Assembly: GCA_021299375.1 (NCBI GenBank)
Contig: JAJTGR010000065.1
Location: 1 to 63,984 of the forward strand
Reading direction: 5' to 3'
From: Gemmatimonadota bacterium
GTDB lineage: Bacteria > Gemmatimonadota > Gemmatimonadetes > Gemmatimonadales > Gemmatimonadaceae
Length of the DNA: 63,984 nt
The notes beneath the pieces are model-generated. The model saw nothing but the letters and a program-made list of their open reading frames with translations. It was not told the origin of the DNA and did no database searches. Position numbers and translations under genes: made by a program. This document shows, piece by piece, positions 1 to 63,984 of this stretch (its first letter is position 1; each line of letters opens with the position of its first letter).

Positions 1-74
1 AGCATCTCGAGGCCGCTCCAATCGCGCGCGAAGGCGCGGCGGATGTCGGGGTCGGTCGAGATGGTCGGGTGCAC
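1..74 (-). CDS. N-terminal fragment of a gene downstream of serA, perhaps an FAD-linked oxidase
   Basis: A minus-strand reading frame opens at a GTG 8 nt after the serA stop codon and runs off the left edge of the window. The 24 visible residues include STDPDIRRAF and ARDWSG, which resemble the first residues of FAD-linked oxidases (glycolate oxidase/D-lactate dehydrogenase type), where a DPDV...DWTG-like segment precedes the FAD-binding domain. The frame is short, so both its reality and the family are uncertain. The close spacing suggests cotranscription with serA. Confidence 0.4.
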   Translation of the reverse strand, partial: MHPTISTDPDIRRAFARDWSGLEM

Positions 75-81
75 GGTGCGA

Positions 82-1683
82 CTACTCACTGCGAAAGTGC
101 ACCACGCTCGCGGAGAGCACATCGGGCAGGTCGAGCAGCGCGCGCCGGGTCTCCTCGCTCACGGCGCCGTCCACCGAAATGGCCGCCAGCGCGTCACCAC
201 CCTGCGCGAGACGGGCCTGGTGGTACTCGGCGATGTTCACGCGCTGCTCGCCGAGCAGGGTGCCCACGCGCCCGATGACACCGGGTACGTCGAGGTTGGT
301 GAGAATGAGCAGCGTCTGTCGCGGGTTGACGTCGATGTGGAACGAGCCGATCTGCGTAAGGCGCGGTGTGCCGCCGTCGGGGGCGGTCCCCATGACGGCG
401 AGCTGCTGCATGCCACCGGCCAGTGCCACTTCGAGGGCGCGGGCGCCAAGTTCGCTGGACTCGCCCACGGACAGCTCGATCCCGCGCGCCTCGGCCAACG
501 CGCGGGCGTTGATGAGATTGAGGCGATCGGTTTCAATCACGCCTTCGAGCACACCCGCCGCCGCGGCCGCGAGCAGCGCTCCGGTGCCGTGGGCGAGGTC
601 AGGGCTCACGCGCAGCGCCAGCTTGCGCACGGCGCGCATGCCCTGATCGGCGAGCACGGCGCGGGCCACGGCGGCGGCGCGGCGCGCCACCAGCATGGCG
701 GGCTGCAGCTCGCCCCATTCGCCGGCGCCACCGGCGACGTTGATGGACTTGGAGAGGTCGTTGCGCAGGAGCGCGTCGCGCACCGCGAGACACACGTCGC
801 GCGAGACATTGCGCTGGGCCTCGACGGTGTTGGCGCCCAGGTGCGGGGTGAGCAGCAGGTTGGGTACGCTGCGCAGCGGCGAGTCGGTGGCGAGCGGCTC
901 GGCGCTGTATACGTCGAGCACGGCGCCGCGCAGCTGGTCGGCGTCCAGCGCCGCCAGCAGCGCCGTTTCGTCGACAATGCCGCCGCGCGCCATGTTCACC
1001 ACCACCGACCGGGACGGCAGGCGCCCAAGCTCGCGCTTGCCGATCATCCCCTGCGTCTCCTCGGTGAGCGGTACGTGCAGCGTGAGCACGTTCGTTTCGG
1101 CGAGCAGGGCGTCGAGCGACGGCGCGCGGCGTACGCGGAGTGCCGTGAAGCGCTCGTCGGCGATGTAGGGGTCGTAGGCCACCACGGTCATACCAAAGGC
1201 GTGGGCGCGCAGGGCGACCTCGCTGCCAATGCGCCCCAGGCCGACAATGCCCAGCACCTTGCCCTTGAGTTCACGCCCCATGAAGGAGGCGCGATCCCAC
1301 CGCCCGTGCCGCATGACATCGGCGGCGCGCGGAATCTGCCGCAGCAGGCCGATGACGGCGCCGAAGAACAGCTCGGCCACGGCCACCGTGTTGCCCGCCG
1401 GCGCATTGATGACGGCAATGCCGAGCGAGGTGGCGACATCGAGGGCGATGTTGTCGATACCGACGCCGGCGCGGCCGACGACCTTGAGTCTGGCACCGGC
1501 TTTCAGCAGGTCGCCGGAGATGCGCGTGGCGCTGCGGCCGACGATGGCGTCGTACTCACCGATGCGGGCGAGCAGGTCGTCCTTGGGGAGCGTGGGCATT
1601 TCGTCGACCTGCAACAACGGCTCGGCAGCGAGCAGCGCAACACCTTCCTGGTCGACTTCATCAGTGACGAGCACGCGGAACAT
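82..1683 (-). CDS. serA: D-3-phosphoglycerate dehydrogenase, long ACT-domain form
   Basis: Oxidises 3-phosphoglycerate to 3-phosphohydroxypyruvate with NAD+, the first step of cytoplasmic serine synthesis. The 533-residue length matches the long form with intervening and C-terminal ACT regulatory domains. The NAD-binding motif GLGRIG lies at about residues 148-153. The catalytic set is visible as Arg in NMARGGIVDE (about 233), Glu in VYSAEP (about 262) and His in LTPHLGA (about 281). The last 75 residues, starting near LLILTNLDVPGVIGRVG, form the ACT domain that normally binds serine for feedback inhibition. The ATG start gives the standard N-terminus FRVLVTDEVDQEG. A probable oxidoreductase gene follows 8 nt downstream. 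I see no other serine-pathway gene nearby. Confidence 0.95.
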   Translation of the reverse strand: MFRVLVTDEVDQEGVALLAAEPLLQVDEMPTLPKDDLLARIGEYDAIVGRSATRISGDLLKAGARLKVVGRAGVGIDNIALDVATSLGIAVINAPAGNTVAVAELFFGAVIGLLRQIPRAADVMRHGRWDRASFMGRELKGKVLGIVGLGRIGSEVALRAHAFGMTVVAYDPYIADERFTALRVRRAPSLDALLAETNVLTLHVPLTEETQGMIGKRELGRLPSRSVVVNMARGGIVDETALLAALDADQLRGAVLDVYSAEPLATDSPLRSVPNLLLTPHLGANTVEAQRNVSRDVCLAVRDALLRNDLSKSINVAGGAGEWGELQPAMLVARRAAAVARAVLADQGMRAVRKLALRVSPDLAHGTGALLAAAAAGVLEGVIETDRLNLINARALAEARGIELSVGESSELGARALEVALAGGMQQLAVMGTAPDGGTPRLTQIGSFHIDVNPRQTLLILTNLDVPGVIGRVGTLLGEQRVNIAEYHQARLAQGGDALAAISVDGAVSEETRRALLDLPDVLSASVVHFRSE

Positions 1684-1866
1684 TGAGGCAGGGCAGAAGG
1701 CGATGGATCAGCTTCGCAGTGCGGTGACGCAGGACGCCACGGATGCGACGGAAACGGGCAGGACCAGACAGGATCTCACCCCTAATCTAGGGGTGGCCCG
1801 TGCTGTTTCGTGTCCGGTTTCCGCTGAATCCGCGGGCCATGGAACGCCTGGCCAACGGCGCGCCCG

Positions 1867-2400
1867 CTACACGCCGAGCTGCCGCCGCAGGGCGTCGCGC
1901 AACGATACCAGCGTGTCGTCTTCGGCGGCCGGCGAGTCGTCGCGGACGTGCAGCTCGATGCCGTCGGCCACGGTAATGCGCCGCCAGCTGGCCACCGGGG
2001 TCCCCGCAGCCTTGGCCACGGCATCGGTCTGCAGCGAGAGCGACGGGGCCAGCGACGCGGCGACGCGGCGCTCGAGGGCGTCGCCAGTGACTTCGCGCAT
2101 CTCGGCCTTGATGGCGTCGAGCGTCTGTCCTTCACGCTGGCGGATCTTGATGGCCAGCAGCTGCAGCAGGTGGCGATAACCGTACGTGGCGGCAGTGCCG
2201 GCGCCCTCCGGGCGGTCGAGCAGGCCATTGGCCACATAGAAGCGCACGGCACGCGCGCTCGGTACGGCGCGGGCCGACGCGTTCGTGGGTTTCACCCCCG
2301 CCGAGTCGACCAAGGCAGCGGCGTGGGCCGCGAGGCCGCGGGCATTCCACGGGGCATGGCGCGCATGAGCGCGCAGGAGCTGGACGGGAGACTCGGCCAT
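1867..2400 (-). CDS. MerR-family transcriptional regulator
   Basis: A 177-residue DNA-binding protein. The segment RAVRFYVANGLLDRPEG followed by YGYRHLLQLLAIKIRQREG is the typical MerR helix-turn-helix plus wing (helix 2 with the [Y/F]Y..GL motif). It is followed by a helix, TLDAIKAEM, that usually leads into the dimerisation coil. No Cys/His metal-binding loop is visible at the C-terminus, so it is probably not a metal sensor; the ligand is unknown. The frame stays open upstream to about 2709, but that part is arginine-rich shadow. The ATG at 2400 is chosen because coding quality starts there and a TATATT box sits 10 nt before it. Confidence 0.85.
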   Translation of the reverse strand: MAESPVQLLRAHARHAPWNARGLAAHAAALVDSAGVKPTNASARAVPSARAVRFYVANGLLDRPEGAGTAATYGYRHLLQLLAIKIRQREGQTLDAIKAEMREVTGDALERRVAASLAPSLSLQTDAVAKAAGTPVASWRRITVADGIELHVRDDSPAAEDDTLVSLRDALRRQLGV

Positions 2401-2410
2401 GGGACGGGCA

Positions 2411-2416
2411 AATATA
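2411..2416 (-). promoter_or_regulatory. -10-like TATATT box close to the MerR start codon
   Basis: On the minus strand the hexamer TATATT lies 10 nt upstream of the MerR ATG, in an AT-rich patch within GC-rich DNA. No ribosome binding site separates it from the start codon. This spacing would put transcription initiation almost at the ATG, as in leaderless mRNAs. No convincing -35 box is visible. Confidence 0.35.
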
Positions 2417-2614
2417 CGCCCGATCTGCGCGGCGCGCCGGACCGGTGATGGCGTGCGGACGGCTACGCGCGGAGGATGACGCGCATACCGCCGCGCCCAC
2501 TCCCGAGCTCGAGGGCTGCATCCGCCACGTTGGCGCGGTCTGCCCCTCGCCCGTATTTCAGGGGCGGTGTTCCAACCCATCCCCGTTCTCGCAACGTGGT
2601 GGACGCCGGCAGGG

Positions 2615-3484
2615 TCAGGCCGCAGCCGCCACGGGCAGCGCACCGAGGAAGTGCTGCAGTACGGGGTTGAAGAGCCGCGGATGCTCGTCGTGCGGCAGGT
2701 CGCCGGCACGGATTGGGACGAACTCCGCCTTGGGCACCAGTGCCCGCACCGCCGAGGCCTCGCGAAAGGGGGTCTGCGCCGCCGCCGTACCCCATACCAG
2801 CAGCAGCGGCTGCGCGACCGCCGGCAGCGACCGCCGAATGTCGACGTTCAGACGCATCCCGACAAAGGCGGCCGGCGCGTATCGGGCGTTCGGCTGGTTG
2901 GCACTCTGCCAGAACAGGTCGAGCGCTTCGGGCGCGATTGGGTCGGCGTAGATGTCCTTGAGAAAGAACCGGATGCTGGCCCGCGAGACGAGTGCCTGAA
3001 AGAGTGCCTCGCCGATAACCGGGGTGCGGAACAGGCCCTGCACCATGTCGCCGGCCACTCCCCCGTTGCGTACCAGCCGCGACACGCCGGCGGGCCCGAT
3101 TGCACACACGGCGCGCACCAGCTCGGGATGCGTTGCCGCCACCTCGATGGCGTAGGTGCCGCCGAGCGACGAGCCGACGAGCACGGCCGGTGCTGCGACG
3201 ACATCCCGCAGGAAGTCGCGCACGAGTTCGAGGTAGAGGTCGGCCGTGTACGAAATGGCTGGCCGGTCGGATGCGCCAAAGCCGAGCAAGTCGAGCGCAT
3301 AGCACGTGGCGTGCTCGGCGAGCGCCGGCACCGTGTGGCGCCACTCGGCGCTCCACGCCGCCGCGTGGATGGAGTGCAGGAAAACGAGAGGCTCGCCATG
3401 GCCACGGACGACGTAGGCGACCTGCCAGCCCCGCCACGCGTAGAAGCGGCGTTCCCCTCCGAGCGGATTCGGGAGGGTGTTCAT
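2615..3484 (-). CDS. Alpha/beta-fold hydrolase
   Basis: A 289-residue hydrolase. It has the oxyanion segment VFLHSIHAAAW, the nucleophile elbow VGSSLGG (Ser in GxSxG) and a C-terminal His in LPHDEHP, in the usual order. The position after strand 6 reads VWGTAAAQTP, without the usual Asp; from memory, related cyanobacterial-type hydrolases also lack it there, so this may be a family trait rather than a defect. The N-terminus reads NPLGGERRFYAWRGWQVAYV, with no signal peptide, suggesting a cytoplasmic enzyme. The frame is open further upstream, but the ATG at 3484 begins the recognisable fold. The substrate cannot be inferred. The gene stands alone between regulators. Confidence 0.85.
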   Translation of the reverse strand: MNTLPNPLGGERRFYAWRGWQVAYVVRGHGEPLVFLHSIHAAAWSAEWRHTVPALAEHATCYALDLLGFGASDRPAISYTADLYLELVRDFLRDVVAAPAVLVGSSLGGTYAIEVAATHPELVRAVCAIGPAGVSRLVRNGGVAGDMVQGLFRTPVIGEALFQALVSRASIRFFLKDIYADPIAPEALDLFWQSANQPNARYAPAAFVGMRLNVDIRRSLPAVAQPLLLVWGTAAAQTPFREASAVRALVPKAEFVPIRAGDLPHDEHPRLFNPVLQHFLGALPVAAAA

Positions 3485-3707
3485 GTTGGGCTGACCGGAA
3501 AGAGAACCTGCACGAAGCAGCGGGCTTGGCCGCCCACTTCGCCGAAAAACCGCGATCGCGCGTGTTGTGCCGACTCGCCAGGCCGCCCGTGTGACACTCC
3601 CCAGTATCACCCACCACCCACCGGAACGACCTGACGATGATGTCGGCACGCTCGCGCGATCGCGCCCGCTCCCGCCGGAGCGATGTGCTGACGCCGCGAA
3701 GGCGGCG

Positions 3708-4175
3708 TTACTCCCTGGTACTCTCGGCGAACGCGGTGCGCACGCCGACCGTGGACGCATGCTGTGCAATCGTGGCAAGGTCGACCGGCTTCTCGAGGAA
3801 ATGCAGGGCACCCAGCCGGAACGAAGCCTGACGATTCGCGTCGTCGGGGTAGGCCGTGAGCACCAGCACCATCGCGTCCGGGGACAGCATGCCAGCCAGC
3901 GCCATGACCTGCAGCCCACCGTCCCGCTTTCCACCCAGCCGGAGGTCGGTCACGATCAAGTCGAAGCGCTGCGTTCGCAGTTTTTCCAACGCCTCAGGCA
4001 GAAGCGCCGCCGCCGTGACGGCGTTCCCGTCGACCTCGAACAGCTCGACGAGGACGTCCCGAATGGATGCTTCATCCTCGACGATCAGCACGGCCCTGTT
4101 TGATCCTTCGCTCTTCATGCACTCATTGATGGCGAGTTCCGGGCCGGATTTTTCAGTGGACCGTAGGTCGTTCAT
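3708..4175 (-). CDS. Stand-alone response-regulator receiver domain
   Basis: A 155-residue single-domain receiver. It shows the acidic pair in VLIVEDEAS, the phosphoacceptor Asp in LIVTDLRL (about residue 77), the Thr switch in VLTAYPD and the conserved Lys in FLEKPVD. No output domain follows, so it may relay phosphate or act through protein contacts. It lies about 100 bp downstream of the NtrC-type regulator and histidine kinase on the same strand, which suggests they form one signalling unit. A second ATG at 4118 (MKSEGSN) is an equally possible start, because the first 19 codons have poorer coding bias. Confidence 0.88.
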   Translation of the reverse strand: MNDLRSTEKSGPELAINECMKSEGSNRAVLIVEDEASIRDVLVELFEVDGNAVTAAALLPEALEKLRTQRFDLIVTDLRLGGKRDGGLQVMALAGMLSPDAMVLVLTAYPDDANRQASFRLGALHFLEKPVDLATIAQHASTVGVRTAFAESTRE

Positions 4176-4276
4176 TTACAGCATGTTGGAGCGTCAGGTC
4201 CTCACGAAACTGCTGGCGGCGTGGTGTCGGAAATGCTCCACTGTGTGTACTGGTGTCCGAAATCCGGTCGACGGAT

Positions 4277-5590
4277 TTACGACTCGAGGCCGTATCGTTT
4301 GAGCTTTTCGAGCAGCGTGGACCGGGCGATGCCAAGGGTGCGGGCGGCCTGCGAGCGGTTGCCCTTGGCCGCATCGAGGGCCATGCGAATGGTGTCCCGC
4401 TCGGCGTCTTCGAGCGTCCGGAGGGCCGTCGTGCCCCGCGCCGGCGGAGGCGCCGGCAGGTCGGCGGGGAGCCCGAGGTGGACCACATCGATGGCGGTGC
4501 CGCGCGCCAGAATGGCGGCGCGCCAGAGGGTGTTCTTGAGCTCGCGGATGTTGCCCGGCCAGCGATAGGCCACCAGCGTCTCTTCGGCCGCGCGCGTCAG
4601 GACGACACCCTTGGGGAGGAACGCCTGTGCCATGGGCAGGATCTCCTCGGGGCGGGCACGCAGGGGCGGCAGGGTGAGCGTCAGCACCTGGAGCCGATAG
4701 TAGAGGTCGGCGCGAAAGCGGCGGTCGGCGACCGCGTCGGCGAGCGGCTGGTGGGTGGCGCCGATCACCCGGGCACTGCTGCGCAGCATGGTGGTGCCCC
4801 CCAGCCGGCGAAAGGTGCGTTCCTCCAGCACCTTGAGCAGGCGTGGCTGCACCTCCTGCCCCAGTTCCGCGATCTCGTCGAGGAAGACGGTGCCCTCGCC
4901 AGCCACTTCCAGCAGCCCCCGTTTGGCTTGGCGGGCATCAGTGAAGGCTCCCCGTTCGTGTCCAAACAGTTCGCTTTCGAAAAACGTCGTCGACAGCGAT
5001 GCGCAGTTGATCTCCACGAACGGCGACGGGGCTCGCCCCGACCGATCATGAATCTGCCGGGCCACGAACCCCTTGCCGGTCCCGGTCTCCCCCTGCAACA
5101 GCACGGGGGCATCGGCGTTCTGCGCTGCGAGGGTAATGAGGTCGTCCAGCGTGGGCGCCAGCGCCGTCTGATCGGGTAGCTCGGCCCGGTCGCGTGCCCG
5201 GAGTACGGCCACCTCCTGACGCAGGCGGCCACGTTCGGCCGCGCGGTGCACCGCACTGGCCAACGTCTCCAGATCGACCGGTTTTTCAAGCAGATCGCTG
5301 GCCCCGTGCTGCATGGCCTGCACCGCGGTGCGCACGTCGGCGAAGCCGGTGAGCACGATGACCGCCAGCTCCGGGTCGTCGGCGCGCAGCGCGTCGAGGG
5401 CCCGAATGCCGTCGGCGTCGGGAAGCCTGAGGTCGAGCAGTACCACATCCGGGGCGTGTTCTGCCGCAAACTGCCGCCCTTGTGACGCGGTGCTGGCGCC
5501 ACGTGCTGTATACCCGAACGTTTCGAAGAACTCCACCAGGGTGGAGCGCACCGTGTCGTCGTCGTCCACCACCAGCAGGGAGAGCGTCAT
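4277..5590 (-). CDS. NtrC-family sigma-54-type response regulator
   Basis: A 437-residue protein with three domains. The receiver domain covers residues 1-120 (Asp53 in [10 protein letters not shown], Lys in LEKPVD). The AAA+ domain covers about 145-370, with Walker A GETGTGKG at 168-175 and Walker B TVFLDE near 235-240. A Fis-type helix-turn-helix at the C-terminus contains [17 protein letters not shown]. The sigma-54 contact loop reads GAFTDA instead of GAFTGA. Phosphorylation should trigger ATP-driven activation of sigma-54 promoters. The gene starts 13 nt after the stop of the histidine kinase, its obvious partner. The ATG at 5590 is chosen because the receiver fold begins there. Confidence 0.93.
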
Positions 5591-5603
5591 GGGCGGCCGC
5601 CGC

Positions 5604-7121
5604 TCACGTGGCCGTGGTGGGAGGGAGGAGCAGCGTGAGCGTGGTGCCAAGCTCCGGCAGGCTGTCGATGGTGATGGTGCCGCCGTGTTCGTCCATGATG
5701 CGCTGGCACAATGCGAGCCCGATACCGGTGCCACCGGCCTTGGTGGAGTAGAAGAACTCGAAGACGTGCGGCAGCACCTCCGGCGCAATGGCGAGGCCGC
5801 CATTGGTGAGCCGGCAGCGCCAGCCCCCGTTGGGCAACACCTGGCTGGAGAGGATGAGCTCCGAGCCGTCCGGCGCCGCATCGCAGGCGTTGAGGAGGAT
5901 GTTGCGGTACACCTGGCCGAGCTGCTCCGGGTCGAGCAGGCTGCGCACCGGCTGTTCGGGGCGCGAGCGGCGGATGGTCAGGTGCTTGGCTTGGAGTCGG
6001 GCCCGTTCGCCTTCGAGAATGTCATCCCAGACGACCTCGGGGTCGGCGGGCACGAGGTGCACGGCGTTGGGGCGGCCGAACTCCAACAGCGACGTGACCA
6101 TCTTGTTCAACCGTTCGACCTCGCGGAGGATGCGCCCCACGTTCTTGTCGACGATCGGGTCCTCGCCGGCGCGGACGCGAAGCAGTTGCGCCGCGGAGGA
6201 GATGCCAAAGAGCGGGTTACGGAGCTCGTGGGCGACGCCGGCGGCGACCTCGCCAATGGCCTCCAGGCGTCGCTTCTGTTCGACGCGCCGCACGAGCCAG
6301 GCCCGTTCGATGGCCACGGCGGTCTGGGCGGCGATCACCGCGAGTACGCGCTCCGCCTCCTCGAGCGCCTGTTCGGACTCGATCGGTTCGGCATGGAGCG
6401 TGATGGCGCCGAGCACGCCCTCGGCACTGACGAGCGGGGCGGTGATCTCCAGGCTGCCCTGCTCCGAGGAGCGGACGACGTGGCCGGTGGCCAGCGCATC
6501 GAGCCAGGTGCGGGTGAGGCGCTGCTCGAGCTGCTCCGGCGACCGGTCGCGGTAGCCTTGCCGATGCGTGACACGGAACTGTGCGGTGTCGTCGTCAGCG
6601 AGGGCGATGACGAACCCGGTGGACGGCACGGCGCGCCGCAGTTGCTGCGCCACCTCCTCGTACACGCGGTCGAGGGCAATGGCCTCGGCGAGGGCAATGC
6701 CGGTGTTGATCAGCGCCTCGCGCGAGCGGTGGCTGGGCGTGATGTCGACCGTCGAGAAAACGAACCCGCAGACTTCCCCGTCTTCCTCCATCGCGGTGAC
6801 CTGCATGAGGAAGACCCGTTCCTCGGTAGGGGAGTTGCACGGGAACTCCCAGCGCACGAGCGGTACGCGGCGCTCGCGCAGCAGCGTCATGGCGCGTTCG
6901 ATCTGCTCCCGCGACGGGTCGTCGGCGACGCTGTCAAACACGGAGCACCCGAGCACCGCGGATTCTGCGGCGATCCCGGGTGCTCCGTTGTCGGTCGCAA
7001 AGCGCGACCACATGCTGTTGGCCGCCGTGATCCGGCCGTCGAGATCGACGGACCAGATCGTAAACGGCAGGGCATCGAGCAGCCGCCGGGCGAACGGCGG
7101 CTGCTCGGTGGTGGTGTTCAC
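5604..7121 (-). CDS. PAS-GAF sensor histidine kinase
   Basis: A 505-residue kinase with no membrane segment, so it is probably cytoplasmic. Residues 10-130 form a PAS domain ([19 protein letters not shown]). Residues 140-275 form a GAF-like domain. The H-box [10 protein letters not shown] has the phosphorylated His near residue 298. The ATPase domain shows the N-box [10 protein letters not shown] and the G-box [18 protein letters not shown]. It autophosphorylates and should pass phosphate to the adjacent NtrC-type regulator encoded 13 nt downstream. The architecture resembles NtrB-like soluble kinases of two-component pairs that control sigma-54 genes. The signal sensed by PAS or GAF is unknown. 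Confidence 0.93.
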
Positions 7122-7151
7122 CCGCGACTCACCGCCGGCGCGGTCGGGTGG

Positions 7152-7955
<804 letters not shown>

Positions 7956-8040
7956 GACGGCCTCCTCTCCTTGCTGGGGAATGGTGCCGGCGCCTCGGGC
8001 ACCCCCGACGCGCCGAACTACCGGTGAAAATCCACTGCTC

Positions 8041-8069
8041 CTAGTACATACAGAAGCGTCTGGAGTCAA
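8041..8069 (-). promoter_or_regulatory. Sigma-70-type promoter for the H1-like gene
   Basis: On the minus strand TTGACT (8069-8064) and TACTAG (8046-8041) are separated by exactly 17 nt. This is a good match to -35 and -10 consensus boxes in otherwise GC-rich DNA. Transcription would begin near 8033, giving a leader of roughly 80 nt that contains the strong ribosome site before the ATG at 7955. Confidence 0.6.
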
Positions 8070-8298
8070 GCGCCCACGCGAAAGTGCGCCCGCTACGCAG
8101 CCGGCGTGTGCGCCACGCCCGCGGAGCGCCGGGCAGCGCTGGTCCTACCACCAACGCGATGAGCCCATGTCCGTCCGGTATGTCGGGCACCAGACGGCCG
8201 CCCCGGTGGCCCCGGTCATGTCGCAGGCGGCGTTGGCGAGGCGCGCGCGATGCAGGCAGGGCATTGCGCGCGCCACGGCCCCACCGGGTGACCCGCTC

Positions 8299-9057
8299 TT
8301 ACTTCCGGGCCTCGGCGGCGGCGCGATCGATCTCGGCGCGGTGCATCTGATACTCCTCACGGCCGGTGGCGAGCTGGGCCTGCAGCACCTTGAGCAAGCG
8401 CTGGTCGAAGCCCCTGGCTGCCGCAGCGTCGCTGGTCATGCGCGCAGCGCGCGCACCCAGCAGCAGGCCGAGCAGGTTCTCCGGGTCCCGCTGCAGAATG
8501 GTGTCCGCCTGCGCCCGCGCCACGGCTGGGTTGTTGGTCACCTCGGCGATGCGGCCGAAGTGATAGCGCTCGTCGGCGGTGGGGTTCTCGAGCATCTCGT
8601 GCGAGGCCATCGCCATGGGCGCAAAAAACGCCACCGAGTCGACCTTGCCGAACTCGGCGTACTCCATGATGCGCGTGTAGAGGCGGTTGGCGCGCTCGCT
8701 GGGGGAGAGGTTGGCGATGTTGGGCGCCGGGCCGCCGCCCTGAGTCACGGGCGCGGCGCCGGCGGCAACGCCGTCGACGGCCTGGGTGGGGAGTGAATTG
8801 GCCGAGCCGTCGATGCCGGAGCCCTTGGCGGCGCCGAAATTCTTGCCGGCGAACATGGCCACGAGCGCGAGCAGGGCGACGAAGGCCACGCCCCAGGGCA
8901 ACACGGCCGCGGCGCCTGACGCGGGCGCGCCCGGCTGGCGCATGGCGGGAAGCCCCTGACCCACGGGTGTGCCGCAGCGATGACAGAAGCGGGCGCCGCC
9001 CGAGAGGGCGGCGCCACAGGCGGCGCAGAAGCCGGCGGAAGCGTTGGGTGCGGTCAT
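8299..9057 (-). CDS. Zinc-ribbon membrane protein with C-terminal helical repeats
   Basis: A 252-residue protein of unknown function. Four cysteines at about residues 11, 14, 25 and 28 (CAACGAAL and CHRCGTP) form a zinc ribbon. A single membrane segment (WGVAFVALLALVAMFAG) follows near residues 55-72. The C-terminal half, after a Gly/Ala/Pro-rich linker, contains TPR-like helices (ANRLYTRIMEYAEFG, and ADTILQRDPENLLGLLLGARAA). The ribbon should face the cytoplasm and the helical part the periplasm. It is divergent from glnA with a 65-bp gap. A TACCTT box 9 nt before its ATG suggests its own promoter. Confidence 0.8.
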   Translation of the reverse strand: MTAPNASAGFCAACGAALSGGARFCHRCGTPVGQGLPAMRQPGAPASGAAAVLPWGVAFVALLALVAMFAGKNFGAAKGSGIDGSANSLPTQAVDGVAAGAAPVTQGGGPAPNIANLSPSERANRLYTRIMEYAEFGKVDSVAFFAPMAMASHEMLENPTADERYHFGRIAEVTNNPAVARAQADTILQRDPENLLGLLLGARAARMTSDAAAARGFDQRLLKVLQAQLATGREEYQMHRAEIDRAAAEARK

Positions 9058-9066
9058 GACCGCACA

Positions 9067-9079
9067 AAGGTACTACAAT
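9067..9079. promoter_or_regulatory. Back-to-back -10-like boxes between the zinc-ribbon gene and glnA
   Basis: The 65-bp divergent gap holds TACCTT on the minus strand (9072-9067), 9 nt before the zinc-ribbon ATG. TACAAT lies on the plus strand (9074-9079), 43 nt before the glnA GTG. Both are AT-rich islands in GC-rich DNA. No clear -35 elements are visible. Confidence 0.35.
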
Positions 9080-9122
9080 TCGAGGCGCCCATACCATCAT
9101 CCCCTTTCATCACCGGGCAGCC

Positions 9123-10490
9123 GTGGCCACGCCGAGCCGTTCCCTCGTCCCCAGCAACCTTGCCGGTGCCAGCACCGGCGACATTCTCGAACTGGCGGAG
9201 GCGCAGCAGGTGCGTTTCCTGCGCCTGCAGTTCACGGACATCCTCGGCGTGATCAAGAACGTCGAGATCCCGAGCTCGCAGTTCAGGAAAGCCCTCAAGG
9301 GCGACATCATGTTCGATGGGTCGAGCATTGCCGGGTTCGTGCGGGTGGAGGAGTCGGACATGCTGCTCGCCCCGGATCTGAGCACGTTCCAGATCTTTCC
9401 GTGGGGTGATCCGTCGGCGCGGGTCGGGCGCCTCATCTGCGATATCACGATGCCCGACGGTATGCCATTCAGCGGTGACCCGCGCGGGGTGCTCAAACGC
9501 CAGCTCGCCAGGGCCGCGGAGATGGGCTACGTGATGAACGCCGGCATGGAAGCCGAGTTCTTTCTGTTCAAGCCGACCCCGGACGGCCGTCCGGCCACCG
9601 ACACCCACGACGTGGGCGGGTACTTCGACCTCGCGCCGATGGACCTGGGTGAGGATGCGCGGCGGGCCATCGTGGACGCCCTCGAGCAGATGGGCTTCGA
9701 GGTGGAAGCGTCGCACCACGAGGTGGCGCACGGGCAGCATGAGATCGACTTCCGGTATGCGGACGCGCTGCGTACCGCTGACAACATCGCCACCTTCCGC
9801 TTCGTGGTGAAGCAGGTGGCGCGGCAGTTTGGTCTGATTGCGTCGTTCATGCCGAAGCCGGTGTACGGGCAGAACGGCAGCGGCATGCACGCCCACCAGA
9901 GTCTGTTCACCGGAGGCCAGAATGCCTTCTGGGACCCGCAGCGGGAGTGGGCGCTGAGCATGACCGCGCTGCACTACATCGGTGGGCTGCTGCGGCATGC
10001 GCGGGCCATGACGGCGGTGACCAACCCGCTGGTGAACAGCTACAAGCGACTCGTCCCGGGGTTCGAGGCACCGGTGAATGTGGCGTGGAGCATGCGCAAC
10101 CGCTCTCCCATGATCCGGGTGCCGGAGCGGCGCGGTTCGGGAACGCGACTGGAGTTGCGTACGCCGGACCCCAGTGCCAACCCGTATCTTGCCCTGACGG
10201 TGATGCTGGCGGCGGGGCTCGACGGCCTGGCCACGCAGGCGGACTGGCGAGAGCCGATCAACACCAACATCTGGGAGATGTCGTATCGGGAGCGACGGCG
10301 GCTGCGGGTGGACGACCTGCCGCAGTCGCTCCACGAGGCGTGCGACGAGCTGGAGAAGGACGAGGTGCTGTGCGAGGCGCTCGGCGAGCACATCACGCAG
10401 CAGTTCCTGGCCGCGAAGCGGGCCGAGTGGCGGGCGTACAACGAGCAGGTGAGTGCGTGGGAGCTGGAGCGGTACCTGGCGCGGTACTAA
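9123..10490 (+). CDS. glnA: Glutamine synthetase, type I (alpha-like)
   Basis: Condenses glutamate and ammonia to glutamine using ATP. The 455-residue length and the signatures FDGSSIAGFVRVEESDM, GMEAEFFLF, the ammonia/metal site GQNGSGMHAHQSLF, NSYKRLVPGFEAPV and RLELRTPDPSANPYLALT identify a type I enzyme. Length and motifs match the alpha (Bacillus/archaeal) subgroup. The segment aligned with the adenylylation loop of enterobacterial enzymes reads NIWEMS, with Trp (about residue 384) where Tyr is usual, so adenylylation is not expected. The GTG at 9123 is taken as start; no strong ribosome site is visible before it. A signalling cluster of NtrB/NtrC type lies 2 kb upstream but is not adjacent. 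Confidence 0.95.
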   Translation: MATPSRSLVPSNLAGASTGDILELAEAQQVRFLRLQFTDILGVIKNVEIPSSQFRKALKGDIMFDGSSIAGFVRVEESDMLLAPDLSTFQIFPWGDPSARVGRLICDITMPDGMPFSGDPRGVLKRQLARAAEMGYVMNAGMEAEFFLFKPTPDGRPATDTHDVGGYFDLAPMDLGEDARRAIVDALEQMGFEVEASHHEVAHGQHEIDFRYADALRTADNIATFRFVVKQVARQFGLIASFMPKPVYGQNGSGMHAHQSLFTGGQNAFWDPQREWALSMTALHYIGGLLRHARAMTAVTNPLVNSYKRLVPGFEAPVNVAWSMRNRSPMIRVPERRGSGTRLELRTPDPSANPYLALTVMLAAGLDGLATQADWREPINTNIWEMSYRERRRLRVDDLPQSLHEACDELEKDEVLCEALGEHITQQFLAAKRAEWRAYNEQVSAWELERYLARY

Positions 10491-10537
10491 CCGGCCGGGG
10501 TTGGGCGTACGTGGCGAGTCTCTTTCCAGGAGTGACG

Positions 10538-10981
10538 ATGCGGACAGTGACCGGCGTGATCGTGCTGCTCGCGGTGGCGAGCGGCGTGGCTGAGGGGCAG
10601 CAGTCGGTGGGTGGGCCGCGGGTGATCGCGCCGACGGCGCGCGAGATCAACGAGGCGCGGGAAGCGACGGCGCTCAAGTGCCTGTCGATCGAGTCGTTCG
10701 CCGCCCAGACGCTCAACTCGGCGGGCGAACCTGCCATCGCCCCGCGTCGCCGCACGACGCGAGGCGGGCTGGGACTCGGGGCGATGGACGCGTCGGAAGG
10801 GATGTCGCGGCCGCCGCTCAATCCGCAGTTGCACTTCACGCGCGGCGACATCGAACAACGCGGCCAATGGACGTTCCGCGGGGCGACGGCGGCGCGGCAG
10901 GTGCGGGTGGCTGGGTGTTCGGATGTGCTGCCAAACGCGCCGACGCGGCGCACGAACGCCGACGGGACGCGGCCTCGGTGA
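10538..10981 (+). CDS. Secreted protein of unknown function
   Basis: A 147-residue protein with a clear signal peptide (MRTVTGVIVLLAVASGVAEG, cleavage probably before QQSVGG). The mature part has two cysteines (LKCLSIES and VAGCSDV) that could form a disulfide. It has a middle rich in Arg and Gly and a segment, QWTFRGATAARQVRVAGC, that looks like a beta strand pair. I do not recognise a family. Its stop codon overlaps the putative GTG start of the superoxide dismutase gene by 4 nt (GTGA), which suggests translational coupling. Confidence 0.65.
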   Translation: MRTVTGVIVLLAVASGVAEGQQSVGGPRVIAPTAREINEAREATALKCLSIESFAAQTLNSAGEPAIAPRRRTTRGGLGLGAMDASEGMSRPPLNPQLHFTRGDIEQRGQWTFRGATAARQVRVAGCSDVLPNAPTRRTNADGTRPR

Positions 10982-11670
10982 CGGCAGGGCGGGCGCTGGG
11001 CCCCTTCGGCGACGATACGCACGATGTCCGGGTGGCGCCCGATGTGGTGCTGAGCCAGAAGTATCCGTTCGTGCTGCCGCCGTTGGGGTATGCCTTCCAG
11101 GCGGCGGAGCCGGCGGTGGATGCGGCGACACTGCGCGCGCATCACGAGCGCGTGCACGCGGCCCACGTGGCGTCGCTCAATGCGGCGCTGGCGGCGCACC
11201 CGTCGCTGCATCCGCTCACGCTGGGCGAACTGCTGATGGGGCTGCGCAAGTGGCCCGCCGCCGTACGCCCGGTGATTCGCCTCGATGGGAGCGCGCATGC
11301 CAATCATGCGCTGTACTGGAAGCTGCTCGCGCCGGGCGCGCCTTCGGTGGCCGTGCCGGGCGGAAAGCTGGCGGAGATGATCAGGCGCGACTTCGCCGAC
11401 CGCGAGGCGTTGCAGGCGGCGATCGTCGACGCGGCGGCGGCGCATGCTGGTACGGGGTGGGTGTGGCTGGTGAAGACGGCCACGAGCCGGCTCGCCATCC
11501 GGACGCTTCCCGAGGAGGATTCGCCGCTGCTGGAGGGGGAACTGCCCATCGTGGGCATCGATCTCTGGGAGCATGCGTACGCGCCGCGGCCGCTCGCCCG
11601 TCGGCGTGATTACGTGCTGGCCGTGCTGGCGCGACTCAACTGGGATGTGGCGGGGGCGCAGGTCGAGTGA
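10978..11670 (+). CDS. Iron/manganese superoxide dismutase family protein
   Basis: Converts superoxide to oxygen and hydrogen peroxide. The family pattern is present: YPFVLPPLGYAFQAAEP, then RAHHERVHAAHVASLN (first His ligand), GSAHANHALYWKLL (second His), and GIDLWEHAYAPR (Asp and third His). All four metal ligands are therefore kept. The usual HHxKHHxxYV helix is altered to HHERVHAAHV, and the Gly pair before NH is replaced by SAHA. The GTG at 10978 adds about 35 residues before the fold; a downstream GTG near 11032 may be the real start. The gene overlaps the secreted-protein gene by 4 nt. Whether the metal is Fe or Mn cannot be told. Confidence 0.85.
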   Translation: MTAGRALGPFGDDTHDVRVAPDVVLSQKYPFVLPPLGYAFQAAEPAVDAATLRAHHERVHAAHVASLNAALAAHPSLHPLTLGELLMGLRKWPAAVRPVIRLDGSAHANHALYWKLLAPGAPSVAVPGGKLAEMIRRDFADREALQAAIVDAAAAHAGTGWVWLVKTATSRLAIRTLPEEDSPLLEGELPIVGIDLWEHAYAPRPLARRRDYVLAVLARLNWDVAGAQVE

Positions 11671-11692
11671 CGCCGCTCCACGCGGGGCCCCG

Positions 11693-12334
11693 ATGCCGGT
11701 CGACGATATGGCTGCCGTAATGCCGGCGACGACGCCATTCGCCCCGGCGCCGGTGGTGCTCACGGGGCAACACGTGCGGCTGGAACCGCTGACCGCGGGG
11801 CACGCCGAGGGGGTGCTGGCCGCAGGCCATCATCCGTCGCTGTGGATGGTCACGGTGCAGCCGCCGCTGTCGTCATCGGAGGCGGTGGCGGCGTATCTCG
11901 CGGTGGCCCAGGCCAGCGTGAGCCGTGGCGACGAGGTGGTGTTCGCGATCGTGGCGCGCGACACCGGCAAGGTGCTGGGGAGCACGCGCTGGATGGACAT
12001 CGCGCGGGCGCACCGGCGCGTGGAGATCGGCGGCACGTGGCTTACGCCGCGCGTGCAGGGCACGCTGGTGAACACCGAGGCCAAGTATCTCCAGCTGGTG
12101 CATCTGTTCGAGGTGCTCGGCGCGGTGCGGGTGCAGTTCAAGACGGACCTGCGCAACACCCAGTCGCAGCGGGCGCTGGAGAAGCTCGGTGCGACCCGCG
12201 AAGGGGTGCTGCGCCGCCACATGATCGTGCGCGACGGGTTCGTGCGGGATTCGGTGTACTACGGCATCACCGATATCGACTGGCCCGGGGTGAAGCGGCG
12301 GCTTGGGGAGCGGCTGATGGCGGATACGGCGTGA
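11693..12334 (+). CDS. GNAT-family N-acetyltransferase (RimJ/RimL-like)
   Basis: A 213-residue acetyl-CoA-dependent acetyltransferase. It starts with VVLTGQHVRLEPLTAGHAEGV, typical of the RimJ/RimL-like branch. The core carries IVARDTGKVLGSTRWMDI and EIGGTWLTPRVQGTLVNTEAKYL. The C-terminal signature VQFKTDLRNTQSQRALEKLGATREGVLR is the usual Asn-xx-Ser-xxAxxKxGxxxEG pattern of the group. The substrate may be a protein N-terminus or a small amine; it cannot be decided. It lies 22 nt after the superoxide dismutase gene on the same strand and may be cotranscribed. The ATG at 11693 is chosen over upstream in-frame sequence that overlaps the dismutase. Confidence 0.9.
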   Translation: MPVDDMAAVMPATTPFAPAPVVLTGQHVRLEPLTAGHAEGVLAAGHHPSLWMVTVQPPLSSSEAVAAYLAVAQASVSRGDEVVFAIVARDTGKVLGSTRWMDIARAHRRVEIGGTWLTPRVQGTLVNTEAKYLQLVHLFEVLGAVRVQFKTDLRNTQSQRALEKLGATREGVLRRHMIVRDGFVRDSVYYGITDIDWPGVKRRLGERLMADTA

Positions 12335-12525
12335 CCGGGTAGCGGTGGTATCCCCGGGATAGATCTGATGCGTTGCGATCTGTGACGCAGGCCGGTCGCT
12401 TCGCGTTATCGTGCCTGCGGGCACCACGACGATGGCCGCCGCGTTGACGCCCCAGTCGAGGAGCACACGGCCGACTGCCGCGGCGAGGTCGAGGCGTGGC
12501 TTGGCATACCATTTCGGTTGTACGC

Positions 12526-13848
12526 ATGGCACGCATCGTCATCACCACCTGGGGCTCGTTCGGTGACCTGAACCCGTATCTCGGGTTGGCCACGGCGCTG
12601 CGCGCGCGCGGGCATCATCCGGTCATGGCCATGCCGGCCGTGTACGCGCCGGCCATTGCGGCGGCGGGGCTCGAGCACGCGATCACCGAGCCTGACGCCG
12701 ACCCGGCGCTCGATCCCCAGCTGGTCCGGCGGGTGCTGCATCCCCGGCATGGGGCCGAGTCGATCTTTCGCGAAGTGCTGTTGCCGGTGCTGGCCGAGTC
12801 GCATGCGTCGTTGCTGCGGGCCGCGCAGGGGGCGGACTTTCTGGTGAGCCACCCGGCCGCCGTGACGGCACCGATCGTCGCCGAGCAGCTGGCGATGCCG
12901 TGGGTGTCCACGGTGCTCTCGCCGCTGCTGTTCATGTCGGGGTACGACCCCATTGTGCCTCCGCCGGCGCCGTGGGTGCGCCATGTGCCGTGGGCGTGGC
13001 GCATGAAGACGGCCCCGTGGATTGCCGATGCGGGGCGTCAGATCTCCAACCGGTGGATGGAGCCGCTGCAGCAGTTTCGCGAGTCGCTGGGGCTGCGCCG
13101 GGTGGCCACGCCGATGTTCGAAGGGCAGCACTCGCCGCACGGTGTGCTGGCGATGTTCTCGCGGGTCTTCGGCGGCCCGTTCACCGACTGGCCACCGCAC
13201 ACCACCATCACCGGCCAACTGCTTTTTGACGCGAGTTACGGGGCCACGCTCGAGCCGGCGCTGGCGCGGTTCCTCGACGCCGGTGAGCCGCCGGTGGTGT
13301 TCACGCTCGGCTCATCGGCGGTGATGATTGCCGATCGCTTCTGGGACGAGAGTCTGGCGGCGGTTCGCCGACTGGGCCGGCGGGGCGTCCTGCTGGCTGG
13401 CCCCGTGCATGCGCCGCGACTGGCCGCCGGGGCGCCACCGTCCGTGCACGTGGTGAGCGAGGCACCACACTCGCTGCTCTTTGCGCGCGCTGCCGCGGTG
13501 GTGCACCAGTGTGGCATGGGCACGCTCGGCACGGCGTTGCGCGCGGGCGTGCCGCAGTTGGCGGTGCCGTTCGCCAACGATCAGCCGGACAACGCCGATC
13601 GGTTGCAGCGTCTGGGCGTGGCGGAGGTGCTGTATCCGTCGCGCTATCGTGCGTGGCGTGTGGCCCGGGCGTTGCGCACCCTGCTCGAGGAGCCGGCGTA
13701 CACGCGCCGCGCCAGAGAGCTGGCCGGCGTGGTGGCCACCGAACGCGGCGCGGAGGCAGCGTGCGATGCGATCGAGGGGATACTGGATCGCGTGACCCGC
13801 AACACGTTGCGGGTCACGGCCGCCGACGCAGCGACCGCCTCCGGATAG
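12526..13848 (+). CDS. GT1-family glycosyltransferase (UDP-sugar:lipid or sterol type)
   Basis: A 440-residue GT-B enzyme that transfers a sugar from a nucleotide donor to a small or lipid acceptor. The N-terminus RIVITTWGSFGDLNPYLGLATAL is the classic G-S-x-GD motif of GT1 macrolide/sterol glycosyltransferases. The donor-binding half has VVFTLGSSAVM, then VVHQCGMGTLGTALRAGVPQLAVPFANDQPDNA, equivalent to the HxGxGT...P...DQ signature. No membrane segment is obvious. The acceptor is unknown. The ATG at 12526 is preferred; 10 codons upstream are also open. It stands alone, 190 nt after the acetyltransferase gene. Confidence 0.9.
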   Translation: MARIVITTWGSFGDLNPYLGLATALRARGHHPVMAMPAVYAPAIAAAGLEHAITEPDADPALDPQLVRRVLHPRHGAESIFREVLLPVLAESHASLLRAAQGADFLVSHPAAVTAPIVAEQLAMPWVSTVLSPLLFMSGYDPIVPPPAPWVRHVPWAWRMKTAPWIADAGRQISNRWMEPLQQFRESLGLRRVATPMFEGQHSPHGVLAMFSRVFGGPFTDWPPHTTITGQLLFDASYGATLEPALARFLDAGEPPVVFTLGSSAVMIADRFWDESLAAVRRLGRRGVLLAGPVHAPRLAAGAPPSVHVVSEAPHSLLFARAAAVVHQCGMGTLGTALRAGVPQLAVPFANDQPDNADRLQRLGVAEVLYPSRYRAWRVARALRTLLEEPAYTRRARELAGVVATERGAEAACDAIEGILDRVTRNTLRVTAADAATASG

Positions 13849-13939
13849 TGTCGGTGCCGCCACGTCGCCGCGCGGGCCATACTTCGTGCGGCACCGTCCC
13901 CGCCTCGGGTTCCCTCCTCGCGCCCCGGATTCCCCTGTC

Positions 13940-14854
13940 ATGTCGTCTGCCCCGCGTCGTACGCTCACGGTCCCGCTCACGGCCACGCTTGCCGTGTTGC
14001 TCGCCCTGGTTCCGGTCACGCTCAACGCCTGGGGAGACCACGGGCACCGCGTGATCGGTCTGACGGCGGCGCAGGCGCTACCGGACGACATGCCGCGCTT
14101 CTTCCGTGACGCGGCGCAGCAGCTGTCGTATCTCAACCCCGAACCGGACCGGTGGAAGGACCGCGCCGAGCGGCAGCTCGAGCCGGCGCTCGAGGGGGGC
14201 ACGTCGCCCGATCACTTCATGGACATGGACCTCATGATGCCGGCGCAGATTGCTGGCGCGTTGGCGGCGCGCGATCGGTGGGCGTTTGCCGATTCCGTAC
14301 GCGCAGCCGGCCATGCGCCGGCGACCATGGGCTTCCTGCCGTTCACGATCCTCGAACTCACGTCGAAACTGCGTGGCGACTTCCGCCTCTGGCGCATGGC
14401 CCCGGACAGTACGGTGCGGGCGTGGATCGAGCAGCGCATCATCGACGACGCGGGTATCCTCGGGCACTTTGTGGCCGATGGGTCCAACCCGCACCACACC
14501 ACCAAGCACTTCAACGGCTGGGTCGGGGACAACCCCCGAGGCTATCCGACCGACAACCGCTTCCATGGCCGCTTCGAGTCGGCGTTCGTGCAGGCGCACA
14601 TCAAGACCGACGACATCCGGCAGGCCATGACCCGCGCGCCGCAGGTCTTTCCCGACGTGCGCCGGGCGGTCGTGGCATTCCTGATGGCGTCGAACGCCGA
14701 GGTGGAGTCGCTGTATGCGCTCGACAAGGCCACGCCGTTCACGTCGGAGACGAGCACGCCGGAGCAGAAGGCGTTTGCGGTGGCGCGCATGCGGGCAGGG
14801 GCCGAGATGCTGCGCGACCTGTGGTACACGGCGTGGGTGACCAGCGCGCGGTGA
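13940..14854 (+). CDS. Secreted S1/P1-nuclease-like zinc hydrolase
   Basis: A 304-residue secreted protein of the S1/P1 nuclease-phospholipase C fold. A signal peptide (LTATLAVLLALVPVTLNA) ends just before WGDHGHRVIG, so the mature N-terminus would be Trp followed by a conserved His, as in this family where the terminal Trp helps bind zinc. Further metal motifs are DHFMDMD and GHFVADGSNPHHTTKH. This set would hold a trinuclear zinc site cleaving phosphodiester bonds of nucleic acids or lipids outside the cytoplasm. Overall similarity to classical S1 is loose, so activity is inferred. The ATG at 13940 is chosen because the signal peptide starts there. Confidence 0.8.
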   Translation: MSSAPRRTLTVPLTATLAVLLALVPVTLNAWGDHGHRVIGLTAAQALPDDMPRFFRDAAQQLSYLNPEPDRWKDRAERQLEPALEGGTSPDHFMDMDLMMPAQIAGALAARDRWAFADSVRAAGHAPATMGFLPFTILELTSKLRGDFRLWRMAPDSTVRAWIEQRIIDDAGILGHFVADGSNPHHTTKHFNGWVGDNPRGYPTDNRFHGRFESAFVQAHIKTDDIRQAMTRAPQVFPDVRRAVVAFLMASNAEVESLYALDKATPFTSETSTPEQKAFAVARMRAGAEMLRDLWYTAWVTSAR

Positions 14855-15241
14855 ACCGCGCCCGCTGAGGGGCGGGCGCCGCTCGCGACGCCCCGCGTGC
14901 GCGATGCGGCGCTCAGCCGCTGCTGGCTGGGGAACGCCTTGTACGGGAGATCGTGGCACGTCGGCTCGCCGGACTCGACGTGGACGGCGGTGTCGGTCGC
15001 GCTCGCGGTGCCCATGTTCGACAGGCTGTGAGCGGGCGCCCGGCGGACCCGCGGCATCACGATCCGCCGTCGCGCACCCGCATCGTACGCGGCCGTCCAC
15101 GCGCTGCCGGACGGGCGCTGCCGGAGGGGCGGGGGAGCTGCCGTTGCTGGGGGGGGGGCGGGCGCCGGGACGAACGGCCCACCTATCCGGCCCGGCCAGC
15201 GGATGCTAATTCATGGCGAACACAGTCCATGGAGCGTGGAA
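14855..15241 (+). other. Intergenic region of 387 bp without a recognised gene
   Basis: No reading frame here has a convincing product. The stretch contains a run of ten G residues (15149-15158) and many short GC repeats. A minus-strand frame across 14880-15060 has a protein-like composition but no family I recognise and no start or promoter signal, so it may be a decayed gene. The ATG at 15203 is in frame with the next gene. Confidence 0.4.
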
Positions 15242-16339
15242 ATGGGGGCGACGTTGCCACTCGAGTCACGACCGATCGCCTCGTCCTCGTGGCGATCAAT
15301 TCCCCTGGTACGCACGGTGCTGGCCGGGTCGTTCGTCCTACTCATGCTCGGGTCGGCGCACCTCGCGATGACCGTGGTGAACGCCATCGAGGTGCACCTC
15401 GAGCAGCCGGCCCCCTCCCAGGGCATGCCGGCCCGGATGTTCACCGACCTGCCGCTGGCTGCGGAGCTCGAGGCGGCACTCTCCAAGACGGACGACCCGG
15501 CGCAACAGCAGGTGCTGCACGCTGCGCTGGCCGACGCCCGGGCGGGCCGCGCCGTGCCGTTCCGCACGTTGCCGGTCACGCCGACGCTGGTGGCCAGCAC
15601 CCTGCTGCTCACGGCGTTGGGGTTTGCCTTGATCTGGCTCACGACCCGGCTCAAGACCGACGCCGCGCAGACGATCGTGGGGGTGTTCGCCGGCAACCTC
15701 CTGTGGACCGGCGGGGTGGAGTATGGCCTCACGATTGCCGGGCGTTCACTCGGCGTGGCCAAGGCCATCACGGTCGTCAACGGCGAACTGGCGGGCATCT
15801 ACGGCGAGTACGTGCTGCTCAAGCACACGTGGGGGCTGCTGGTGGTCATGCTCGCGTACCTGCTGCTGCTTGAATCGTCGCGTTGTCCGTTGTCGGTGTG
15901 GTGGCGGCGGCTCACGGGGCGGGCGGACTCGGCTGCCGGCACCGGACGCATCGAGAACTTCGGTGCCCGCAGCGCCGCCCAGTACGCTACCACCGTGTGG
16001 GCCTTCTACCTGCTGCTGCTCTGGGCCTACGACGAAACGGTGTTCGGTGTGCACGGCCTGTTCACCAACGGCCTGATGTTCGGGGCGCTGGCAGGGTCGC
16101 TGTACGTGCTCTGGCGCCTGCACCAGTACCGGGGGTGGGGGCCGGCCATTCGTTATGCGATCGGGGCCATGATCGTGGCCTGGACGCCGCTCGAGATCGC
16201 GGGGAAGTGGAACCTGTTCCGCCAGCCCTGGCTGCTGTTGGAGAGCCGCAGCTTCCTGATGTTCTTCGGCGGGCTGGCCGTGGGCACGGCCCTCTTGTGG
16301 CGGGCGCAGCGGCGAACACCCGTGGTGGCACGGCACTGA
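15242..16339 (+). CDS. Polytopic inner-membrane protein of unknown function
   Basis: A 365-residue protein with about seven or eight hydrophobic segments. The first is VRTVLAGSFVLLMLGSAHLAM near residue 20-40. Then comes an external loop of about 70 residues rich in Glu and Ala. Further segments include LVASTLLLTALGFALIWL, GLLVVMLAYLLLL, YATTVWAFYLLLLWAY and MFFGGLAVGTALLW. Charged or aromatic pairs inside the membrane region (NLLWTGGVEYGL, AYDETVFGVHG) suggest a transport or redox role but I recognise no family. The start at 15242 is preferred over an ATG 39 nt earlier because GGAG lies 8 nt before it. Confidence 0.75.
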   Translation: MGATLPLESRPIASSSWRSIPLVRTVLAGSFVLLMLGSAHLAMTVVNAIEVHLEQPAPSQGMPARMFTDLPLAAELEAALSKTDDPAQQQVLHAALADARAGRAVPFRTLPVTPTLVASTLLLTALGFALIWLTTRLKTDAAQTIVGVFAGNLLWTGGVEYGLTIAGRSLGVAKAITVVNGELAGIYGEYVLLKHTWGLLVVMLAYLLLLESSRCPLSVWWRRLTGRADSAAGTGRIENFGARSAAQYATTVWAFYLLLLWAYDETVFGVHGLFTNGLMFGALAGSLYVLWRLHQYRGWGPAIRYAIGAMIVAWTPLEIAGKWNLFRQPWLLLESRSFLMFFGGLAVGTALLWRAQRRTPVVARH

Positions 16340-16678
16340 ACCGGGCCGGGGCATCCGCTGCACTGGGGCCGTGTGCGCGCTGCCGTGTGCGCGCTGCCGT
16401 GTGCGCGGCCGACTGCCTTGTTGTCGGTTGCGGCATTCGCGAGGCGGGGTGGTTCGCGGCGGCCACGGGTTGCAGAAGCCGTGTGCGCAGCCTGCAGCCC
16501 ATGTCGGGTGCCGACCGGAGACGATCGTCGGTGCACAGGGCTCGTTGTCGTGGCGAGGTGTCGCCGCCCGTTCGCTTTCGGTACCCGGGGCCGCCGGGAT
16601 CACGAGGCCAGCACATCGGGGCGCCACCGGGGTACTGTTCCCGCAGCGGCCTGATTCCCCGATGACCCCAGACGCCTG
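16340..16678 (+). other. Intergenic region of 339 bp
   Basis: No gene is recognised. The first part holds the 14-bp tandem repeat listed separately. The rest is GC-rich sequence with no persuasive reading frame, promoter or terminator. Confidence 0.5.
16368..16408 (+). repeat. 14-bp tandem repeat, about three copies
   Basis: The unit GCCGTGTGCGCGCT occurs twice exactly (16368-16381 and 16382-16395), followed by a third partial copy to 16408. It lies about 30 nt after the stop codon of the membrane-protein gene. Its role is unknown. Similar short tandem arrays follow genes at 17268 and 24129 but have different sequences. Confidence 0.85.
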
Positions 16679-17272
16679 ATGTCCTTCCTTCGTTCCGTGC
16701 TGACGGCGCTGACCTCGACGACGGCAGCGCCACCCCGCCTGCGCGGCATCCCGGTCGACCTGCGCAACTCTCGGCCGGACATTCGCGACGCGGACGTGCT
16801 GGCGCGGCTCGACGAGGCGCTGGCGCTCATCGAGCGGTACCAGCCGCACCGGTTCCGTCACCTGCTGCGCGACGTACGCACCATTCGGGTGGAGCGCTTC
16901 CCCACGCGCGGGGCATTCCTGCCCAACGAGCAGGTGGTGCTCACCGAGTTGACTTTCCTTGCGCGGCGCGACATCACGGCCGCGCCGGTGGCGTCGAGCA
17001 TCCTGCACGAAGGGGTGCACGCGCGCGTGCATGCGTTCCGGGCGCGGGTGATGCGCGGTTTTCCGGAGGCCGCCGACATGGCGCGCGAGGAGCGGTTGTG
17101 CCGGCGTGCCGAGTTGGCGTTCGGGCATGCCCTGCCACCGGCGCTGGGCGCACCGGTCATCGAACGCGCGCAGGCAACGCTCACCATGACCGACCAGGAT
17201 GTGGCGCCGACGGTGGACTGGGGGCTGGCCATGGTGCGTCAACGCCAGGTGGATGCTGACGCGCAGCGCTGA
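16679..17272 (+). CDS. Protein with an HExxH-like motif, putative zinc-binding hydrolase
   Basis: A 197-residue protein without a signal peptide. The motif SSILHEGVHARVH (about residues 103-115) is an HExxH-type zinc site, His-Glu-Gly-Val-His, preceded by hydrophobic residues as in gluzincins. The N-terminal third (RGIPVDLRNSRPDIRDADVLARLDEALALIERY) looks helical. I cannot name a peptidase family, and a third metal ligand is not obvious, although a Glu in MAREERLCRRAELAFG downstream could serve. The stop codon TGA at 17270 lies inside the first unit of a 13-bp tandem repeat. Confidence 0.7.
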   Translation: MSFLRSVLTALTSTTAAPPRLRGIPVDLRNSRPDIRDADVLARLDEALALIERYQPHRFRHLLRDVRTIRVERFPTRGAFLPNEQVVLTELTFLARRDITAAPVASSILHEGVHARVHAFRARVMRGFPEAADMAREERLCRRAELAFGHALPPALGAPVIERAQATLTMTDQDVAPTVDWGLAMVRQRQVDADAQR

Positions 17273-17337
17273 TGAGCCGCGCTGATGAGCCGCGCTGACG
17301 AGCCGCGCTGACGAGCCGCGCTGACGAGCCGCGCTGA
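17268..17337 (+). repeat. 13-bp tandem repeat, five copies plus a partial one
   Basis: The unit GCTGAYGAGCCGC begins at 17268 and repeats every 13 bp (17281, 17294, 17307, 17320), with a fragment at 17333. The first two copies carry T and the last three C at the variable position. The array starts within the last codons of the preceding gene and supplies its TGA stop. The number of copies is likely to change by slippage. Confidence 0.9.
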
Positions 17338-17562
17338 ACAGCGGCGTGGCTGGCGACTCCCATGTGCGCCCGCCCGGTGTCGGTGTCGGTGCTGGTGCCG
17401 GGGCATGGCGGTGTGGCCGATGCGGCGGCGATGGCGCGTGATGAGGGGCGCCTTGCTTGGCGAACGGATGGCTGGTCGCCCGGCGATCGAGCGGGCAACG
17501 GCCGCCAAGTGGCGGAACTGGGGGCGCGATGGCACTTTCCCCTTGTCCCTCTCCCACCGGTC

Positions 17563-18222
17563 ATGCCTGCTTTTGAGTCTCTGGTGTTCACGCGGCTGTC
17601 CCCCGAGGAATCGGGGCGCCGTGCCGCCGCGTTCGCGGCGCACATGCAGGCGCGACGTACCACGCGCCACTTCTCCACGGAGCCCGTGCCGCGAGCGTGG
17701 ATCGAGGACGCCATTCGCGCGGCTGGTTCGGCCCCGAGCGGCGCCAACCAGCAGCCATGGACCTTTGTGGCGGTGTCCGACGCGGCGCTCAAGGAGCGTA
17801 TCCGCGAGGTGGCCGAGGCCGAGGAACGACGTTTTTATGCCGAGGTGATCACCGACGAATGGCGCGAGGCGCTGGCCCCGCTCGGCACCGATGCGGTGAA
17901 GACGCACCTCACCGATGCCCCGTGGCTGGTGGTGCTCTTCCGGCAGGCCTTCGGTGTCAATCCGGACGGCAGTCATCGCACGCACTACTACACGCAGGAG
18001 TCGTGCGGTATCGCGGCCGGGCTGTTCATCGCGGCCGTGCACACCATGGGTTTGGTGACGCTCACGCACACGCCGTCGCCGATGGGGTTCCTGCGCGAGG
18101 TGCTGGAGCGGCCGGCAAACGAGAAGCCGTTCCTGCTGATGCCGGTGGGCTATCCCGCCGCCGACGCGCAGGTGCCGTCGATCACCCGCAAGCCGCTCGA
18201 CGCGATCACGGTCTGGCGTTGA
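17563..18222 (+). CDS. Nitroreductase-fold flavoprotein, iodotyrosine-deiodinase-like
   Basis: A 219-residue FMN enzyme. It has the FMN-phosphate-binding arginines in ARRTTRHFSTEPVPR, the segment AAGSAPSGANQQPWTFVAV, and EEAEERRFYAEVI-type sequence (EVAEAEERRFY) followed by WREAL. C-terminal parts are QESCGIAAGLFIAAVHTMGL and PFLLMPVGYPA. The Ser-Gly-Ala-Asn-Gln-Gln-Pro-Trp motif and the Glu-Glu-rich lid are typical of the iodotyrosine deiodinase (IYD) branch rather than NfsB. It may reductively dehalogenate or reduce an aromatic substrate. The ATG at 17563 is chosen; an in-frame upstream extension does not look like protein. Its end overlaps the convergent FAD gene by 17 bp. Confidence 0.88.
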   Translation: MPAFESLVFTRLSPEESGRRAAAFAAHMQARRTTRHFSTEPVPRAWIEDAIRAAGSAPSGANQQPWTFVAVSDAALKERIREVAEAEERRFYAEVITDEWREALAPLGTDAVKTHLTDAPWLVVLFRQAFGVNPDGSHRTHYYTQESCGIAAGLFIAAVHTMGLVTLTHTPSPMGFLREVLERPANEKPFLLMPVGYPAADAQVPSITRKPLDAITVWR

Positions 18223-19285
18223 GCACGTCCGGGTATCGGCGCTCGCTCCACCGTCTGGCAAGCGGATACAGCGCACGCTGCACCCACGAGTCGCGGTAGA
18301 GGAACCGCAGCACGGGATACGGCCCGCGCACGCGCAGCAGCGCCATGATGCCGCGGTAGTCGCCGACACGGCCGAGGTCCCAGAGCATGCGGTTCACCAG
18401 CCCCGTGCGTCCGACGGCCCTGAATGCCTGGTCGGCGTCGAGGGCGTAGTCGCGCCCTTCGAGCACCGCGCGGGCAGCCAGTACGCCACTGCGGATGGCG
18501 AGGCGGATGCCGAACCCCCAGAGGAAATCCTGCAGGCCAGCGGCTTCGCCGACGACGCGCGACGCACCACGCATCCACTGGCCGACCGGCACGAAGTGGC
18601 CCAGCCCGCCGACGCGACGTGGTGAACGCACGGTAATGCCCTGCGACGTGATGAGCCGGCGTACGGCCTCGGCATGCTGGCGATGGATGGTGGCAAACGC
18701 ATCGAAGGCCATGCTGCAGCAGCAGGCGTAGCCCTCGGTGATGAGCAGGTAGCTGTAGCCGCGCAGGCCCGCGGCGTCATGCAGTAGCGCCACCGCCTGA
18801 TCGGGGGCATCGGTCTCGAAGACGATGCCGGTGTCGACGGCAAATGGGGTGCGGCCGAGCGGTCCCGAGGCGTCGATGGCAATGGGCAGATCGTCGGGAG
18901 CCGGCGTGTCAAAATGGATGGTGACGCCGGCGGCGAGCGCCTGTCGCTTGAGGGACTGGTCGAGGGTATCCGGCGCCGTGCCGCGCTTCACGAGGTAGAA
19001 TGCCGGCCGCGGAAACGAGAGGGTGTCGGCGCGGGAGCCGTTGGTCTGTACACCGCGCGTGAACGGGGCGGCGTGGAAGTCGCGGGCGATGCCGTACGAC
19101 GCCAGTTCATCGAGTACGTCGACGTTGTCGGACCAGTTCTCGATCCCCTGCAGATCCCCACCGAACCGGCGACCGCAATCGCGGCGTCGCTCGTACACCA
19201 CGACGGCGCGCCCGGCGCGAGCCAGCGTGATGGCGGCGGCCAGCCCCGAGGGGCCGGCACCGCGGATACGCACCGGATCGGCCAC
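18206..19285 (-). CDS. FAD-dependent oxidoreductase (geranylgeranyl-reductase/monooxygenase-like)
   Basis: A 359-residue flavoprotein. The N-terminus carries the dinucleotide motif GAGPSGLAAAITLARAG and a following acidic/basic stretch, VYERRRDCG. A second FAD contact, ASRVVGEAAGLQDFLWGFGI, sits near residue 245-265 (the GD-like motif reads GEAAG). This layout matches PHBH-type monooxygenases or geranylgeranyl reductases. It lies 4 nt after the MpaB-like oxygenase gene on the same strand, so the two probably form an operon and act in the same oxidative pathway. Substrate unknown. Its 3' end overlaps the convergent nitroreductase gene. Confidence 0.82.
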   Translation of the reverse strand: MADPVRIRGAGPSGLAAAITLARAGRAVVVYERRRDCGRRFGGDLQGIENWSDNVDVLDELASYGIARDFHAAPFTRGVQTNGSRADTLSFPRPAFYLVKRGTAPDTLDQSLKRQALAAGVTIHFDTPAPDDLPIAIDASGPLGRTPFAVDTGIVFETDAPDQAVALLHDAAGLRGYSYLLITEGYACCCSMAFDAFATIHRQHAEAVRRLITSQGITVRSPRRVGGLGHFVPVGQWMRGASRVVGEAAGLQDFLWGFGIRLAIRSGVLAARAVLEGRDYALDADQAFRAVGRTGLVNRMLWDLGRVGDYRGIMALLRVRGPYPVLRFLYRDSWVQRALYPLARRWSERRYPDVLNARP

Positions 19286-19289
19286 GCGC

Positions 19290-20621
19290 TCAGTCGCCGT
19301 GGAGCGTAAGCTCGCGCAGGTCGGCGACGCTTGCCGGCGTGGGGAACACCACCCCCTTGGGGAAGGTGTCCTTTACCAGGGCGCCGAAGAGCAGCTCGGC
19401 CAGCGTGATGTGCACACTCCTGGTGGTGTGACCGACGACCTCCTCGAGGAACGTCGGCAGCGTGACCAGCACGCGCTCGAGTTCGTGCACCGCCTTGCCC
19501 GGTTGGATGCCAATGCGCGAGGTGGCGGCATCGCCGATGAGGCGGTGCATGTAGGCGCGCGGGATCTGGTCGTCGAGCACCAGCTGCAGGAACTTGGGCA
19601 CGTACAGGTTGAGCATGCGGATGTGTGCGTCGGCGAGCTGCACCCCATCGGGATTGGCGGCCATCGAGCGCGCCCGGAAGTCGCCGCTGAAGTCGGTGGC
19701 GCCCACGTAGTGCCGATGATAGGCGGCATAGAAGGTGCGCGCCTCGTCGAGCGTGGTCGGCATGGCGTTGCCGTCGGCCGGCGTGGCCGGCGTGCGCACA
19801 CCCATGAGATGCGCGAACACCGACCAGAGGTGGTAGTAGTCCTCCGCCTGCTCGTCAGTCCAGTCGAGCCCGAGCAGCTTGAGCCCGTCGACCACCAGCA
19901 TCGAGAAGCCCAGGATGGTGCCGATCATGTCCTCCTGATTGATCGGCTCGCCGTACCTGCCACGGAACGCCGCGAGGCCGGCTTCGCCCATCACCGCCGG
20001 GGCCACGTTGGCGCGCACACCTGCGTGCAGCAGCCGCATTTCCAGGCCGCTCACGATGCCGGGGCCGCCGGGGTCGAAGGAGCCCGGCGATGACACGTTG
20101 AGCAGCAGTTGCAGGGTGCCCATGAGCCGGTGCTGCGGGTACTTCTGCAGGTCGCCGGAGAGGTTGAGGATGCGCGCCATCGATGGCGCGGCGTATCCCT
20201 CGGGCAGCGACTTGCAGAGCATGACCAGTACGGCGGGAATGGCCGTGGTCATGAACACCTCCTGCCCGCGCCGGATGCGGTCGTGATCGGCCCAGGCTGG
20301 CAGCGTCGCGAAGCCATCATGGTCGGCGTAGCCGAACTCCCGGCGGGCGAAGTCGAGCAGCACCTCCGGGGTGCCGGCGGGGAAGGTGCGCCGGCCGGCG
20401 CGGAACGCGCCGAAGGCCGCGCGTGTCGGCGCTGTGCCGAAGGGCTTGAGCGCCCGCGCCACCGCTTCTCCCTCAGGATCGGCGAGCACACGTAGACTGT
20501 CGAGCCAGGCGACGTCGCCCCACCGACTGCGTGGTCGCGTGCCGGACGGTGGCGGGGCGAAGGGATTGACACCGCTGCCGGGGCCCGGGGCAGGGAATCC
20601 GAATGGGGGCGACGTGCTCAT
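19290..20621 (-). CDS. MpaB/DUF2236-family oxygenase (latex-clearing-protein-like)
   Basis: A 443-residue protein of the oxygenase MpaB family, which includes heme-b rubber oxygenases. Typical segments are the His-containing start of the domain (YADHDGFATLPAWADHDR), then LNLSGDLQKYPQHRLMGTLQLL, GEPINQEDMIGTILGFSMLV and the signature DWTDEQAEDYYHLWSVFAHLMGV. The N-terminal 40 residues are Pro/Gly-rich and not a clear secretion signal. It probably uses heme and oxygen on a hydrophobic substrate; the fungal MpaB cleaves a farnesyl chain. The ATG at 20621 has GGAG 6 nt upstream and is preferred over one at 20693. The FAD oxidoreductase gene follows after 4 nt. Confidence 0.85.
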   Translation of the reverse strand: MSTSPPFGFPAPGPGSGVNPFAPPPSGTRPRSRWGDVAWLDSLRVLADPEGEAVARALKPFGTAPTRAAFGAFRAGRRTFPAGTPEVLLDFARREFGYADHDGFATLPAWADHDRIRRGQEVFMTTAIPAVLVMLCKSLPEGYAAPSMARILNLSGDLQKYPQHRLMGTLQLLLNVSSPGSFDPGGPGIVSGLEMRLLHAGVRANVAPAVMGEAGLAAFRGRYGEPINQEDMIGTILGFSMLVVDGLKLLGLDWTDEQAEDYYHLWSVFAHLMGVRTPATPADGNAMPTTLDEARTFYAAYHRHYVGATDFSGDFRARSMAANPDGVQLADAHIRMLNLYVPKFLQLVLDDQIPRAYMHRLIGDAATSRIGIQPGKAVHELERVLVTLPTFLEEVVGHTTRSVHITLAELLFGALVKDTFPKGVVFPTPASVADLRELTLHGD

Positions 20622-20728
20622 TGCATGCTCCACGGGGAAATGGCTCGCGGAAGCTATGCGCTCGTCCGTGCTGCGGCTATCGCGTTCGGGCATGGCGCCG
20701 AAGCGTCCTCGACGGTAACGTGCGCCGC

Positions 20729-23700
20729 ATGTCGGCCCCCGCCACTCTCGGACACTTCACGCTGCGCGAACCCCTCGGCGAGGGGGGCATGGGCACGGTG
20801 TATCGGGCGCACGACCCGAGGCTCGGGCGGGACGTGGCGGTGAAGCTGCTGCGGGCCGAGCAGGTCGACGAGGCTTCGCGGGAACGGTTCCGGCGCGAGG
20901 CCCGGGCGGCGTCGGCGCTGTGCCATCCGAACATCGTGACGGTGTTCGACGTGGGGGAGGCGCCGAACGGCTGGTTCATGGCCATGGAACTGGTGCAGGG
21001 CGAATCGCTCGCGGCCTGGCGCCTCGACCCGCCGGGTATTGCGCGGTTGGCCGACGCCGGCGCCCAGTGCGCGCTGGCGCTGGCGGCGGCCCACGAAGCC
21101 GGGATCGTGCACCGTGACGTGAAACCCGAAAACGTCATGGTCCGCAGCGATGGCTACGTGAAGCTGCTCGACTTCGGGTTGGCCCGCCTCATGGATGCCG
21201 AACGGGCCTCCACGATGGCCGAACGCCGGTCGGCGACGGGGCTCACGTCGCCGGGGCTGGTCATCGGTACGGTGCGTTACCTGTCGCCGGAGCAGGCGTC
21301 GGGCGACCCGATCGGTCCGCCCAGCGACGTGTTCTCCCTGGGTACGATGCTGTACGAGCTGGCGACGGGCTCGCATCCGTTCATGGCCAAGACCGAAGTC
21401 GGGATCATCGGGCAGATCATCACCCGCGAGCCGGCGCTGCCGAGCGATATCGCCACTGGGTTGCCGCCGCAATTCGACGCACTCTTGCGGGCCATGCTGG
21501 CCAAGGACCCGGCCGACCGACCGAGTGCGCTGGAGGTTGCCGACCGACTGCAGGGGTTGACCAGGGCGCGGTCCCCGATGGACGGCGTGACGCAGCGCGG
21601 GCCCGGTGCGGTCGCGAACGTCGGCCCCTCGGGGGCGTTCCGCTCGGTCCTGTCGGGCGTCCGCCCAGGCGCGACGCGCCTTGGTGCGCGGCGCTCGGGG
21701 GTGGTGGTGGGCCATGCGGTGGAACTGGCCACCTTGCTCGCGCAGTGGCAGCACGTGCGCGACGGCGCCGGACGCTTCGTGGGGATCAGCGGCGAGGCCG
21801 GCATCGGCAAGAGCACCTTCGTGGAGTCGGCGCTGGCGTCGCTCGACGACGACGGGCCGATGCTGGTGGCCCGGGGCCGCTGCTCCGAGCGCCTCGCCGG
21901 CACCGAGGCGTACCTGCCGGTACTCGATGCGCTCGACGGCGCCGCCTCGGCCGATGCCTCTGGCCGCTTCGCCGCGCTGATCGCCGAGGTGGCCCCGGCG
22001 TGGTACGCCCTGTTGACGCAGGGCGACCAGGTGGCGCTCGGGACACAGGAGCGCCTCAAGCGCGAAATGGTGGCTCTGCTGCGGCGGGTCACGGACACGC
22101 GGCCGCTCGTGCTGTACATCGACGACATGCACTGGGCGGATGCCTCGACGGTGGACCTGCTGGCGTACATCGGTGCGCACCTCGACGGCCTGCCATTGCT
22201 GCTGCTGGCCACCTATCGCGCCGCCGAACTGCGGGTCACGGGGCATCCGTTTCTGCAGCTGGCGCGTGATCTCCAGGCACGCGATCGGTTCCACGAGATT
22301 GCCGTCTCGCTGCTGCGCCTCGACGATGTCGCGCAGTACCTCGACCGCACCTTCGCGGGCCACGCCTTCCCTCCCGATCTGGCGGCGCGGCTGCATGCGC
22401 GCACCGAGGGGAACGCGCTGTTCCTCGTGGACGTGCTGCGGTGGATGAGCGCCGAGGGCCTCATTGCCGAGTCCGACGGCCGGTGGCGGGTGCAGGGAGC
22501 CCTCGACGCCCTCGAAGGCGGCCTGCCCGGCACGGTGCGAGCGATGATCGAGCGCAAGATCGCACAACTCGACGACACCGATCGGCGGCTGCTGCAGGTG
22601 GCAGCGGTGCAGGGGGCGGCGTTCGACAGTGCAGCGCTCGCCCTCGCGCTGCGCGCGGACGAGGCGGACCTCGAGGATCGACTGCTGCTGCTCGAACGCG
22701 TGTATGCCTTCGTGCGCCGGCAGGGTGAGGAGCGCTACCCCGACCGCAGCGTCTCCACGCGCTACCGGTTCGTGCACGTGCTGTACCAGAACGTGCTCGC
22801 CGAGGAGGTCACGGCGAGCCGGCGCGCGTCGTGGTCGCGCGCCTTGGCCGATGGCATCGAGGCGCGGGCCAAGACACAGGTGGCCGAGCAGGCCGCGGAG
22901 CTTGCCCTGCTGCGCGAGGGCGCACGCGATGCCGAGGCGGCAGCGTTGTGGTACGGTGTGGCGGCGAGCCGCGCGCTGAGTCGGTACGCGTTTGTGGAGA
23001 GCGCGGCCCTGGCGGCGCGCGGCATGTCCCAGCTGGAGCGTGTGGAGGCCGGGAGCACACGGGATAAGCTCGAGCTGACCCTTCGGCTCGTACTGGGCAG
23101 TGTGTCGCTGGTGCGACAGGGCTACCAGGCGCCGGAGACGGGCGAACACATGGAGCGGGCACGTGTCCTCTGCGACACGGTGGGCGACACGCCGGCGCTG
23201 CTGCCGGCGCTGTACGCCCTGGTGTTGCGGGCGGTGGCGCACGGCACGTGGGCGGAGGCGGCCGCGATGCTGGAGCAGATGGGGCAGGCGGGCACGGGCG
23301 AGTACCGGGCGTTGGCCCAGGCGACGATGACGCTCTGCCGCATCGGGTGCCATGCGCATCGTGGCGACCCGCAAACGGCGGCGCGCTGTGCGCACGAGGT
23401 GGACACGCTGCTGGCGGAGGGGCGGCTGGTGATGCCGCCGGGCATGCATCCCGACCCCGTGCTGGCGAACCTCTGCGAAGCGGTGCGGGCGTACTGGATG
23501 GTCGACGAGGTCGACGAGGCGTGGACGCAGCTTGCGAAGGCCACGCGCTATGCGCGCGCCCGCAACGACCCGCAGTCGGAGCCGTTCCTCACCATCTTCG
23601 AATGCGAGTTGCACCTGGTGCTCGGCGATCCGGCGCAGGCCCTCGCCGCGGCACAGCGCGGGCTGGCGATTGCCACCGAGCATGGCATTGCATCGGAGCA

Positions 23701-24118
23701 GCTGTGGAATGCGATGTACGCCGGGGGGGCGCTTGCGGCGCTGGGCAAGCCGGAGGAGGCGCTGGCGCTGATGCGTCCCACCCTCGCGGTCATCGAGGCG
23801 GTCGGGCTGTGGGTGTGTATCCTGCAGTGGTGCTCGTACATGGCCGATGCGCTGCGTCAGCAGGGTGACTTGGCCGCGGCGGCGGCGGAGCTGGAGCGCG
23901 CGGTGGTGATTGCCGACCGGCGTGGGTTCTTCGACTTCGTGCCGCTGGTGTGGATCGAGGCGGCCAAGCTGCTCGCGCATCCGGCGTGGTCCGGCGAGGC
24001 AGTGCTCGGCGTGCGCGATCCGCGCGAGGCGTTGGCTCGGGCCACCGCGTACGCGGAGTCGCACGGCGCGCCGGGGTTCCATCGGCTGATTGGGGCCGCG
24101 GAGCGGGCGCTGGGGTAA
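20729..24118 (+). CDS. Ser/Thr protein kinase fused to an AAA-type ATPase and TPR-like repeats
   Basis: A 1129-residue cytoplasmic regulator. Residues 1-280 are a Hanks-type kinase: glycine loop GEGGMGTVY, catalytic Lys in DVAVKLL, loop HRDVKPENVM, DFGLAR and the APE-like region SPEQASGDPIGPPSDVFSLG. After a linker, an AAA/STAND-type ATPase has Walker A GEAGIGKST (about residue 353) and Walker B LYIDDMHWAD. The C-terminal 450 residues are alpha-helical TPR-like repeats. Such proteins resemble PknK/SARP-type signal ATPases. It is divergent from the MpaB/FAD operon with a 107-bp gap and may regulate it. The ATG at 20729 begins the kinase fold; TAACGT lies 7 nt before it. Confidence 0.93.
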   Translation: MSAPATLGHFTLREPLGEGGMGTVYRAHDPRLGRDVAVKLLRAEQVDEASRERFRREARAASALCHPNIVTVFDVGEAPNGWFMAMELVQGESLAAWRLDPPGIARLADAGAQCALALAAAHEAGIVHRDVKPENVMVRSDGYVKLLDFGLARLMDAERASTMAERRSATGLTSPGLVIGTVRYLSPEQASGDPIGPPSDVFSLGTMLYELATGSHPFMAKTEVGIIGQIITREPALPSDIATGLPPQFDALLRAMLAKDPADRPSALEVADRLQGLTRARSPMDGVTQRGPGAVANVGPSGAFRSVLSGVRPGATRLGARRSGVVVGHAVELATLLAQWQHVRDGAGRFVGISGEAGIGKSTFVESALASLDDDGPMLVARGRCSERLAGTEAYLPVLDALDGAASADASGRFAALIAEVAPAWYALLTQGDQVALGTQERLKREMVALLRRVTDTRPLVLYIDDMHWADASTVDLLAYIGAHLDGLPLLLLATYRAAELRVTGHPFLQLARDLQARDRFHEIAVSLLRLDDVAQYLDRTFAGHAFPPDLAARLHARTEGNALFLVDVLRWMSAEGLIAESDGRWRVQGALDALEGGLPGTVRAMIERKIAQLDDTDRRLLQVAAVQGAAFDSAALALALRADEADLEDRLLLLERVYAFVRRQGEERYPDRSVSTRYRFVHVLYQNVLAEEVTASRRASWSRALADGIEARAKTQVAEQAAELALLREGARDAEAAALWYGVAASRALSRYAFVESAALAARGMSQLERVEAGSTRDKLELTLRLVLGSVSLVRQGYQAPETGEHMERARVLCDTVGDTPALLPALYALVLRAVAHGTWAEAAAMLEQMGQAGTGEYRALAQATMTLCRIGCHAHRGDPQTAARCAHEVDTLLAEGRLVMPPGMHPDPVLANLCEAVRAYWMVDEVDEAWTQLAKATRYARARNDPQSEPFLTIFECELHLVLGDPAQALAAAQRGLAIATEHGIASEQLWNAMYAGGALAALGKPEEALALMRPTLAVIEAVGLWVCILQWCSYMADALRQQGDLAAAAAELERAVVIADRRGFFDFVPLVWIEAAKLLAHPAWSGEAVLGVRDPREALARATAYAESHGAPGFHRLIGAAERALG

Positions 24119-24128
24119 GGGCGCGGCC

Positions 24129-24203
24129 GGTCGCTCTGGCGCGGGTCGCTCTGGCGCGGGTCGCTCTGGCGCGGGTCGCTCTGGCGCCGGTCGCTCTGGC
24201 GCG
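24129..24203 (+). repeat. 15-bp tandem repeat, five copies
   Basis: The unit GGTCGCTCTGGCGCG repeats five times (24129, 24144, 24159, 24174, 24189), with one G-to-C change at the end of the fourth copy. It lies in the gap between the kinase stop codon and the end of the XRE gene. It has no reading frame of its own and may serve no function. Confidence 0.9.
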
Positions 24204-24226
24204 GGTCGCATGGCGGGCGCAACGCC

Positions 24227-24442
24227 TCACTCCTCGAGCGCGAAGACCTCGTCCACGGTGAGCCCGAACACGCGCGCGATGCGCATGGCGAGCACGAGCG
24301 ACGGCGCGTAGCGCGACTGCTCGAGCAGCACGATGGTCTGTCGCGTGCACCCGACGGCATCGGCGAGTTGCTGCTGGGTCATTTCGCCGTGATCGAAGCG
24401 CAGCCGGCGAATGGCGTTGCGCAGCGGGGCGCGGTCGGTCAT
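24227..24442 (-). CDS. Small XRE-family transcriptional regulator
   Basis: A 71-residue protein that is almost entirely a Cro/CI helix-turn-helix: MTQQQLADAVGCTRQTIVLLEQSRYAPSLVLAMRIARVFG, ending VDEVFALEE. This is the compact YozG-like type that often sits directly behind a small membrane-protein gene. Here its ATG abuts the stop of the membrane-protein gene (TGA-ATG), so translation is probably coupled. It is likely to repress its own operon through the AT-rich palindrome upstream of the first gene. Confidence 0.92.
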   Translation of the reverse strand: MTDRAPLRNAIRRLRFDHGEMTQQQLADAVGCTRQTIVLLEQSRYAPSLVLAMRIARVFGLTVDEVFALEE

Positions 24443-24997
24443 TCAGCGCGTCCGGTAGCCGACGACGATGCCGAGCGGCAGGGCCAGGGCCCAGAGCATG
24501 AGCAGCGTCCAGCCCATGACGGCGACCGCGCCGAGGGGGACGGCTCCGGCGGGCCAGTAGTGCTCGGTGAGCGCGAGCGTCCACGTGACCAGCGCGCCAA
24601 GCAGCAGCCACGATTGCGTGACGGGTGCCGTGGCCAGGATGTGCGTATCCCGCTCGTCGAGCAGCAGGGCGCCCGCGGCGGCACGACGACGGGCGATGAT
24701 CACGGGTGCGGCCCCGGCGATGATGGTGACGAGCGCCAGCAGCTGGACCAGGAGCCGGACCGCGGGGCGCGCGTCATAACCGTCGACGCCGGCGTAGAGC
24801 AGGACCGCCACGGTGGCGAGCGCCGGCGCGCCCCCGCTGGCGAGCGCCGCGATCGCGAGGCGCTGGAGCGGGGCGGTGGGCACCCGTTCGCCAGCCGGTG
24901 CGGGGTCGCGGTGGAGCATGTGCACGGCGAAGCGCACGGCGCCAGCGCCGAGGAATACGGCGAGCGCGGCGGACACGATGGCATACCAGGACGGCAT
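24443..24997 (-). CDS. Four-to-five-segment membrane protein paired with the XRE regulator
   Basis: A 184-residue membrane protein with hydrophobic segments near residues 4-25, 48-68, 80-102, 125-145 and 153-178. The cytoplasmic loop between segments 3 and 4 contains LLLDERDTHILATA, a DERxxxI motif typical of small DUF2178-type proteins that occur with XRE regulators of this size. Function is unknown. A GGGGAG ribosome site precedes the ATG at 24997. It is the first gene of a two-gene operon with the regulator. Confidence 0.82.
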   Translation of the reverse strand: MPSWYAIVSAALAVFLGAGAVRFAVHMLHRDPAPAGERVPTAPLQRLAIAALASGGAPALATVAVLLYAGVDGYDARPAVRLLVQLLALVTIIAGAAPVIIARRRAAAGALLLDERDTHILATAPVTQSWLLLGALVTWTLALTEHYWPAGAVPLGAVAVMGWTLLMLWALALPLGIVVGYRTR

Positions 24998-25012
24998 GGG
25001 GACTCCCCGTAG

Positions 25013-25050
25013 GTACAGTAAACATGACGCAATGTACGAAATACAGTACA
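25013..25050 (-). promoter_or_regulatory. AT-rich operator/promoter region of the membrane protein-XRE operon
   Basis: This is a short AT-rich island in GC-rich DNA, 16-53 nt before the ATG of the membrane-protein gene. It carries the direct repeat TACAGTA at 25014-25020 and 25042-25048, and an inverted repeat TGTAC-N8-GTACA at 25033-25050. The arrangement suits binding by a dimeric helix-turn-helix repressor, probably the XRE protein of the same operon. The promoter boxes themselves are ambiguous. Confidence 0.5.
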
Positions 25051-25090
25051 GGGTGTCCGCTGCATTGTCCAGCGAGGGCCTGCGGGACGT

Positions 25091-25850
25091 CTACGGTGCC
25101 GGCTCCGCGAGCCGCGTGAACGTGCGCACCGTCTTCACCACGCGCACCCGCCCCTGCGGCATCGAGATCCACAGGTCGGCGGGCGCCACCGTCTCGGTGA
25201 GGCGCCGCGGCAGCGATAGGGGGTCGTTCCCCGCGGCCCCGTCCGCAGGGCCATAGTCCACCACGAGCCGGGCGTTTCCCGGGGCCCCCTTGGGTGGGCG
25301 GAGATCGTCGAGGGTGTCGCTCACGGGCCGCCCGGTGCGGCGGTCGAAGACCAGCCGCCCGAGCAGCTGCGGCCCCGGCAGGTCGTCGCGCGGTACGAAG
25401 CGCACCAGCAGCGTGGTGTCGCTCACCGTGTCGTCGATCGAGAGGCAGTGGGCAGCGAGGAACGACGGCGTGGTGAGGTCGATGAGCCGCGGGCGTCGCA
25501 GCTGCTACGCGCCCTGTTCGCGCACGATGGCGCGTCCGGGTTCGTAGGCCACCGTCGACGGCGCGAGCGGGAGCGGCTGGGTGACCGGGTCGACCGTCGC
25601 CTCGCGGCCATCCTCCGTCTCCCGAGTGGTCTCCACACGGAAGCGGCGCGAACCGAGCGTTGCCGCCGCGAGCACCCGCCGGTCGTGATGTTCCGCGAGC
25701 GCGGCCCGCAGTGGTTCGAGAAGCGCGGGCGGGCCGTCGGCACCCACCTGCCCTGGTGAACAGGTCGAGGCACTTGCCACCCGCCAGGTGGGCAGGAGGG
25801 CGGGCAGCCGCGCCAGGACGATGCGGTCCACGCCGGCAGCCCCCACGGCC
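25091..25850 (-). pseudogene. Remnant of a carboxypeptidase-regulatory-like surface protein, interrupted by an in-frame amber codon
   Basis: One minus-strand frame reads as protein on both sides of a TAG at 25507-25505. Before it come SRRFRVETTRETEDG and STVAYEPGRAIVREQGA. After it come RLIDLTTPSFLAAHCLSIDD, VRFVPRDDLPGPQLLGRLVF and DRRTGRPVSDTLDDLRPP. The pattern F..HC...D....V.F.P......GRL..DR.T resembles the C-terminal part of carboxypeptidase-regulatory-like proteins that I associate with Gemmatimonadota. The N-terminal signal peptide and regulatory domain are missing, since the upstream space belongs to the gamma-glutamyltransferase gene. A GTG at 25426 could restart a 111-residue fragment. 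Interpretation as a decayed gene is an inference from the reading. Confidence 0.6.
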
Positions 25851-25936
25851 GGGCGATAGCCTCGGCTCGCCCATGCCCCAGCCTCGGCGTTCCGCCATAT
25901 TCGTGGCGGTCCGTCCCCGTCACCCTGGAGCTGCCG

Positions 25937-27604
25937 GTGCGCCACGCTGTCCTGTTCGTCCTTCCATCGCTGATCGCCCTCGCCCCCGCCTGGCTCGGGG
26001 CCCAACGCCCCACCACCCTCGCCGGCCGCTCCACCGTGTACGCGCCGTCGGGCATGGTGGCCACCAGCCAGCCGCTGGCGTCCGCCGCGGGGCTCGAAGT
26101 GCTGCGCACCGGCGGTAACGCCGTCGACGCCGCCGTGGCCGCGGCGGCCGTGCTGGGCGTCACCGAACCGCACATGACCGGCATCGGCGGCGACATGTTC
26201 GCCATCGTGTGGCTGGCCAAGGCGCAGAAGCTCGTGGCCCTCAACGCCAGCGGCCGCGCCGGATCACGCATGGTGCGCGATACGCTCGCCGCGCGCGGCT
26301 TCCGCAGCGGTTCGCAGCAGGGCGCCATGAGCGTCACCGTGCCGGGCGCGCTGGCGGGGTGGGACCTGCTCCTGCGCACCCACGGTACGCGCACGCTCAG
26401 GCAGGCGCTGCAGCCGGCCATTCGCTATGCGCGCGACGGGTTTCCACTCACGCCCATCATTGCCGCGCAGTGGGCCAACGAGACGGAGTTCCTCATGCGC
26501 GACAGCGCCGCCGCCGCCACCTACCTGCCCGGCGGTCGCGCACCCAAGGCCGGTGAGTGGTTCACCAACCGCGATCTCGCCCGTACGCTGCAGGCCATTG
26601 CCGACAGCGGCGTGGGCGTGTTCTACGGCGGCTCACTCGGCCGGCGCCTCGTGCGGTACCTCGACGCGCGCGGTGGCTTCCTCACGCTCGGCGACCTGCG
26701 CCGGAACGCGCCCACCTGGGTGACGCCCATGTCGGTGCCCTTCCGCGGCTATCGCGTGTGGGAGCTGCCGCCCAGCAACCAGGGCATCGCGGCGCTCGAG
26801 ATGCTGCGCATCCTCGAGCCGTATGACCTCAAGGCGATGGGGCACAACAGCCCCGCCTACCTGCACCATCTCATCGAAGCCAAGAAGCTCGCCTACGCCG
26901 ATCTCGACCGGTTCGTGGGCGACGCCGATCATCTCGCGATGCCCGCCGATGCGCTGCTGAGCGACGGGTTCATTGCCGCCCGCCGCGCCCTCATGAACCC
27001 CACCCGCGCGCAGGAGCGCGTGGAGCCGGGCCCGCTGCGCACCAAGAGCGAAACGGTGTACCTCACCGTGGCCGACGCCGAGGGGAACATGGTGTCGTTC
27101 ATCAACTCCATCTACGACTATTTCGGGTCGGGGCTGGTGGTGCCGGGCACCGGCTTCGCGCTGCACAACCGCGGCGCCGGCTTCACGCTCACGCCGGGGC
27201 TCCCCAATACCGTGGCGCCGGGCAAGCGGCCGTTTCACACGCTCATTCCCGGCTTCGTCACGCAGACGGTGAACGGCCGCGAGCAGGCCTACATGAGCTT
27301 CGGCCTCATGGGCGGCGGCGTGCAGGCGCAGGGACACGTGCAGTTCCTGCTCAATCACTTCGCGTTCGGCATGGACCTGCAGGCCGCCATCGACGCGCCG
27401 CGCTTTCGCCACTACGACGGCTATCGCGTAGCGCTCGAGGCGCCCATCACCGATGGCGTGCGCACGGCGCTGCAGGGCATGGGCCATGTGCTCATCGAGC
27501 AGCCGCCCATCGCCTTCGGCGGCGCCCAGGCCATCATGCGCCTGCCGCGCGGGTGGGCCGCCGGGAGCGATCCGCGCAAGGACGGGATGGCGGTGGGGTA
27601 TTGA
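25937..27604 (+). CDS. Gamma-glutamyltransferase family protein, secreted
   Basis: A 555-residue periplasmic enzyme that hydrolyses or transfers gamma-glutamyl groups from glutathione and related amides. A signal peptide (LFVLPSLIALAPAWLGAQ) is followed by the family start, VATSQPLASAAGLEVLRTGGNAVDAAVAAAAVLGVTEP. The motif GIGGDMFAIVW follows. The autocleavage region is SETVYLTVADAEGNMVSFINS, with Thr of ETVY as the probable nucleophile and new N-terminus of the small subunit. Glycines of the FGLMGGGVQ segment help bind substrate. The GTG at 25937 has GGAG upstream. Single gene, but 46 nt before a glycosidase on the same strand. Confidence 0.92.
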   Translation: MRHAVLFVLPSLIALAPAWLGAQRPTTLAGRSTVYAPSGMVATSQPLASAAGLEVLRTGGNAVDAAVAAAAVLGVTEPHMTGIGGDMFAIVWLAKAQKLVALNASGRAGSRMVRDTLAARGFRSGSQQGAMSVTVPGALAGWDLLLRTHGTRTLRQALQPAIRYARDGFPLTPIIAAQWANETEFLMRDSAAAATYLPGGRAPKAGEWFTNRDLARTLQAIADSGVGVFYGGSLGRRLVRYLDARGGFLTLGDLRRNAPTWVTPMSVPFRGYRVWELPPSNQGIAALEMLRILEPYDLKAMGHNSPAYLHHLIEAKKLAYADLDRFVGDADHLAMPADALLSDGFIAARRALMNPTRAQERVEPGPLRTKSETVYLTVADAEGNMVSFINSIYDYFGSGLVVPGTGFALHNRGAGFTLTPGLPNTVAPGKRPFHTLIPGFVTQTVNGREQAYMSFGLMGGGVQAQGHVQFLLNHFAFGMDLQAAIDAPRFRHYDGYRVALEAPITDGVRTALQGMGHVLIEQPPIAFGGAQAIMRLPRGWAAGSDPRKDGMAVGY

Positions 27605-27650
27605 GCCGGCGACCTCGGTGCCACCTCGCTGACCGAGGGCGGCGCCCCGC

Positions 27651-29096
27651 ATGACGTGGCGGCGCACGCCGCTCGTGCTGACCGCTTCGCTGGTCGCGGC
27701 GTTCGTCGCTGGGCTGCCCGCCGCCTGCGCCCGCAGGTCGCGGCCGACGCCACCCCCGCCGACGGCCTGGGTGTCGACGGCCGACCGCGCGCGCCTGCTC
27801 GATGCCCAGCCGGTGCATACCGACCCCGGTGCTCCCGCCGACGTCGTCATCGCCCTCGATACCACGGCCACGTTCCAGCCCATTGAAGGGTTCGGCGCCG
27901 CGCTCACCGACGCGTCGCGTCTCGTGCTCGATCGCCTGCCGCCCGCCGAACGCACGGCGCTGCTCCGCGATCTGTTCTCGCCCACGGACGGCATCGGGCT
28001 CAGCGTGCTGCGGGTACCGCTTGGGGCGTCGGACTTCTCGCCAATCCACGATAGCTACGACGACGTACCGCCCGGGGTGCATGACACGACCTTCCGGTGG
28101 TTCCGCTTCGACCGGGAGCGCGAGCGGGTGGCGATGCTGCACGCCATTCGGCGTGTGCAGCCCGCGCTGCAGCTCATCGGCGCTCCATGGAGCGCACCGG
28201 CGTGGATGAAGACGCCGGCCACGCTGATCGGAGGCACCCTGCGCGACGAAGCCATGCCATGGTACGCCGAGTATCTCGCGCGCGTCGTGGGTGCCTTCGA
28301 CTCGGCCGGTGTGCGCCTCGACTACGTGAGCGTGCAGAACGAGCCCCGCCATGCCCCCACCGACTATCCGGGCATGCGCCTCTCGGCGGCGCAGCGCGCC
28401 ACGCTGCTGGGCGCGCACGTCGGGCCGATGCTTGCGGAGCGGTACCCATACGTGCGTCTGCTGGAGTGGGACCACAACTGGGACGCGCCCGAGGAGCCAC
28501 TCGCCGTGTTGCAGGACAGCGCGGCGCGGCGCGCTGTGCACGGGGTGGCGTGGCACTGTTACGCCGGTGATGTCTCGGCGCAGTCGGTGGTACACGCGGC
28601 GCATCCAACCGTGGCCACCTGGTTCACCGAGTGCGCCGGCGGGGCCTGGGCACCTGATTTCGGCGACAACCTGCTGTGGAATGTGCGTACGCTGGTGATC
28701 GGCGCCACGCAGCACTGGGCGCGCGGGGTGCTGCTGTGGAACCTCGCCCTCGATGAGCGACACGGCCCGCACCGCGGGGGCTGCGCCGACTGTCGGGGCG
28801 TGGTGACCGTGGACGCGGCCATCGGCCGCGTGACGCGCAACGCGGAGTACTACGCGCTCGCCCACGCCAGTCGCTTCGTGCGGCGCGGTGCCGTGCGCAT
28901 TGGCAGTGCGGTGACGCGCGGCGACACGGACACCTTTGCGCAGGTGGCGTTCCGGCACGCAGATGGCGACGGTTCGCTGGTGGTGATCGCGGCGAATGCT
29001 GCGCCGGTCGCGCAGTGGGTGCGGATCGAGGGCGGTGTTCGTGCCATGCGACTGGAGATGCCGGCCCGCAGCGTGGTAACGGTCGAGCAGCGCTGA
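27651..29096 (+). CDS. GH30-family glycosidase (glucosylceramidase-like), exported
   Basis: A 481-residue glycoside hydrolase. The N-terminus has a hydrophobic export signal ending LPAACARR; a Cys there could be lipidated, but the lipobox is imperfect. The GH30 fold is shown by QPIEGFGAALTDASRLVLDRLP, LSVLRVPLGASDFS, APWSAPAWMKT, the acid/base Glu in YVSVQNEPRH and the nucleophile Glu in TWFTECAGG. A C-terminal beta domain ends with SVVTVEQR. Candidate substrates are beta-glucosides or beta-xylosides outside the cytoplasm. It starts 46 nt after the gamma-glutamyltransferase gene and may share its transcript. Confidence 0.92.
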   Translation: MTWRRTPLVLTASLVAAFVAGLPAACARRSRPTPPPPTAWVSTADRARLLDAQPVHTDPGAPADVVIALDTTATFQPIEGFGAALTDASRLVLDRLPPAERTALLRDLFSPTDGIGLSVLRVPLGASDFSPIHDSYDDVPPGVHDTTFRWFRFDRERERVAMLHAIRRVQPALQLIGAPWSAPAWMKTPATLIGGTLRDEAMPWYAEYLARVVGAFDSAGVRLDYVSVQNEPRHAPTDYPGMRLSAAQRATLLGAHVGPMLAERYPYVRLLEWDHNWDAPEEPLAVLQDSAARRAVHGVAWHCYAGDVSAQSVVHAAHPTVATWFTECAGGAWAPDFGDNLLWNVRTLVIGATQHWARGVLLWNLALDERHGPHRGGCADCRGVVTVDAAIGRVTRNAEYYALAHASRFVRRGAVRIGSAVTRGDTDTFAQVAFRHADGDGSLVVIAANAAPVAQWVRIEGGVRAMRLEMPARSVVTVEQR

Positions 29097-29752
29097 CGGC
29101 GCGGCGCCCAACCGCACCGCGACGCATAGTTCGGCTCTTCGGGGTTTCGCGTGGGGTGGCGTTCGGTTGGGCGGCGGCCAGCATCGCGCGCCCGACGGCG
29201 GTCCGGGGCGTCCGGCGCCACCCCGACATCAGGCGCCGTGCGAATCGCGCCAAGTCTTGCGTGCCCGGCGCGACGGCGTCCCGGCCCCCCTGCGGGGGGC
29301 GATCCACGAGGGGGGGCCCCACCGGATCCAGCCGGGTGCGCCACTCGCGGAGCGCGCGTGGGTGGCCTGCTGCGCGGGGCGATCCGGCCGTGCTCCCGTT
29401 GTTGATCGCAAACCCGAAGGCGGCGCCCGCATCGCGGCATCCGCATCGCGGCGAAAGCCTCGCGGCGCCCGCCTGGCCAGATATCCAGGGGACCGCGATG
29501 TGACCAAGCCAACCCACGCCGAACCCGACGGAGCCCATATTTGTTCGCTCCTCCCTTCTTCCCGAGAGTGTGTCCGATGCTCCGCTGCGCCAGCCTCGCC
29601 AAGGCCATCCCCCCCGGATCGGTTACGCCCTCGGTGCCAGCCTGCAGGCCTACGCCATCGCCTGCGCTCTGCCATCGCCCGCAGTGGCAGCGGCTCGCGG
29701 CGTGCTTCGGCACGCCGGCGGCGCGGAGCGATCGCGGTGAGACGACCCTGCG
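29097..29752 (+). other. Gap of 656 bp without a recognised gene
   Basis: Neither strand shows a frame with a recognisable protein. Local features are a GC-rich repeat (GCATCGCGGCATCCGCATCG at 29430-29449) and G/C runs near 29280-29320. A plus-strand frame over 29541-29789 has a start-like TTG and a ragged composition; it may be a relic. No promoter is evident until the Cys-rich gene that follows. Confidence 0.45.
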
Positions 29753-30526
29753 GTGGGTGAACGCGAACCTCATGCATGGGGGCGCGTGACGCCGCGAGGC
29801 GGCGTGGGTCCGATTGCGGCGCAGCGGGCGCGCAATGCGGCGCTCCGTGACCAGGCGGACGCGTTGGCGGCGCCGCACCAGCCCGCAGCCCGTCCGCTGC
29901 CGGTGATTGTCCTGCCAGCGAACACGCGTGAGACGACACCGCTGCCTGACGAGACCAGGGAGCAATTCCTCCGGCATCTGCGGCTGCAGATCACGCGGGC
30001 CTTCGCGGCGCCCCTGCGGGACAACACCGCCCCCATGTCCGAGGAAGACGAGGCCATGCGCGCCGACGCGGGCGAAATCGAAGGGCCGTCGGCCGATTCC
30101 GATGCGCTGGCCGTGGGAGCCGTCCTCGGTGCCGCGTGCGCAACCTGCCGCGGAGAGTGCTGCACGGCGGGTGGCACTCATGCCTTTCTCAAGGCGGCCA
30201 GTCTGGTGCGGGTGCGGGCCAATCTGGCCACCAGCGATGGGGGCTCACCTTCGGCCGACGCAATCGAAGCCCACTATGCGGCGGCGCTTCCTGCGCGGCA
30301 CTACCGCGGCTCGTGTGTCTTCCACGCCACTGGTGGCTGTACCCTGGCGCGTGGTCTGCGCTCGAACCTCTGCAACCGCTACCTGTGCGGCGCGCTCACG
30401 CAGCTCACCCGGGCGATGGCGGCCACCGGTGAGGCCTCCGCGTTCGTTGCCGCGGCCGACTCGGTGCACCTGCGGCGCATGGCCCTGCTCTCACCGGAGG
30501 GCGCCCGAGCCATTGCGCGGCCGTGA
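29753..30526 (+). CDS. Cysteine-rich protein, possibly a YkgJ-like metal-binding domain
   Basis: A 257-residue frame from a GTG; the true start is uncertain, with in-frame GTGs at 29786 and 29804. The first 100 residues hold LPVIVLPANTRETTPLPDETREQFLRHLR, which looks real. The second half carries eight cysteines in CATCRGECCTAGG, SCVFHATGGCTL and NLCNRYLCGAL. The CxxCxxxCC start and later pairs resemble the zinc- or iron-chelating YkgJ/CxxCxxCC family. It is convergent with the aldo/keto reductase gene across 32 bp. Function unknown. Confidence 0.65.
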   Translation: MGEREPHAWGRVTPRGGVGPIAAQRARNAALRDQADALAAPHQPAARPLPVIVLPANTRETTPLPDETREQFLRHLRLQITRAFAAPLRDNTAPMSEEDEAMRADAGEIEGPSADSDALAVGAVLGAACATCRGECCTAGGTHAFLKAASLVRVRANLATSDGGSPSADAIEAHYAAALPARHYRGSCVFHATGGCTLARGLRSNLCNRYLCGALTQLTRAMAATGEASAFVAAADSVHLRRMALLSPEGARAIARP

Positions 30527-30558
30527 CCCTCGAGTCGGCGAGGGGGCTGGAGCGGTGG

Positions 30559-31611
30559 TCAGCGGCTGGCGTTCAGATTGTACCGCATGATGCCCGCGTG
30601 CGGACCGACCGGGTCACGTTCCAGTGCGTAGACGTCGCCAGTGGGACCGGGCGCCGCATCGATCAGCTGCCGGATGGTGGCCCGCTCCGTGTCGGTGAGC
30701 GTGAACGTGAGTGCCGACAGGGTGGCCGGCAGGTGGTGCGCGTGACGCGCGCCCACGATGACCGCGGCGACGGCGGGTTCGTCGAGCACGGCGCGCACCG
30801 CCACCGCGCCGATCGTGCGATCATGGGTGCGGGCGATGTCGTGCAGCGTGGCCAGCAGCTGCTGGAACCTAGCCCAGCCGCCGAACTCGTCGATGATGAG
30901 CTTGTACTTCACCAGCGAGCGGTTCTCGAGCGGCGCCTGCGGTTCTGGGGCCCCCAGCCACCGCTCATGGAAGAACCCGCCGGCGAGCGCACCGTAGGCC
31001 AGCAGCCCGATGTCATGTGCTCCGCACAGGGTCGCCATGTCGCGCAACGCCCGCCGGTCGAGCAGCGAGACCTGCACCTGATGTGAGACGATCGGTACGC
31101 CGGCGTCGCGCATCGCCGCCACATGCGCGGTGTCGAAGTTGGTGAGCCCGAGGTGGCGGATGGCGCCGGCGCGCTGCAGGTCGCCGAGGTGCTGCGCGGC
31201 ATCGAGCCAGCCGGGCACGTCGTAGTCCCACCAGTGGAACTGCACGAGATCGAGCGTGTCCACGCCGAGCCGGCGGCGCGAGCGGTCAATGAGGGCCACG
31301 AGATCGTCGCGCGTGAGCGTGGCCAGGGCGCTGCGATCGGGCACGCACTTGGTGTGCACGCGGATGGCGGGGGCGTCGGGGCCGTGCCGGTCGCGCCAGG
31401 TGCGCAGGAACTCGCCGATGAGCTCCTCCACGCCCGTGTAGATGTCCGCGCAGTCGAACGCGGTCATCCCCGCTTCGGCGAACGCGACCATGTCGGCGAT
31501 GGCCGCCGCTCGGTCGATGGTGCCATGGCCGCCGGCCAGCTGCCAGCCGCCCTTGATGAGCCGCGGGATCTCGTAACCGGGGGCGAGGGCACGGTGGGGC
31601 ACGGTGCTCAC
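30559..31611 (-). CDS. Aldo/keto reductase
   Basis: A 350-residue NAD(P)H-dependent carbonyl reductase of the TIM-barrel aldo/keto reductase superfamily. The catalytic tetrad is visible: Asp and Tyr in TAFDCADIYTGVEELIGEF, Lys in RVHTKCVPD and His in LVQFHWWDY. The cofactor end shows AAVIVGARHAHHLPATL. The motif HWWDY and length fit the subgroup related to L-galactose or pyridoxal dehydrogenases, but the substrate is unknown. Its ATG overlaps the stop of the upstream TIGR04076-family gene by 4 nt (ATGA), showing a tightly coupled two-gene operon. Confidence 0.9.
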   Translation of the reverse strand: MSTVPHRALAPGYEIPRLIKGGWQLAGGHGTIDRAAAIADMVAFAEAGMTAFDCADIYTGVEELIGEFLRTWRDRHGPDAPAIRVHTKCVPDRSALATLTRDDLVALIDRSRRRLGVDTLDLVQFHWWDYDVPGWLDAAQHLGDLQRAGAIRHLGLTNFDTAHVAAMRDAGVPIVSHQVQVSLLDRRALRDMATLCGAHDIGLLAYGALAGGFFHERWLGAPEPQAPLENRSLVKYKLIIDEFGGWARFQQLLATLHDIARTHDRTIGAVAVRAVLDEPAVAAVIVGARHAHHLPATLSALTFTLTDTERATIRQLIDAAPGPTGDVYALERDPVGPHAGIMRYNLNASR

Positions 31612-31976
31612 TCGGCAGACTCCGGCGGGAGCGGTACGAGCGTGACGTCGGCGTGGTGGAAGGTGCTGGTCCCGATGCGCGTGATGCGGAAGCGCCCGCC
31701 GCAGTGCGGATCGGGACAGGCGATCTCGGCGTCGGTGGTCATCCAGTCGTTGGGGTGCGTGGGACGCTGCTTGGCGGGGAGCAGGGGCAGCAACGCCGCC
31801 AGCGGATACAGCGGAAAGGTCTGCCCCGGCGGGAACTCGAGGTTCTCTCCGCGCAGGGTGAACGAGTCCCCCGCCTTGTGGTTGCAGACCATGGGTCGCT
31901 CCGTGGCGATCACTTCGACACGCAAATCATGGAGGACGAACGAGTCGTCGCGCACGGCCGGCGGCAGGGAGGGCAT
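31608..31976 (-). CDS. TIGR04076-family small protein
   Basis: A 122-residue protein of a family without known function. The pattern VEVIATERPMVCNHKAGDSFTLRGENLEFPPGQ matches the family start (V.V.....G.C..H..GD.F), followed by the middle segment FPLYPLAALLPLLPAKQR and CPDPHCGGRFRI. Cysteines near 31 and 90 might bind metal. It is translationally coupled to the aldo/keto reductase gene, so it may take part in the same reaction. A TATCGT box sits 6 nt upstream of its ATG. It is divergent from the antiporter gene. Confidence 0.8.
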   Translation of the reverse strand: MPSLPPAVRDDSFVLHDLRVEVIATERPMVCNHKAGDSFTLRGENLEFPPGQTFPLYPLAALLPLLPAKQRPTHPNDWMTTDAEIACPDPHCGGRFRITRIGTSTFHHADVTLVPLPPESAE

Positions 31977-31982
31977 GGCTCA

Positions 31983-31988
31983 ACGATA
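31983..31988 (-). promoter_or_regulatory. -10-like TATCGT box before the TIGR04076 gene
   Basis: TATCGT on the minus strand is followed by 6 nt (TGAGCC) and then the ATG at 31976. No ribosome binding site fits in between, suggesting a leaderless transcript. The same hexamer lies 5 nt before the DUF1289 gene. Confidence 0.35.
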
Positions 31989-32024
31989 GCCAAATCCCGC
32001 GCCGGGTACGACTATGTGGCGCCT

Positions 32025-33410
32025 ATGCCTCTTGGTCCCTCTCCTGAGCTGTCGTTGCCGCTTGCCTTCCGGGGCGGACTCGCGGGCGCCCTGGCGCCGT
32101 TCGGTGTCTTCCTCGGCGGGGTCGGCACTTTGGCCATGCTTGGTGCTCCCGACGAGAAAGGGTTCTGGCCCATACTGCTGGCCGCCCTGATCACCGGACT
32201 CCTGCTGACGCGCGATCGGGCACGCTACGCCGAGGCCATGCTCGATGGTATGGGCCAGCGCCTGGTCATGATCATGCTGAGCGCTTGGCTGTTTGCCGGC
32301 GTCCTGGGGGCGTTGCTGAGCGCCGGCGGGGTCGTGCAGGGGCTCGCCGGGGTGGCGTCGCTGCTCGGGCTTGGCGGCGGTGCCTACGTGGCGGTGGCCT
32401 TCGTCACGGCCGCGGTGGTGTCGACGGCGACCGGCACGAGTTTCGGGACGATCCTGCTGTGCGGGCCCATCCTGTATCCGGCCGGCGTGCACTCGCACCC
32501 GGCCGCGCTCATGGGCGCCATTCTCGCCGGGGCCACGGTCGGGGATTCCATCTCACCCGTGTCCGACACCACGATTGCGTCCAGCGGGACGCAGGGCGTG
32601 GACATTGGCGGCACGGTGCGCGCGCGGGGGCGATACGCGGTGCCGGCCGGCCTCGTGGCGTTGGTGGTCAGCACGTGGCTCGGAGGCCGTACGACGGGAC
32701 AGGGCACGGTGCCCATGCCCGGCGGCAGCGTGAGCCTCGCACCGCTCGCCATGCTGCTCTCGCCGATGCTCGCGATCGGCATGCTGCTGGCGCGGCGGCA
32801 TCTTATCGAGAGCCTGCTGGCGGGCATCACCAGCGCTGTCCTGATCGGCCTTGCCGTGGGCGCGCTGTCCCCGCCTGCGCTGCTGCATGTGGCGCCGGGC
32901 ACGTTCGGAGCCACCGGCGTCATCGTGGACGGAATGCAGCGCGCGGTGGGGGTGAGCGTGTTCACGATCCTGCTCATGGGGCTGGTGGGCACACTGCAGG
33001 CCACCGACGTGCTGCCGCGTCTGGTCGCGACCGTGCAGCGCCGGGCCCGCTCGCCCCGGGGCGCCGAATGGTGGATGGTGGGCGTGGTGTCGGCGGCGGT
33101 GCTGCTCACCACGCACTCGGTGGTGGCGATCCTCGCCGTGGGAGAGGTCGCGAAGCAGACGGGGGAACGTTTCGGCCTCGACGGCTATCGCCGCGCGAAC
33201 CTGCTGGACCTCACGGTGTGTACGTGGCCGTTCCTGCTGCCGTACTTCCTTCCCACCATCCTCGCCGCCGGCACCACGCGCAGCGAGGGGCCGGCGGCGA
33301 TGCCGGTACTCACGGCCGGGATGGTGGGGCTGTACAACACGTATGCGTGGGCGCTGCTGGCGATGATCGTGGTGGCGGTGGCGACGGGGTACGGACGCCG
33401 GGATGGCTGA
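32025..33410 (+). CDS. NhaC-family sodium/proton antiporter
   Basis: A 461-residue inner-membrane transporter with about eleven hydrophobic segments. Family features are GVGTLAML near the start, VVSTATGTSFGTILLCGPILYPAG, and ILAGATVGDSISPVSDTTIASSG, the strongly conserved Asp-Ser-x-Ser-Pro-x-Ser-Asp-Thr ion-binding motif of NhaC-type carriers. The C-terminal part has LLTTHSVVAILAVGEVAKQTGERFGLDGYRRANLLDL. It exchanges sodium (or malate-linked ions in some relatives) for protons. The ATG at 32025 is chosen, although a GTG 9 nt earlier is in frame. Confidence 0.92.
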   Translation: MPLGPSPELSLPLAFRGGLAGALAPFGVFLGGVGTLAMLGAPDEKGFWPILLAALITGLLLTRDRARYAEAMLDGMGQRLVMIMLSAWLFAGVLGALLSAGGVVQGLAGVASLLGLGGGAYVAVAFVTAAVVSTATGTSFGTILLCGPILYPAGVHSHPAALMGAILAGATVGDSISPVSDTTIASSGTQGVDIGGTVRARGRYAVPAGLVALVVSTWLGGRTTGQGTVPMPGGSVSLAPLAMLLSPMLAIGMLLARRHLIESLLAGITSAVLIGLAVGALSPPALLHVAPGTFGATGVIVDGMQRAVGVSVFTILLMGLVGTLQATDVLPRLVATVQRRARSPRGAEWWMVGVVSAAVLLTTHSVVAILAVGEVAKQTGERFGLDGYRRANLLDLTVCTWPFLLPYFLPTILAAGTTRSEGPAAMPVLTAGMVGLYNTYAWALLAMIVVAVATGYGRRDG

Positions 33411-33514
33411 CGGCCGACCACGGTAGCCGGCACGGCGGTACGGAAAACGATGCCAGGGCGGGCGGCGTCAGCACTGCCGTCGTCCTGGTTACCGCCGTCC
33501 GCGGCGAGAAAGGC

Positions 33515-34915
33515 TCAAGCGTCTTCCAGCTCGTCCGTATCCGCGAGTCCGTGTGCCAACGCCCGCTCGAGCCGCTGCAGGCGCTTGTCGAACTGGCGCG
33601 TGGCGTAGTTGATGAAGGGATCGGGCAAGAGGCCGAAGGGCGTGGCGTCAGCGGGATAGGCGTTGAAGGCCTCGCTGATCACCGTGACGGCCGGGTCGAG
33701 CAGCGCATTCATGGTTTCCGTGACGGCCTGCCATACCGGCTCACCGTGGTCGGCCACGAGGCGCGACAGCAGGAAAATGCCGTACGCGATGTGCCGCGAT
33801 TCATCCTGCTTGAGATGGCCGGCCATCTGCTGCATCCCCGGCATGATGCCACGTTCGCTGAGAATGCGGTGGAACGTGTGATAACCCGTCTCGGCGAGCA
33901 CCCCTTCGACGATCATGTTGTACGTCGCGGACGCGCGCGCTTGCGCCATGGGTGAGCGGTCGGCGCGAAGCCGCTGCATCGCCTCCGGGAGCGCCTCGAC
34001 GAAAATGTGACGGTACGATGCGGTATGGTAGCGCGACAAATCGTCGCCCCCCGCGCCCACGGCGTCGAGGAAGCGCCGCATCCCCTCGACGTGCTTCGCC
34101 TCCTCCCAGATGAACGACGTCAGGTACAGTTGCTCCTCGAGCCGGCCTTCCTGCGCCACCACATCGAGCAACGGCAGGATGTCGATCACCACGGCTTCCT
34201 CCCCCGCCTGGAAGAGCGAGGCCAGCCGCAACAGCAGATCGCGTTCATCGCCGGCCAGGGTGTCCCAGTCGCGGCGGTCCTGCGTGAAGTCGATATCGGC
34301 CGGATTCCAGATGCCCAACCGCTTGGCCTTGTCCCAGAGCCGCATGGGGACGCTGTCGAAGCGAAGGCCGGTGGGGCTCGTGCTCTGGAAGGCGAGGCGC
34401 GCGGGGATGGATGTCGGATGGGGCGACCCCGCGGCGCCCCGTGTGGACGCGACCGCCTCTGCAGGCTGCTCGGCAGGCCCCGTGGCCCCGGCCGCGGCGT
34501 CCTGCTCCGCCTGAACGAGCACCGTGTGTGCCACCTTCAACAACGCCGTCGCCGCCGATACCTGCGGCAGCAGCCCGGCCAGCGACCCCTTCAACAGGGC
34601 GAGCCTGCCGCGCATGATGGCCATGGTAGGCGCCATGCCGCCGTTCAGTACCTCCATCCAGTCGACGAGGGCGCCGGTGATGACGAAGCGAGCGGCGAGG
34701 CGATCGTCGAGGGTGGCGAGGCGTGCCGCCCGGCAGGTGCCACGGTCGAGGTCGAGGAATACGGCTGTGGCCTGGGGCAGCCCCTGTGCCGGGTCGGCCT
34801 GGGCCTCGAGCACGAGCCCGCCCTCCCAGTGCCGCGCGGCGTGCCGGTAGGCGGCGCTCTGATTGAGCGCGTGGCCGAGGGCCACGACGGAACGTTCGGA
34901 GAAGGGATGTGCCAT
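33515..34915 (-). CDS. SCP2 sterol-carrier domain fused to an R2-like ligand-binding oxidase
   Basis: A 466-residue two-domain protein. Residues about 15-130 (ALNQSAAYRHAARHWEGGL ... FVITGALVDWMEVLNGGM ... RGRLALLKGSLAGLLPQV) form an SCP2-type lipid-binding domain. A Pro/Ala-rich linker of about 45 residues follows. Residues 175-450 are an R2lox Mn/Fe oxidase. Ligand candidates are Glu239, Glu272 and His275 (WEEAKH), Glu337 (IVEGVL), Glu372 and His375 (DESRH). Val242 and Tyr332 sit where the characteristic Val-Tyr ether crosslink forms in this family. R2lox holds a long-chain fatty-acid-like ligand, so the SCP2 domain may deliver or shield it. The ATG at 34915 begins the SCP2 fold. Confidence 0.9.
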   Translation of the reverse strand: MAHPFSERSVVALGHALNQSAAYRHAARHWEGGLVLEAQADPAQGLPQATAVFLDLDRGTCRAARLATLDDRLAARFVITGALVDWMEVLNGGMAPTMAIMRGRLALLKGSLAGLLPQVSAATALLKVAHTVLVQAEQDAAAGATGPAEQPAEAVASTRGAAGSPHPTSIPARLAFQSTSPTGLRFDSVPMRLWDKAKRLGIWNPADIDFTQDRRDWDTLAGDERDLLLRLASLFQAGEEAVVIDILPLLDVVAQEGRLEEQLYLTSFIWEEAKHVEGMRRFLDAVGAGGDDLSRYHTASYRHIFVEALPEAMQRLRADRSPMAQARASATYNMIVEGVLAETGYHTFHRILSERGIMPGMQQMAGHLKQDESRHIAYGIFLLSRLVADHGEPVWQAVTETMNALLDPAVTVISEAFNAYPADATPFGLLPDPFINYATRQFDKRLQRLERALAHGLADTDELEDA

Positions 34916-34948
34916 GTGTGGAAGCTGTACCGGGTGGATCCGGACGGG

Positions 34949-34954
34949 TAGACT
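34949..34954 (+). promoter_or_regulatory. -10-like TAGACT box before a small gene
   Basis: TAGACT lies 6 nt before the ATG at 34961, matching the short spacing seen before several other start codons in the window. It supports the small frame that follows as a real, probably leaderless gene. Confidence 0.35.
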
Positions 34955-34960
34955 CCGCCC

Positions 34961-35212
34961 ATGACGCGCCTCGTGACCCTGCTCTTCCTCGCGATCGCCG
35001 TGGTGACCGGATGGTGGCTCTGGCGGGGAGTGCCGCGGCCGGTGACATCGGCCCTGGACGAGGCGATGTGGGCGCCCTGTGCCCCGCGCTACGCGACCGC
35101 GCGCACGGCGGCCGACTCGGGACTGGTCGATGGCTACGTGATCAAGCCGCGAGCCCGCTTCTCCCGAGCCATCACCTGCGGTACGGAGCGGAGGAGGCGG
35201 GCTCAGCCATAA
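34961..35212 (+). CDS. Small membrane-anchored or secreted protein
   Basis: An 83-residue protein with an N-terminal hydrophobic segment (LVTLLFLAIAVVTGWWLW) that can serve as a signal anchor. The rest includes two cysteines (WAPCAPRY and ITCGTE), which could pair outside the membrane. No family is recognised. It is divergent from the SCP2-R2lox gene with a 45-bp gap. The TAGACT box 6 nt upstream and a protein-like N-terminus support it; its basic C-terminus (RRRRAQP) is less convincing. Confidence 0.55.
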   Translation: MTRLVTLLFLAIAVVTGWWLWRGVPRPVTSALDEAMWAPCAPRYATARTAADSGLVDGYVIKPRARFSRAITCGTERRRRAQP

Positions 35213-35405
35213 GGCGAGCGGAGGTCGGGCCCGGGTTCGCCCGGGGGGCCTTCGGGGACCCGCCGCGGGTCGCCGACTCGATTGCCGCGCCCGGAGCCGA
35301 GGGGTAGCGTTCCACGGTCGCTGTGCGTTGTTCATCAGGTACGGCGACCGCGCGCTGGCCATGGCGTGTGCCTGCGCCGCGCGCTCCCCCTGAGCGACCC
35401 GACCC

Positions 35406-36143
35406 ATGCGTCCCACCTTTGTCCTCATGCCCCATCGCCTGTTGGCCGTCGCCGGTCTGCTGGGCAGCATGGCCCTCGGTGCCTGCGCCGCCCGCGGCCC
35501 GCGTCCTCCTGCCGAGCTCCGCTTTCAGATGGGTGACGCGGCTGCCATTGCCCGCGCCCGGGCCGACAGCCTGCGCTACCCGTACACGAAGGCCGACATC
35601 GACTTCATGACGGGGATGATCCATCACCACGCCCAGGCCATCTACATCTCCCGCTGGGCCCCGACACATGGGGCCGATGCCGCGGTGCAGCGGCTCACGG
35701 CCCGCATCATCAATGCGCAGACCGACGAGATCGCGCTCATGCAGACGTGGCTCAAGGACCGCAACCAGCCCGTGCCGCAGGTGGATACGGCCGGCACGGT
35801 GACGATGCCCGGTGCGGCAGGGGGTGGCCACGACCTGCATGCCCATGCCGGGCATGACATGAGCGCCATGGGTGGCATGATGATGCCCGGCATGCTCAGT
35901 GATGCCCAGCTCAAGGAACTCGATGCGGCCCGCGGCGCCGACTTCGACCGCCTGTTCCTGACCTTCATGATCCTGCATCACCGTGGTGCCGTGACCATGG
36001 TCAAGCAACTGTTCGCCTCCGACGGCGCCGGTCAGGACGAGACGATCTTCAAGTTCGCCAACGACGTCGAAGTCGATCAGAGCACCGAGATCAAGCGCAT
36101 GTTCACCATGATGCTCGAGCGGGGTTGGATTCCGCCGCAGTAA
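35406..36143 (+). CDS. DUF305-family lipoprotein (CopM-like)
   Basis: A 245-residue exported protein. The signal ends in a lipobox, ALGAC, giving a lipid-anchored Cys at residue 27 (or 20 if the ATG at 35427 is used). The DUF305 fold is a ferritin-like helical bundle with two metal-binding signatures, both present: FMTGMIHHHAQAI and FMILHHRGAVTM. Between them is a His/Met-rich stretch (HDLHAHAGHDMSAMGGMMMPGM) that could bind copper or silver. Relatives such as CopM handle copper in the periplasm. It lies 31 nt before the LVIVD lipoprotein gene on the same strand. Confidence 0.9.
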   Translation: MRPTFVLMPHRLLAVAGLLGSMALGACAARGPRPPAELRFQMGDAAAIARARADSLRYPYTKADIDFMTGMIHHHAQAIYISRWAPTHGADAAVQRLTARIINAQTDEIALMQTWLKDRNQPVPQVDTAGTVTMPGAAGGGHDLHAHAGHDMSAMGGMMMPGMLSDAQLKELDAARGADFDRLFLTFMILHHRGAVTMVKQLFASDGAGQDETIFKFANDVEVDQSTEIKRMFTMMLERGWIPPQ

Positions 36144-36159
36144 TCGCCACCCCTCCCAC

Positions 36160-36165
36160 TACCTT
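36160..36165 (+). promoter_or_regulatory. -10-like TACCTT box before the LVIVD gene
   Basis: TACCTT lies 9 nt before the ATG at 36175, inside the 31-bp gap after the DUF305 gene. It matches the TAnnTT boxes seen at other starts, so the LVIVD gene may have its own promoter besides read-through. Confidence 0.3.
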
Positions 36166-36174
36166 CCCCCAGTC

Positions 36175-38130
36175 ATGCACCTCACACGCTCCCGTGTCGC
36201 CCTCGCGGGCGTCGCCCTCACGCTGGCCGCCTGCGCGCCATCCCGGAAGCCGGACCCGGCGCCATCCCCTGCGGCCGACCCGCGCAACAACCTCAAGGCC
36301 GGTCTCTTCGACGCCGGCGAATACATCTCCAACCTCAAGGTCGTCTCCAAGGCGGTGTCGCCGCCGGGCTTCCTCGGCATCACCAACTCCGACCTCGCCT
36401 TCACCGGCAATTACGTCATTCAGGGCAACTACAACGGCCCGGTGGTGTGGGACATCAGCAATCCGGCCAAGCCGGAGCTGGTCGTGGCCTACGAGTGCCC
36501 GGCGTCGCAGAACGACGTGTCGGTGTACAAGAACCTGATGTTCATGTCGGCCGAGGCGCAGAACGGCCGCGTGGACTGCAAGCCGGGCGGTGTGCGCGAG
36601 GCGGTGAGCCCGGAGCGCATGCGTGGCGTGCGGATTTTCGACATCAGCAACATCAAGGAGCCCAAGCTCGTCGCCAACGTGCAGACCTGCCGCGGGTCGC
36701 ACACGCACACGGTCCTCGAGGATCCGAAGGACCGCGCGAACGTGTACATCTACGTCTCGGGCTCCTCGGGTATTCGTCCGAAGACCGAACTGGCCGGCTG
36801 CGAGGGCGACCTCGCCTCCGACGATCCGAACTCCTCGCGGCTGCGCATCGAGATCATCAAGGTGCCGCTCGCGAATCCGTCGCAGGCCGCCGTGGTCGGA
36901 CGCGCCAACATCTTCGCGGGCCTCGGGCCGGCGCCGAGCCACGGCCTGTCCGACGCCGACAAGGCGGCTGCCGAACAGCAGCTGGCGACGGCCCGTCGCA
37001 CGGGTGCCTTCATTGCCCGGAACCCGCAGTCGGGGGCGGACATGGTGGTGCCCGGCCAGCTGGTGCGCCCCATGCTCGACAGCATCGCGCGCGCGCGGGG
37101 GGCGTCCACGCCGAACGCGGCCGACAGCGCGGCCGCCCGTCCGCTCATGCAGGCGGCCATGAACCGTATCTTCTCCGGTGCCGCCGGCGGCGGGGGCCGC
37201 GGCGGCGAGCGCTCGCAGTGCCACGATATCACGGTCTATCCGGCGCTCGGCCTGGCCGGCGGCGCCTGCGAGGGACATGGCCTGCTGCTCGACATCAGCA
37301 ACCCGGCGAACCCGGTGCGTCTCGATGCCGTGGCCGACAGCAACTTCGCCTACTGGCACTCGGCCACGTTCAACAACGACGGCACGCAGATCCTGTTCAG
37401 CGACGAGTGGGGCGGCGGTGGCGCGCCCAAGTGCCGTGCCGGTGACAAGCCGGAGTGGGGCGCCAACGCGATCTTCGAGATCGTGAACAGGAAGATGGTG
37501 TTCAAGAGCTACTACAAGATCCCCACCTACCAGTCGTCGAACGAAAACTGCGTGGCCCACAACGGCTCGCTCATCCCGATTCCGGGGCGAGACGTGATGG
37601 TGCAGGCGTGGTATCAGGGCGGCATCTCGGTGTTCGACTGGACCGACCCCGCCAACCCGAAGGAGATCGCGAGCTTCGACCGCGGTCCGATTGACGGGAC
37701 CCGCATGGTGTCGGGCGGCTCGTGGTCGGTGTACTGGTACAACGGCCAGATCGTGAGCTCCGAAATCGCCCGCGGTCTCGATGTGGCGCAGCTCGTGCCG
37801 AGCCCGTACATCACGCAGAACGAGATCGACGCCGCCAACACGGTGAAGTGGAGCGAGCTGAACGCGCAGGGGCAGCCGAAGATCTCGTGGCCGCCCAGCT
37901 TTGCGCTGGCCAAGGCCTACACCGACCAGCTCGAGCGCAAGGGGTGCGCGGCCTCAGCGGTGTCGGCGCTGCGCTCGCAGATCACGGCGGCCGAAAAGGC
38001 GAGCGGCGCGGCCCGCAACACGGCGCTGACGGCGGCCGTGACGGCGGCCGAAGGCGCGCGCGGCTGCGACGGCAAGAAGACGGACCTGCTCAAGAAGGCG
38101 CTGCAGGATCTGCAGGCGCCGGCGATGTAA
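36175..38130 (+). CDS. LVIVD-repeat lipoprotein, beta-propeller-like
   Basis: A 651-residue surface or periplasmic lipoprotein (lipobox LAAC, Cys at residue 20). Repeated strands such as PVVWDISNPAKPELVVAY, VRIFDISNIKEPKLVANV, LLLDISNPANPVRLDAVAD and SVFDWTDPANPKEIASF are LVIVD repeats, which fold into a beta-propeller resembling selenium-binding protein 56. Conserved cysteines (YECPASQNDV, DCKPGG, QTCRGSHTH, SQCHDITVYP, NENCVAHNG) and histidines suggest a metal site. The C-terminal 100 residues are helical. It follows the DUF305 gene and ends at a strong terminator, so the two form one unit, possibly in metal or thiol handling. Confidence 0.88.
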   Translation: MHLTRSRVALAGVALTLAACAPSRKPDPAPSPAADPRNNLKAGLFDAGEYISNLKVVSKAVSPPGFLGITNSDLAFTGNYVIQGNYNGPVVWDISNPAKPELVVAYECPASQNDVSVYKNLMFMSAEAQNGRVDCKPGGVREAVSPERMRGVRIFDISNIKEPKLVANVQTCRGSHTHTVLEDPKDRANVYIYVSGSSGIRPKTELAGCEGDLASDDPNSSRLRIEIIKVPLANPSQAAVVGRANIFAGLGPAPSHGLSDADKAAAEQQLATARRTGAFIARNPQSGADMVVPGQLVRPMLDSIARARGASTPNAADSAAARPLMQAAMNRIFSGAAGGGGRGGERSQCHDITVYPALGLAGGACEGHGLLLDISNPANPVRLDAVADSNFAYWHSATFNNDGTQILFSDEWGGGGAPKCRAGDKPEWGANAIFEIVNRKMVFKSYYKIPTYQSSNENCVAHNGSLIPIPGRDVMVQAWYQGGISVFDWTDPANPKEIASFDRGPIDGTRMVSGGSWSVYWYNGQIVSSEIARGLDVAQLVPSPYITQNEIDAANTVKWSELNAQGQPKISWPPSFALAKAYTDQLERKGCAASAVSALRSQITAAEKASGAARNTALTAAVTAAEGARGCDGKKTDLLKKALQDLQAPAM

Positions 38131-38150
38131 TCGCCGCCGTTGCCTGGTGC

Positions 38151-38192
38151 ACGACGGCCGATCCGGAGTCTCCGGGTCGGCCGTCGTTGTTT
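38151..38192 (+). terminator. Rho-independent terminator after the LVIVD gene
   Basis: A 17-bp stem (ACGACGGCCGATCCGGA pairing with TCCGGGTCGGCCGTCGT, one G-U pair) with the 3-nt loop GTC is followed by TGTTT. It starts 21 nt after the stop codon. Because the stem is nearly symmetrical it may also act on the convergent transcript from the minus-strand gene that ends at 38246. Confidence 0.85.
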
Positions 38193-38245
38193 CACGCGGG
38201 TGCTCGCAGCGCGCGTCGAATGGGCGCGCCACCGGTGTCCGACGC

Positions 38246-39247
38246 TCAGAACACCCAGGGTACCAGTTGCACCTGGCGCGTGAAGAGCACGCGCGGCGTG
38301 GGGCCGCCGATCACGCCGACCTTGGCGGCCCCCCACCCCACGAAGCCGCCCAATCGCGAGCTGCCACGCCACGGCATCTGCAGGGCGCCATCACGTTCGC
38401 CGGCCGCCAGCAGCCCGAAGGACAGGTGCCCGGGGCGCCAGACCCCACCCGTGTCGCCGCCCCACCCCTCGCGCCACACGTACAGTCGCACGCCGGCCTC
38501 GAGCAGTGTCATGGCATCGAGCGACTGCCGTGACGTGGGCAGCGCCACGTACGTCGGCACATACGAGGCAATCAGCTCGGCGCGCGACGGCCATCCTTCG
38601 GCGTTCGGCTGAAAGGCGGGCACCCACTGCGCGGCGTAGTTGAGCACCACCTCCGCCGCATTGCGGGTGGGGGCGCCGGGGCCGTACTTGCGCTCGAACC
38701 GGCGCAGCTTTTCGGCGCTGGCTTCCATGGAGCGCTCGCGGCGCCAGAAACGGTACGCATACACGGGGGTCAGGATCGTCGCCCGGCGTTCGCCGCCCAC
38801 CGCGGCCGTGAGGCGCGACTCGGTCTGCTGCAGCACGATGGCCACAGTGTCGATCGCGGCCAGCTCGCTCGGCGTGAGCGCCCGGTAGCGGCGTCGGGCC
38901 ATGGGGATGAACTCCACGTGGCCATCGGTCTCGAGATGGCGCAGGGGCACCGCCCCGACACGCTCCGGGACGAGGCGGTCGATCTGCCGCTGCAACATCG
39001 TGTGGGCGGCCGGCAGTTGCGTGGCAAAGCCGCTCAACGAGTCGGCCTGACGCGCGGCGAACAGCAGCGAATCCACGGTCACGCGGGCGAAGCGCGCCGT
39101 GTCGAGGCGCGCCACTGGTTGCGCGCCGAGTGGCGCGGCCCACGGTCCGACCGCCACCACGGTGTCGAGCCGCGGCGTGAACAGCAGCGCTGCCATCACG
39201 AGGCCGCCCGCGCGCCGCAGGCGCGACAATCCTGCGGGCGCGTTCAT
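38246..39247 (-). CDS. Secreted protein of unknown function
   Basis: A 333-residue protein with a signal peptide (AGGLVMAALLFTPRLDTVVAV). The mature part is mixed: helical stretches such as TVDSLLFAARQADSLSGFATQL and ELAAIDTVAIVLQQTESRL are followed by a C-terminal domain with many Trp and Gly (VWREGWGGDTGGVWRPGHLSFGLL and RGSSRLGGFVGWGAAKVGVIGG). No family is recognised. The ATG at 39247 overlaps the stop of the lipase-like gene by 4 nt (ATGA), so the pair is translationally coupled and likely functions together. Confidence 0.72.
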   Translation of the reverse strand: MNAPAGLSRLRRAGGLVMAALLFTPRLDTVVAVGPWAAPLGAQPVARLDTARFARVTVDSLLFAARQADSLSGFATQLPAAHTMLQRQIDRLVPERVGAVPLRHLETDGHVEFIPMARRRYRALTPSELAAIDTVAIVLQQTESRLTAAVGGERRATILTPVYAYRFWRRERSMEASAEKLRRFERKYGPGAPTRNAAEVVLNYAAQWVPAFQPNAEGWPSRAELIASYVPTYVALPTSRQSLDAMTLLEAGVRLYVWREGWGGDTGGVWRPGHLSFGLLAAGERDGALQMPWRGSSRLGGFVGWGAAKVGVIGGPTPRVLFTRQVQLVPWVF

Positions 39248-40206
39248 GTGATCCACCCGCGGAGCTGCTCCGCTTCGGCGTCCACGTAGGCCTCCCAGCT
39301 GTGCGGGTTGGTGAGGGCGATGTGCGGTGGCTCGCGATCACGAAGCGAAGCCTTCAGCGTGGCCACGAGCTCCGCCTTCGTGTTGATGTTGAGCGCCTGC
39401 TGGTCGACGACGATCGGGTCCGGCTCTCCCGCCACGCGCATCACGGCCCAGGGTGCGGCCTTGCGGAAGAAGTGACCGCCCACGGGATCGAGGTCGCCGG
39501 TGATGGAGATCCACCGCTCCACGGAGCGTACGTGCTCGCCGAACAGGGTCGTCTCTCCCGGCACCGACAGCGCGTCGTCCTTGATGGTGTAGAGCCATTG
39601 GCGATTGGGAACCAGGCCGCCCATGGCCATGGCCACCGAGCGGATGAGCATGACCGGCGAGGCCATGAAGATCACGTTCTCGAAGCGTACGCCGTGCGTC
39701 GCGGGCTGCAGCTCATGCGACGGATAGCGCGCCGCATGGTGCAGCGCTTCGTAGGTGTGAAAGCAGCCCAGCGAGTGGCAGATGATGCTGAGCCGCTGGT
39801 CACTGGGCGCGATGCCGGCCGCCACGCCGTCCTGCACCATGGCCTTGAGCTGGTAGAGGTAGGCTTCACGCACCGCCGCGCGCGCGTCCGAGACCAGTAC
39901 CGGCCACAGCACGTCACCAAGCACGTCGGCCAGGGCGGGGCCAAGGTCGTCGTCGTCAATCTCATGGCGCAGCGCGGTGATGGCTTGACGGAACACGTCA
40001 CCGAGGTTGTTCCTGGCAGCGAACCAGTCGTTGATCTGGTCGTACCAGAGCTGGTACATGGCGACGTCGTCGGCCATGTCGCCCAGCGCGTGACGCACGC
40101 GTGCCAGCAGCTCGGTGTAGTCGCCTTCGTGCGCGTTGCCGATGCCGTGCACGAGGAGCAGGGCGCGACGGCCCGGCCACTGCTGGGTTTGAGGCTTCCA
40201 GGGCAT
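39244..40206 (-). CDS. Lipase-like alpha/beta hydrolase
   Basis: A 320-residue hydrolase. RALLLVHGIGNAHEGDY is the oxyanion strand-loop, and IICHSLGCFHTYEAL is the nucleophile elbow, with Cys-His-Ser-Leu-Gly replacing the first Gly. Asp in ISITGDLDPVGGHFF, and a His in the same segment, are candidates for the rest of the triad. No signal peptide is present. It is the first gene of a two-gene operon with the secreted protein. An inverted-repeat element lies 118 nt upstream. The ATG at 40206 is chosen because upstream sequence does not read as protein. Confidence 0.82.
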   Translation of the reverse strand: MPWKPQTQQWPGRRALLLVHGIGNAHEGDYTELLARVRHALGDMADDVAMYQLWYDQINDWFAARNNLGDVFRQAITALRHEIDDDDLGPALADVLGDVLWPVLVSDARAAVREAYLYQLKAMVQDGVAAGIAPSDQRLSIICHSLGCFHTYEALHHAARYPSHELQPATHGVRFENVIFMASPVMLIRSVAMAMGGLVPNRQWLYTIKDDALSVPGETTLFGEHVRSVERWISITGDLDPVGGHFFRKAAPWAVMRVAGEPDPIVVDQQALNINTKAELVATLKASLRDREPPHIALTNPHSWEAYVDAEAEQLRGWIT

Positions 40207-40323
40207 TGGGGCGTCCGGGGTGAGGCGGTGGGGCGTTGTGCCAGGTTCCCCAAAGTGCAGGGCGGGGGGGCTGGGGGCGAATGCGGGCTGCGGCGGACGG
40301 ACGCTGCGAGGCAAACGAACAGA

Positions 40324-40416
40324 AACCCCAAGGCTTCAGGAAGGAGGGCATCAGGGAACAGGGAGCAGTGACTGCTTCCTCCTTCCTGACACCCTTCGCG
40401 CCGATACCTTGGGGTT
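40324..40416 (-). repeat. Palindromic intergenic repeat, copy A
   Basis: A 93-bp imperfect palindrome. The ends AACCCCAAGG (40324) and CCTTGGGGTT (40407) are perfect inverted repeats, as are TCAGGAAGGAG (40336-40346) and CTCCTTCCTGA (40379-40389). It lies 23 nt beyond the end of the PLD-family gene. Read on the minus strand it matches copy B at 43621-43702 in several blocks, including the 18-mer AAGGGTGTCAGGAAGGAG. It could fold as an RNA hairpin or be a MITE/REP-like mobile relic. Confidence 0.8.
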
Positions 40417-40439
40417 GGATCCGCGCCCGCGCGACAGCA

Positions 40440-43400
40440 TCAGAATACCGCCTTCAGCCAATGTGACACGCTTGCCACCACCCCTGAGCGTGGCGGTATC
40501 AGCGCATCCAATTCGGCGCGGTTCTCCACCCACCGGCTCTGGCCGATGATTGACAACACGTCGAGCATCGGGGTCACCGCCATCCAGCCGGACAGCGCCA
40601 TCATCACTTCGCCATCGGTGGATACGCCACGTGCGTTCTGGTTGGTCGAACCCAGCAGCGTGTAGAAGATCACGCGGTCGCGCTCGGCGGGCGGCAGGCG
40701 CTCCATCCAGCGCTGCAGGTCGGTGTCGCCGATCTCGATGAACGGCTCCTGCCGGGTGTCCACCAGCGACACCGTGGCGTGGCGTCCTGCCAGCTGCGTC
40801 ATGCGCCGCGTCACGTACGCCTGTGCGTACGCCACCCATTCCGGCCGTGCCATCACGCGCCACGCGTCACGGGAGGCGATGAAGTGGGCCTTGATGTGCA
40901 GGTTGGGGCGTGCGCGGATGTCGTCGTGGCTGGGGTCGACGGATGGCGGGGGCAGCGCGGCGTAGTGGGCGGCGAGCGAGTCGAGCCCCGCGTACACCGC
41001 GGGCGGGAAGTCGAACAGGTCGCGGAGCCATGGGTGCTGACGCAGTGTGCGGCGCACACCCAGCACCTTGGCCGGAATGTCCGTCACCGGCACGTCCTGC
41101 GCGAAGACGCCGACCTTGAGCAGGCCACCCTGACCCGTGATCTCATCGCCCAGCACGCGCGACACCATCAGCAGCCGCCAGAACAGCTCACGGCTGAGCA
41201 CCTGCGAGCCGAACGAGTGCGACTGCGAATTCGTGAGCGAGGGCGTGATCACGAGCACTCGGCCCCCGCGAAGCGCCGTACCCACCAGTGCGGCGCCAAG
41301 GAACGCGCTGTTCCAGAGTGGGCCGGGTATGGCGATCACCGATCCGGCCGGCAGCAGCGTGTAGAGCACGGCCCGCGCCACGGTGATGTCCTTGTCGGCG
41401 AATCCGGTTTCGTTCACCAGCAGCGCCGCCCGCACACCGCTGCCGAGGGTGGTAGTGTCCGGCCGCGTGGCCGGCGGTCCCGAGGGCGTGGGCACCGCGG
41501 GCCGCAGCGCCAGGGGAATCTCGTCGGCACGCAGCCCCTGTTGCAGCAGGAGGTCGCGCGCCGAGCGCTTGAGTTCACGATTGACCGGCCCGCGCACCAG
41601 GATCGATCGGTCTTCCCACGCGAGTCCCGCGTAGTGCGCGCCGACCCCGGCGCCGGTGAGCAGCGCTTCGCCGCGCAGCGGATCGGCCTCGGTGATGTCG
41701 TAAAACGCGATCTTGCGGTGATCGCGGGTGATGTTGTCGGGTACGGGGAGTCCCGTGGCGAGGCGCCAGCTGAAGAAGGTGGGACTCGCCACGTTGGTGA
41801 TGTTGACGTGCACCTTGATCAGGTTGCGCAACCACGCCTCACCGAACTGCGCGCGCTGGGCCGTCAGCTTCGCCGATCCGGCAATCGCGTCGCGAAGCGC
41901 CTGCTGCGCGGCCACCAGCGAATCCTGCCAGGCGGCGAATGGCGGGGGGAGCGACACCCGGTGGTCGAGCGGGCGTTCGAGCAGGTCTATCCAGAGGCGC
42001 GACGACCGCGCCTCGTAGAAGTACTGGTCGAGCACAATGAGGTACGTGGGAAACGTGCCGGTCGAGTCGTAGGCACGCACCCGCTCGGTCATGGCCGCGA
42101 CGTACGACCGCAGCACGTGCCGGAAGCTCATCGCGTCGGGGTCGCCGTGATCGTCGAGCCCCCGGAAGTCGTGGATCTGCAGGACGTGGTAGTCGCGCGC
42201 TGCATGAATGGTGCGATGCAGCTGCCACTGGAACTGCTCGTTGATGAGGTACGACACCATGTTGCCGTCGTGAAACGGCGCGCCGGTTGCGCGGGCGAGC
42301 ACGGCATCGAGCTCGGCTTGCGAGTCGTGATCCTCGGGGCGCAGGGCGTACTGCAGCGGCAACCATACATGACGGGCGCTGCCCCACTCGGCGTGCGACG
42401 CGGCCCGGGCCTCCTCCACGATGTCCAGCAGGGCCTCGAACACCGCGCCTGCCGGGTCGACGACGGGTGGCGGTACCATGGCCGAGTACTCCAGCCAGAG
42501 GCGCCACGCGGCGCGGGCCTGTGCCGCCAGCTCGCGCGTCGTATCCGGCCGCTTGTCCTGGCCGAGGAGCCGATCGTACGGCAGCAGCACGTCGCGCAGG
42601 AGCAGCGCGCGCGCCGCCGCAGACACGCGAGACGCCGTGGCCGCGTCGGCATGCGGCTGCAGCGCCGCAGCGAAGGCGTGATCGAGTGCGGCATGGAAGC
42701 GTCGTGTCTCGCGCTCCATGGCCGGACGTGTGGTGTCGCCCGGAATGGCACGCAGTCGCTCATGCAGCAACGCGATGCGGCGCAGCACCGCGCGGTCGCT
42801 CGCCTCGTTGCCACCACCGGTATGGTCGAGCCATGGGATGGCCAGCCAGCGGATGTTGAGCGCCGCCTGGTGGGCCGTGTCCATGAGGGCACGCGCCGCC
42901 ACCGGAAGCGTGGTCGGCCGCACGGGCAATGGCGGCGACGTGGACCCGACCGGCAGCACCGGCGCCTGATCGCGGCGCTGCCGCGCATGCGCGGAGGATA
43001 CGTTGCGCCGGATGGGCACGTCGATGCCGGCCAGCACGGCGGGACGGGGGCCGATGAGTGCGTCGACGCGCAGCGTCGTTCCGTGGCCAAGCAGGCCCCC
43101 GCGACGCAGCGCCGGAGCAAAGGAGACGATGCCCTGCACGTCGCGCGCAGCGGCGTTGACATCGATGCCCGCGCCAAGGCGCAGGAGGGGCGACACGACG
43201 CGCAGTCGCACCCCTGCCGAGCCCCGGCCGGCAGTCGCGTCGCCATACAACTCACCGTGGAGGCCACCGAGGCCGAAGACGGGATGCAGCAGCTCGCGGT
43301 ACGCGCCCACCCGCAGCTCACCGACGCCGCGTCGTGGTGCTGGCCCGCGCAGCGCACCGGCCGCGAGCCCCAGGTGTGCCTGTACGCGGGACGGCTGCCC

Positions 43401-43535
43401 CAGCGACACCGTGGTGCCGCCGTCGGATGGCCGCAGTGGCTGGCCGGTCGCGGCGGTGGTCGCGCACGACAGCGCCGTGATCACGCCAGTGGTGTGCGCC
43501 AACCGCTGCCACCGCGAGCACGAAGGAGTCCGCAT
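40440..43535 (-). CDS. Large exported phospholipase-D-superfamily protein
   Basis: A 1031-residue protein with an N-terminal export signal (HTTGVITALSCATTAATGQ). Residues 40-180 look like beta strands of a barrel or surface domain. The PLD catalytic motif HxKxxxxD is clear at about residue 605 (DHRKIAFYD), followed by EALLTGAGVGAHYAGLAWEDRSILVRGP, typical of PLD domains. The second motif is near residue 875 (NLHIKAHFIAS), where the usual Asp is missing. It may cleave phosphodiesters of lipids or nucleic acids outside the cell or in the periplasm. The gene is bracketed by two inverted copies of a palindromic repeat. Confidence 0.82.
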   Translation of the reverse strand: MRTPSCSRWQRLAHTTGVITALSCATTAATGQPLRPSDGGTTVSLGQPSRVQAHLGLAAGALRGPAPRRGVGELRVGAYRELLHPVFGLGGLHGELYGDATAGRGSAGVRLRVVSPLLRLGAGIDVNAAARDVQGIVSFAPALRRGGLLGHGTTLRVDALIGPRPAVLAGIDVPIRRNVSSAHARQRRDQAPVLPVGSTSPPLPVRPTTLPVAARALMDTAHQAALNIRWLAIPWLDHTGGGNEASDRAVLRRIALLHERLRAIPGDTTRPAMERETRRFHAALDHAFAAALQPHADAATASRVSAAARALLLRDVLLPYDRLLGQDKRPDTTRELAAQARAAWRLWLEYSAMVPPPVVDPAGAVFEALLDIVEEARAASHAEWGSARHVWLPLQYALRPEDHDSQAELDAVLARATGAPFHDGNMVSYLINEQFQWQLHRTIHAARDYHVLQIHDFRGLDDHGDPDAMSFRHVLRSYVAAMTERVRAYDSTGTFPTYLIVLDQYFYEARSSRLWIDLLERPLDHRVSLPPPFAAWQDSLVAAQQALRDAIAGSAKLTAQRAQFGEAWLRNLIKVHVNITNVASPTFFSWRLATGLPVPDNITRDHRKIAFYDITEADPLRGEALLTGAGVGAHYAGLAWEDRSILVRGPVNRELKRSARDLLLQQGLRADEIPLALRPAVPTPSGPPATRPDTTTLGSGVRAALLVNETGFADKDITVARAVLYTLLPAGSVIAIPGPLWNSAFLGAALVGTALRGGRVLVITPSLTNSQSHSFGSQVLSRELFWRLLMVSRVLGDEITGQGGLLKVGVFAQDVPVTDIPAKVLGVRRTLRQHPWLRDLFDFPPAVYAGLDSLAAHYAALPPPSVDPSHDDIRARPNLHIKAHFIASRDAWRVMARPEWVAYAQAYVTRRMTQLAGRHATVSLVDTRQEPFIEIGDTDLQRWMERLPPAERDRVIFYTLLGSTNQNARGVSTDGEVMMALSGWMAVTPMLDVLSIIGQSRWVENRAELDALIPPRSGVVASVSHWLKAVF

Positions 43536-43620
43536 GCGGCGAGAATGCAGCCCGATGAAGCGGGGGGCAACGCCTTATGGGTGGCTGCCTGACCGCGAGC
43601 CACATTGCCAACCCCCAGTG

Positions 43621-43702
43621 AACCGGGGGAAGGGTGTCAGGAAGGAGTGAGCAGTACCCGCTCCCTGCTTCCTCAACCCCTCCTTCCTGATGCCTTGGGG
43701 TT
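43621..43702 (+). repeat. Palindromic intergenic repeat, copy B
   Basis: An 82-bp copy of the element at 40324-40416 in opposite orientation. It holds the 11-bp inverted pair TCAGGAAGGAG (43637-43647) and CTCCTTCCTGA (43680-43690), and ends in GCCTTGGGGTT. Its left end is altered (AACCGGGGG instead of AACCCCAAGG). The last base touches the stop codon of the M23 peptidase gene. Together with copy A it flanks the PLD-family gene. Confidence 0.8.
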
Positions 43703-44637
43703 CACCGCCGTCGGGGCGCCATCGGTCGCATCCCCAACACACTTGCCGGATCCACCGTCACCTGCCCATAGCGCGTGATGAAGTGCAGGTGCGCCGCCGT
43801 CACGCGCCCCGTGGCTCCCACGTCGCCGATCACCTGGCCGCGGGCCACCGTGTCCCCGACCGCCACGCGTTGCCGGCTGAGGTGCAGGTAGGCCGTGACC
43901 AGCCCTTCGCCGTGATCGAGGTACACCACGTTGCCGCCCAGAGAGAACGCATCGACGAGCCGCACGACGCCGCGGTTGGCGGCGCGCACCGGGGCGCCGA
44001 CGGCGCCGGCGTAGTCGGTGCCCAGGTGGCGGCTGGTGACGGCGCCATTGAACGTGCGCCCGCTGCCGAAACGGCTGGTCATGCGCGACGGGCGCGGCAC
44101 GAGGAACGGCGCGGTCCACAACCGCGGCACGTCGTGTGAGGCGCGCGACACGGCAGCCGCGCGGGCCGCTTCGTCGCGCTGACGGGCCGCGAACGCCGAG
44201 TCCGGGGGCGCCGAGAAGCGGGGCGCGACCCGCAGCGCCTCGAGCCGGTAAGCGCCAGCGCGGGTGCGGAGGCGCACGGGGCGTTCCGCGGCGCCGTCGC
44301 AGGTGAGCCGCAGCATCACGCCCGTCGTGGAGTCGATGGGGACGGCGGCCAGCGCCACGAGGGAGTCGCCGATCGCGCGCCAGTGCAGCGGTTCACCGGC
44401 CAGCGTGGCGGGTGGTGGCAACGGAACGTCGCGACCGGAGATCGCGAGGCGGAACAGTGTACCGGCCCGTGGGACCGCCGGGGCCGGGCGGACCACGGCG
44501 GAGGCGCAGTCGGTGGGCCGCCGTGCCGAGACGGCTTCGGTCGGCCGCGGGGACTCCGGCGACGGGATGGCCAAGGTCCAGGCGGTCCCGGCGAAGGCGA
44601 GCGCGAACCGAACCGGCAGGGCTGACAGGAGGAGCAT
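43702..44637 (-). CDS. M23-family (LytM) metallopeptidase, exported
   Basis: A 311-residue exported protein with signal LLLSALPVRFALAFAG. The C-terminal 110 residues form the lysostaphin-like zinc peptidase: first ligands His and Asp in SRHLGTDYAG, then HLHF with two His near residue 285, within VGDTVARGQVIGDVGATGRVTAAHLHF. All ligands are kept, so it should be an active peptidoglycan endopeptidase. The N-terminal half is a Pro/Arg-rich and beta-strand region of unknown role. A TATGGT box lies 5 nt before the ATG. The stop codon meets the palindromic repeat copy B. Confidence 0.9.
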   Translation of the reverse strand: MLLLSALPVRFALAFAGTAWTLAIPSPESPRPTEAVSARRPTDCASAVVRPAPAVPRAGTLFRLAISGRDVPLPPPATLAGEPLHWRAIGDSLVALAAVPIDSTTGVMLRLTCDGAAERPVRLRTRAGAYRLEALRVAPRFSAPPDSAFAARQRDEAARAAAVSRASHDVPRLWTAPFLVPRPSRMTSRFGSGRTFNGAVTSRHLGTDYAGAVGAPVRAANRGVVRLVDAFSLGGNVVYLDHGEGLVTAYLHLSRQRVAVGDTVARGQVIGDVGATGRVTAAHLHFITRYGQVTVDPASVLGMRPMAPRRR

Positions 44638-45081
44638 GCTGCACCATACCCCGTCCGGCGCACAGGGGTCGGGCGAGCGGCGGTGATGCCGCTGGCGAAG
44701 GCGCGCAACCGCACCGGCCAATCCGAAGGCCCACGAACGCGGGCTGCGGATGTGACCGGTACGGGAGCGACCAAGGCATCCATCGCATCAATGCCGAACT
44801 GCCAATCAGTCGGGCGGCCGGTAAGAACCGTGGCCGTCGCCGAATCCGGAACGACCGCGGGCCGACCTCATTGCATCACGGAAGAAATGGGAGCGGCGTC
44901 AGGCCGACACCGTCCCATATTCGCCAGAAGGACGAGAACTCGCGCCGGCGTGTCACGAGAAAACTGGGATGAAGCGCGTGGATTCGTCCCTCCGGTCGCT
45001 CGAGGCATCGGTCACGGCAATGGCTAGCTTTGGCCATCGCGCCTCTCTGGGGCACGCCTCATCGCCAAGACGGTGTTCTCC
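44638..45081 (+). other. Divergent intergenic region of 444 bp
   Basis: No gene is recognised between the M23 peptidase and the hydrolase gene. The central part (about 44790-44960) is less GC-rich than its surroundings, as expected for regulatory DNA. I see no palindrome, riboswitch or clear promoter pair beyond the TATGGT box before the peptidase gene. Confidence 0.4.
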
Positions 45082-45834
45082 ATGTCCCTGCAGCCTTCCA
45101 ACGTGGCCGGTGTCCCGATCCTGGTGGCCACCCCCGGGGCCGGCCGCGAACGTCCGTGGCCTGCGGTGCTCTGGTGCCACGGATTCCGTGCCGATGCCTT
45201 GGCCCATGCGGCCGAACTTGCACGCTGCGCCCACGCCGGATTCCTGGCCGTTGGCATTGACGCGGTGGGGCATGGGGCGCGCCGCGATCCGGTGCTGACG
45301 CAGCGGGTGGCCGAAGCGGGCGGTGCACTGCCGGTCATGCGAGACCAGGTTGAACAGACGGTCGCCGAACTACCCGCGTTGATCGACGCGCTGGTGGTGG
45401 CGCATGGCGCGGACCGCGCTCACGTGTCACTCGTCGGCATCTCCATGGGCGCGTTCCTCGCCTACCGCGCGATCGCCGCCGGCCTGTCGTTGCGGGCGGT
45501 GGTGGCACTGCTGGGCAGCCCCGCGTGGCCGACTCCCACGCGTGCGCAGCGACTTCTGGAGCGTTTCGGCGAGGTGGCGCTCCTGAGCATTACCGCCGAA
45601 CACGACGTGAGCGTCCCGCCGGCGCCGGTGGTGCGGTTGCACGCCGCGCTGGATGCGCAACTCGGCCCATCACCGCGGCGCAGTCACCAGGTACTGGCCG
45701 GCGCCGGGCACCTCACCTCGGCGTCGGAGTGGGCCCAGGCCATGGCGTGGACACTGGCGTGGCTGCAGCAACATGGGCGTGCGGATTCCACAGCGGGCCC
45801 GACGACGGGCTCCGAACCTGTTGGCGGGACCTGA
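45082..45834 (+). CDS. Alpha/beta hydrolase (dienelactone-hydrolase/prolyl-oligopeptidase-like)
   Basis: A 250-residue cytoplasmic hydrolase. The fold markers are AVLWCHGFRADALAHAAELA, GIDAVGHGAR, the nucleophile elbow LVGISMGAFLAYRA (GxSxG), the acid in ITAEHDVSVPP and the His in LAGAGHLTSASEW. The complete triad suggests an active esterase or peptidase. The ATG at 45082 is preferred to a GTG 9 nt earlier. The DUF1289 gene follows after 37 nt on the same strand. The substrate cannot be inferred. Confidence 0.87.
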   Translation: MSLQPSNVAGVPILVATPGAGRERPWPAVLWCHGFRADALAHAAELARCAHAGFLAVGIDAVGHGARRDPVLTQRVAEAGGALPVMRDQVEQTVAELPALIDALVVAHGADRAHVSLVGISMGAFLAYRAIAAGLSLRAVVALLGSPAWPTPTRAQRLLERFGEVALLSITAEHDVSVPPAPVVRLHAALDAQLGPSPRRSHQVLAGAGHLTSASEWAQAMAWTLAWLQQHGRADSTAGPTTGSEPVGGT

Positions 45835-45860
45835 GGGCCGAAAAGACGGCGCCGGGCCGT

Positions 45861-45866
45861 TATCGT
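45861..45866 (+). promoter_or_regulatory. -10-like TATCGT box before the DUF1289 gene
   Basis: TATCGT lies 5 nt before the ATG at 45872. The identical hexamer sits 6 nt before the TIGR04076 gene. No ribosome site fits between box and start, suggesting a leaderless transcript. Confidence 0.3.
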
Positions 45867-45871
45867 TGGGC

Positions 45872-46096
45872 ATGCCTTCGTCTCCCCCACCCGCCGGCTA
45901 CTCTGGCCCCGTCGACCTGTCGGAGTTCCCGCCCACGTCGCCCTGCATCAAGGTGTGCCAGCTCGACCTCCAGGACCGCTGCTACGGCTGCGGCCGCACC
46001 CGGTCAGAGATCGCCCAGTGGTCGGGCATGTCGCTCGACGCGCGTCGGGCGGTGAACGCGCGGCTCGGGTTTCGGGGGCACGGACCGCACCGCTAA
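45872..46096 (+). CDS. DUF1289 small cysteine-rich protein
   Basis: A 74-residue protein. The core SPCIKVCQLDLQDRCYGCGRTRSEIAQW is the DUF1289 signature, four cysteines that probably bind a metal or Fe-S cluster, followed by the helical tail MSLDARRAVNARL. Such proteins are common in Proteobacteria and have no assigned function. The reading frame is open further upstream into the hydrolase gene, but the ATG at 45872 gives a normal N-terminus. Confidence 0.9.
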   Translation: MPSSPPPAGYSGPVDLSEFPPTSPCIKVCQLDLQDRCYGCGRTRSEIAQWSGMSLDARRAVNARLGFRGHGPHR

Positions 46097-46188
46097 CCCG
46101 GTACGGCGCACCAACGCGCGTGTCCCCCTTCACCCATCTGCCGCTCGCCGACCGGGACGTGAGCCGGACGGCATGCGACCTGCGCTGG

Positions 46189-46323
46189 ATGCGGCAATTC
46201 ACGCCGGGCGCCGTTCTCCTCGCCGTTCTCATCATCGGCGGCGAACCGGCCTCTGCACCGCGCCCGCGCAGCAGCGCGAGCCGGTTGCCTTGCGGCACCT
46301 GGTCGCCGCACTGGCGCGCGTGA
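46189..46323 (+). CDS. Possible 44-residue secreted peptide or signal-peptide relic
   Basis: A short frame reads MRQFTPGAVLLAVLIIGGEP then ASAPRPRSSASRL. The first 25 residues look like a signal peptide with an ASA cleavage site, but only about 18 residues follow, including one Cys. It may be a small exported peptide or the beginning of a gene that was truncated. There is no ribosome site of note. It lies in the 303-bp gap between the DUF1289 gene and the YdjM-like gene, where nothing else is recognised. Confidence 0.25.
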   Translation: MRQFTPGAVLLAVLIIGGEPASAPRPRSSASRLPCGTWSPHWRA

Positions 46324-46399
46324 CCCTCGGCTGACCGGGGTCGTGTCGGGCCACAGCGGGCGGGTTGACAGTCGCTGGCGTCCCCGGCAGTTACCACGC

Positions 46400-47704
46400 G
46401 TGGATAACGTGACGCACGCACTGGCCGGCATGCTCATGGCCGACGCGACGACCGTGTATGTGTCCGGTCGGTCGCGTGGTCGGGTGCCGGATCGCTTTCG
46501 TACTGCCGCCGTGATCATGGGCATCGCTGCGGCGGAGTTCCCCGACACTGACCTGGTGTACTCGGGGCCGCTGGTCGGGATGGGCAAACTGGGCTACCTG
46601 CTACACCACCGCGGGCACACGCACACCATCGTCTGGGCGGTGCTGGGTGCCATGCTGCTCTGGTGGGTGGCACGCTGGTGGTGGCACCGCCGGGCCACGG
46701 CCGACGAGGCGGCATGGTGGGCCGCGCACGGCAGTCGCGCACTGCTGGCGCTGGCCCTCGCGGGGACGCTGTCGCACCTCGTGCTCGACTGGACGAACAG
46801 CTACGGCGTGCATCCATTCTGGCCGCTCGACGATCGCTGGTTCTACGGCGACGCAGTGTTCATCGTGGAGCCGTGGCTCTGGGTGGTGGCCATTCCGCCG
46901 CTGTTCTGGAACCGCACGGCGCGCAGCGCGCGGGCGGTGCTGGTGGTGCTGCTCGCTCTCATCCTTGCCGCGAGTTGGGGGCTGGGCGAGGTGGCGCGCC
47001 CGGTGGCCATGCTGCTGACCGCCGGTGCCGCGTTCTGGATGGCGCTGCAGCGCGTGCTGCCGCGTGGTGGCCGGCTGCTCACCGCACTGCTGGCCTGGAC
47101 GTCGGTCACCAGCACCTTCTTCCTCGGTGCCTCGCAGGCCCGGGCGATGGTGCGCGAGGCGGCGGCGCGCTCGCCGGCGGTGCCGCGACCGCGCGCCCTC
47201 GATGTGGTGCTCAACCCGGCGGCCGGCGACCCGCGCTGTTGGCTGGTCATGGCGGTGACCACCGACGACGTCATGTATCGGGTAAGCGAGGGCCTCGTGG
47301 CCCCGTTTCCGGGGCTGCGCTCGGCGGCGCAATGCGCGGAGCGCTATCGCACGGCCCGGATGGGCGCGAGCATCCTGGCCGCACTGCCGAATGCATCGCC
47401 CGCGGTGCCCCTCGATTCAAGCCGTGCGCTGCGGTGGCGGCGCAGCTGGGCGGTGCCCCGCTCGGAAATGGTCGCGCTGGCCACCGAGCGCTGCGAGTTC
47501 GCGGCGGCGCTGCGCTTCATGCGGACGCCCGTCTGGGTGGAACGCGGCAACGGCACGCTGCTGCTGAGCGATGCGCGCTATGGTGTGAGCGGCGGCGGTT
47601 TTGCGGAAGTGATGCTGGAGCCTTATCCGGCGCCATGTTCACTGTTGCGCGCGTGGGTGCCCGGGTGGGTCCCGCCGCGCGCCGACGTGCTTCGCGGAGA
47701 CTGA
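46400..47704 (+). CDS. YdjM/DUF457-type membrane metal-dependent hydrolase
   Basis: A 434-residue inner-membrane protein. The start VDNVTHALAGMLMADA is characteristic of the YdjM/YbcI (LexA-regulated, DUF457) family, which supports the GTG at 46400. Conserved His and Asp residues follow in AAEFPDTDLVYSG, YLLHHRGHTHTIVW, LSHLVLDWTNSYGVHPFWPLDDRWFYGD, a metal-binding pattern resembling phospholipase-C-like enzymes. About six membrane segments are present. The C-terminal 180 residues form a soluble, probably periplasmic domain with two Cys pairs. It may act on membrane lipids, but activity is inferred. Confidence 0.87.
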   Translation: MDNVTHALAGMLMADATTVYVSGRSRGRVPDRFRTAAVIMGIAAAEFPDTDLVYSGPLVGMGKLGYLLHHRGHTHTIVWAVLGAMLLWWVARWWWHRRATADEAAWWAAHGSRALLALALAGTLSHLVLDWTNSYGVHPFWPLDDRWFYGDAVFIVEPWLWVVAIPPLFWNRTARSARAVLVVLLALILAASWGLGEVARPVAMLLTAGAAFWMALQRVLPRGGRLLTALLAWTSVTSTFFLGASQARAMVREAAARSPAVPRPRALDVVLNPAAGDPRCWLVMAVTTDDVMYRVSEGLVAPFPGLRSAAQCAERYRTARMGASILAALPNASPAVPLDSSRALRWRRSWAVPRSEMVALATERCEFAAALRFMRTPVWVERGNGTLLLSDARYGVSGGGFAEVMLEPYPAPCSLLRAWVPGWVPPRADVLRGD

Positions 47705-47772
47705 TCCCTGGCGACGTGTGGCCGGATGGCGGCTGGGCACCCCAACGACTGGAGGAGCGCACCAGGTACGGC

Positions 47773-48068
47773 GTGATCGGCACGATGCGGTCCGCGCCTG
47801 GGCGCCGCGACGAACTGATCACCATCCTGCTCGAGGGCACCTCGGCGATGCCCGGGTGCCGCAGCGATGTCGTGGCTCGCGTCCGAAGGACGCCGATGCG
47901 CTCTGGATCAGCGAGGTGTGGGACGATCGTGCGTCACACGCCGCATCGCTCCAGCTGCCAGCGGTGCGCGATGCCATTGCCCGCGCGCGGCCGATGATCG
48001 CCGGTTTCGCCGAACGGTATGAGACCGAACCCGTGGGCGGAGTAGGGCTCACCGAGGGCCACGGCTGA
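47773..48068 (+). pseudogene. Antibiotic-biosynthesis-monooxygenase (ABM) domain protein with a one-base frameshift
   Basis: The N-terminal half reads YGVIGTMRSAPGRRDELITI then LLEGTSAMPGC in one frame. The C-terminal half reads PKDADALWISEVWDDRASHA then ASLQLPAVRDAIARARPMIAGF in the next frame. Joined, they form one ABM-type ferredoxin-like fold of about 97 residues. The break lies at about 47881-47882, where CGCGTCCG would restore the frame if it read CGCGATCCG, so a single A is missing. A strong GGAGGAG ribosome site is at 47751, with GTG at 47773 as a likely start. The protein would be a small cofactor-free oxygenase or heme-degrading-like enzyme if intact. Confidence 0.75.
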
Positions 48069-48076
48069 CGCCACCG

Positions 48077-49654
48077 TCACGGCCGGCACGCCGGCGCTGG
48101 CCCCACGCGCCCGTCGCGCGGTATGGCCACCACGCTGAACTCCTGCACCCGCGCCGGCTCGGTGGGCGCAAGTGTGATGCGCACGCGTAACGCCCCCGCG
48201 GCACAGGCCAGCTTCCACTCGCCACGCAGGGCGTTCTCGGCCCACAGCGCCCCCTCGGGTCGGCACGACCCACCGGCGCTTTCGACGAGCGTCGCGATCG
48301 ACGCCGCGCGGCGCGGTGCGCTGTCGTCTCGGAAGAGGTTCATGGCCGCGATGCTGTCGGCGAGTGGCGGCTCCCACCGCTGCACCAGGCGCGTGACCTG
48401 CTCCTGCATGGCCACCAGCACCGGCGACGGCTGCACGGTGCGCGGCGCCAGTCCGCCACGCTGTCGCAGCACCTCGAACGCCTGATCCAGTGGCGCGCCC
48501 CAGCCGGTGTAGGTGAGGTTGCCGAGCGCGATCAGGCCCACGCCGTGGTCGGGAAGCCAGCGCATCTGCGAGCCGAAGCCCGGCAGCCCACCCGAGTGCG
48601 CCACGACGTGGTTGAAGAGGCAGTTCTGCGACACGCGCAGGCCATACGCATAGCCGCCGCTGTTCAGCGTGAGCGCGCCCGTCTGCGCGTTGCGTGCCGC
48701 CGACGCGGGCGCCATGCGCCACACCTGCTGCATCTCGCGCAGCGACGAGCGCTTGAGTACCGGATGCTCGGCGCCGTCACGCGGCGGCCACGCACTGAGC
48801 ATGAGCCCCACCCAGCGACTCAGGTCGGCGCTGCTCGTGAGCATGCCGCCCATCGCCCCGAAGGAGCCGTCGGCGAGTGGCGGCTCCTCCACCCACTGGC
48901 CGTCCTGCAGCCGGTAGCCGTGCGCCAACCGCGACGCCGGTACCATGCGCGACTCCATCGTGGTGGAGGTCATGCCCAGGGGCAGCAGCACACGCTCGCG
49001 GATGTAGCGTGCGTACGGCATGCCGCTCACAGTCACGACGATGCGTCCCAGGATGGCGAAGCCGAAGTTGCTGTACTCGTAGGCCACGCCGGGGGTGTTC
49101 GAGAACGGAATGCCGGCGCGAATCATGCGTGACAGATCGGCGTTGGTGGCGTCGAGCTGCTGGTCGCCCCAGGGATTGTCCTCGGGGAAACCGGCGGCGT
49201 GCGACAGCAGGTCACGCACCGTGATGCGACGGGCATCGCTGGTGGGATAGCGCAGCTGCTTCAGCTCGGGCACGTACTGCTCGGCCGGATCATCGAGGCG
49301 CAGCTTCCCCGCGTCGCGCAGCTGCAGGATAGCGAGCGCCGTGAAACTCTTGGTCATGCTCGCAATGCGGAACACCGAACTGGTGTCGACCGGCGCCCCG
49401 CTTGGCACCTCGCGTACACCATGCGCGGCCACGTGCAGCAGCTGTCCGTCGACGATGATGCCGTACGCAATGCCGGGTACGCGGCTGCGCGCCATGAATG
49501 CCCGCATGACGCTGTCCACGGCGGGGATGGCGCGGGTGAGCTTGGCGATCCGGTCGGGATCGGTGAAGGTGGCCGGCGGGGCAATGCTCGACTGGGCGAG
49601 CGCGAGGACTGGTGTACCGAACGTGGCGGCCACCAGGAGCGTGAGCGTCTTCAT
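48077..49654 (-). CDS. Exported serine hydrolase (class C beta-lactamase fold)
   Basis: A 525-residue periplasmic hydrolase with signal LTLLVAATFGTPVLALAQ. The active-site motifs are SMTK (Ser99, Lys102) in FRIASMTKSFTALAIL, the Tyr motif in YEYSNFGFAILGRI, and HSGG in VVAHSGGLPGFGS. It belongs to the esterase/DD-peptidase/beta-lactamase-related group; an extra C-terminal domain of about 120 residues (after LAPRTVQPSP) is typical of peptidase or esterase members. Whether it hydrolyses beta-lactams is unknown. It is convergent with the ABM pseudogene and divergent from the Ada-like gene, 198 bp away. Confidence 0.92.
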   Translation of the reverse strand: MKTLTLLVAATFGTPVLALAQSSIAPPATFTDPDRIAKLTRAIPAVDSVMRAFMARSRVPGIAYGIIVDGQLLHVAAHGVREVPSGAPVDTSSVFRIASMTKSFTALAILQLRDAGKLRLDDPAEQYVPELKQLRYPTSDARRITVRDLLSHAAGFPEDNPWGDQQLDATNADLSRMIRAGIPFSNTPGVAYEYSNFGFAILGRIVVTVSGMPYARYIRERVLLPLGMTSTTMESRMVPASRLAHGYRLQDGQWVEEPPLADGSFGAMGGMLTSSADLSRWVGLMLSAWPPRDGAEHPVLKRSSLREMQQVWRMAPASAARNAQTGALTLNSGGYAYGLRVSQNCLFNHVVAHSGGLPGFGSQMRWLPDHGVGLIALGNLTYTGWGAPLDQAFEVLRQRGGLAPRTVQPSPVLVAMQEQVTRLVQRWEPPLADSIAAMNLFRDDSAPRRAASIATLVESAGGSCRPEGALWAENALRGEWKLACAAGALRVRITLAPTEPARVQEFSVVAIPRDGRVGPAPACRP

Positions 49655-49852
49655 GGCCCTGATCTGCAGCGCGATGGCGCCGGCGTCAATGTGGTGATGG
49701 GGAGGGGCAGGCAGATCGAATGGCACGGTCCCGGTGGGCCATCGCACGGCTCGCCTGCCGTCCAACGCCGCACGATTCGGAGCGCGCGGCCGATCTGGGC
49801 CGTGTTTCGTACGACTCAGCCGGTCGCCACATTTCGCTGAGGAGTCGAATCC

Positions 49853-50752
49853 ATGCCCGCCGCTTCCCTGCCGTCCCGATCCCCGTCGCCCGAGCTCGTC
49901 GCCCGCATGCAGCGGCTGGCCGAGTACATCGACGCGCACGCCGCGGAGTCGCTGCCGCTGGCGCGCCTCGCGCGCGTGGTGGCCATGAGCCCGCATCACC
50001 TGCAGCGTACGTTCGTGGCCGTGCTGGGCGTGAGTCCCAAGGCGTACCAGTCGGCGCGGCGGCTCGCACAGTTCAAGGCACGGTTGCGCGATGGTGACGC
50101 CGTGCTCGACGCCACGTTCGACGCGGGCTACGGCAGTACCAGTCGCGTCTACGAACAGGTTCCCGGCGGACTGGGCATGACGCCCGGCGCGTACCGTGCC
50201 GGCGGCGACGGGGAGACCATCACCTACGCCGTGCGCGCGACGGCCATGGGGCCGCTGCTGATGGCCGCCACCGCGCGCGGGGTGTGCCAGGTGGAGTTCG
50301 GCGACGACGCCGACCTGCTGGTGGCGCGGCTGCACGACCATTTCCCCAAGGCTGCGATCGTGCCCGCTGGCGACGCCGCGCGCGAGCCGCTCGACGCCTG
50401 GATGGACGCGCTCGAAGCGCATGTGGTGCAGGGGGCGCCGTGCCCGGCGCTGCCACTCGAACTGCGTGGCACGGCGTTTCAGATCAAGGTCTGGCGCTTC
50501 CTGCTGAGCGTGAAGCCCGGGCGTGTGATCAGCTATGGCGAACTCGCCGAGGGTATCGGGCACCCCGACGCCGTGCGCGCCGTGGGCACGGCGTGCGGGG
50601 CCAACCGCATTGCGGTGCTCGTGCCCTGTCATCGGGCGCTGCGCGCCGATGGCTCGCTCGGCGGCTATCGCTGGGGGCTGGAGCGCAAGCGCGTGCTGCT
50701 CGAGCAGGAACGGCGCATGGCCGGACATGCGAACGCCGGTGCCCGCCGCTGA
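49853..50752 (+). CDS. AraC-type DNA-binding domain fused to O6-methylguanine-DNA methyltransferase (Ada-like)
   Basis: A 299-residue repair protein. Residues 15-105 are an AraC helix-turn-helix (LPLARLARVVAMSPHHLQRTF and FDAGYGSTSRVYEQ). Residues 120-290 are the alkyltransferase, with the acceptor Cys in VLVPCHRALR (about residue 262) preceded by SYGELAEGIGHPDAVRAVGTACGANRIA. The zinc-binding methylphosphotriester domain of full Ada is absent, so it corresponds to the shortened two-domain form. It removes alkyl groups from guanine in a suicide reaction and may regulate its own gene. A GAGGAG ribosome site precedes the ATG at 49853. Confidence 0.93.
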   Translation: MPAASLPSRSPSPELVARMQRLAEYIDAHAAESLPLARLARVVAMSPHHLQRTFVAVLGVSPKAYQSARRLAQFKARLRDGDAVLDATFDAGYGSTSRVYEQVPGGLGMTPGAYRAGGDGETITYAVRATAMGPLLMAATARGVCQVEFGDDADLLVARLHDHFPKAAIVPAGDAAREPLDAWMDALEAHVVQGAPCPALPLELRGTAFQIKVWRFLLSVKPGRVISYGELAEGIGHPDAVRAVGTACGANRIAVLVPCHRALRADGSLGGYRWGLERKRVLLEQERRMAGHANAGARR

Positions 50753-50975
50753 GGGCGACGGCCGGCGTTCGGCTGCTCGGTGCTGCGACCGACTGTGTTG
50801 GCCACCTCCGGTTGTGGAGCGGTGCTCCCGGCTTGCTGAACGTCGGGGCGGCATCCTGGGCCGCCAGCGGCTCGGCGTGCCGGGCGGTGGCCACGACGGC
50901 CAGCGCCACGCCCGGCGCACTCCCGCGCGCGTAGCTTTCGCGACCAGTGTCCTCCAACCCTCCTCCCGCCCCCTC

Positions 50976-51545
50976 ATGCCAGCCCGTCCCCTCCGTTCCG
51001 CCCTGCTGGTGCTGGGCAGCACCGTCTGCCTGGCCGCCATACCCGCCGTCGCCCACGCCCAGCCTTCGCTGGTCATCCTTGTGCGCCACGGCGAAAAGCA
51101 GCCCGCCCCGGCCGACGACCCGTCGCTGAGCGCGGCGGGCGTGGCTCGCGCCAAGGCCCTCGACGTCGCCCTCACGGGCACCACGCCCTCCACCATCGTG
51201 GTCAGCCAGCGCAAACGCACCGTGGAAACCGCGGCGGTCGTGCAGCAGCGTACCGGCGTCACCCCCACTGTCATCGGGCTCGACGCCGACCACGTGAAGC
51301 ACGTCGCCGCGGCTGTCATGAAGGCGAGTGGCGTGGTGCTGGTGGTAGGGCACAGCAACACCGTGCCGGCCATCGTCACCGCGCTGGGCGGTCCGAAGCT
51401 GCCCGACCTTTGCGACGCCAGCTACGCCACCATGTTTCTCGTGGTACCGGGTCGCGACGGGCAGAAGGCGCAGGTCGTCCGGTCGGCGTATGGCGCCCCC
51501 GACGCCATTGGCGCCGACCAGTGCCAGGGGATGCAGGCCAAGTAG
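50976..51545 (+). CDS. Secreted histidine-phosphatase-family protein
   Basis: A 189-residue protein with signal peptide LRSALLVLGSTVCLAAIPAVAHA. The phosphoglycerate-mutase/SixA-like core has the phosphohistidine motif LVRHGEKQ (about residue 38-45), Arg in QRKRTVETAAV and the second His in VVGHSNTVPAIVTALGG. Such periplasmic members hydrolyse phosphate esters or are pseudo-enzymes; here both histidines and the arginines are present. The ATG at 50976 begins the signal peptide. It is separated from mogA by 57 nt. Confidence 0.9.
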   Translation: MPARPLRSALLVLGSTVCLAAIPAVAHAQPSLVILVRHGEKQPAPADDPSLSAAGVARAKALDVALTGTTPSTIVVSQRKRTVETAAVVQQRTGVTPTVIGLDADHVKHVAAAVMKASGVVLVVGHSNTVPAIVTALGGPKLPDLCDASYATMFLVVPGRDGQKAQVVRSAYGAPDAIGADQCQGMQAK

Positions 51546-51590
51546 GCTACCAGCGCCGAGCGGCCCGTACGGCCGCGCCCCCGGCCGTGC

Positions 51591-51596
51591 TAACTT
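51591..51596 (+). promoter_or_regulatory. -10-like TAACTT box before mogA
   Basis: TAACTT is followed by CCGGCG and then the ATG at 51603. An almost identical arrangement, TAAGTT-CCGGT-ATG, precedes the gene at 59686. The similarity of sequence and spacing supports a shared promoter type with leaderless transcripts. Confidence 0.4.
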
Positions 51597-51602
51597 CCGG
51601 CG

Positions 51603-52130
51603 ATGATCCCCATCGGTATCGTCACCATCTCCGATCGCGCGTCGAGCGGGGTGTACGAGGACAAGTCCGGCCCCGCCATTCAGGCGGTGTTGACGCGTTG
51701 GCTCGCCTCCCCGTGGACCCCGGTGCCGCGTCTGGTGCCCGACGACCAGCCAGCCATCGAGGCCGCCCTGCGCGAACTGGCGGACGAAGTGCAGTGCCCC
51801 ATCATCGTCACCACCGGCGGTACCGGGCCGGCGCCGCGCGACGTGACGCCGGAGGCCACCACCGCCGTCTGCGACCGCATCCTCCCCGGGTTCGGCGAGC
51901 AGATGCGCGCCGTCTCGCTCCGCACCGTGCCCACGGCCATCCTGTCGCGGCAGCTGGCCGGTACGCGCGGCCGCTCGCTCATCATCAACCTGCCCGGCAA
52001 GCCGGCGGCGATCGACGAGTGCCTCGGCGCCATCTGGTCCGCCATCCCCTACTGCGTGGAGCTGCTCGGCGGGCCAAAGCTCCAGTTCACCGCCAACGCG
52101 CCCGCGTATCACCGCCCCGCGACGTCCTGA
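51603..52130 (+). CDS. mogA: Molybdopterin adenylyltransferase
   Basis: A 175-residue protein of the MogA family. It adenylylates molybdopterin so that molybdate can be inserted by MoeA. Signatures are [23 protein letters not shown], the MPT-binding [17 protein letters not shown], and the C-terminal [14 protein letters not shown]. The DxxS and GGTG motifs identify MogA rather than MoaB. No other molybdenum-cofactor gene is in the window. The Trm112-like gene follows after 16 nt, so the two are probably cotranscribed. Confidence 0.95.
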
Positions 52131-52146
52131 CTTCCCAACTCCGCCC

Positions 52147-52347
52147 ATGAGCCTCGCGCCCGAACTGCTGAAGATCCTCGTCTGCCCCAAGAGCAAGGCG
52201 CCGCTCGAGTACCACGCCGGCCCGCCGGAAGTGCTCGTGTGCCGCGAGAGCAAGCTGGTGTACCGCGTGGACGACGGCATTCCGGTGATGCTCATCGAGG
52301 AAGCCGAGCCGCTCGACGAATCGAAGTATCCGCCGCCGTCGGCCTGA
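52147..52347 (+). CDS. Trm112/YcaR-family small zinc-binding-type protein
   Basis: A 66-residue protein. The start [18 protein letters not shown] and the sequence [20 protein letters not shown] are characteristic of the Trm112/YcaR family. Two cysteines remain (VCPKSK and VCRESK), fewer than the four of some members. The bacterial role is unclear; eukaryotic Trm112 activates methyltransferases. It lies between mogA and the PLP-lyase gene, whose GTG start is 2 nt after its stop. Confidence 0.92.
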
Positions 52348-52349
52348 CC

Positions 52350-53519
52350 GTGGCCGACTCGCCCGAGCACGACAGCCCGCGCTGGCACGGCGCCACGCGC
52401 GTGGTGCGGGCCGGCCTGCCCGCCGCCACGCCGGGGGCCCCGTATCTGCCCGGCCCCGTCTTCGCGGCGCCCTATCACGCGCCCGGTGACCCGGCGGCCT
52501 CGCCATTCACCTACGGTCGCTTCGACAACCCCAGCTGGTCGCTGTACGAGCGCGCCCTCGCCGACCTCGAAGGCGGGCCGTGTCTGCTTTTCCCGAGCGG
52601 CATGGCGGCCACGGCGGCGGTGCTCGCCACCCTGCTCCCGCCTGGCGGCACGCTGGTGATGCCCGCCGAGAGCTACTACACCACGCGGGTGCTGGCCACG
52701 CAGCAGTTCGACGGCGCATGGTTCGCGGCGCAGGGCATCCGGGTGGTGCAGGCGCCCACGGCGGGCGATGGCCTGCGGCGCGCGCTCGAGGACACGGCCG
52801 ACGACGGCGGCGTGTCGATGCTCTGGCTGGAAACGCCCACCAACCCCGGCCTCGATGTCTGCGACATTGCCGCGTTGAGCGCGCGCGCACACGAACTGGG
52901 CGCGCTGGTGGTCGTGGACAACACCACCGCCACGCCGCTGCTGCAGCAGCCGCTCGCACTGGGGGCCGACGTGTGCGTGGTGAGCGACACCAAGGCCATG
53001 ACCGGGCACGCCGACCTCGTGCTGGGGCATGTGGCCGTGCGCAACCCGGCGCACGCCGAGTCGCTGCGACTGTGGCGCACGCGCATGGGGGTGATTCCCG
53101 GTCCCATGGAGGCGTGGCTCGCGCATCGCTCGCTCGGCACGCTGCACGTGCGGCTCATGCAGCAGTGCCGGTCGGCCATGACGGTAGCCGCGTTTCTCGC
53201 CGCGCACCCCAAGGTGGACGGCGTGCGCTATCCCGGGCTGCCGAGCGACCCCGCGCATGCGATCGCCTCGCGGCAGATGACGCACTTCGGGGGCGTGATG
53301 AGCTTCGCGCTGGCCGACGCCGATGCGGTAGCGCGCTTCTTCGCGGCCTCGCGCCTGGTGTACGAGGCCACGAGCTTCGGTGGCTTGCACACCAGCGCCG
53401 AGCGACGTGCCCGCTGGGGCGGTGACGCCGTGAGCGACGGGTTCGTGCGTCTGAGCATCGGGCTCGAAGACGCGGACGACCTCATCGCCGACCTCACCCA
53501 AGCGCTCGGCGCGGTGTGA
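52350..53519 (+). CDS. Cys/Met-metabolism PLP-dependent enzyme (cystathionine gamma-lyase-like)
   Basis: A 389-residue fold-type I PLP enzyme. The pattern is that of the Cys/Met metabolism family: TYGRFDNPSWSLYERALADLEGG, FPSGMAATAAVL, ESYYTTRVL, WLETPTNPGLDVCDIAAL, VVVDNTTATPLLQQPL and the Schiff-base Lys in SDTKAMTGHADLVLGHV. The C-terminal SFGGLHTSAERRARW is a variant of the usual ESL.xHP region. It may be a cystathionine lyase or gamma-synthase; the substrate cannot be fixed. The GTG at 52350 overlaps no gene but starts 2 nt after the Trm112-like stop, arguing for coupling. Confidence 0.9.
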   Translation: MADSPEHDSPRWHGATRVVRAGLPAATPGAPYLPGPVFAAPYHAPGDPAASPFTYGRFDNPSWSLYERALADLEGGPCLLFPSGMAATAAVLATLLPPGGTLVMPAESYYTTRVLATQQFDGAWFAAQGIRVVQAPTAGDGLRRALEDTADDGGVSMLWLETPTNPGLDVCDIAALSARAHELGALVVVDNTTATPLLQQPLALGADVCVVSDTKAMTGHADLVLGHVAVRNPAHAESLRLWRTRMGVIPGPMEAWLAHRSLGTLHVRLMQQCRSAMTVAAFLAAHPKVDGVRYPGLPSDPAHAIASRQMTHFGGVMSFALADADAVARFFAASRLVYEATSFGGLHTSAERRARWGGDAVSDGFVRLSIGLEDADDLIADLTQALGAV

Positions 53520-53611
53520 CGGCGTTCGCGCGACCGAAACGCCTGTTCGACCGCGGTCTGTCTCCTGCTTCCTGTTTCCTGCCGCCCGCTTCCAGCAACA
53601 CCGCCGTGACC

Positions 53612-55267
53612 ATGTCCGACACGCCGCACCCGATGGATCGCCGCACCTTCATGACTGCCGCCGGGGCCTTCGCCGCGGGCGTCGCGGCCGGCACGTCCGC
53701 GACCGCCCACGCGGATGCCGTGGATGCGCTTATCGCACGGGATGACGACACCGCGCTGCAGCCACCGCGCTTCGCCTTCGAGGAAGCGACCGTTGCCGAC
53801 CTGCAGCAGCGCCTGACGCGCGGCACGCTCACGTCGCGCGCGCTCACCGCGGCGTATCTCGCGCGCATTGCGGCGGTGGACAAGGCCGGACCGACGCTGC
53901 GCAGTGTGATCGAGGTGAACCCCGACGCGCTCGCGATCGCCGCCGAGCGTGACGCCGAACGCCGCCAGGGCAAGGTGCGCGGGCCGCTGCACGGCATTCC
54001 CGTGCTGGTGAAGGACAACCTCGATACGGCCGACCGCATGCAGACCACCGCCGGCTCGCTGGCGCTGGTGGGCACACCGGCGCCGCGTGATGCGCACGTG
54101 GTGCAGCGGCTGCGCGACGGCGGCGCGGTGATTATCGGCAAGACGAACTTGAGCGAGTGGGCGAACTTCCGGTCCACGCGCTCGAGCAGCGGCTGGAGCG
54201 GGCGCGGCGGACAGACGCGCAATCCGTATCTGCTCGATCGCAGCCCGTGCGGCTCAAGCAGCGGCACCGGCAGCGCCATTGCCGCCAACCTCGCGCCCGT
54301 GGGCATCGGCACCGAGACCGACGGCTCCATCATCTGCCCCAGCTCGATCAACGGCCTCGTGGGGCTCAAGCCCACCGTGGGGCTGGTGAGCCGCGCCGGC
54401 ATCATCCCCATCTCGGCGTCGCAGGACACCGCCGGTCCCATGACGCGCACGGTGACCGACGCGGCGGCGGTGCTGCAGGTCATTGCCGGGCGCGACCCGC
54501 GCGATGCGGCCACCACCACCGCGCCGGCAGCGGTGCCCGACTATCTCGCGGCGCTCAAACCCGACGCGCTCAACGGCGCCCGCATCGGCATGGCGCGCAA
54601 CCTGGCCGGCTTTCATCCGGCGGTCGATGCCGTGTTCGAGCAGGCCGTGGCCGCGCTCAAGGCGGCGGGTGCCGTGCTCGTGGACCCCGCCAACGTCCCC
54701 ACCGTGGGCAAGTACGACGCGGCGGAGCTTGAGGTGCTGTTGTACGAGTTCAAGGATGGCCTCACCGCCTATCTCGCATCGCGCGGCGACACGGTGCGCC
54801 ACAAGACGCTCGAGGAACTGATCGCCTGGAACACGGCCCACGCCTCGCAGGAAATGCCGTGGTTCGCGCAGGAGCTCTTCGAGCAGGCGCAGGCCAAGGG
54901 TACGCTGAGCGACGCGGCGTATCAGGAGGCGCTGGCCAAGTGCCGTACGCTGTCGCGGGATCAGGGGCTCGATGCGCTGTTCGCCGAGCACACACTCGAC
55001 GCCGTAGTGGCGCCCTCCAACGGCCCCTCATGGCCCATCGACCTGGCGAGTGGCGACCGCTACACCGGCGGCAACTCGAGCGTGGCGGCGGTGGCCGGCT
55101 ATCCGTCGCTGACGGTGCCCATGGGGTTCTTTGCGGAACTGCCGCTGGGTCTGTCGTTCATCGGCCGGCCGTACACCGAGGCGCGGCTGCTGGGGCTGGG
55201 CTTCGCGTTCGAGCAGCGCACGAAGGCGCGCAGGGCGCCGCGCTTCCTGCGGACCTTGCCGACATGA
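53612..55267 (+). CDS. Tat-exported amidase (amidase signature family)
   Basis: A 551-residue amidase. The N-terminus MDRRTFMTAAGAFAAGVAA is a twin-arginine signal, so the enzyme is exported folded. The Ser-cisSer-Lys triad is visible: Lys in GIPVLVKDNLDT, and the glycine/serine-rich motif SPCGSSSGTGSAIAANLAPVGIGTETDGSI. It should hydrolyse amides, possibly from peptides or plant compounds. Five codons upstream are also open to 53516, but the ATG at 53612 gives the signal peptide. A small membrane-protein gene overlaps its stop by 4 nt (ATGA). Confidence 0.92.
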   Translation: MSDTPHPMDRRTFMTAAGAFAAGVAAGTSATAHADAVDALIARDDDTALQPPRFAFEEATVADLQQRLTRGTLTSRALTAAYLARIAAVDKAGPTLRSVIEVNPDALAIAAERDAERRQGKVRGPLHGIPVLVKDNLDTADRMQTTAGSLALVGTPAPRDAHVVQRLRDGGAVIIGKTNLSEWANFRSTRSSSGWSGRGGQTRNPYLLDRSPCGSSSGTGSAIAANLAPVGIGTETDGSIICPSSINGLVGLKPTVGLVSRAGIIPISASQDTAGPMTRTVTDAAAVLQVIAGRDPRDAATTTAPAAVPDYLAALKPDALNGARIGMARNLAGFHPAVDAVFEQAVAALKAAGAVLVDPANVPTVGKYDAAELEVLLYEFKDGLTAYLASRGDTVRHKTLEELIAWNTAHASQEMPWFAQELFEQAQAKGTLSDAAYQEALAKCRTLSRDQGLDALFAEHTLDAVVAPSNGPSWPIDLASGDRYTGGNSSVAAVAGYPSLTVPMGFFAELPLGLSFIGRPYTEARLLGLGFAFEQRTKARRAPRFLRTLPT

Positions 55268-55608
55268 GCGAGACGTCCACGAGGCCGCCGATGGCGGCGG
55301 TGCTCAGCGTGGTGGGGGCGTCGGTGCTGGCCGTCGTCGGCTACGTGCTGCTCAATCGCGCCGCCGACACCGGCCTCGAACGGCTTGACCGCATCGACCG
55401 CGTGCGCGCCATGTGCGATGCGTACTACGCGCAGGCCCGCAGTCGCGCCGACACCATGCGCATCGACCGGCTCGCGCTCCCCGACACCATCGATCCGCAG
55501 TCCAAGGACGCCATCGACCGGTGCGGCGACCTGCGAGCGGCGAGCAGCATGAACACCATCCCGAATCCGCGCGAGATGGGTGAGGAGATTCCGCGAGGGC
55601 TCCGCTGA
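55264..55608 (+). CDS. Small membrane-anchored protein of unknown function
   Basis: A 114-residue protein with one hydrophobic segment (MAAVLSVVGASVLAVVGYVLL) near residues 10-30. The rest, LERLDRIDRVRAMCDAYYAQARSRADTMRIDRLALPDTIDP, is hydrophilic and probably periplasmic, with two Cys that could pair. Its ATG overlaps the amidase stop by 4 nt, so translation is coupled. No family is recognised. It may assist the amidase or the M19-like protein encoded next. Confidence 0.72.
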   Translation: MSETSTRPPMAAVLSVVGASVLAVVGYVLLNRAADTGLERLDRIDRVRAMCDAYYAQARSRADTMRIDRLALPDTIDPQSKDAIDRCGDLRAASSMNTIPNPREMGEEIPRGLR

Positions 55609-55622
55609 CGAAGCAGGCGCTC

Positions 55623-56082
55623 GTGGGGCTGCTGCTGGTACTCGTCGTGGGCGTGGTGGCGTTCCACACCCTCGTGCCGGTGATGGTCGACGAGCGGGTG
55701 AACGCAGTGGTGCACACCGAGATTCCCCGCGTCACGCCCGAGGCGGCGGCGCTGCACAACACGCTCTTCGTGGCCGACCTGCACGCCGACGAGCTGCTGT
55801 GGGGGCGCGACCTCCTGCAGCGCGTCGAGCGCGGGCATGTGGACCTGCCGCGGTTGCAGGGGGGGCGTGGCGCTGCAGGTGTTCGGCGTCGTCACCAAGA
55901 CGCCGCGCGACCTGAGTCACGACCGGAACACCGGCGAGACGGACAACATCCGCCTGCTGGCCATGGCGCAGCGGTGGCCGAGTGCGGCGCAGACCAGCCT
56001 GCGGGCGATCGCCGCCAACGGGCCCCGGGGCAGTAAGGTCGCGTCGGTGACGTGGGTTCGGACGCACGGTCCTGCCGCGTGA
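55623..56082 (+). pseudogene. Truncated and frameshifted M19 membrane dipeptidase
   Basis: The first part reads GLLLVLVVGVVAFHTLVPVM and LHNTLFVADLHADELLWGRD and DLPRLQ, with the HADxL zinc motif of M19 dipeptidases. After a run of seven G (55859-55865) the frame shifts by one, and the reading continues as GGVALQVFGVVTKTPRDLSH and NTGETDNIRLLAMAQRWPSA. It then stops being family-like and ends at 56082, far short of the usual 350-400 residues. Both the G-run frameshift and the missing C-terminal two thirds show a broken gene. A GTG at 55623 is the possible start. Confidence 0.8.
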
Positions 56083-56117
56083 TGGCACTTCTCGCCGGAT
56101 GCGGGTATTCACCCCGC

Positions 56118-56522
56118 ATGCCGATCTTCGCTTCCATGGTGCCCGTCCTGCGCGTCTCCGACGTCGCGCGCAGTCTCGCCTGGTACCGCGACAATCTCGG
56201 GTTCGAGGCCGACCCGATGCCGGCCAACGCACCGCACGAGTACTGCCTGCTGCGCCGGGATCGTACCGAGCTGCTGCTGCGCCGCGCGCACGCCCCCATC
56301 GCGCGTACCGCTGACGCCTACGATTGGGACGTCTGCATCAGGCTCGAGGGAGGCGAACTCATCGCCCTGCTCGACCACGCACGCCGGCGTACGCCGCTCG
56401 TGCGCGGACCCGAGATCATGCCCGCCGGGCACGTAGAGTTCGAACTCGAAGACCCCGACCGTCATCGCGTGTGCGTGGCCGAGCGGCTCACCGACACCAC
56501 GGGAATTCCACCGGCGGTGTGA
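56118..56522 (+). CDS. VOC-family (glyoxalase/bleomycin-resistance-like) protein
   Basis: A 134-residue protein of the vicinal oxygen chelate fold. It starts SMVPVLRVSDVARSLAWYRDNLGFEADP, the typical first beta-alpha-beta unit. It continues CLLRRDRTELLLRRA and ends EIMPAGHVEFELEDPDRHRVCVAE, with a Glu and His at metal-ligand positions. It may bind a metal and act as a dioxygenase, isomerase or binding protein. The ATG at 56118 follows a TATTCA box by 6 nt. Confidence 0.88.
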   Translation: MPIFASMVPVLRVSDVARSLAWYRDNLGFEADPMPANAPHEYCLLRRDRTELLLRRAHAPIARTADAYDWDVCIRLEGGELIALLDHARRRTPLVRGPEIMPAGHVEFELEDPDRHRVCVAERLTDTTGIPPAV

Positions 56523-56704
56523 TGGCGGCGCGCCGTCGCGCCCGCTGCGCCCACCGCGGCCGAGGCCCCTGCGCCATCGCGGTCCGCCCGCCCACCGGGC
56601 CACGCCGGATCGGGAGCGCATGCGCGGGCCCCGCATTGCGCGACACGCGCAGGGAGGCACCCCATGGAGACGCCGGTGTGCGGCCCCCAAGCGTATCCCC
56701 AGAC

Positions 56705-58171
56705 TCAGTCGCCCGATGCGCTCAGGTGTCGGGGACGGGCGAATTTTCGCTGCAGCGCGCTGACGACGACGAGACTGGCGGTGTTGCTCAACAGCGCGAT
56801 GACGCCGGGGTTGACGTCGGTGACGACCGCAGGCCACGACGGCAGGAGCTGCCCCAGCGTGATGCTGCCGATGCCCGTGACCGCGACGATCACCTCCCCG
56901 ACGAGCAGACCCGCGATGGCACCGGACGCGGTGACGAAGCGTGGCCACACCAGCGCGCCGACGAGCGCGGGGAAGAGCTGCGTCACGATGCTGTAGGCCA
57001 GCAGCAGCAGCGTGACCAGCGTCTGGCCACCGCGGAAGGCCAACAGCAGCGCCACCGCGGCGACAAGCGGCACGAATGCGCGCGCCACCGACACCGATGC
57101 CAGCACACCCTCGTCCCGTCGCACGAGCCGCGCCAGGATGGTGGCGCACGTCAGCAGCATGAGTGATCCGGGCACGAGCGCGGTCAGCAGCCCAGCGGCG
57201 CCGACGAGCCCCACGACCCACGGGCCGAACGCCAGCTTCGTCACGCGCACGAGCGCGAGATCGGCGTCCGCGCCCTCCAGCCCGGGCACGGCCAGCAGTG
57301 CCGCGAAGCCGATGAAGAACACGAAGAGCAGGATGATCTGGTACAGCGGCATCAGGGCGGCATTGCGACGCAAGGCGTCCTCGGAGCGTGCCGTGAAGAC
57401 CGTGCCGAACGTGTGCGGCCACATGTAAAAGCCGCACACCGTGAGCAGCACGGTGCTGGCGAACCACGCGCCCGACAGCCCCCGCGCCGGCAGCACCAGG
57501 AAGTCGGGGCGTTCGGCAATGATCCGGTCGAACATCGGCCCGATGCCGCCGTGCAGGGTGGCCGGCAGCGCGATACCCAACCCCACGACGCTGGCCAGGA
57601 CCAGCGCGTCTTTGAGGGCGGCCGTGTACGCCGAGCCTTTCACACCGGCCAGCACCACGTAGAGCACGGTGGCGAGCATGCCCACCCAGATGGCCGTCGC
57701 CGCGTCGATGGTGCCGTAGGAGGTCTCGCTGACGATGATGCCCAGCCCCTTCAGCTGGAGCACGAGATACGGCACCAGCGCGACGAGGCTGACCACCGAC
57801 ACGAGCTGCCCGAGCGCCGGGCTGTCGTAGGCGCGGGCGAAGAACTCCGGCTGGGTGAGCACGCGCCATGCGCTCGCGCGTCGCCAGATGGCGGGCAGCA
57901 GCCAGTACGACAGCACGTACGCCACCGCAGCGTAGCCCACGATGTAGAACGCCGGGGCGCCGCGTCCGTAGGCCCAGCCACTGCCGCCGAGGAAGGTGAA
58001 GGTGGTGTAGATCTCCCCGGCCAGCAGCATGAACACGAACACCGTGCCGAAGCCGCGATTGCCCAGGCTCCACTGCTCGAGGCTCGTCGCACCACCCGCC
58101 CGGATCGACAACCCGAACGCCACCACGAGCGTGGTGGCGAGGATGCCGAGGGCGATGAGACCGTCGGTCAT
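56705..58171 (-). CDS. Sodium:solute symporter (SSS family)
   Basis: A 488-residue inner-membrane protein with about thirteen membrane segments. Family features are the start LIALGILATTLVVAFGLSIRAG, FTFLGGSGWAYGRGAPAFY, KGSAYTAALKDALVL and LLTALVPGSLMLLTCATILARLVRR. It resembles PanF/ActP-type carriers and probably brings an organic acid, amino acid or peptide fragment into the cell with sodium. A DUF3311 gene precedes it by 33 nt, as is usual for this subtype, and an M20 peptidase gene lies before that. Substrate is inferred only from this context. Confidence 0.93.
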   Translation of the reverse strand: MTDGLIALGILATTLVVAFGLSIRAGGATSLEQWSLGNRGFGTVFVFMLLAGEIYTTFTFLGGSGWAYGRGAPAFYIVGYAAVAYVLSYWLLPAIWRRASAWRVLTQPEFFARAYDSPALGQLVSVVSLVALVPYLVLQLKGLGIIVSETSYGTIDAATAIWVGMLATVLYVVLAGVKGSAYTAALKDALVLASVVGLGIALPATLHGGIGPMFDRIIAERPDFLVLPARGLSGAWFASTVLLTVCGFYMWPHTFGTVFTARSEDALRRNAALMPLYQIILLFVFFIGFAALLAVPGLEGADADLALVRVTKLAFGPWVVGLVGAAGLLTALVPGSLMLLTCATILARLVRRDEGVLASVSVARAFVPLVAAVALLLAFRGGQTLVTLLLLAYSIVTQLFPALVGALVWPRFVTASGAIAGLLVGEVIVAVTGIGSITLGQLLPSWPAVVTDVNPGVIALLSNTASLVVVSALQRKFARPRHLSASGD

Positions 58172-58204
58172 GGACGACGGTCGGCGCGGTGCACCGCCCG
58201 GTTG

Positions 58205-58390
58205 TCAGTCCGCGCCGTCACGGAGCCGGATGTACGCCATGATGACCGAGGTCAACGCTACCCATCCCACGATCCATGCGAGCAGAAAGGGGAGCCCGAG
58301 TATGCGTGGCGCGATGCGATTGGCGAACCACGGTGCCCCCACGATGGCCACGACGGGTGCCAGCGCGAGCAGGCGGTAGGGTCGTGTCAT
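58205..58390 (-). CDS. DUF3311 small membrane protein, partner of the symporter
   Basis: A 61-residue protein with two hydrophobic segments (LLALAPVVAIVGAPWFA and LLAWIVGWVALTSVIMAYI) separated by NRIAPRILGLPF. This is the DUF3311 pattern, and such proteins are generally encoded beside SSS symporters. It may be a small subunit for symporter assembly or activity. It lies 33 nt before the symporter gene and 33 nt after the end of the M20 peptidase gene. Confidence 0.92.
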   Translation of the reverse strand: MTRPYRLLALAPVVAIVGAPWFANRIAPRILGLPFLLAWIVGWVALTSVIMAYIRLRDGAD

Positions 58391-58423
58391 GACACCGGTC
58401 CGACGTCCGAGGACCTCCGGGTT

Positions 58424-59629
58424 TCACCCATCCGACGTCAGCAGCTCCAGCGACGCCGCCGTGAGGTACCGCAGCCCGATGCCGAGCGAGCGCTCGTCGA
58501 TCTGGAACCGCGGATGATGATGCGGAAAGGTGATCCCCTCGGCCTCGTTGCCGGCGCCCACGAAGGCGAAGACCCCGGGGGCCTTCTGCTGATAGGCCGA
58601 GAAATCCTCGCCGCCCATGGTGGGGCGCATCGGCACCAGCGTGTCGGCACCAAAGGTGCGCGTGACCACCTGCTCGAGGCGGGCCGTGAGCGCGGCGTCG
58701 TTGACGACCGGGCGATATCCGCGTTCGTACGTCAGCGTGTAGGTGGCCCCGAACGCCGACGTCACGCCGGCCACGATGCGCTCGAGCTGTGCCGGCATGC
58801 TGTCGCGGAGGGCCGGGTCGAAGGTGCGCACGGTGCCGGCCAGGTACGCCGAGCTCGGAATCACGTTGAACGTGGTGCCGGCGATGAACTGCGTCACCGA
58901 GAGCACCACCGGATCGAGCGGGTCGACACGGCGCGAGACGACCTGCTGCAGCGCGGTGACGACCTGGGCCCCGATCGCGATGGGGTCGACCGTCTGGTGC
59001 GGCGCGGCGGCGTGCCCGCCCTGGCCGATGATGGTGCACTCGAACGTGTCCGGTGCCGCCATGGCGGGACCGCAGATCAGGCCAATGGTGCCGACGGGGA
59101 GCGGCGACCACAGGTGCAGCCCGATCACCTGCGACACGCCCTCCATCACGCCCTGGGCGACCAGCTCCTCGGCGCCCCCGGGCGACAGCTCCTCGGCGTG
59201 CTGAAACACGAAGCGCACCGTGCCGCGGAGCCGATCACGATGCCGGGCCAGCAGTGTGGCGAGGCCGAGGACAATCGCCGTGTGGCCATCGTGGCCGCAG
59301 GCGTGCATGGCCCCGTCGACCTGCGAGCGATAGGCGACGTCGTTCTCCTCGCGGATGGGGAGGGCGTCGATGTCGGCGCGCACGGCGATGGTGGGGCCGG
59401 GGAGCGCGCCGTCGAGCGCCGCGAGCACGCTGGTCCTGGTGGGGCGCGAGACGTGCAGCCCGGGAATGGTGCGCAGCGTCTCGTCGATGAAACGCGCCGT
59501 CTCGACCTCCTGGAACGCGACCTCCGGGTGCCGATGCAGGCGGCGGCGCCAGACCACGACCTGCGGCAGGAGGGCGTCCACGTCGGCCAGCGGAGACGGC
59601 GACGGGCTGGGTGACAGGAGGGTGGTCAT
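58424..59629 (-). CDS. M20-family amidohydrolase/peptidase
   Basis: A 401-residue metal-dependent hydrolase of the hippuricase/IAA-amino-acid hydrolase branch. Motifs are RRLHRHPEVAFQE, the metal ligands in MHACGHDGHTA, FQHAEELSPGGAEELV, and C-terminal PHHHPRFQIDERSL. It releases amino or carboxylic acids from N-acyl compounds. It probably forms an operon with the DUF3311 protein and SSS symporter, a layout suggesting uptake and hydrolysis of a conjugate. The ATG at 59629 has an AGGGGAG ribosome site; the frame is open further upstream. Confidence 0.92.
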   Translation of the reverse strand: MTTLLSPSPSPSPLADVDALLPQVVVWRRRLHRHPEVAFQEVETARFIDETLRTIPGLHVSRPTRTSVLAALDGALPGPTIAVRADIDALPIREENDVAYRSQVDGAMHACGHDGHTAIVLGLATLLARHRDRLRGTVRFVFQHAEELSPGGAEELVAQGVMEGVSQVIGLHLWSPLPVGTIGLICGPAMAAPDTFECTIIGQGGHAAAPHQTVDPIAIGAQVVTALQQVVSRRVDPLDPVVLSVTQFIAGTTFNVIPSSAYLAGTVRTFDPALRDSMPAQLERIVAGVTSAFGATYTLTYERGYRPVVNDAALTARLEQVVTRTFGADTLVPMRPTMGGEDFSAYQQKAPGVFAFVGAGNEAEGITFPHHHPRFQIDERSLGIGLRYLTAASLELLTSDG

Positions 59630-59674
59630 GCGCTTCGGGCTCCCCTTGGTGTAACCGCGTCGGCTGGCGACGCG

Positions 59675-59680
59675 TAAGTT
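59675..59680 (+). promoter_or_regulatory. -10-like TAAGTT box before the coiled-coil gene
   Basis: TAAGTT is followed by CCGGT and the ATG at 59686. The arrangement copies the TAACTT-CCGGCG-ATG before mogA, which supports a common leaderless promoter type. Confidence 0.4.
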
Positions 59681-59685
59681 CCGGT

Positions 59686-60360
59686 ATGCCACTTCTGCAA
59701 CCTACCACGCCGGCGGCGCCGCCGGTCCCCCCCGCGCCCGCCGAGGCCCAGGCGCCGACCGGCGTCTCGGTCGGCCAGACGACCCTGTCGCCGAACGCGC
59801 GGCCGATGACCGCCGCCGATGTCGAGGCGCTGCGCGCCAAGCGGTCGGAGCTGTCGCGGCAGATCACGAGCGCAGAGGGGCGCCGCAAGGACGTGGTGCA
59901 GGAGCTGCGCCGCGCCGACGAGTCCTCGCGGCCGGGACTGGAGCAGCGGCTGGCGGTGCTCGACGGGCGTATCGTGCAGCTCGAGCAGGAGATCGCCATG
60001 AACGGGCGGGCGCTGGCGGCGGCGCCATTGGCGCTGGCCGCCGAGGAGTCATCGGTGGAGCCGGTGCGCTACGGGCCGTTTTCGTCGGGACAGCTCACGG
60101 CCATCAGCCTCGTGGGCACGCTCGCCGTGCTGATGCCGCTGGCCCTCGCCGCCGCGCGGGCCATGCTGGTGCGGGCACGGAACCCGAAGCCGTCCCCGCA
60201 GGTGCTGGAGAGCGCGGCCCGGCTCGAGCGTATGGAGCAGGCCATCGACGCCATGGCGGTGGAGGTCGAGCGCATTTCCGAGGGGCAGCGGTTCGTGACG
60301 CAGCTCATGGCCACGAAGGAGAAGGCGCCGGCGCAGCTCGAGCGTGGGGCGGGGGGCTGA
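59686..60360 (+). CDS. Coiled-coil protein with one membrane segment
   Basis: A 224-residue protein of unknown function. After a Pro/Ala-rich start of about 40 residues, DVEALRAKRSELSRQITSAE and ELRRADESSRPGLEQRLAVLDGRIVQLEQEI form a coiled coil. A membrane segment (TAISLVGTLAVLMPLALAAA) lies near residues 137-157, and a second helical stretch (RLERMEQAIDAMAVEVERI) follows. It may be an envelope or cell-surface scaffold. A TAAGTT box 5 nt before the ATG suggests a leaderless transcript. Confidence 0.8.
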   Translation: MPLLQPTTPAAPPVPPAPAEAQAPTGVSVGQTTLSPNARPMTAADVEALRAKRSELSRQITSAEGRRKDVVQELRRADESSRPGLEQRLAVLDGRIVQLEQEIAMNGRALAAAPLALAAEESSVEPVRYGPFSSGQLTAISLVGTLAVLMPLALAAARAMLVRARNPKPSPQVLESAARLERMEQAIDAMAVEVERISEGQRFVTQLMATKEKAPAQLERGAGG

Positions 60361-60440
60361 GCGGCCCTGGGGGTGGGCCACGAGGGAATGCTTCCCGCCT
60401 CAACCGACCGGGCGGCACACGGCTCCGGCGCGGCCTGCGC

Positions 60441-60836
60441 TCAGGCCGGCAGGTCGTCCGCGCTGCGGTCGCCGAGCATGGTGGGAGTGCCACGCCGCGG
60501 GGCGGCGGGCACGCGCACGGCGGTGCCGCGCAAGCGATTGTAGTTGAGACGGAACAGGTCCACGGCAGCCGGCACGTCATGCTCGCTGCGAAGGCGAATG
60601 CTGATCCACGCCGAATGCGGCAGAGTGCGGTGTGGCAGTGCCCGCCCGGCGGCCACGAGGTCGCGGCGCAGCCGCACCGATACCAGCAGGTCTGCCACGC
60701 CGTCCACGTGCACGTGGCCGATCTCGCGCCGGCCCACGCGAAACTCGACGCCGCCGAAGCGGTGCGGTGAGACTTCCACGCCCTCCCACTGCCCGACCAG
60801 CGCCGCGATCACAGCGCCAAAATCCGTGGTGGCCAT
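60441..60836 (-). CDS. DUF5519 (luciferase-like domain) family protein
   Basis: A 131-residue cytoplasmic protein. The pattern VSPHRFGGVEFRVGRREIGHVHVDGVADLLVS, then RRDLVAAGRALPHRTLPHSAWISIRLRSEHDVPAAVDLFRLNY, matches the small DUF5519/luciferase-family domain. No catalytic residues are established for this group. It is convergent with the coiled-coil gene and lies 150 nt after the end of the Fic gene. The ATG at 60836 is chosen because upstream sequence is not protein-like. Confidence 0.75.
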   Translation of the reverse strand: MATTDFGAVIAALVGQWEGVEVSPHRFGGVEFRVGRREIGHVHVDGVADLLVSVRLRRDLVAAGRALPHRTLPHSAWISIRLRSEHDVPAAVDLFRLNYNRLRGTAVRVPAAPRRGTPTMLGDRSADDLPA

Positions 60837-60986
60837 GCCTGCTCCCGCGGGCAAATGGTGGACCGGCGACGACACGTCCCGAATTCCTTGCCGGAGAGCA
60901 TGCAGTGCGGCGGGGGACTCGGCAAGGCGCGGGGGCCTGCCCACGGTCGCGCGTGCGTCACCCCGACACGACCGGGGCCGTGCGCA

Positions 60987-62123
60987 TCATGTCGTTTCGC
61001 TGTCGTTCTGCTCGGTGGTGAGCAGCTGCATGAGCCTGGGGTGAATGAACAGCTTCTCGGTGCCCACGGACCGTATGGTGAGGATACCCGCGGAGACGAG
61101 GGCCTTGAGGTACACCGAGGCGGTCTGCCGCTTGGCGATGCCACGGTCGGTGACGTCGCTGATGCGACAGTAGGGGCGCTCGAAGATCAGTTCGACGAGC
61201 TCGTGGCTGTAGATCCTGGGGAGTGCCGAGCGAATAACGTCGGCAGTCTGCATCTGGAGTGCCCGGATGGCCGCGATCTTCGCCGTGGTCCACTGCGCGG
61301 TCTCCTCGACGCCGCGCAGCATGTAGAGGATCCACGCTTCCCAGTCGGCAGCGCTCGTGACGCCCAGCAGCAGGCGATAGTAGTCGCCCCGGTGATTGTT
61401 GATGTACCGGCTGAGGTACAGGATCGGCAGCGTGAGCAGGTCCTGCTCGATGAGGAACAGGCTGTTGAGGACGCGCCCGGTCCGCCCATTGCCATCGGTG
61501 AATGGGTGAATGGCCTCGAACTGGTAATGCCCGATGGCCATGCGCACGAGCGGGTCCAGCTCGGTGGCTTCGTGCATGAAGCGCTCCCAGTTCGCGAGCT
61601 TCTCCCGCAGCAGGGGCTCGCCCTCAGGGGGGGTGTAGACCACGGCGTTCGTCACCAGGTTGCGCAGCGCTGTCCCGGGCAATCGTCGTACCGTCATGTC
61701 CACGCCCTTGATGCGACTGCACACGATCTCGGCCGTGCGCGTGGTGAGTGGATGGGTGGCAAGGGCGCGGTACCCCTCGAACAGCGCGCGGCGGTACCGA
61801 AGGGCTTCTCGAGTCGCGGCGTCGGCGTGCTCCTCGTCGCTCACGTGCCGAAAGAGGCGGTCGGCCGTGGTCACGATGTTCTCGATCTCCGAGCTTGCGC
61901 CGGCTTCGAGGAGCGGTAGGGTGCCGATCAGTACTGACTGGTTAGGGATCAGCTCCGCCGCCTGGCGGAGCTCGGCGAGCGCCGCGCGGGCCGCAATGCA
62001 CTGCTTCAGGATCGGCTTGGTCTCGACATCCAGCGGCGGCGGAAGCTCCGGCAGGCCGTTGTACGGTCGATCGGGCTGCCACGCCATCGCATCTGTGTCG
62101 AAAAAGTTGTATTCAGTCGACAT
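60987..62123 (-). CDS. Fic-family protein adenylyltransferase (class II)
   Basis: A 378-residue Fic protein that transfers AMP from ATP to a hydroxyl of a target protein. The catalytic motif [12 protein letters not shown] is canonical. An N-terminal inhibitory helix motif, SSEIEN (residues 77-82, S-x-x-x-E-N), marks class II Fic proteins that restrain themselves. The N-terminal part ([28 protein letters not shown]) is the Fic/DOC N-terminal domain. A C-terminal winged-helix region ([37 protein letters not shown]) could bind DNA. No small antitoxin gene is adjacent. Its ATG at 62123 lies about 115 nt from the CRISPR array, in DNA rich in TGTCGA motifs. Confidence 0.92.
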
Positions 62124-62194
62124 ATCGTGGATGATGTGTCGATGCCATCGACATGGCAAGCGATTTCTGTCGACGGAATGTCGAAACGTCGACA
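62117..62194. promoter_or_regulatory. Cluster of TGTCGA operator-like motifs between fic and the CRISPR array
   Basis: TGTCGA or its complement TCGACA occurs at 62117-62122 (overlapping the fic start codon), 62137-62142, 62148-62153, 62168-62173, 62179-62184 and 62189-62194. Two pairs form palindromes: TGTCGAT-GCC-ATCGACA at 62137-62153 and TGTCGA-AACG-TCGACA at 62179-62194. This AT-richer region suits binding by a dimeric regulator, perhaps the winged-helix part of the Fic protein. Direct evidence for a promoter is weak. Confidence 0.6.
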
Positions 62195-62238
62195 TTTGCC
62201 GTAGGGCAGGAGCCGAGTAGCCGGTTGGGGGCGTGGCG

Positions 62239-63974
62239 AGTCCATCCCTGCGTGGGCGGGGGAGACGTGATTGCCGAGAACCGGAAAACATCACGCACGG
62301 GTCCATCCCCGCGTGGGCGGGGGAGACCTCAACCCCTGACCATTCCGTGTCCTCATCCGGGGTCCATCCCCGCGTGGGCGGGGGAGACGGGTAGGCCAAC
62401 ATCAGGCCCCCGAGCGCGTAGGGTCCATCCCCGCGTGGGCGGGGGAGACCAGCTTCTCGATCGACTCGGCGTCCTTGAGCGGGGTCCATCCCCGCGTGGG
62501 CGGGGGAGACGACCGTCGTCGTATCCAGACACAATGGGCGCGGGGTCCATCCCCGCGTGGGCGGGGGAGACAACACGGTCGGCCGCGCCAAGATGGTGTC
62601 GTCGGGTCCATCCCCGCGTGGGCGGGGGAGACTGTGGGAATGTCCCACTTGCTACGTGGCGCGGAGGTCCATCCCCGCGTGGGCGGGGGAGACAACCGAA
62701 AGATTCTCGACTTGAAGCGGTGGGAGGGTCCATCCCCGCGTGGGCGGGGGAGACTGGTGAAGACGCCACGGGGGGATACTTCTACTGGGTCCCTCCCCGC
62801 GTGGGCGGGGGAGACAACCCGGCGAACGATGTGCTGATGCGTCGGCCGGGTCCATCCCCGCGTGGGCGGGGGAGACTGCGGTCGGCGTAGGCAATGGGGG
62901 AGGGCAGGGGGTCCATCCCCGCGTGGGCGGGGGAGACTCATAGCGCATGATGGGGCCGAACTCCTCGCTGGGTCCATCCCCGCGTGGGCGGGGGAGACAT
63001 CGCGTTCGACGCGAGGTGATACGCGAACGGGGGTCCATCCCCGCGTGGGCGGGGGAGACCGCTGGGGACGGGGCGGGATCGGCTTGGGAGGGGGTCCATC
63101 CCCGCGTGGGCGGGGGAGACGTCGGCGTCAACGGATCGGTCGCCGCCGCGTCGGGTCCATCCCCGCGTGGGCGGGGGAGACCGACGCCGGCGGCGGTGGG
63201 GCAGCGACGCATCAGGTCCATCCCCGCGTGGGCGGGGGAGACGTGACGCCGTCGGTCGACGAGGCCGCGGTCCAGGGTCCATCCCCGCGTGGGCGGGGGA
63301 GACATCTACTCGCTCCAGGGCGCGGGCACTGGCGCGGGTCCATCCCCGCGTGGGCGGGGGAGACGTGTTGCTCACGATGTCGAGCACCGCGCCTGCGGGT
63401 CCATCCCCGCGTGGGCGGGGGAGACGGCGCCGGCACGACGACGTGGTTCGCGCCGTCGGGTCCATCCCCGCGTGGGCGGGGGAGACCCGCTCGAAATCGC
63501 GGTCGAGGCGAGCGTCACGGGTCCATCCCCGCGTGGGCGGGGGAGACACCACCCGCGCCACAGTCGGCTCGATCCAGACGGGTCCATCCCCGCGTGGGCG
63601 GGGGAGACGCGCCGATCCAGCCGCCGTTGTTGGTGCTGACGGGTCCATCCCCGCGTGGGCGGGGGAGACCTCCTCGCCGTCGTTGGTAATCCACGTACAG
63701 TGGGTCCATCCCCGCGTGGGCGGGGGAGACTCGCTCAGGGTCCACGTCAGCGCCGTCGTGGTGGGTCCATCCCCGCGTGGGCGGGGGAGACGCCGCGCCG
63801 GAGCCGTTGCGGACCTGTGCGCGGGGTCCATCCCCGCGTGGGCGGGGGAGACCCCTCGTTGGCACCGTGCCACGCGTACGCGGCGGGTCCATCCCCGCGT
63901 GGGCGGGGGAGACGGGCAGCGTGCGGCGAAGATGCCGCGCGTGACGGGTCCATCCCCGCGTGGGCGGGGGAGAC
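62239..63974 (-). CRISPR. Type I-E CRISPR array, 29 repeats and 28 spacers
   Basis: A 28-bp repeat recurs every 61 bp exactly from 62239 to 63947, giving 29 repeats and 28 spacers of 33 bp (32 bp if a conserved flanking base is counted in the repeat). On the plus strand the repeat begins GGTCCATCCCCGCG and ends GGGCGGGGGAGAC. On the minus strand it ends GCGGGGATGGACC, which aligns with the GCGGGGATAAACCG end of E. coli type I-E repeats, so crRNA transcription is probably minus-strand. The first repeat (62239-62266) is degenerate (AGTCCATCCCTG), as expected for a leader-distal end; the one at 62788 has CCCTCC. The leader and cas genes must lie beyond 63984. The array may continue past the window edge. 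Confidence 0.97.
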
Positions 63975-63984
63975 TCTAGCTTAA

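What the first reader, a model, noticed from the sequence alone, without database searches (positions are those of the whole stretch)
33515..34915. SCP2 lipid-binding domain fused to an R2lox Mn/Fe oxidase
One intact gene joins an N-terminal SCP2-type sterol-carrier domain to a complete R2lox domain. Both the Glu/His metal ligands (Glu239, Glu272, His275, Glu337, Glu372, His375) and the Val242/Tyr332 crosslink pair are present. R2lox proteins are known with a bound long-chain fatty-acid-like ligand and an unknown substrate. A fused lipid-carrier domain suggests the substrate is a hydrophobic lipid handed over directly. I do not know of a characterised example of this fusion.
Basis: partly seen in the sequence, partly recalled or inferred. 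Interest (0 to 1): 0.72.

Follow-up and report, generated by a model that had tools for sequence, protein, structure and literature searches.

The report
Lipid-carrier domain fused to R2lox oxidase
A Gemmatimonadaceae bacterium makes one protein that joins a lipid-carrying domain to a metal-dependent, oxygen-using enzyme whose natural target is still debated; the same pairing recurs in three bacterial phyla and also as side-by-side genes, which points to an oily substrate and makes that idea testable.

Summary
Window 33515-34915, MINUS strand, is one intact 466-aa gene. Its N-terminal SCP2 domain (residues ~5-132; closest solved relative Thermus SCP2, TM 0.90, 45% identity) is joined by a disordered linker to a complete R2lox domain (178-463). 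All six metal ligands and the Val/Tyr cross-link pair are as stated.

The fusion is not an accident or an assembly error. I found 19 distinct fused loci in Gemmatimonadota (three families), Chloroflexota and Balneolota. All keep the eight active-site residues; both domains are under purifying selection while the linker is lax. A separate deep clade of Gemmatimonadota R2lox keeps SCP2 as its own gene directly upstream (2-5 bp in three cases), so the link exists as fusion and as operon. No SCP2 gene of this family was found beside 66 R2lox genes of other lineages.

Best reading: a tethered lipid carrier serving an Mn/Fe oxidase, working like UbiJ/UbiT or COQ9-COQ7. Lipid binding and hand-over are inferred; cavity-to-tunnel docking is unproven. 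One genome keeps a fusion-type SCP2 without R2lox, so SCP2 is not only an R2lox accessory. I found no published description. New variant of a known kind.

The parts
33515..34915 (-). Whole fusion gene, SCP2-linker-R2lox, 466 aa plus stop
   Evidence: Single open frame; full-length relatives in three phyla
34520..34903 (-). SCP2 domain, residues 5-132
   Evidence: phmmer to 1wfr/2cx7 E about 2e-25; PF02036 above gathering score; fold match 2cx7_B TM 0.90
34391..34483 (-). Linker, residues about 145-175, disordered and variable
   Evidence: pLDDT <50 at 149-167; dN/dS 0.29-1.13 where estimable and length variation among relatives
33527..34384 (-). R2lox domain, residues 178-463
   Evidence: NF006202 383.7 bits; 3ee4 Z 39.9
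33791..34201 (-). Span holding the active-site codons: E239, V242, E272, H275, Y332, E337, E372, H375
   Evidence: Residues read directly; the same eight in all 19 fused loci

Best explanation
The gene encodes an R2-like ligand-binding oxidase with its own tethered lipid carrier. SHOWN: two complete domains in one protein, a conserved active site, a conserved architecture in three phyla, purifying selection on both halves, and the same two genes side by side in a second R2lox clade. INFERRED: the SCP2 domain binds a long-chain, poorly soluble molecule (fatty acid, alkane or similar lipid) in its cavity and, on its flexible linker, presents it to the mouth of the hydrophobic R2lox channel or takes the product away. 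The Mn/Fe (or Fe/Fe) centre activates O2, forms the Val242-Tyr332 ether link in the scaffold, and oxidises the bound chain. Tethering raises the local concentration of a substrate that would otherwise be in membranes or micelles.
For: 19 fused loci in Gemmatimonadota, Chloroflexota and Balneolota. Eight active-site residues kept in all. dN/dS 0.09-0.21 for SCP2 and 0.02-0.16 for R2lox in nine pairs. Separate R2lox clade with SCP2 as the gene immediately upstream on the same strand in five members, stop-to-ATG 2-5 bp in three. Seven of nine fused genomes have no other PF02036 protein, whereas all ten genomes with unfused canonical R2lox have a separate SCP2 of this family. [quoted passage not shown] Precedent: UbiJ's SCP2 binds ubiquinone intermediates, and the SCP2 protein UbiT is fused to the hydroxylase UbiU in Zymomonas (PMC6747719); lipid-binding COQ9 docks on di-iron COQ7 (PMC9774615).
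Against: No measured lipid binding or activity. Relative placement of the domains is not fixed by prediction (pTM 0.78 and 0.67). Most R2lox genes, including 66 loci from other lineages, work without this SCP2 nearby. G219 keeps SCP2 without R2lox, and Thermus composti and Deinobacterium chartae have PF02036 proteins but no NF006202 match, so SCP2 has other uses. Neighbouring genes give no lipid pathway.
Confidence: 0.6

Rival explanations
1. The SCP2 domain is a docking, membrane-recruiting or stabilising module rather than a substrate shuttle: it brings R2lox to a membrane or a partner protein, and the substrate enters R2lox on its own.
For: UbiJ also organises a multi-enzyme complex (PMC6747719). 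The long last SCP2 helix (112-144) and the lax linker would suit a tethered docking module.
Against: Does not by itself explain why a lipid-binding fold, and not any docking domain, recurs with a fatty-acid-binding oxidase as fusion and as operon.
Confidence: 0.2
2. SCP2 acts on the other side of the reaction: it buffers or sequesters fatty acids or oxidised product (or protects lipids) rather than feeding the oxidase.
For: SCP2 domains bind lipids in general; direction of transfer cannot be read from sequence. A fusion-type SCP2 kept without R2lox fits a buffering role.
Against: Nothing specific; it shares the structural evidence of the main explanation.
Confidence: 0.12
3. The protein is specifically an alkane monooxygenase that uses SCP2 to bring in alkanes.
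For: Alkane degradation reported for GkR2loxI and a hydrocarbon-linked gene cluster there (PMC10867098).
Against: The reported activity is from crude lysate with only an 11-21% shift in remaining alkane for the E202A/H205A mutant. The window gene has no alcohol/aldehyde dehydrogenase or beta-oxidation cluster; its neighbours are an Na+/H+ antiporter, an aldo/keto reductase and DUF305/LVIVD genes.
Confidence: 0.15
4. Fortuitous gene joining without functional coupling, or an assembly artefact.
For: The fusion is patchy (8 of 30 genomes of the genus have this R2lox) and G219 shows that the halves can part.
Against: Kept in three phyla, purifying selection on both halves, and independent adjacency of the same two genes in a distant clade.
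Confidence: 0.04

Closest known systems
R2-like ligand-binding oxidase (R2lox; M. tuberculosis 3ee4/4ac8, GkR2loxI 4hr0)
   Same: Fold (Z 38-40), six metal ligands, Val/Tyr cross-link pair, constant offset of 170 to GkR2loxI numbering
   Different: Known R2lox structures are single-domain; here an SCP2 domain and linker precede the oxidase
Thermus SCP2 (2cx7, 1wfr/TT1886)
   Same: SCP2 fold, 45% identity, TM 0.90 over the domain
   Different: Stand-alone ~130-aa protein; here fused to an oxidase
UbiJ/UbiT (SCP2 accessory proteins of ubiquinone synthesis; one UbiT-UbiU gene fusion)
   Same: Works like: SCP2 lipid binder paired with hydroxylases on hydrophobic substrates, once as a fusion (PMC6747719)
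   Different: Partner enzymes are flavin or Fe-S hydroxylases, not R2lox; the substrate pathway is known there and not here; not claimed as the same family
COQ9-COQ7
   Same: Works like: a lipid-binding protein docked on a ferritin-like dimetal hydroxylase (PMC9774615)
   Different: COQ9 has a TetR-type fold and is a separate protein; COQ7 is a di-iron quinone hydroxylase
SCP2-enzyme fusions such as SCPx thiolase and peroxisomal multifunctional enzyme 2 (from general knowledge)
   Same: SCP2 attached to an enzyme of lipid metabolism
   Different: Beta-oxidation enzymes, SCP2 at the C-terminus, eukaryotic

Membership tests
R2lox | Sequence assigned to R2lox rather than ribonucleotide reductase R2 | tested here: met
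   NF006202 383.7 bits (cut-off 315); best RNR beta model 54.2 bits (cut-off 237)
R2lox | Four Glu and two His metal ligands | tested here: met
   E239, E272, H275, E337, E372, H375
R2lox | Val and Tyr of the ether cross-link present | tested here: met
   V242 and Y332, aligned with V72 and Y162 of GkR2loxI
R2lox | R2lox fold | tested here: met
   3ee4 Z 39.9, rmsd 1.5 A over 286 residues; RNR R2 entries at Z about 28 or less
R2lox | Mn/Fe cofactor, ether link formed, fatty-acid ligand bound | not testable with these tools
   Needs purified protein, metal analysis and mass spectrometry
SCP2 (PF02036) | Profile score above the curated cut-off | tested here: met
   22.3 bits vs 21.3, marginal; phmmer to solved SCP2 E about 2e-25
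SCP2 (PF02036) | SCP2 fold | tested here: met
   2cx7_B TM 0.90 (target), rmsd 1.2 A
SCP2 (PF02036) | Hydrophobic cavity that binds lipid | not testable with these tools
   Model coordinates not available; needs a binding assay
GkR2loxI-type alkane monooxygenase | Oxidises alkanes | not testable with these tools
   Needs an enzyme assay
GkR2loxI-type alkane monooxygenase | Gene cluster with alcohol and aldehyde dehydrogenases and beta-oxidation genes (supporting, not defining) | tested here: not met
   Nearest window neighbours are an Na+/H+ antiporter, aldo/keto reductase, DUF305 and LVIVD genes

The most novel reading that the evidence does not exclude
R2lox and this SCP2 family form a functional pair that evolution has built more than once: as a fusion in canonical R2lox of three phyla and as a tightly spaced operon in a deep, uncharacterised Gemmatimonadota R2lox clade. 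The pair would be a general lipid-delivery plus Mn/Fe-oxidation unit in which the SCP2 cargo is the native R2lox substrate.
Probability: 0.35. Interest if true: 0.72.

Novelty: new variant of a known kind. Interest (0 to 1): 0.55.

Why it matters
The native substrate of R2lox has long been open; the one report (alkanes, crude lysate) is recent and not decisive. A naturally fused lipid carrier gives a handle: purify the fusion or its SCP2 half, see which lipid comes with it, and test that lipid as substrate. The fused and operon forms also give two natural arrangements with which to test whether carrier and oxidase cooperate.

Tried and rejected
Two separate genes or a later start: rejected, the frame is open and relatives have an ATG at the same place. 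SCP2 as a chance Pfam hit: rejected. Ribonucleotide reductase subunit: rejected by profile and fold scores. Conserved pathway neighbours around the fusion: looked for, only close relatives share any. Single origin of all fusions: not settled (R2lox domain AU p 0.061; SCP2 domain AU p 0.004 without and 0.049 with the G219 copy). Fixed docking of the two domains: two AF2 models, pTM 0.78 and 0.67, no PAE or coordinates to hand, left open. Literature: no paper held joins 'R2-like ligand-binding oxidase' with 'sterol carrier protein', but most subscription papers are not held and a 2022 comparative R2lox paper could not be read.

Full report
OBSERVATION. The gene lies at 33515-34915 on the minus strand and encodes 466 aa in one open frame. 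I see no obvious Shine-Dalgarno sequence before ATG 34915. Pfam finds SCP2 at 18-107, only just above the gathering score, and the ribonucleotide-reductase small-chain superfamily at 201-449. NCBIfam assigns R2-like ligand-binding oxidase NF006202 with 383.7 bits. Sequence search of the PDB gives M. tuberculosis R2lox 3ee4 (E 1.3e-68, residues 178-461) and Thermus SCP2 1wfr/2cx7 (E about 2e-25, residues 5-132).

ACTIVE SITE. Each equals the GkR2loxI number plus 170 (residue list in PMC10867098; ligand roles in PMC6060897). In an alignment of about 100 R2lox domains all 19 fused ones read E-V-E-H-Y-E-E-H at these sites.

STRUCTURE. AlphaFold2 on a 59-sequence alignment gave mean pLDDT 91.4 and pTM 0.78, with residues 149-167 below 50. 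Foldseek lists R2lox entries first, then 2cx7_B with TM 0.90 to the target, rmsd 1.2 A, 45% identity. VIA-align gives 3ee4 Z 39.9, rmsd 1.5 A. A Chloroflexota homologue gave pTM 0.67 with its linker, 130-156, below 50. The two domains are well predicted; the linker and their relative placement are not.

SPREAD. In 395 Gemmatimonadota genomes, nine carry the fusion. A pattern-limited scan of one genome for each of 84,980 species added Gemmatimonadota, Chloroflexota (L038-L041) and Balneolota (L042-L044) fusions. After removing duplicates there are 19 fused loci, one of them (L037) cut by a contig end inside SCP2. Some MAG labels below phylum may be wrong (L039 is titled Thermoflexus but is nearly identical to Roseiflexaceae loci). 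In the window's genus 8 of 30 genomes have this R2lox family; five are seen fused directly and the other three have open frames of the same length as fused loci. It is an accessory gene.

SELECTION. In nine pairs of fused relatives dN/dS is 0.09-0.21 for SCP2 and 0.02-0.16 for R2lox; for the linker it is 0.29-1.13 where it can be estimated. The stretch between fixed anchor points varies from 25 to 45 residues. Both domains are kept; the linker behaves as a spacer.

OPERON FORM. A second R2lox clade in Gemmatimonadota (support 100/100 on a long branch) has the same eight active-site residues. In five of its members SCP2 is the gene immediately upstream on the same strand: from SCP2 stop to the likely R2lox ATG is 5, 3 and 2 bp in L120, L121 and L122, and roughly 57-75 and 131 bp in L119 and L123. 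In three more members, and in G159, SCP2 lies 1.4-13 kb away on the same strand; in the tenth genome, G014, it is on another contig. The canonical R2lox of G379 also has SCP2 next to it. By contrast none of 66 R2lox loci of other lineages had this SCP2 in the flanks held.

GENE CONTENT. Of nine fused genomes seven have no PF02036 hit other than the fused one; G063 and G083 have a second, different one. All ten genomes with an unfused canonical R2lox have a separate SCP2 of this family. These genomes are related to each other, so this is a pattern and not an independent test.

HISTORY. The R2lox tree needs several changes between fused and unfused states; one origin is not rejected (AU p 0.061). 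The SCP2 tree places the Gemmatimonadaceae fused domains among stand-alone SCP2s of another Gemmatimonadota family, apart from the Chloroflexota and Balneolota ones; one origin is borderline (AU p 0.049 with the G219 copy, 0.004 without). G219's SCP2 falls inside the fused clade, ends where the linker begins, and has no R2lox downstream or elsewhere in a 91%-complete genome: the oxidase half was probably lost and the carrier kept.

CONTEXT. In the window the gene stands alone between a convergent Na+/H+ antiporter (31653-33410 +) and divergently read genes led by DUF305 (35406-36143 +). Neighbours of fusions are shared only by near relatives. Stand-alone SCP2s of the family sit beside varied genes, repeatedly an LPG_synthase_TM gene in the window's own family. 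No pathway can be read from neighbours.

MECHANISM. [quoted passage not shown] UbiJ's SCP2 binds ubiquinone intermediates and organises the Ubi enzymes; UbiT is proposed to act alike and is fused to the hydroxylase UbiU in two Zymomonas genomes (PMC6747719). COQ9, a lipid-binding protein, docks on the di-iron hydroxylase COQ7 (PMC9774615). By these analogies the best reading is a tethered lipid carrier for an Mn/Fe oxidase. Architecture, conservation and selection are shown; lipid binding, delivery, direction of transfer and product are inferred. The lipid is open: alkanes are reported for GkR2loxI, but in crude lysate and with a small mutant effect (PMC10867098).

NOVELTY. Both domains are known, and SCP2-enzyme fusions are a known kind. 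I found no description of this pairing in the papers held, but the library lacks most subscription papers, and protein databases probably already list such sequences. I rate it a new variant of a known kind.

Noticed in passing
L015-L018 (G270, G282, G371, G157; one Gemmatimonadota genus): R2lox proteins with all six metal ligands but Met in place of the cross-link Val; V72A and V72L variants of GkR2loxI form no ether link (PMC6060897), so these may lack it.
   Followed up: partly
L130:1554-1976 (G219, same genus as the window): SCP2 gene nested in the fused clade but without an R2lox half; probable domain loss.
   Followed up: partly
L020, L021, L023-L028, L030: A deep clade of divergent Gemmatimonadota R2lox (29-37% to the window protein), below the cut-offs of the NCBIfam R2lox models for the three members tested but with all eight active-site residues.
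   Followed up: partly
L119, L124, L125, L127, L147, L148: An LPG_synthase_TM-type gene lies directly upstream of the stand-alone SCP2 gene in several genomes of the window's family.
   Followed up: no
window 35406-38130 +: DUF305/DUF4142 gene followed 31 bp later by an LVIVD-repeat protein on the same strand.
   Followed up: no
window 27651-29096 +: Glycosyl hydrolase family 30 gene.
   Followed up: no
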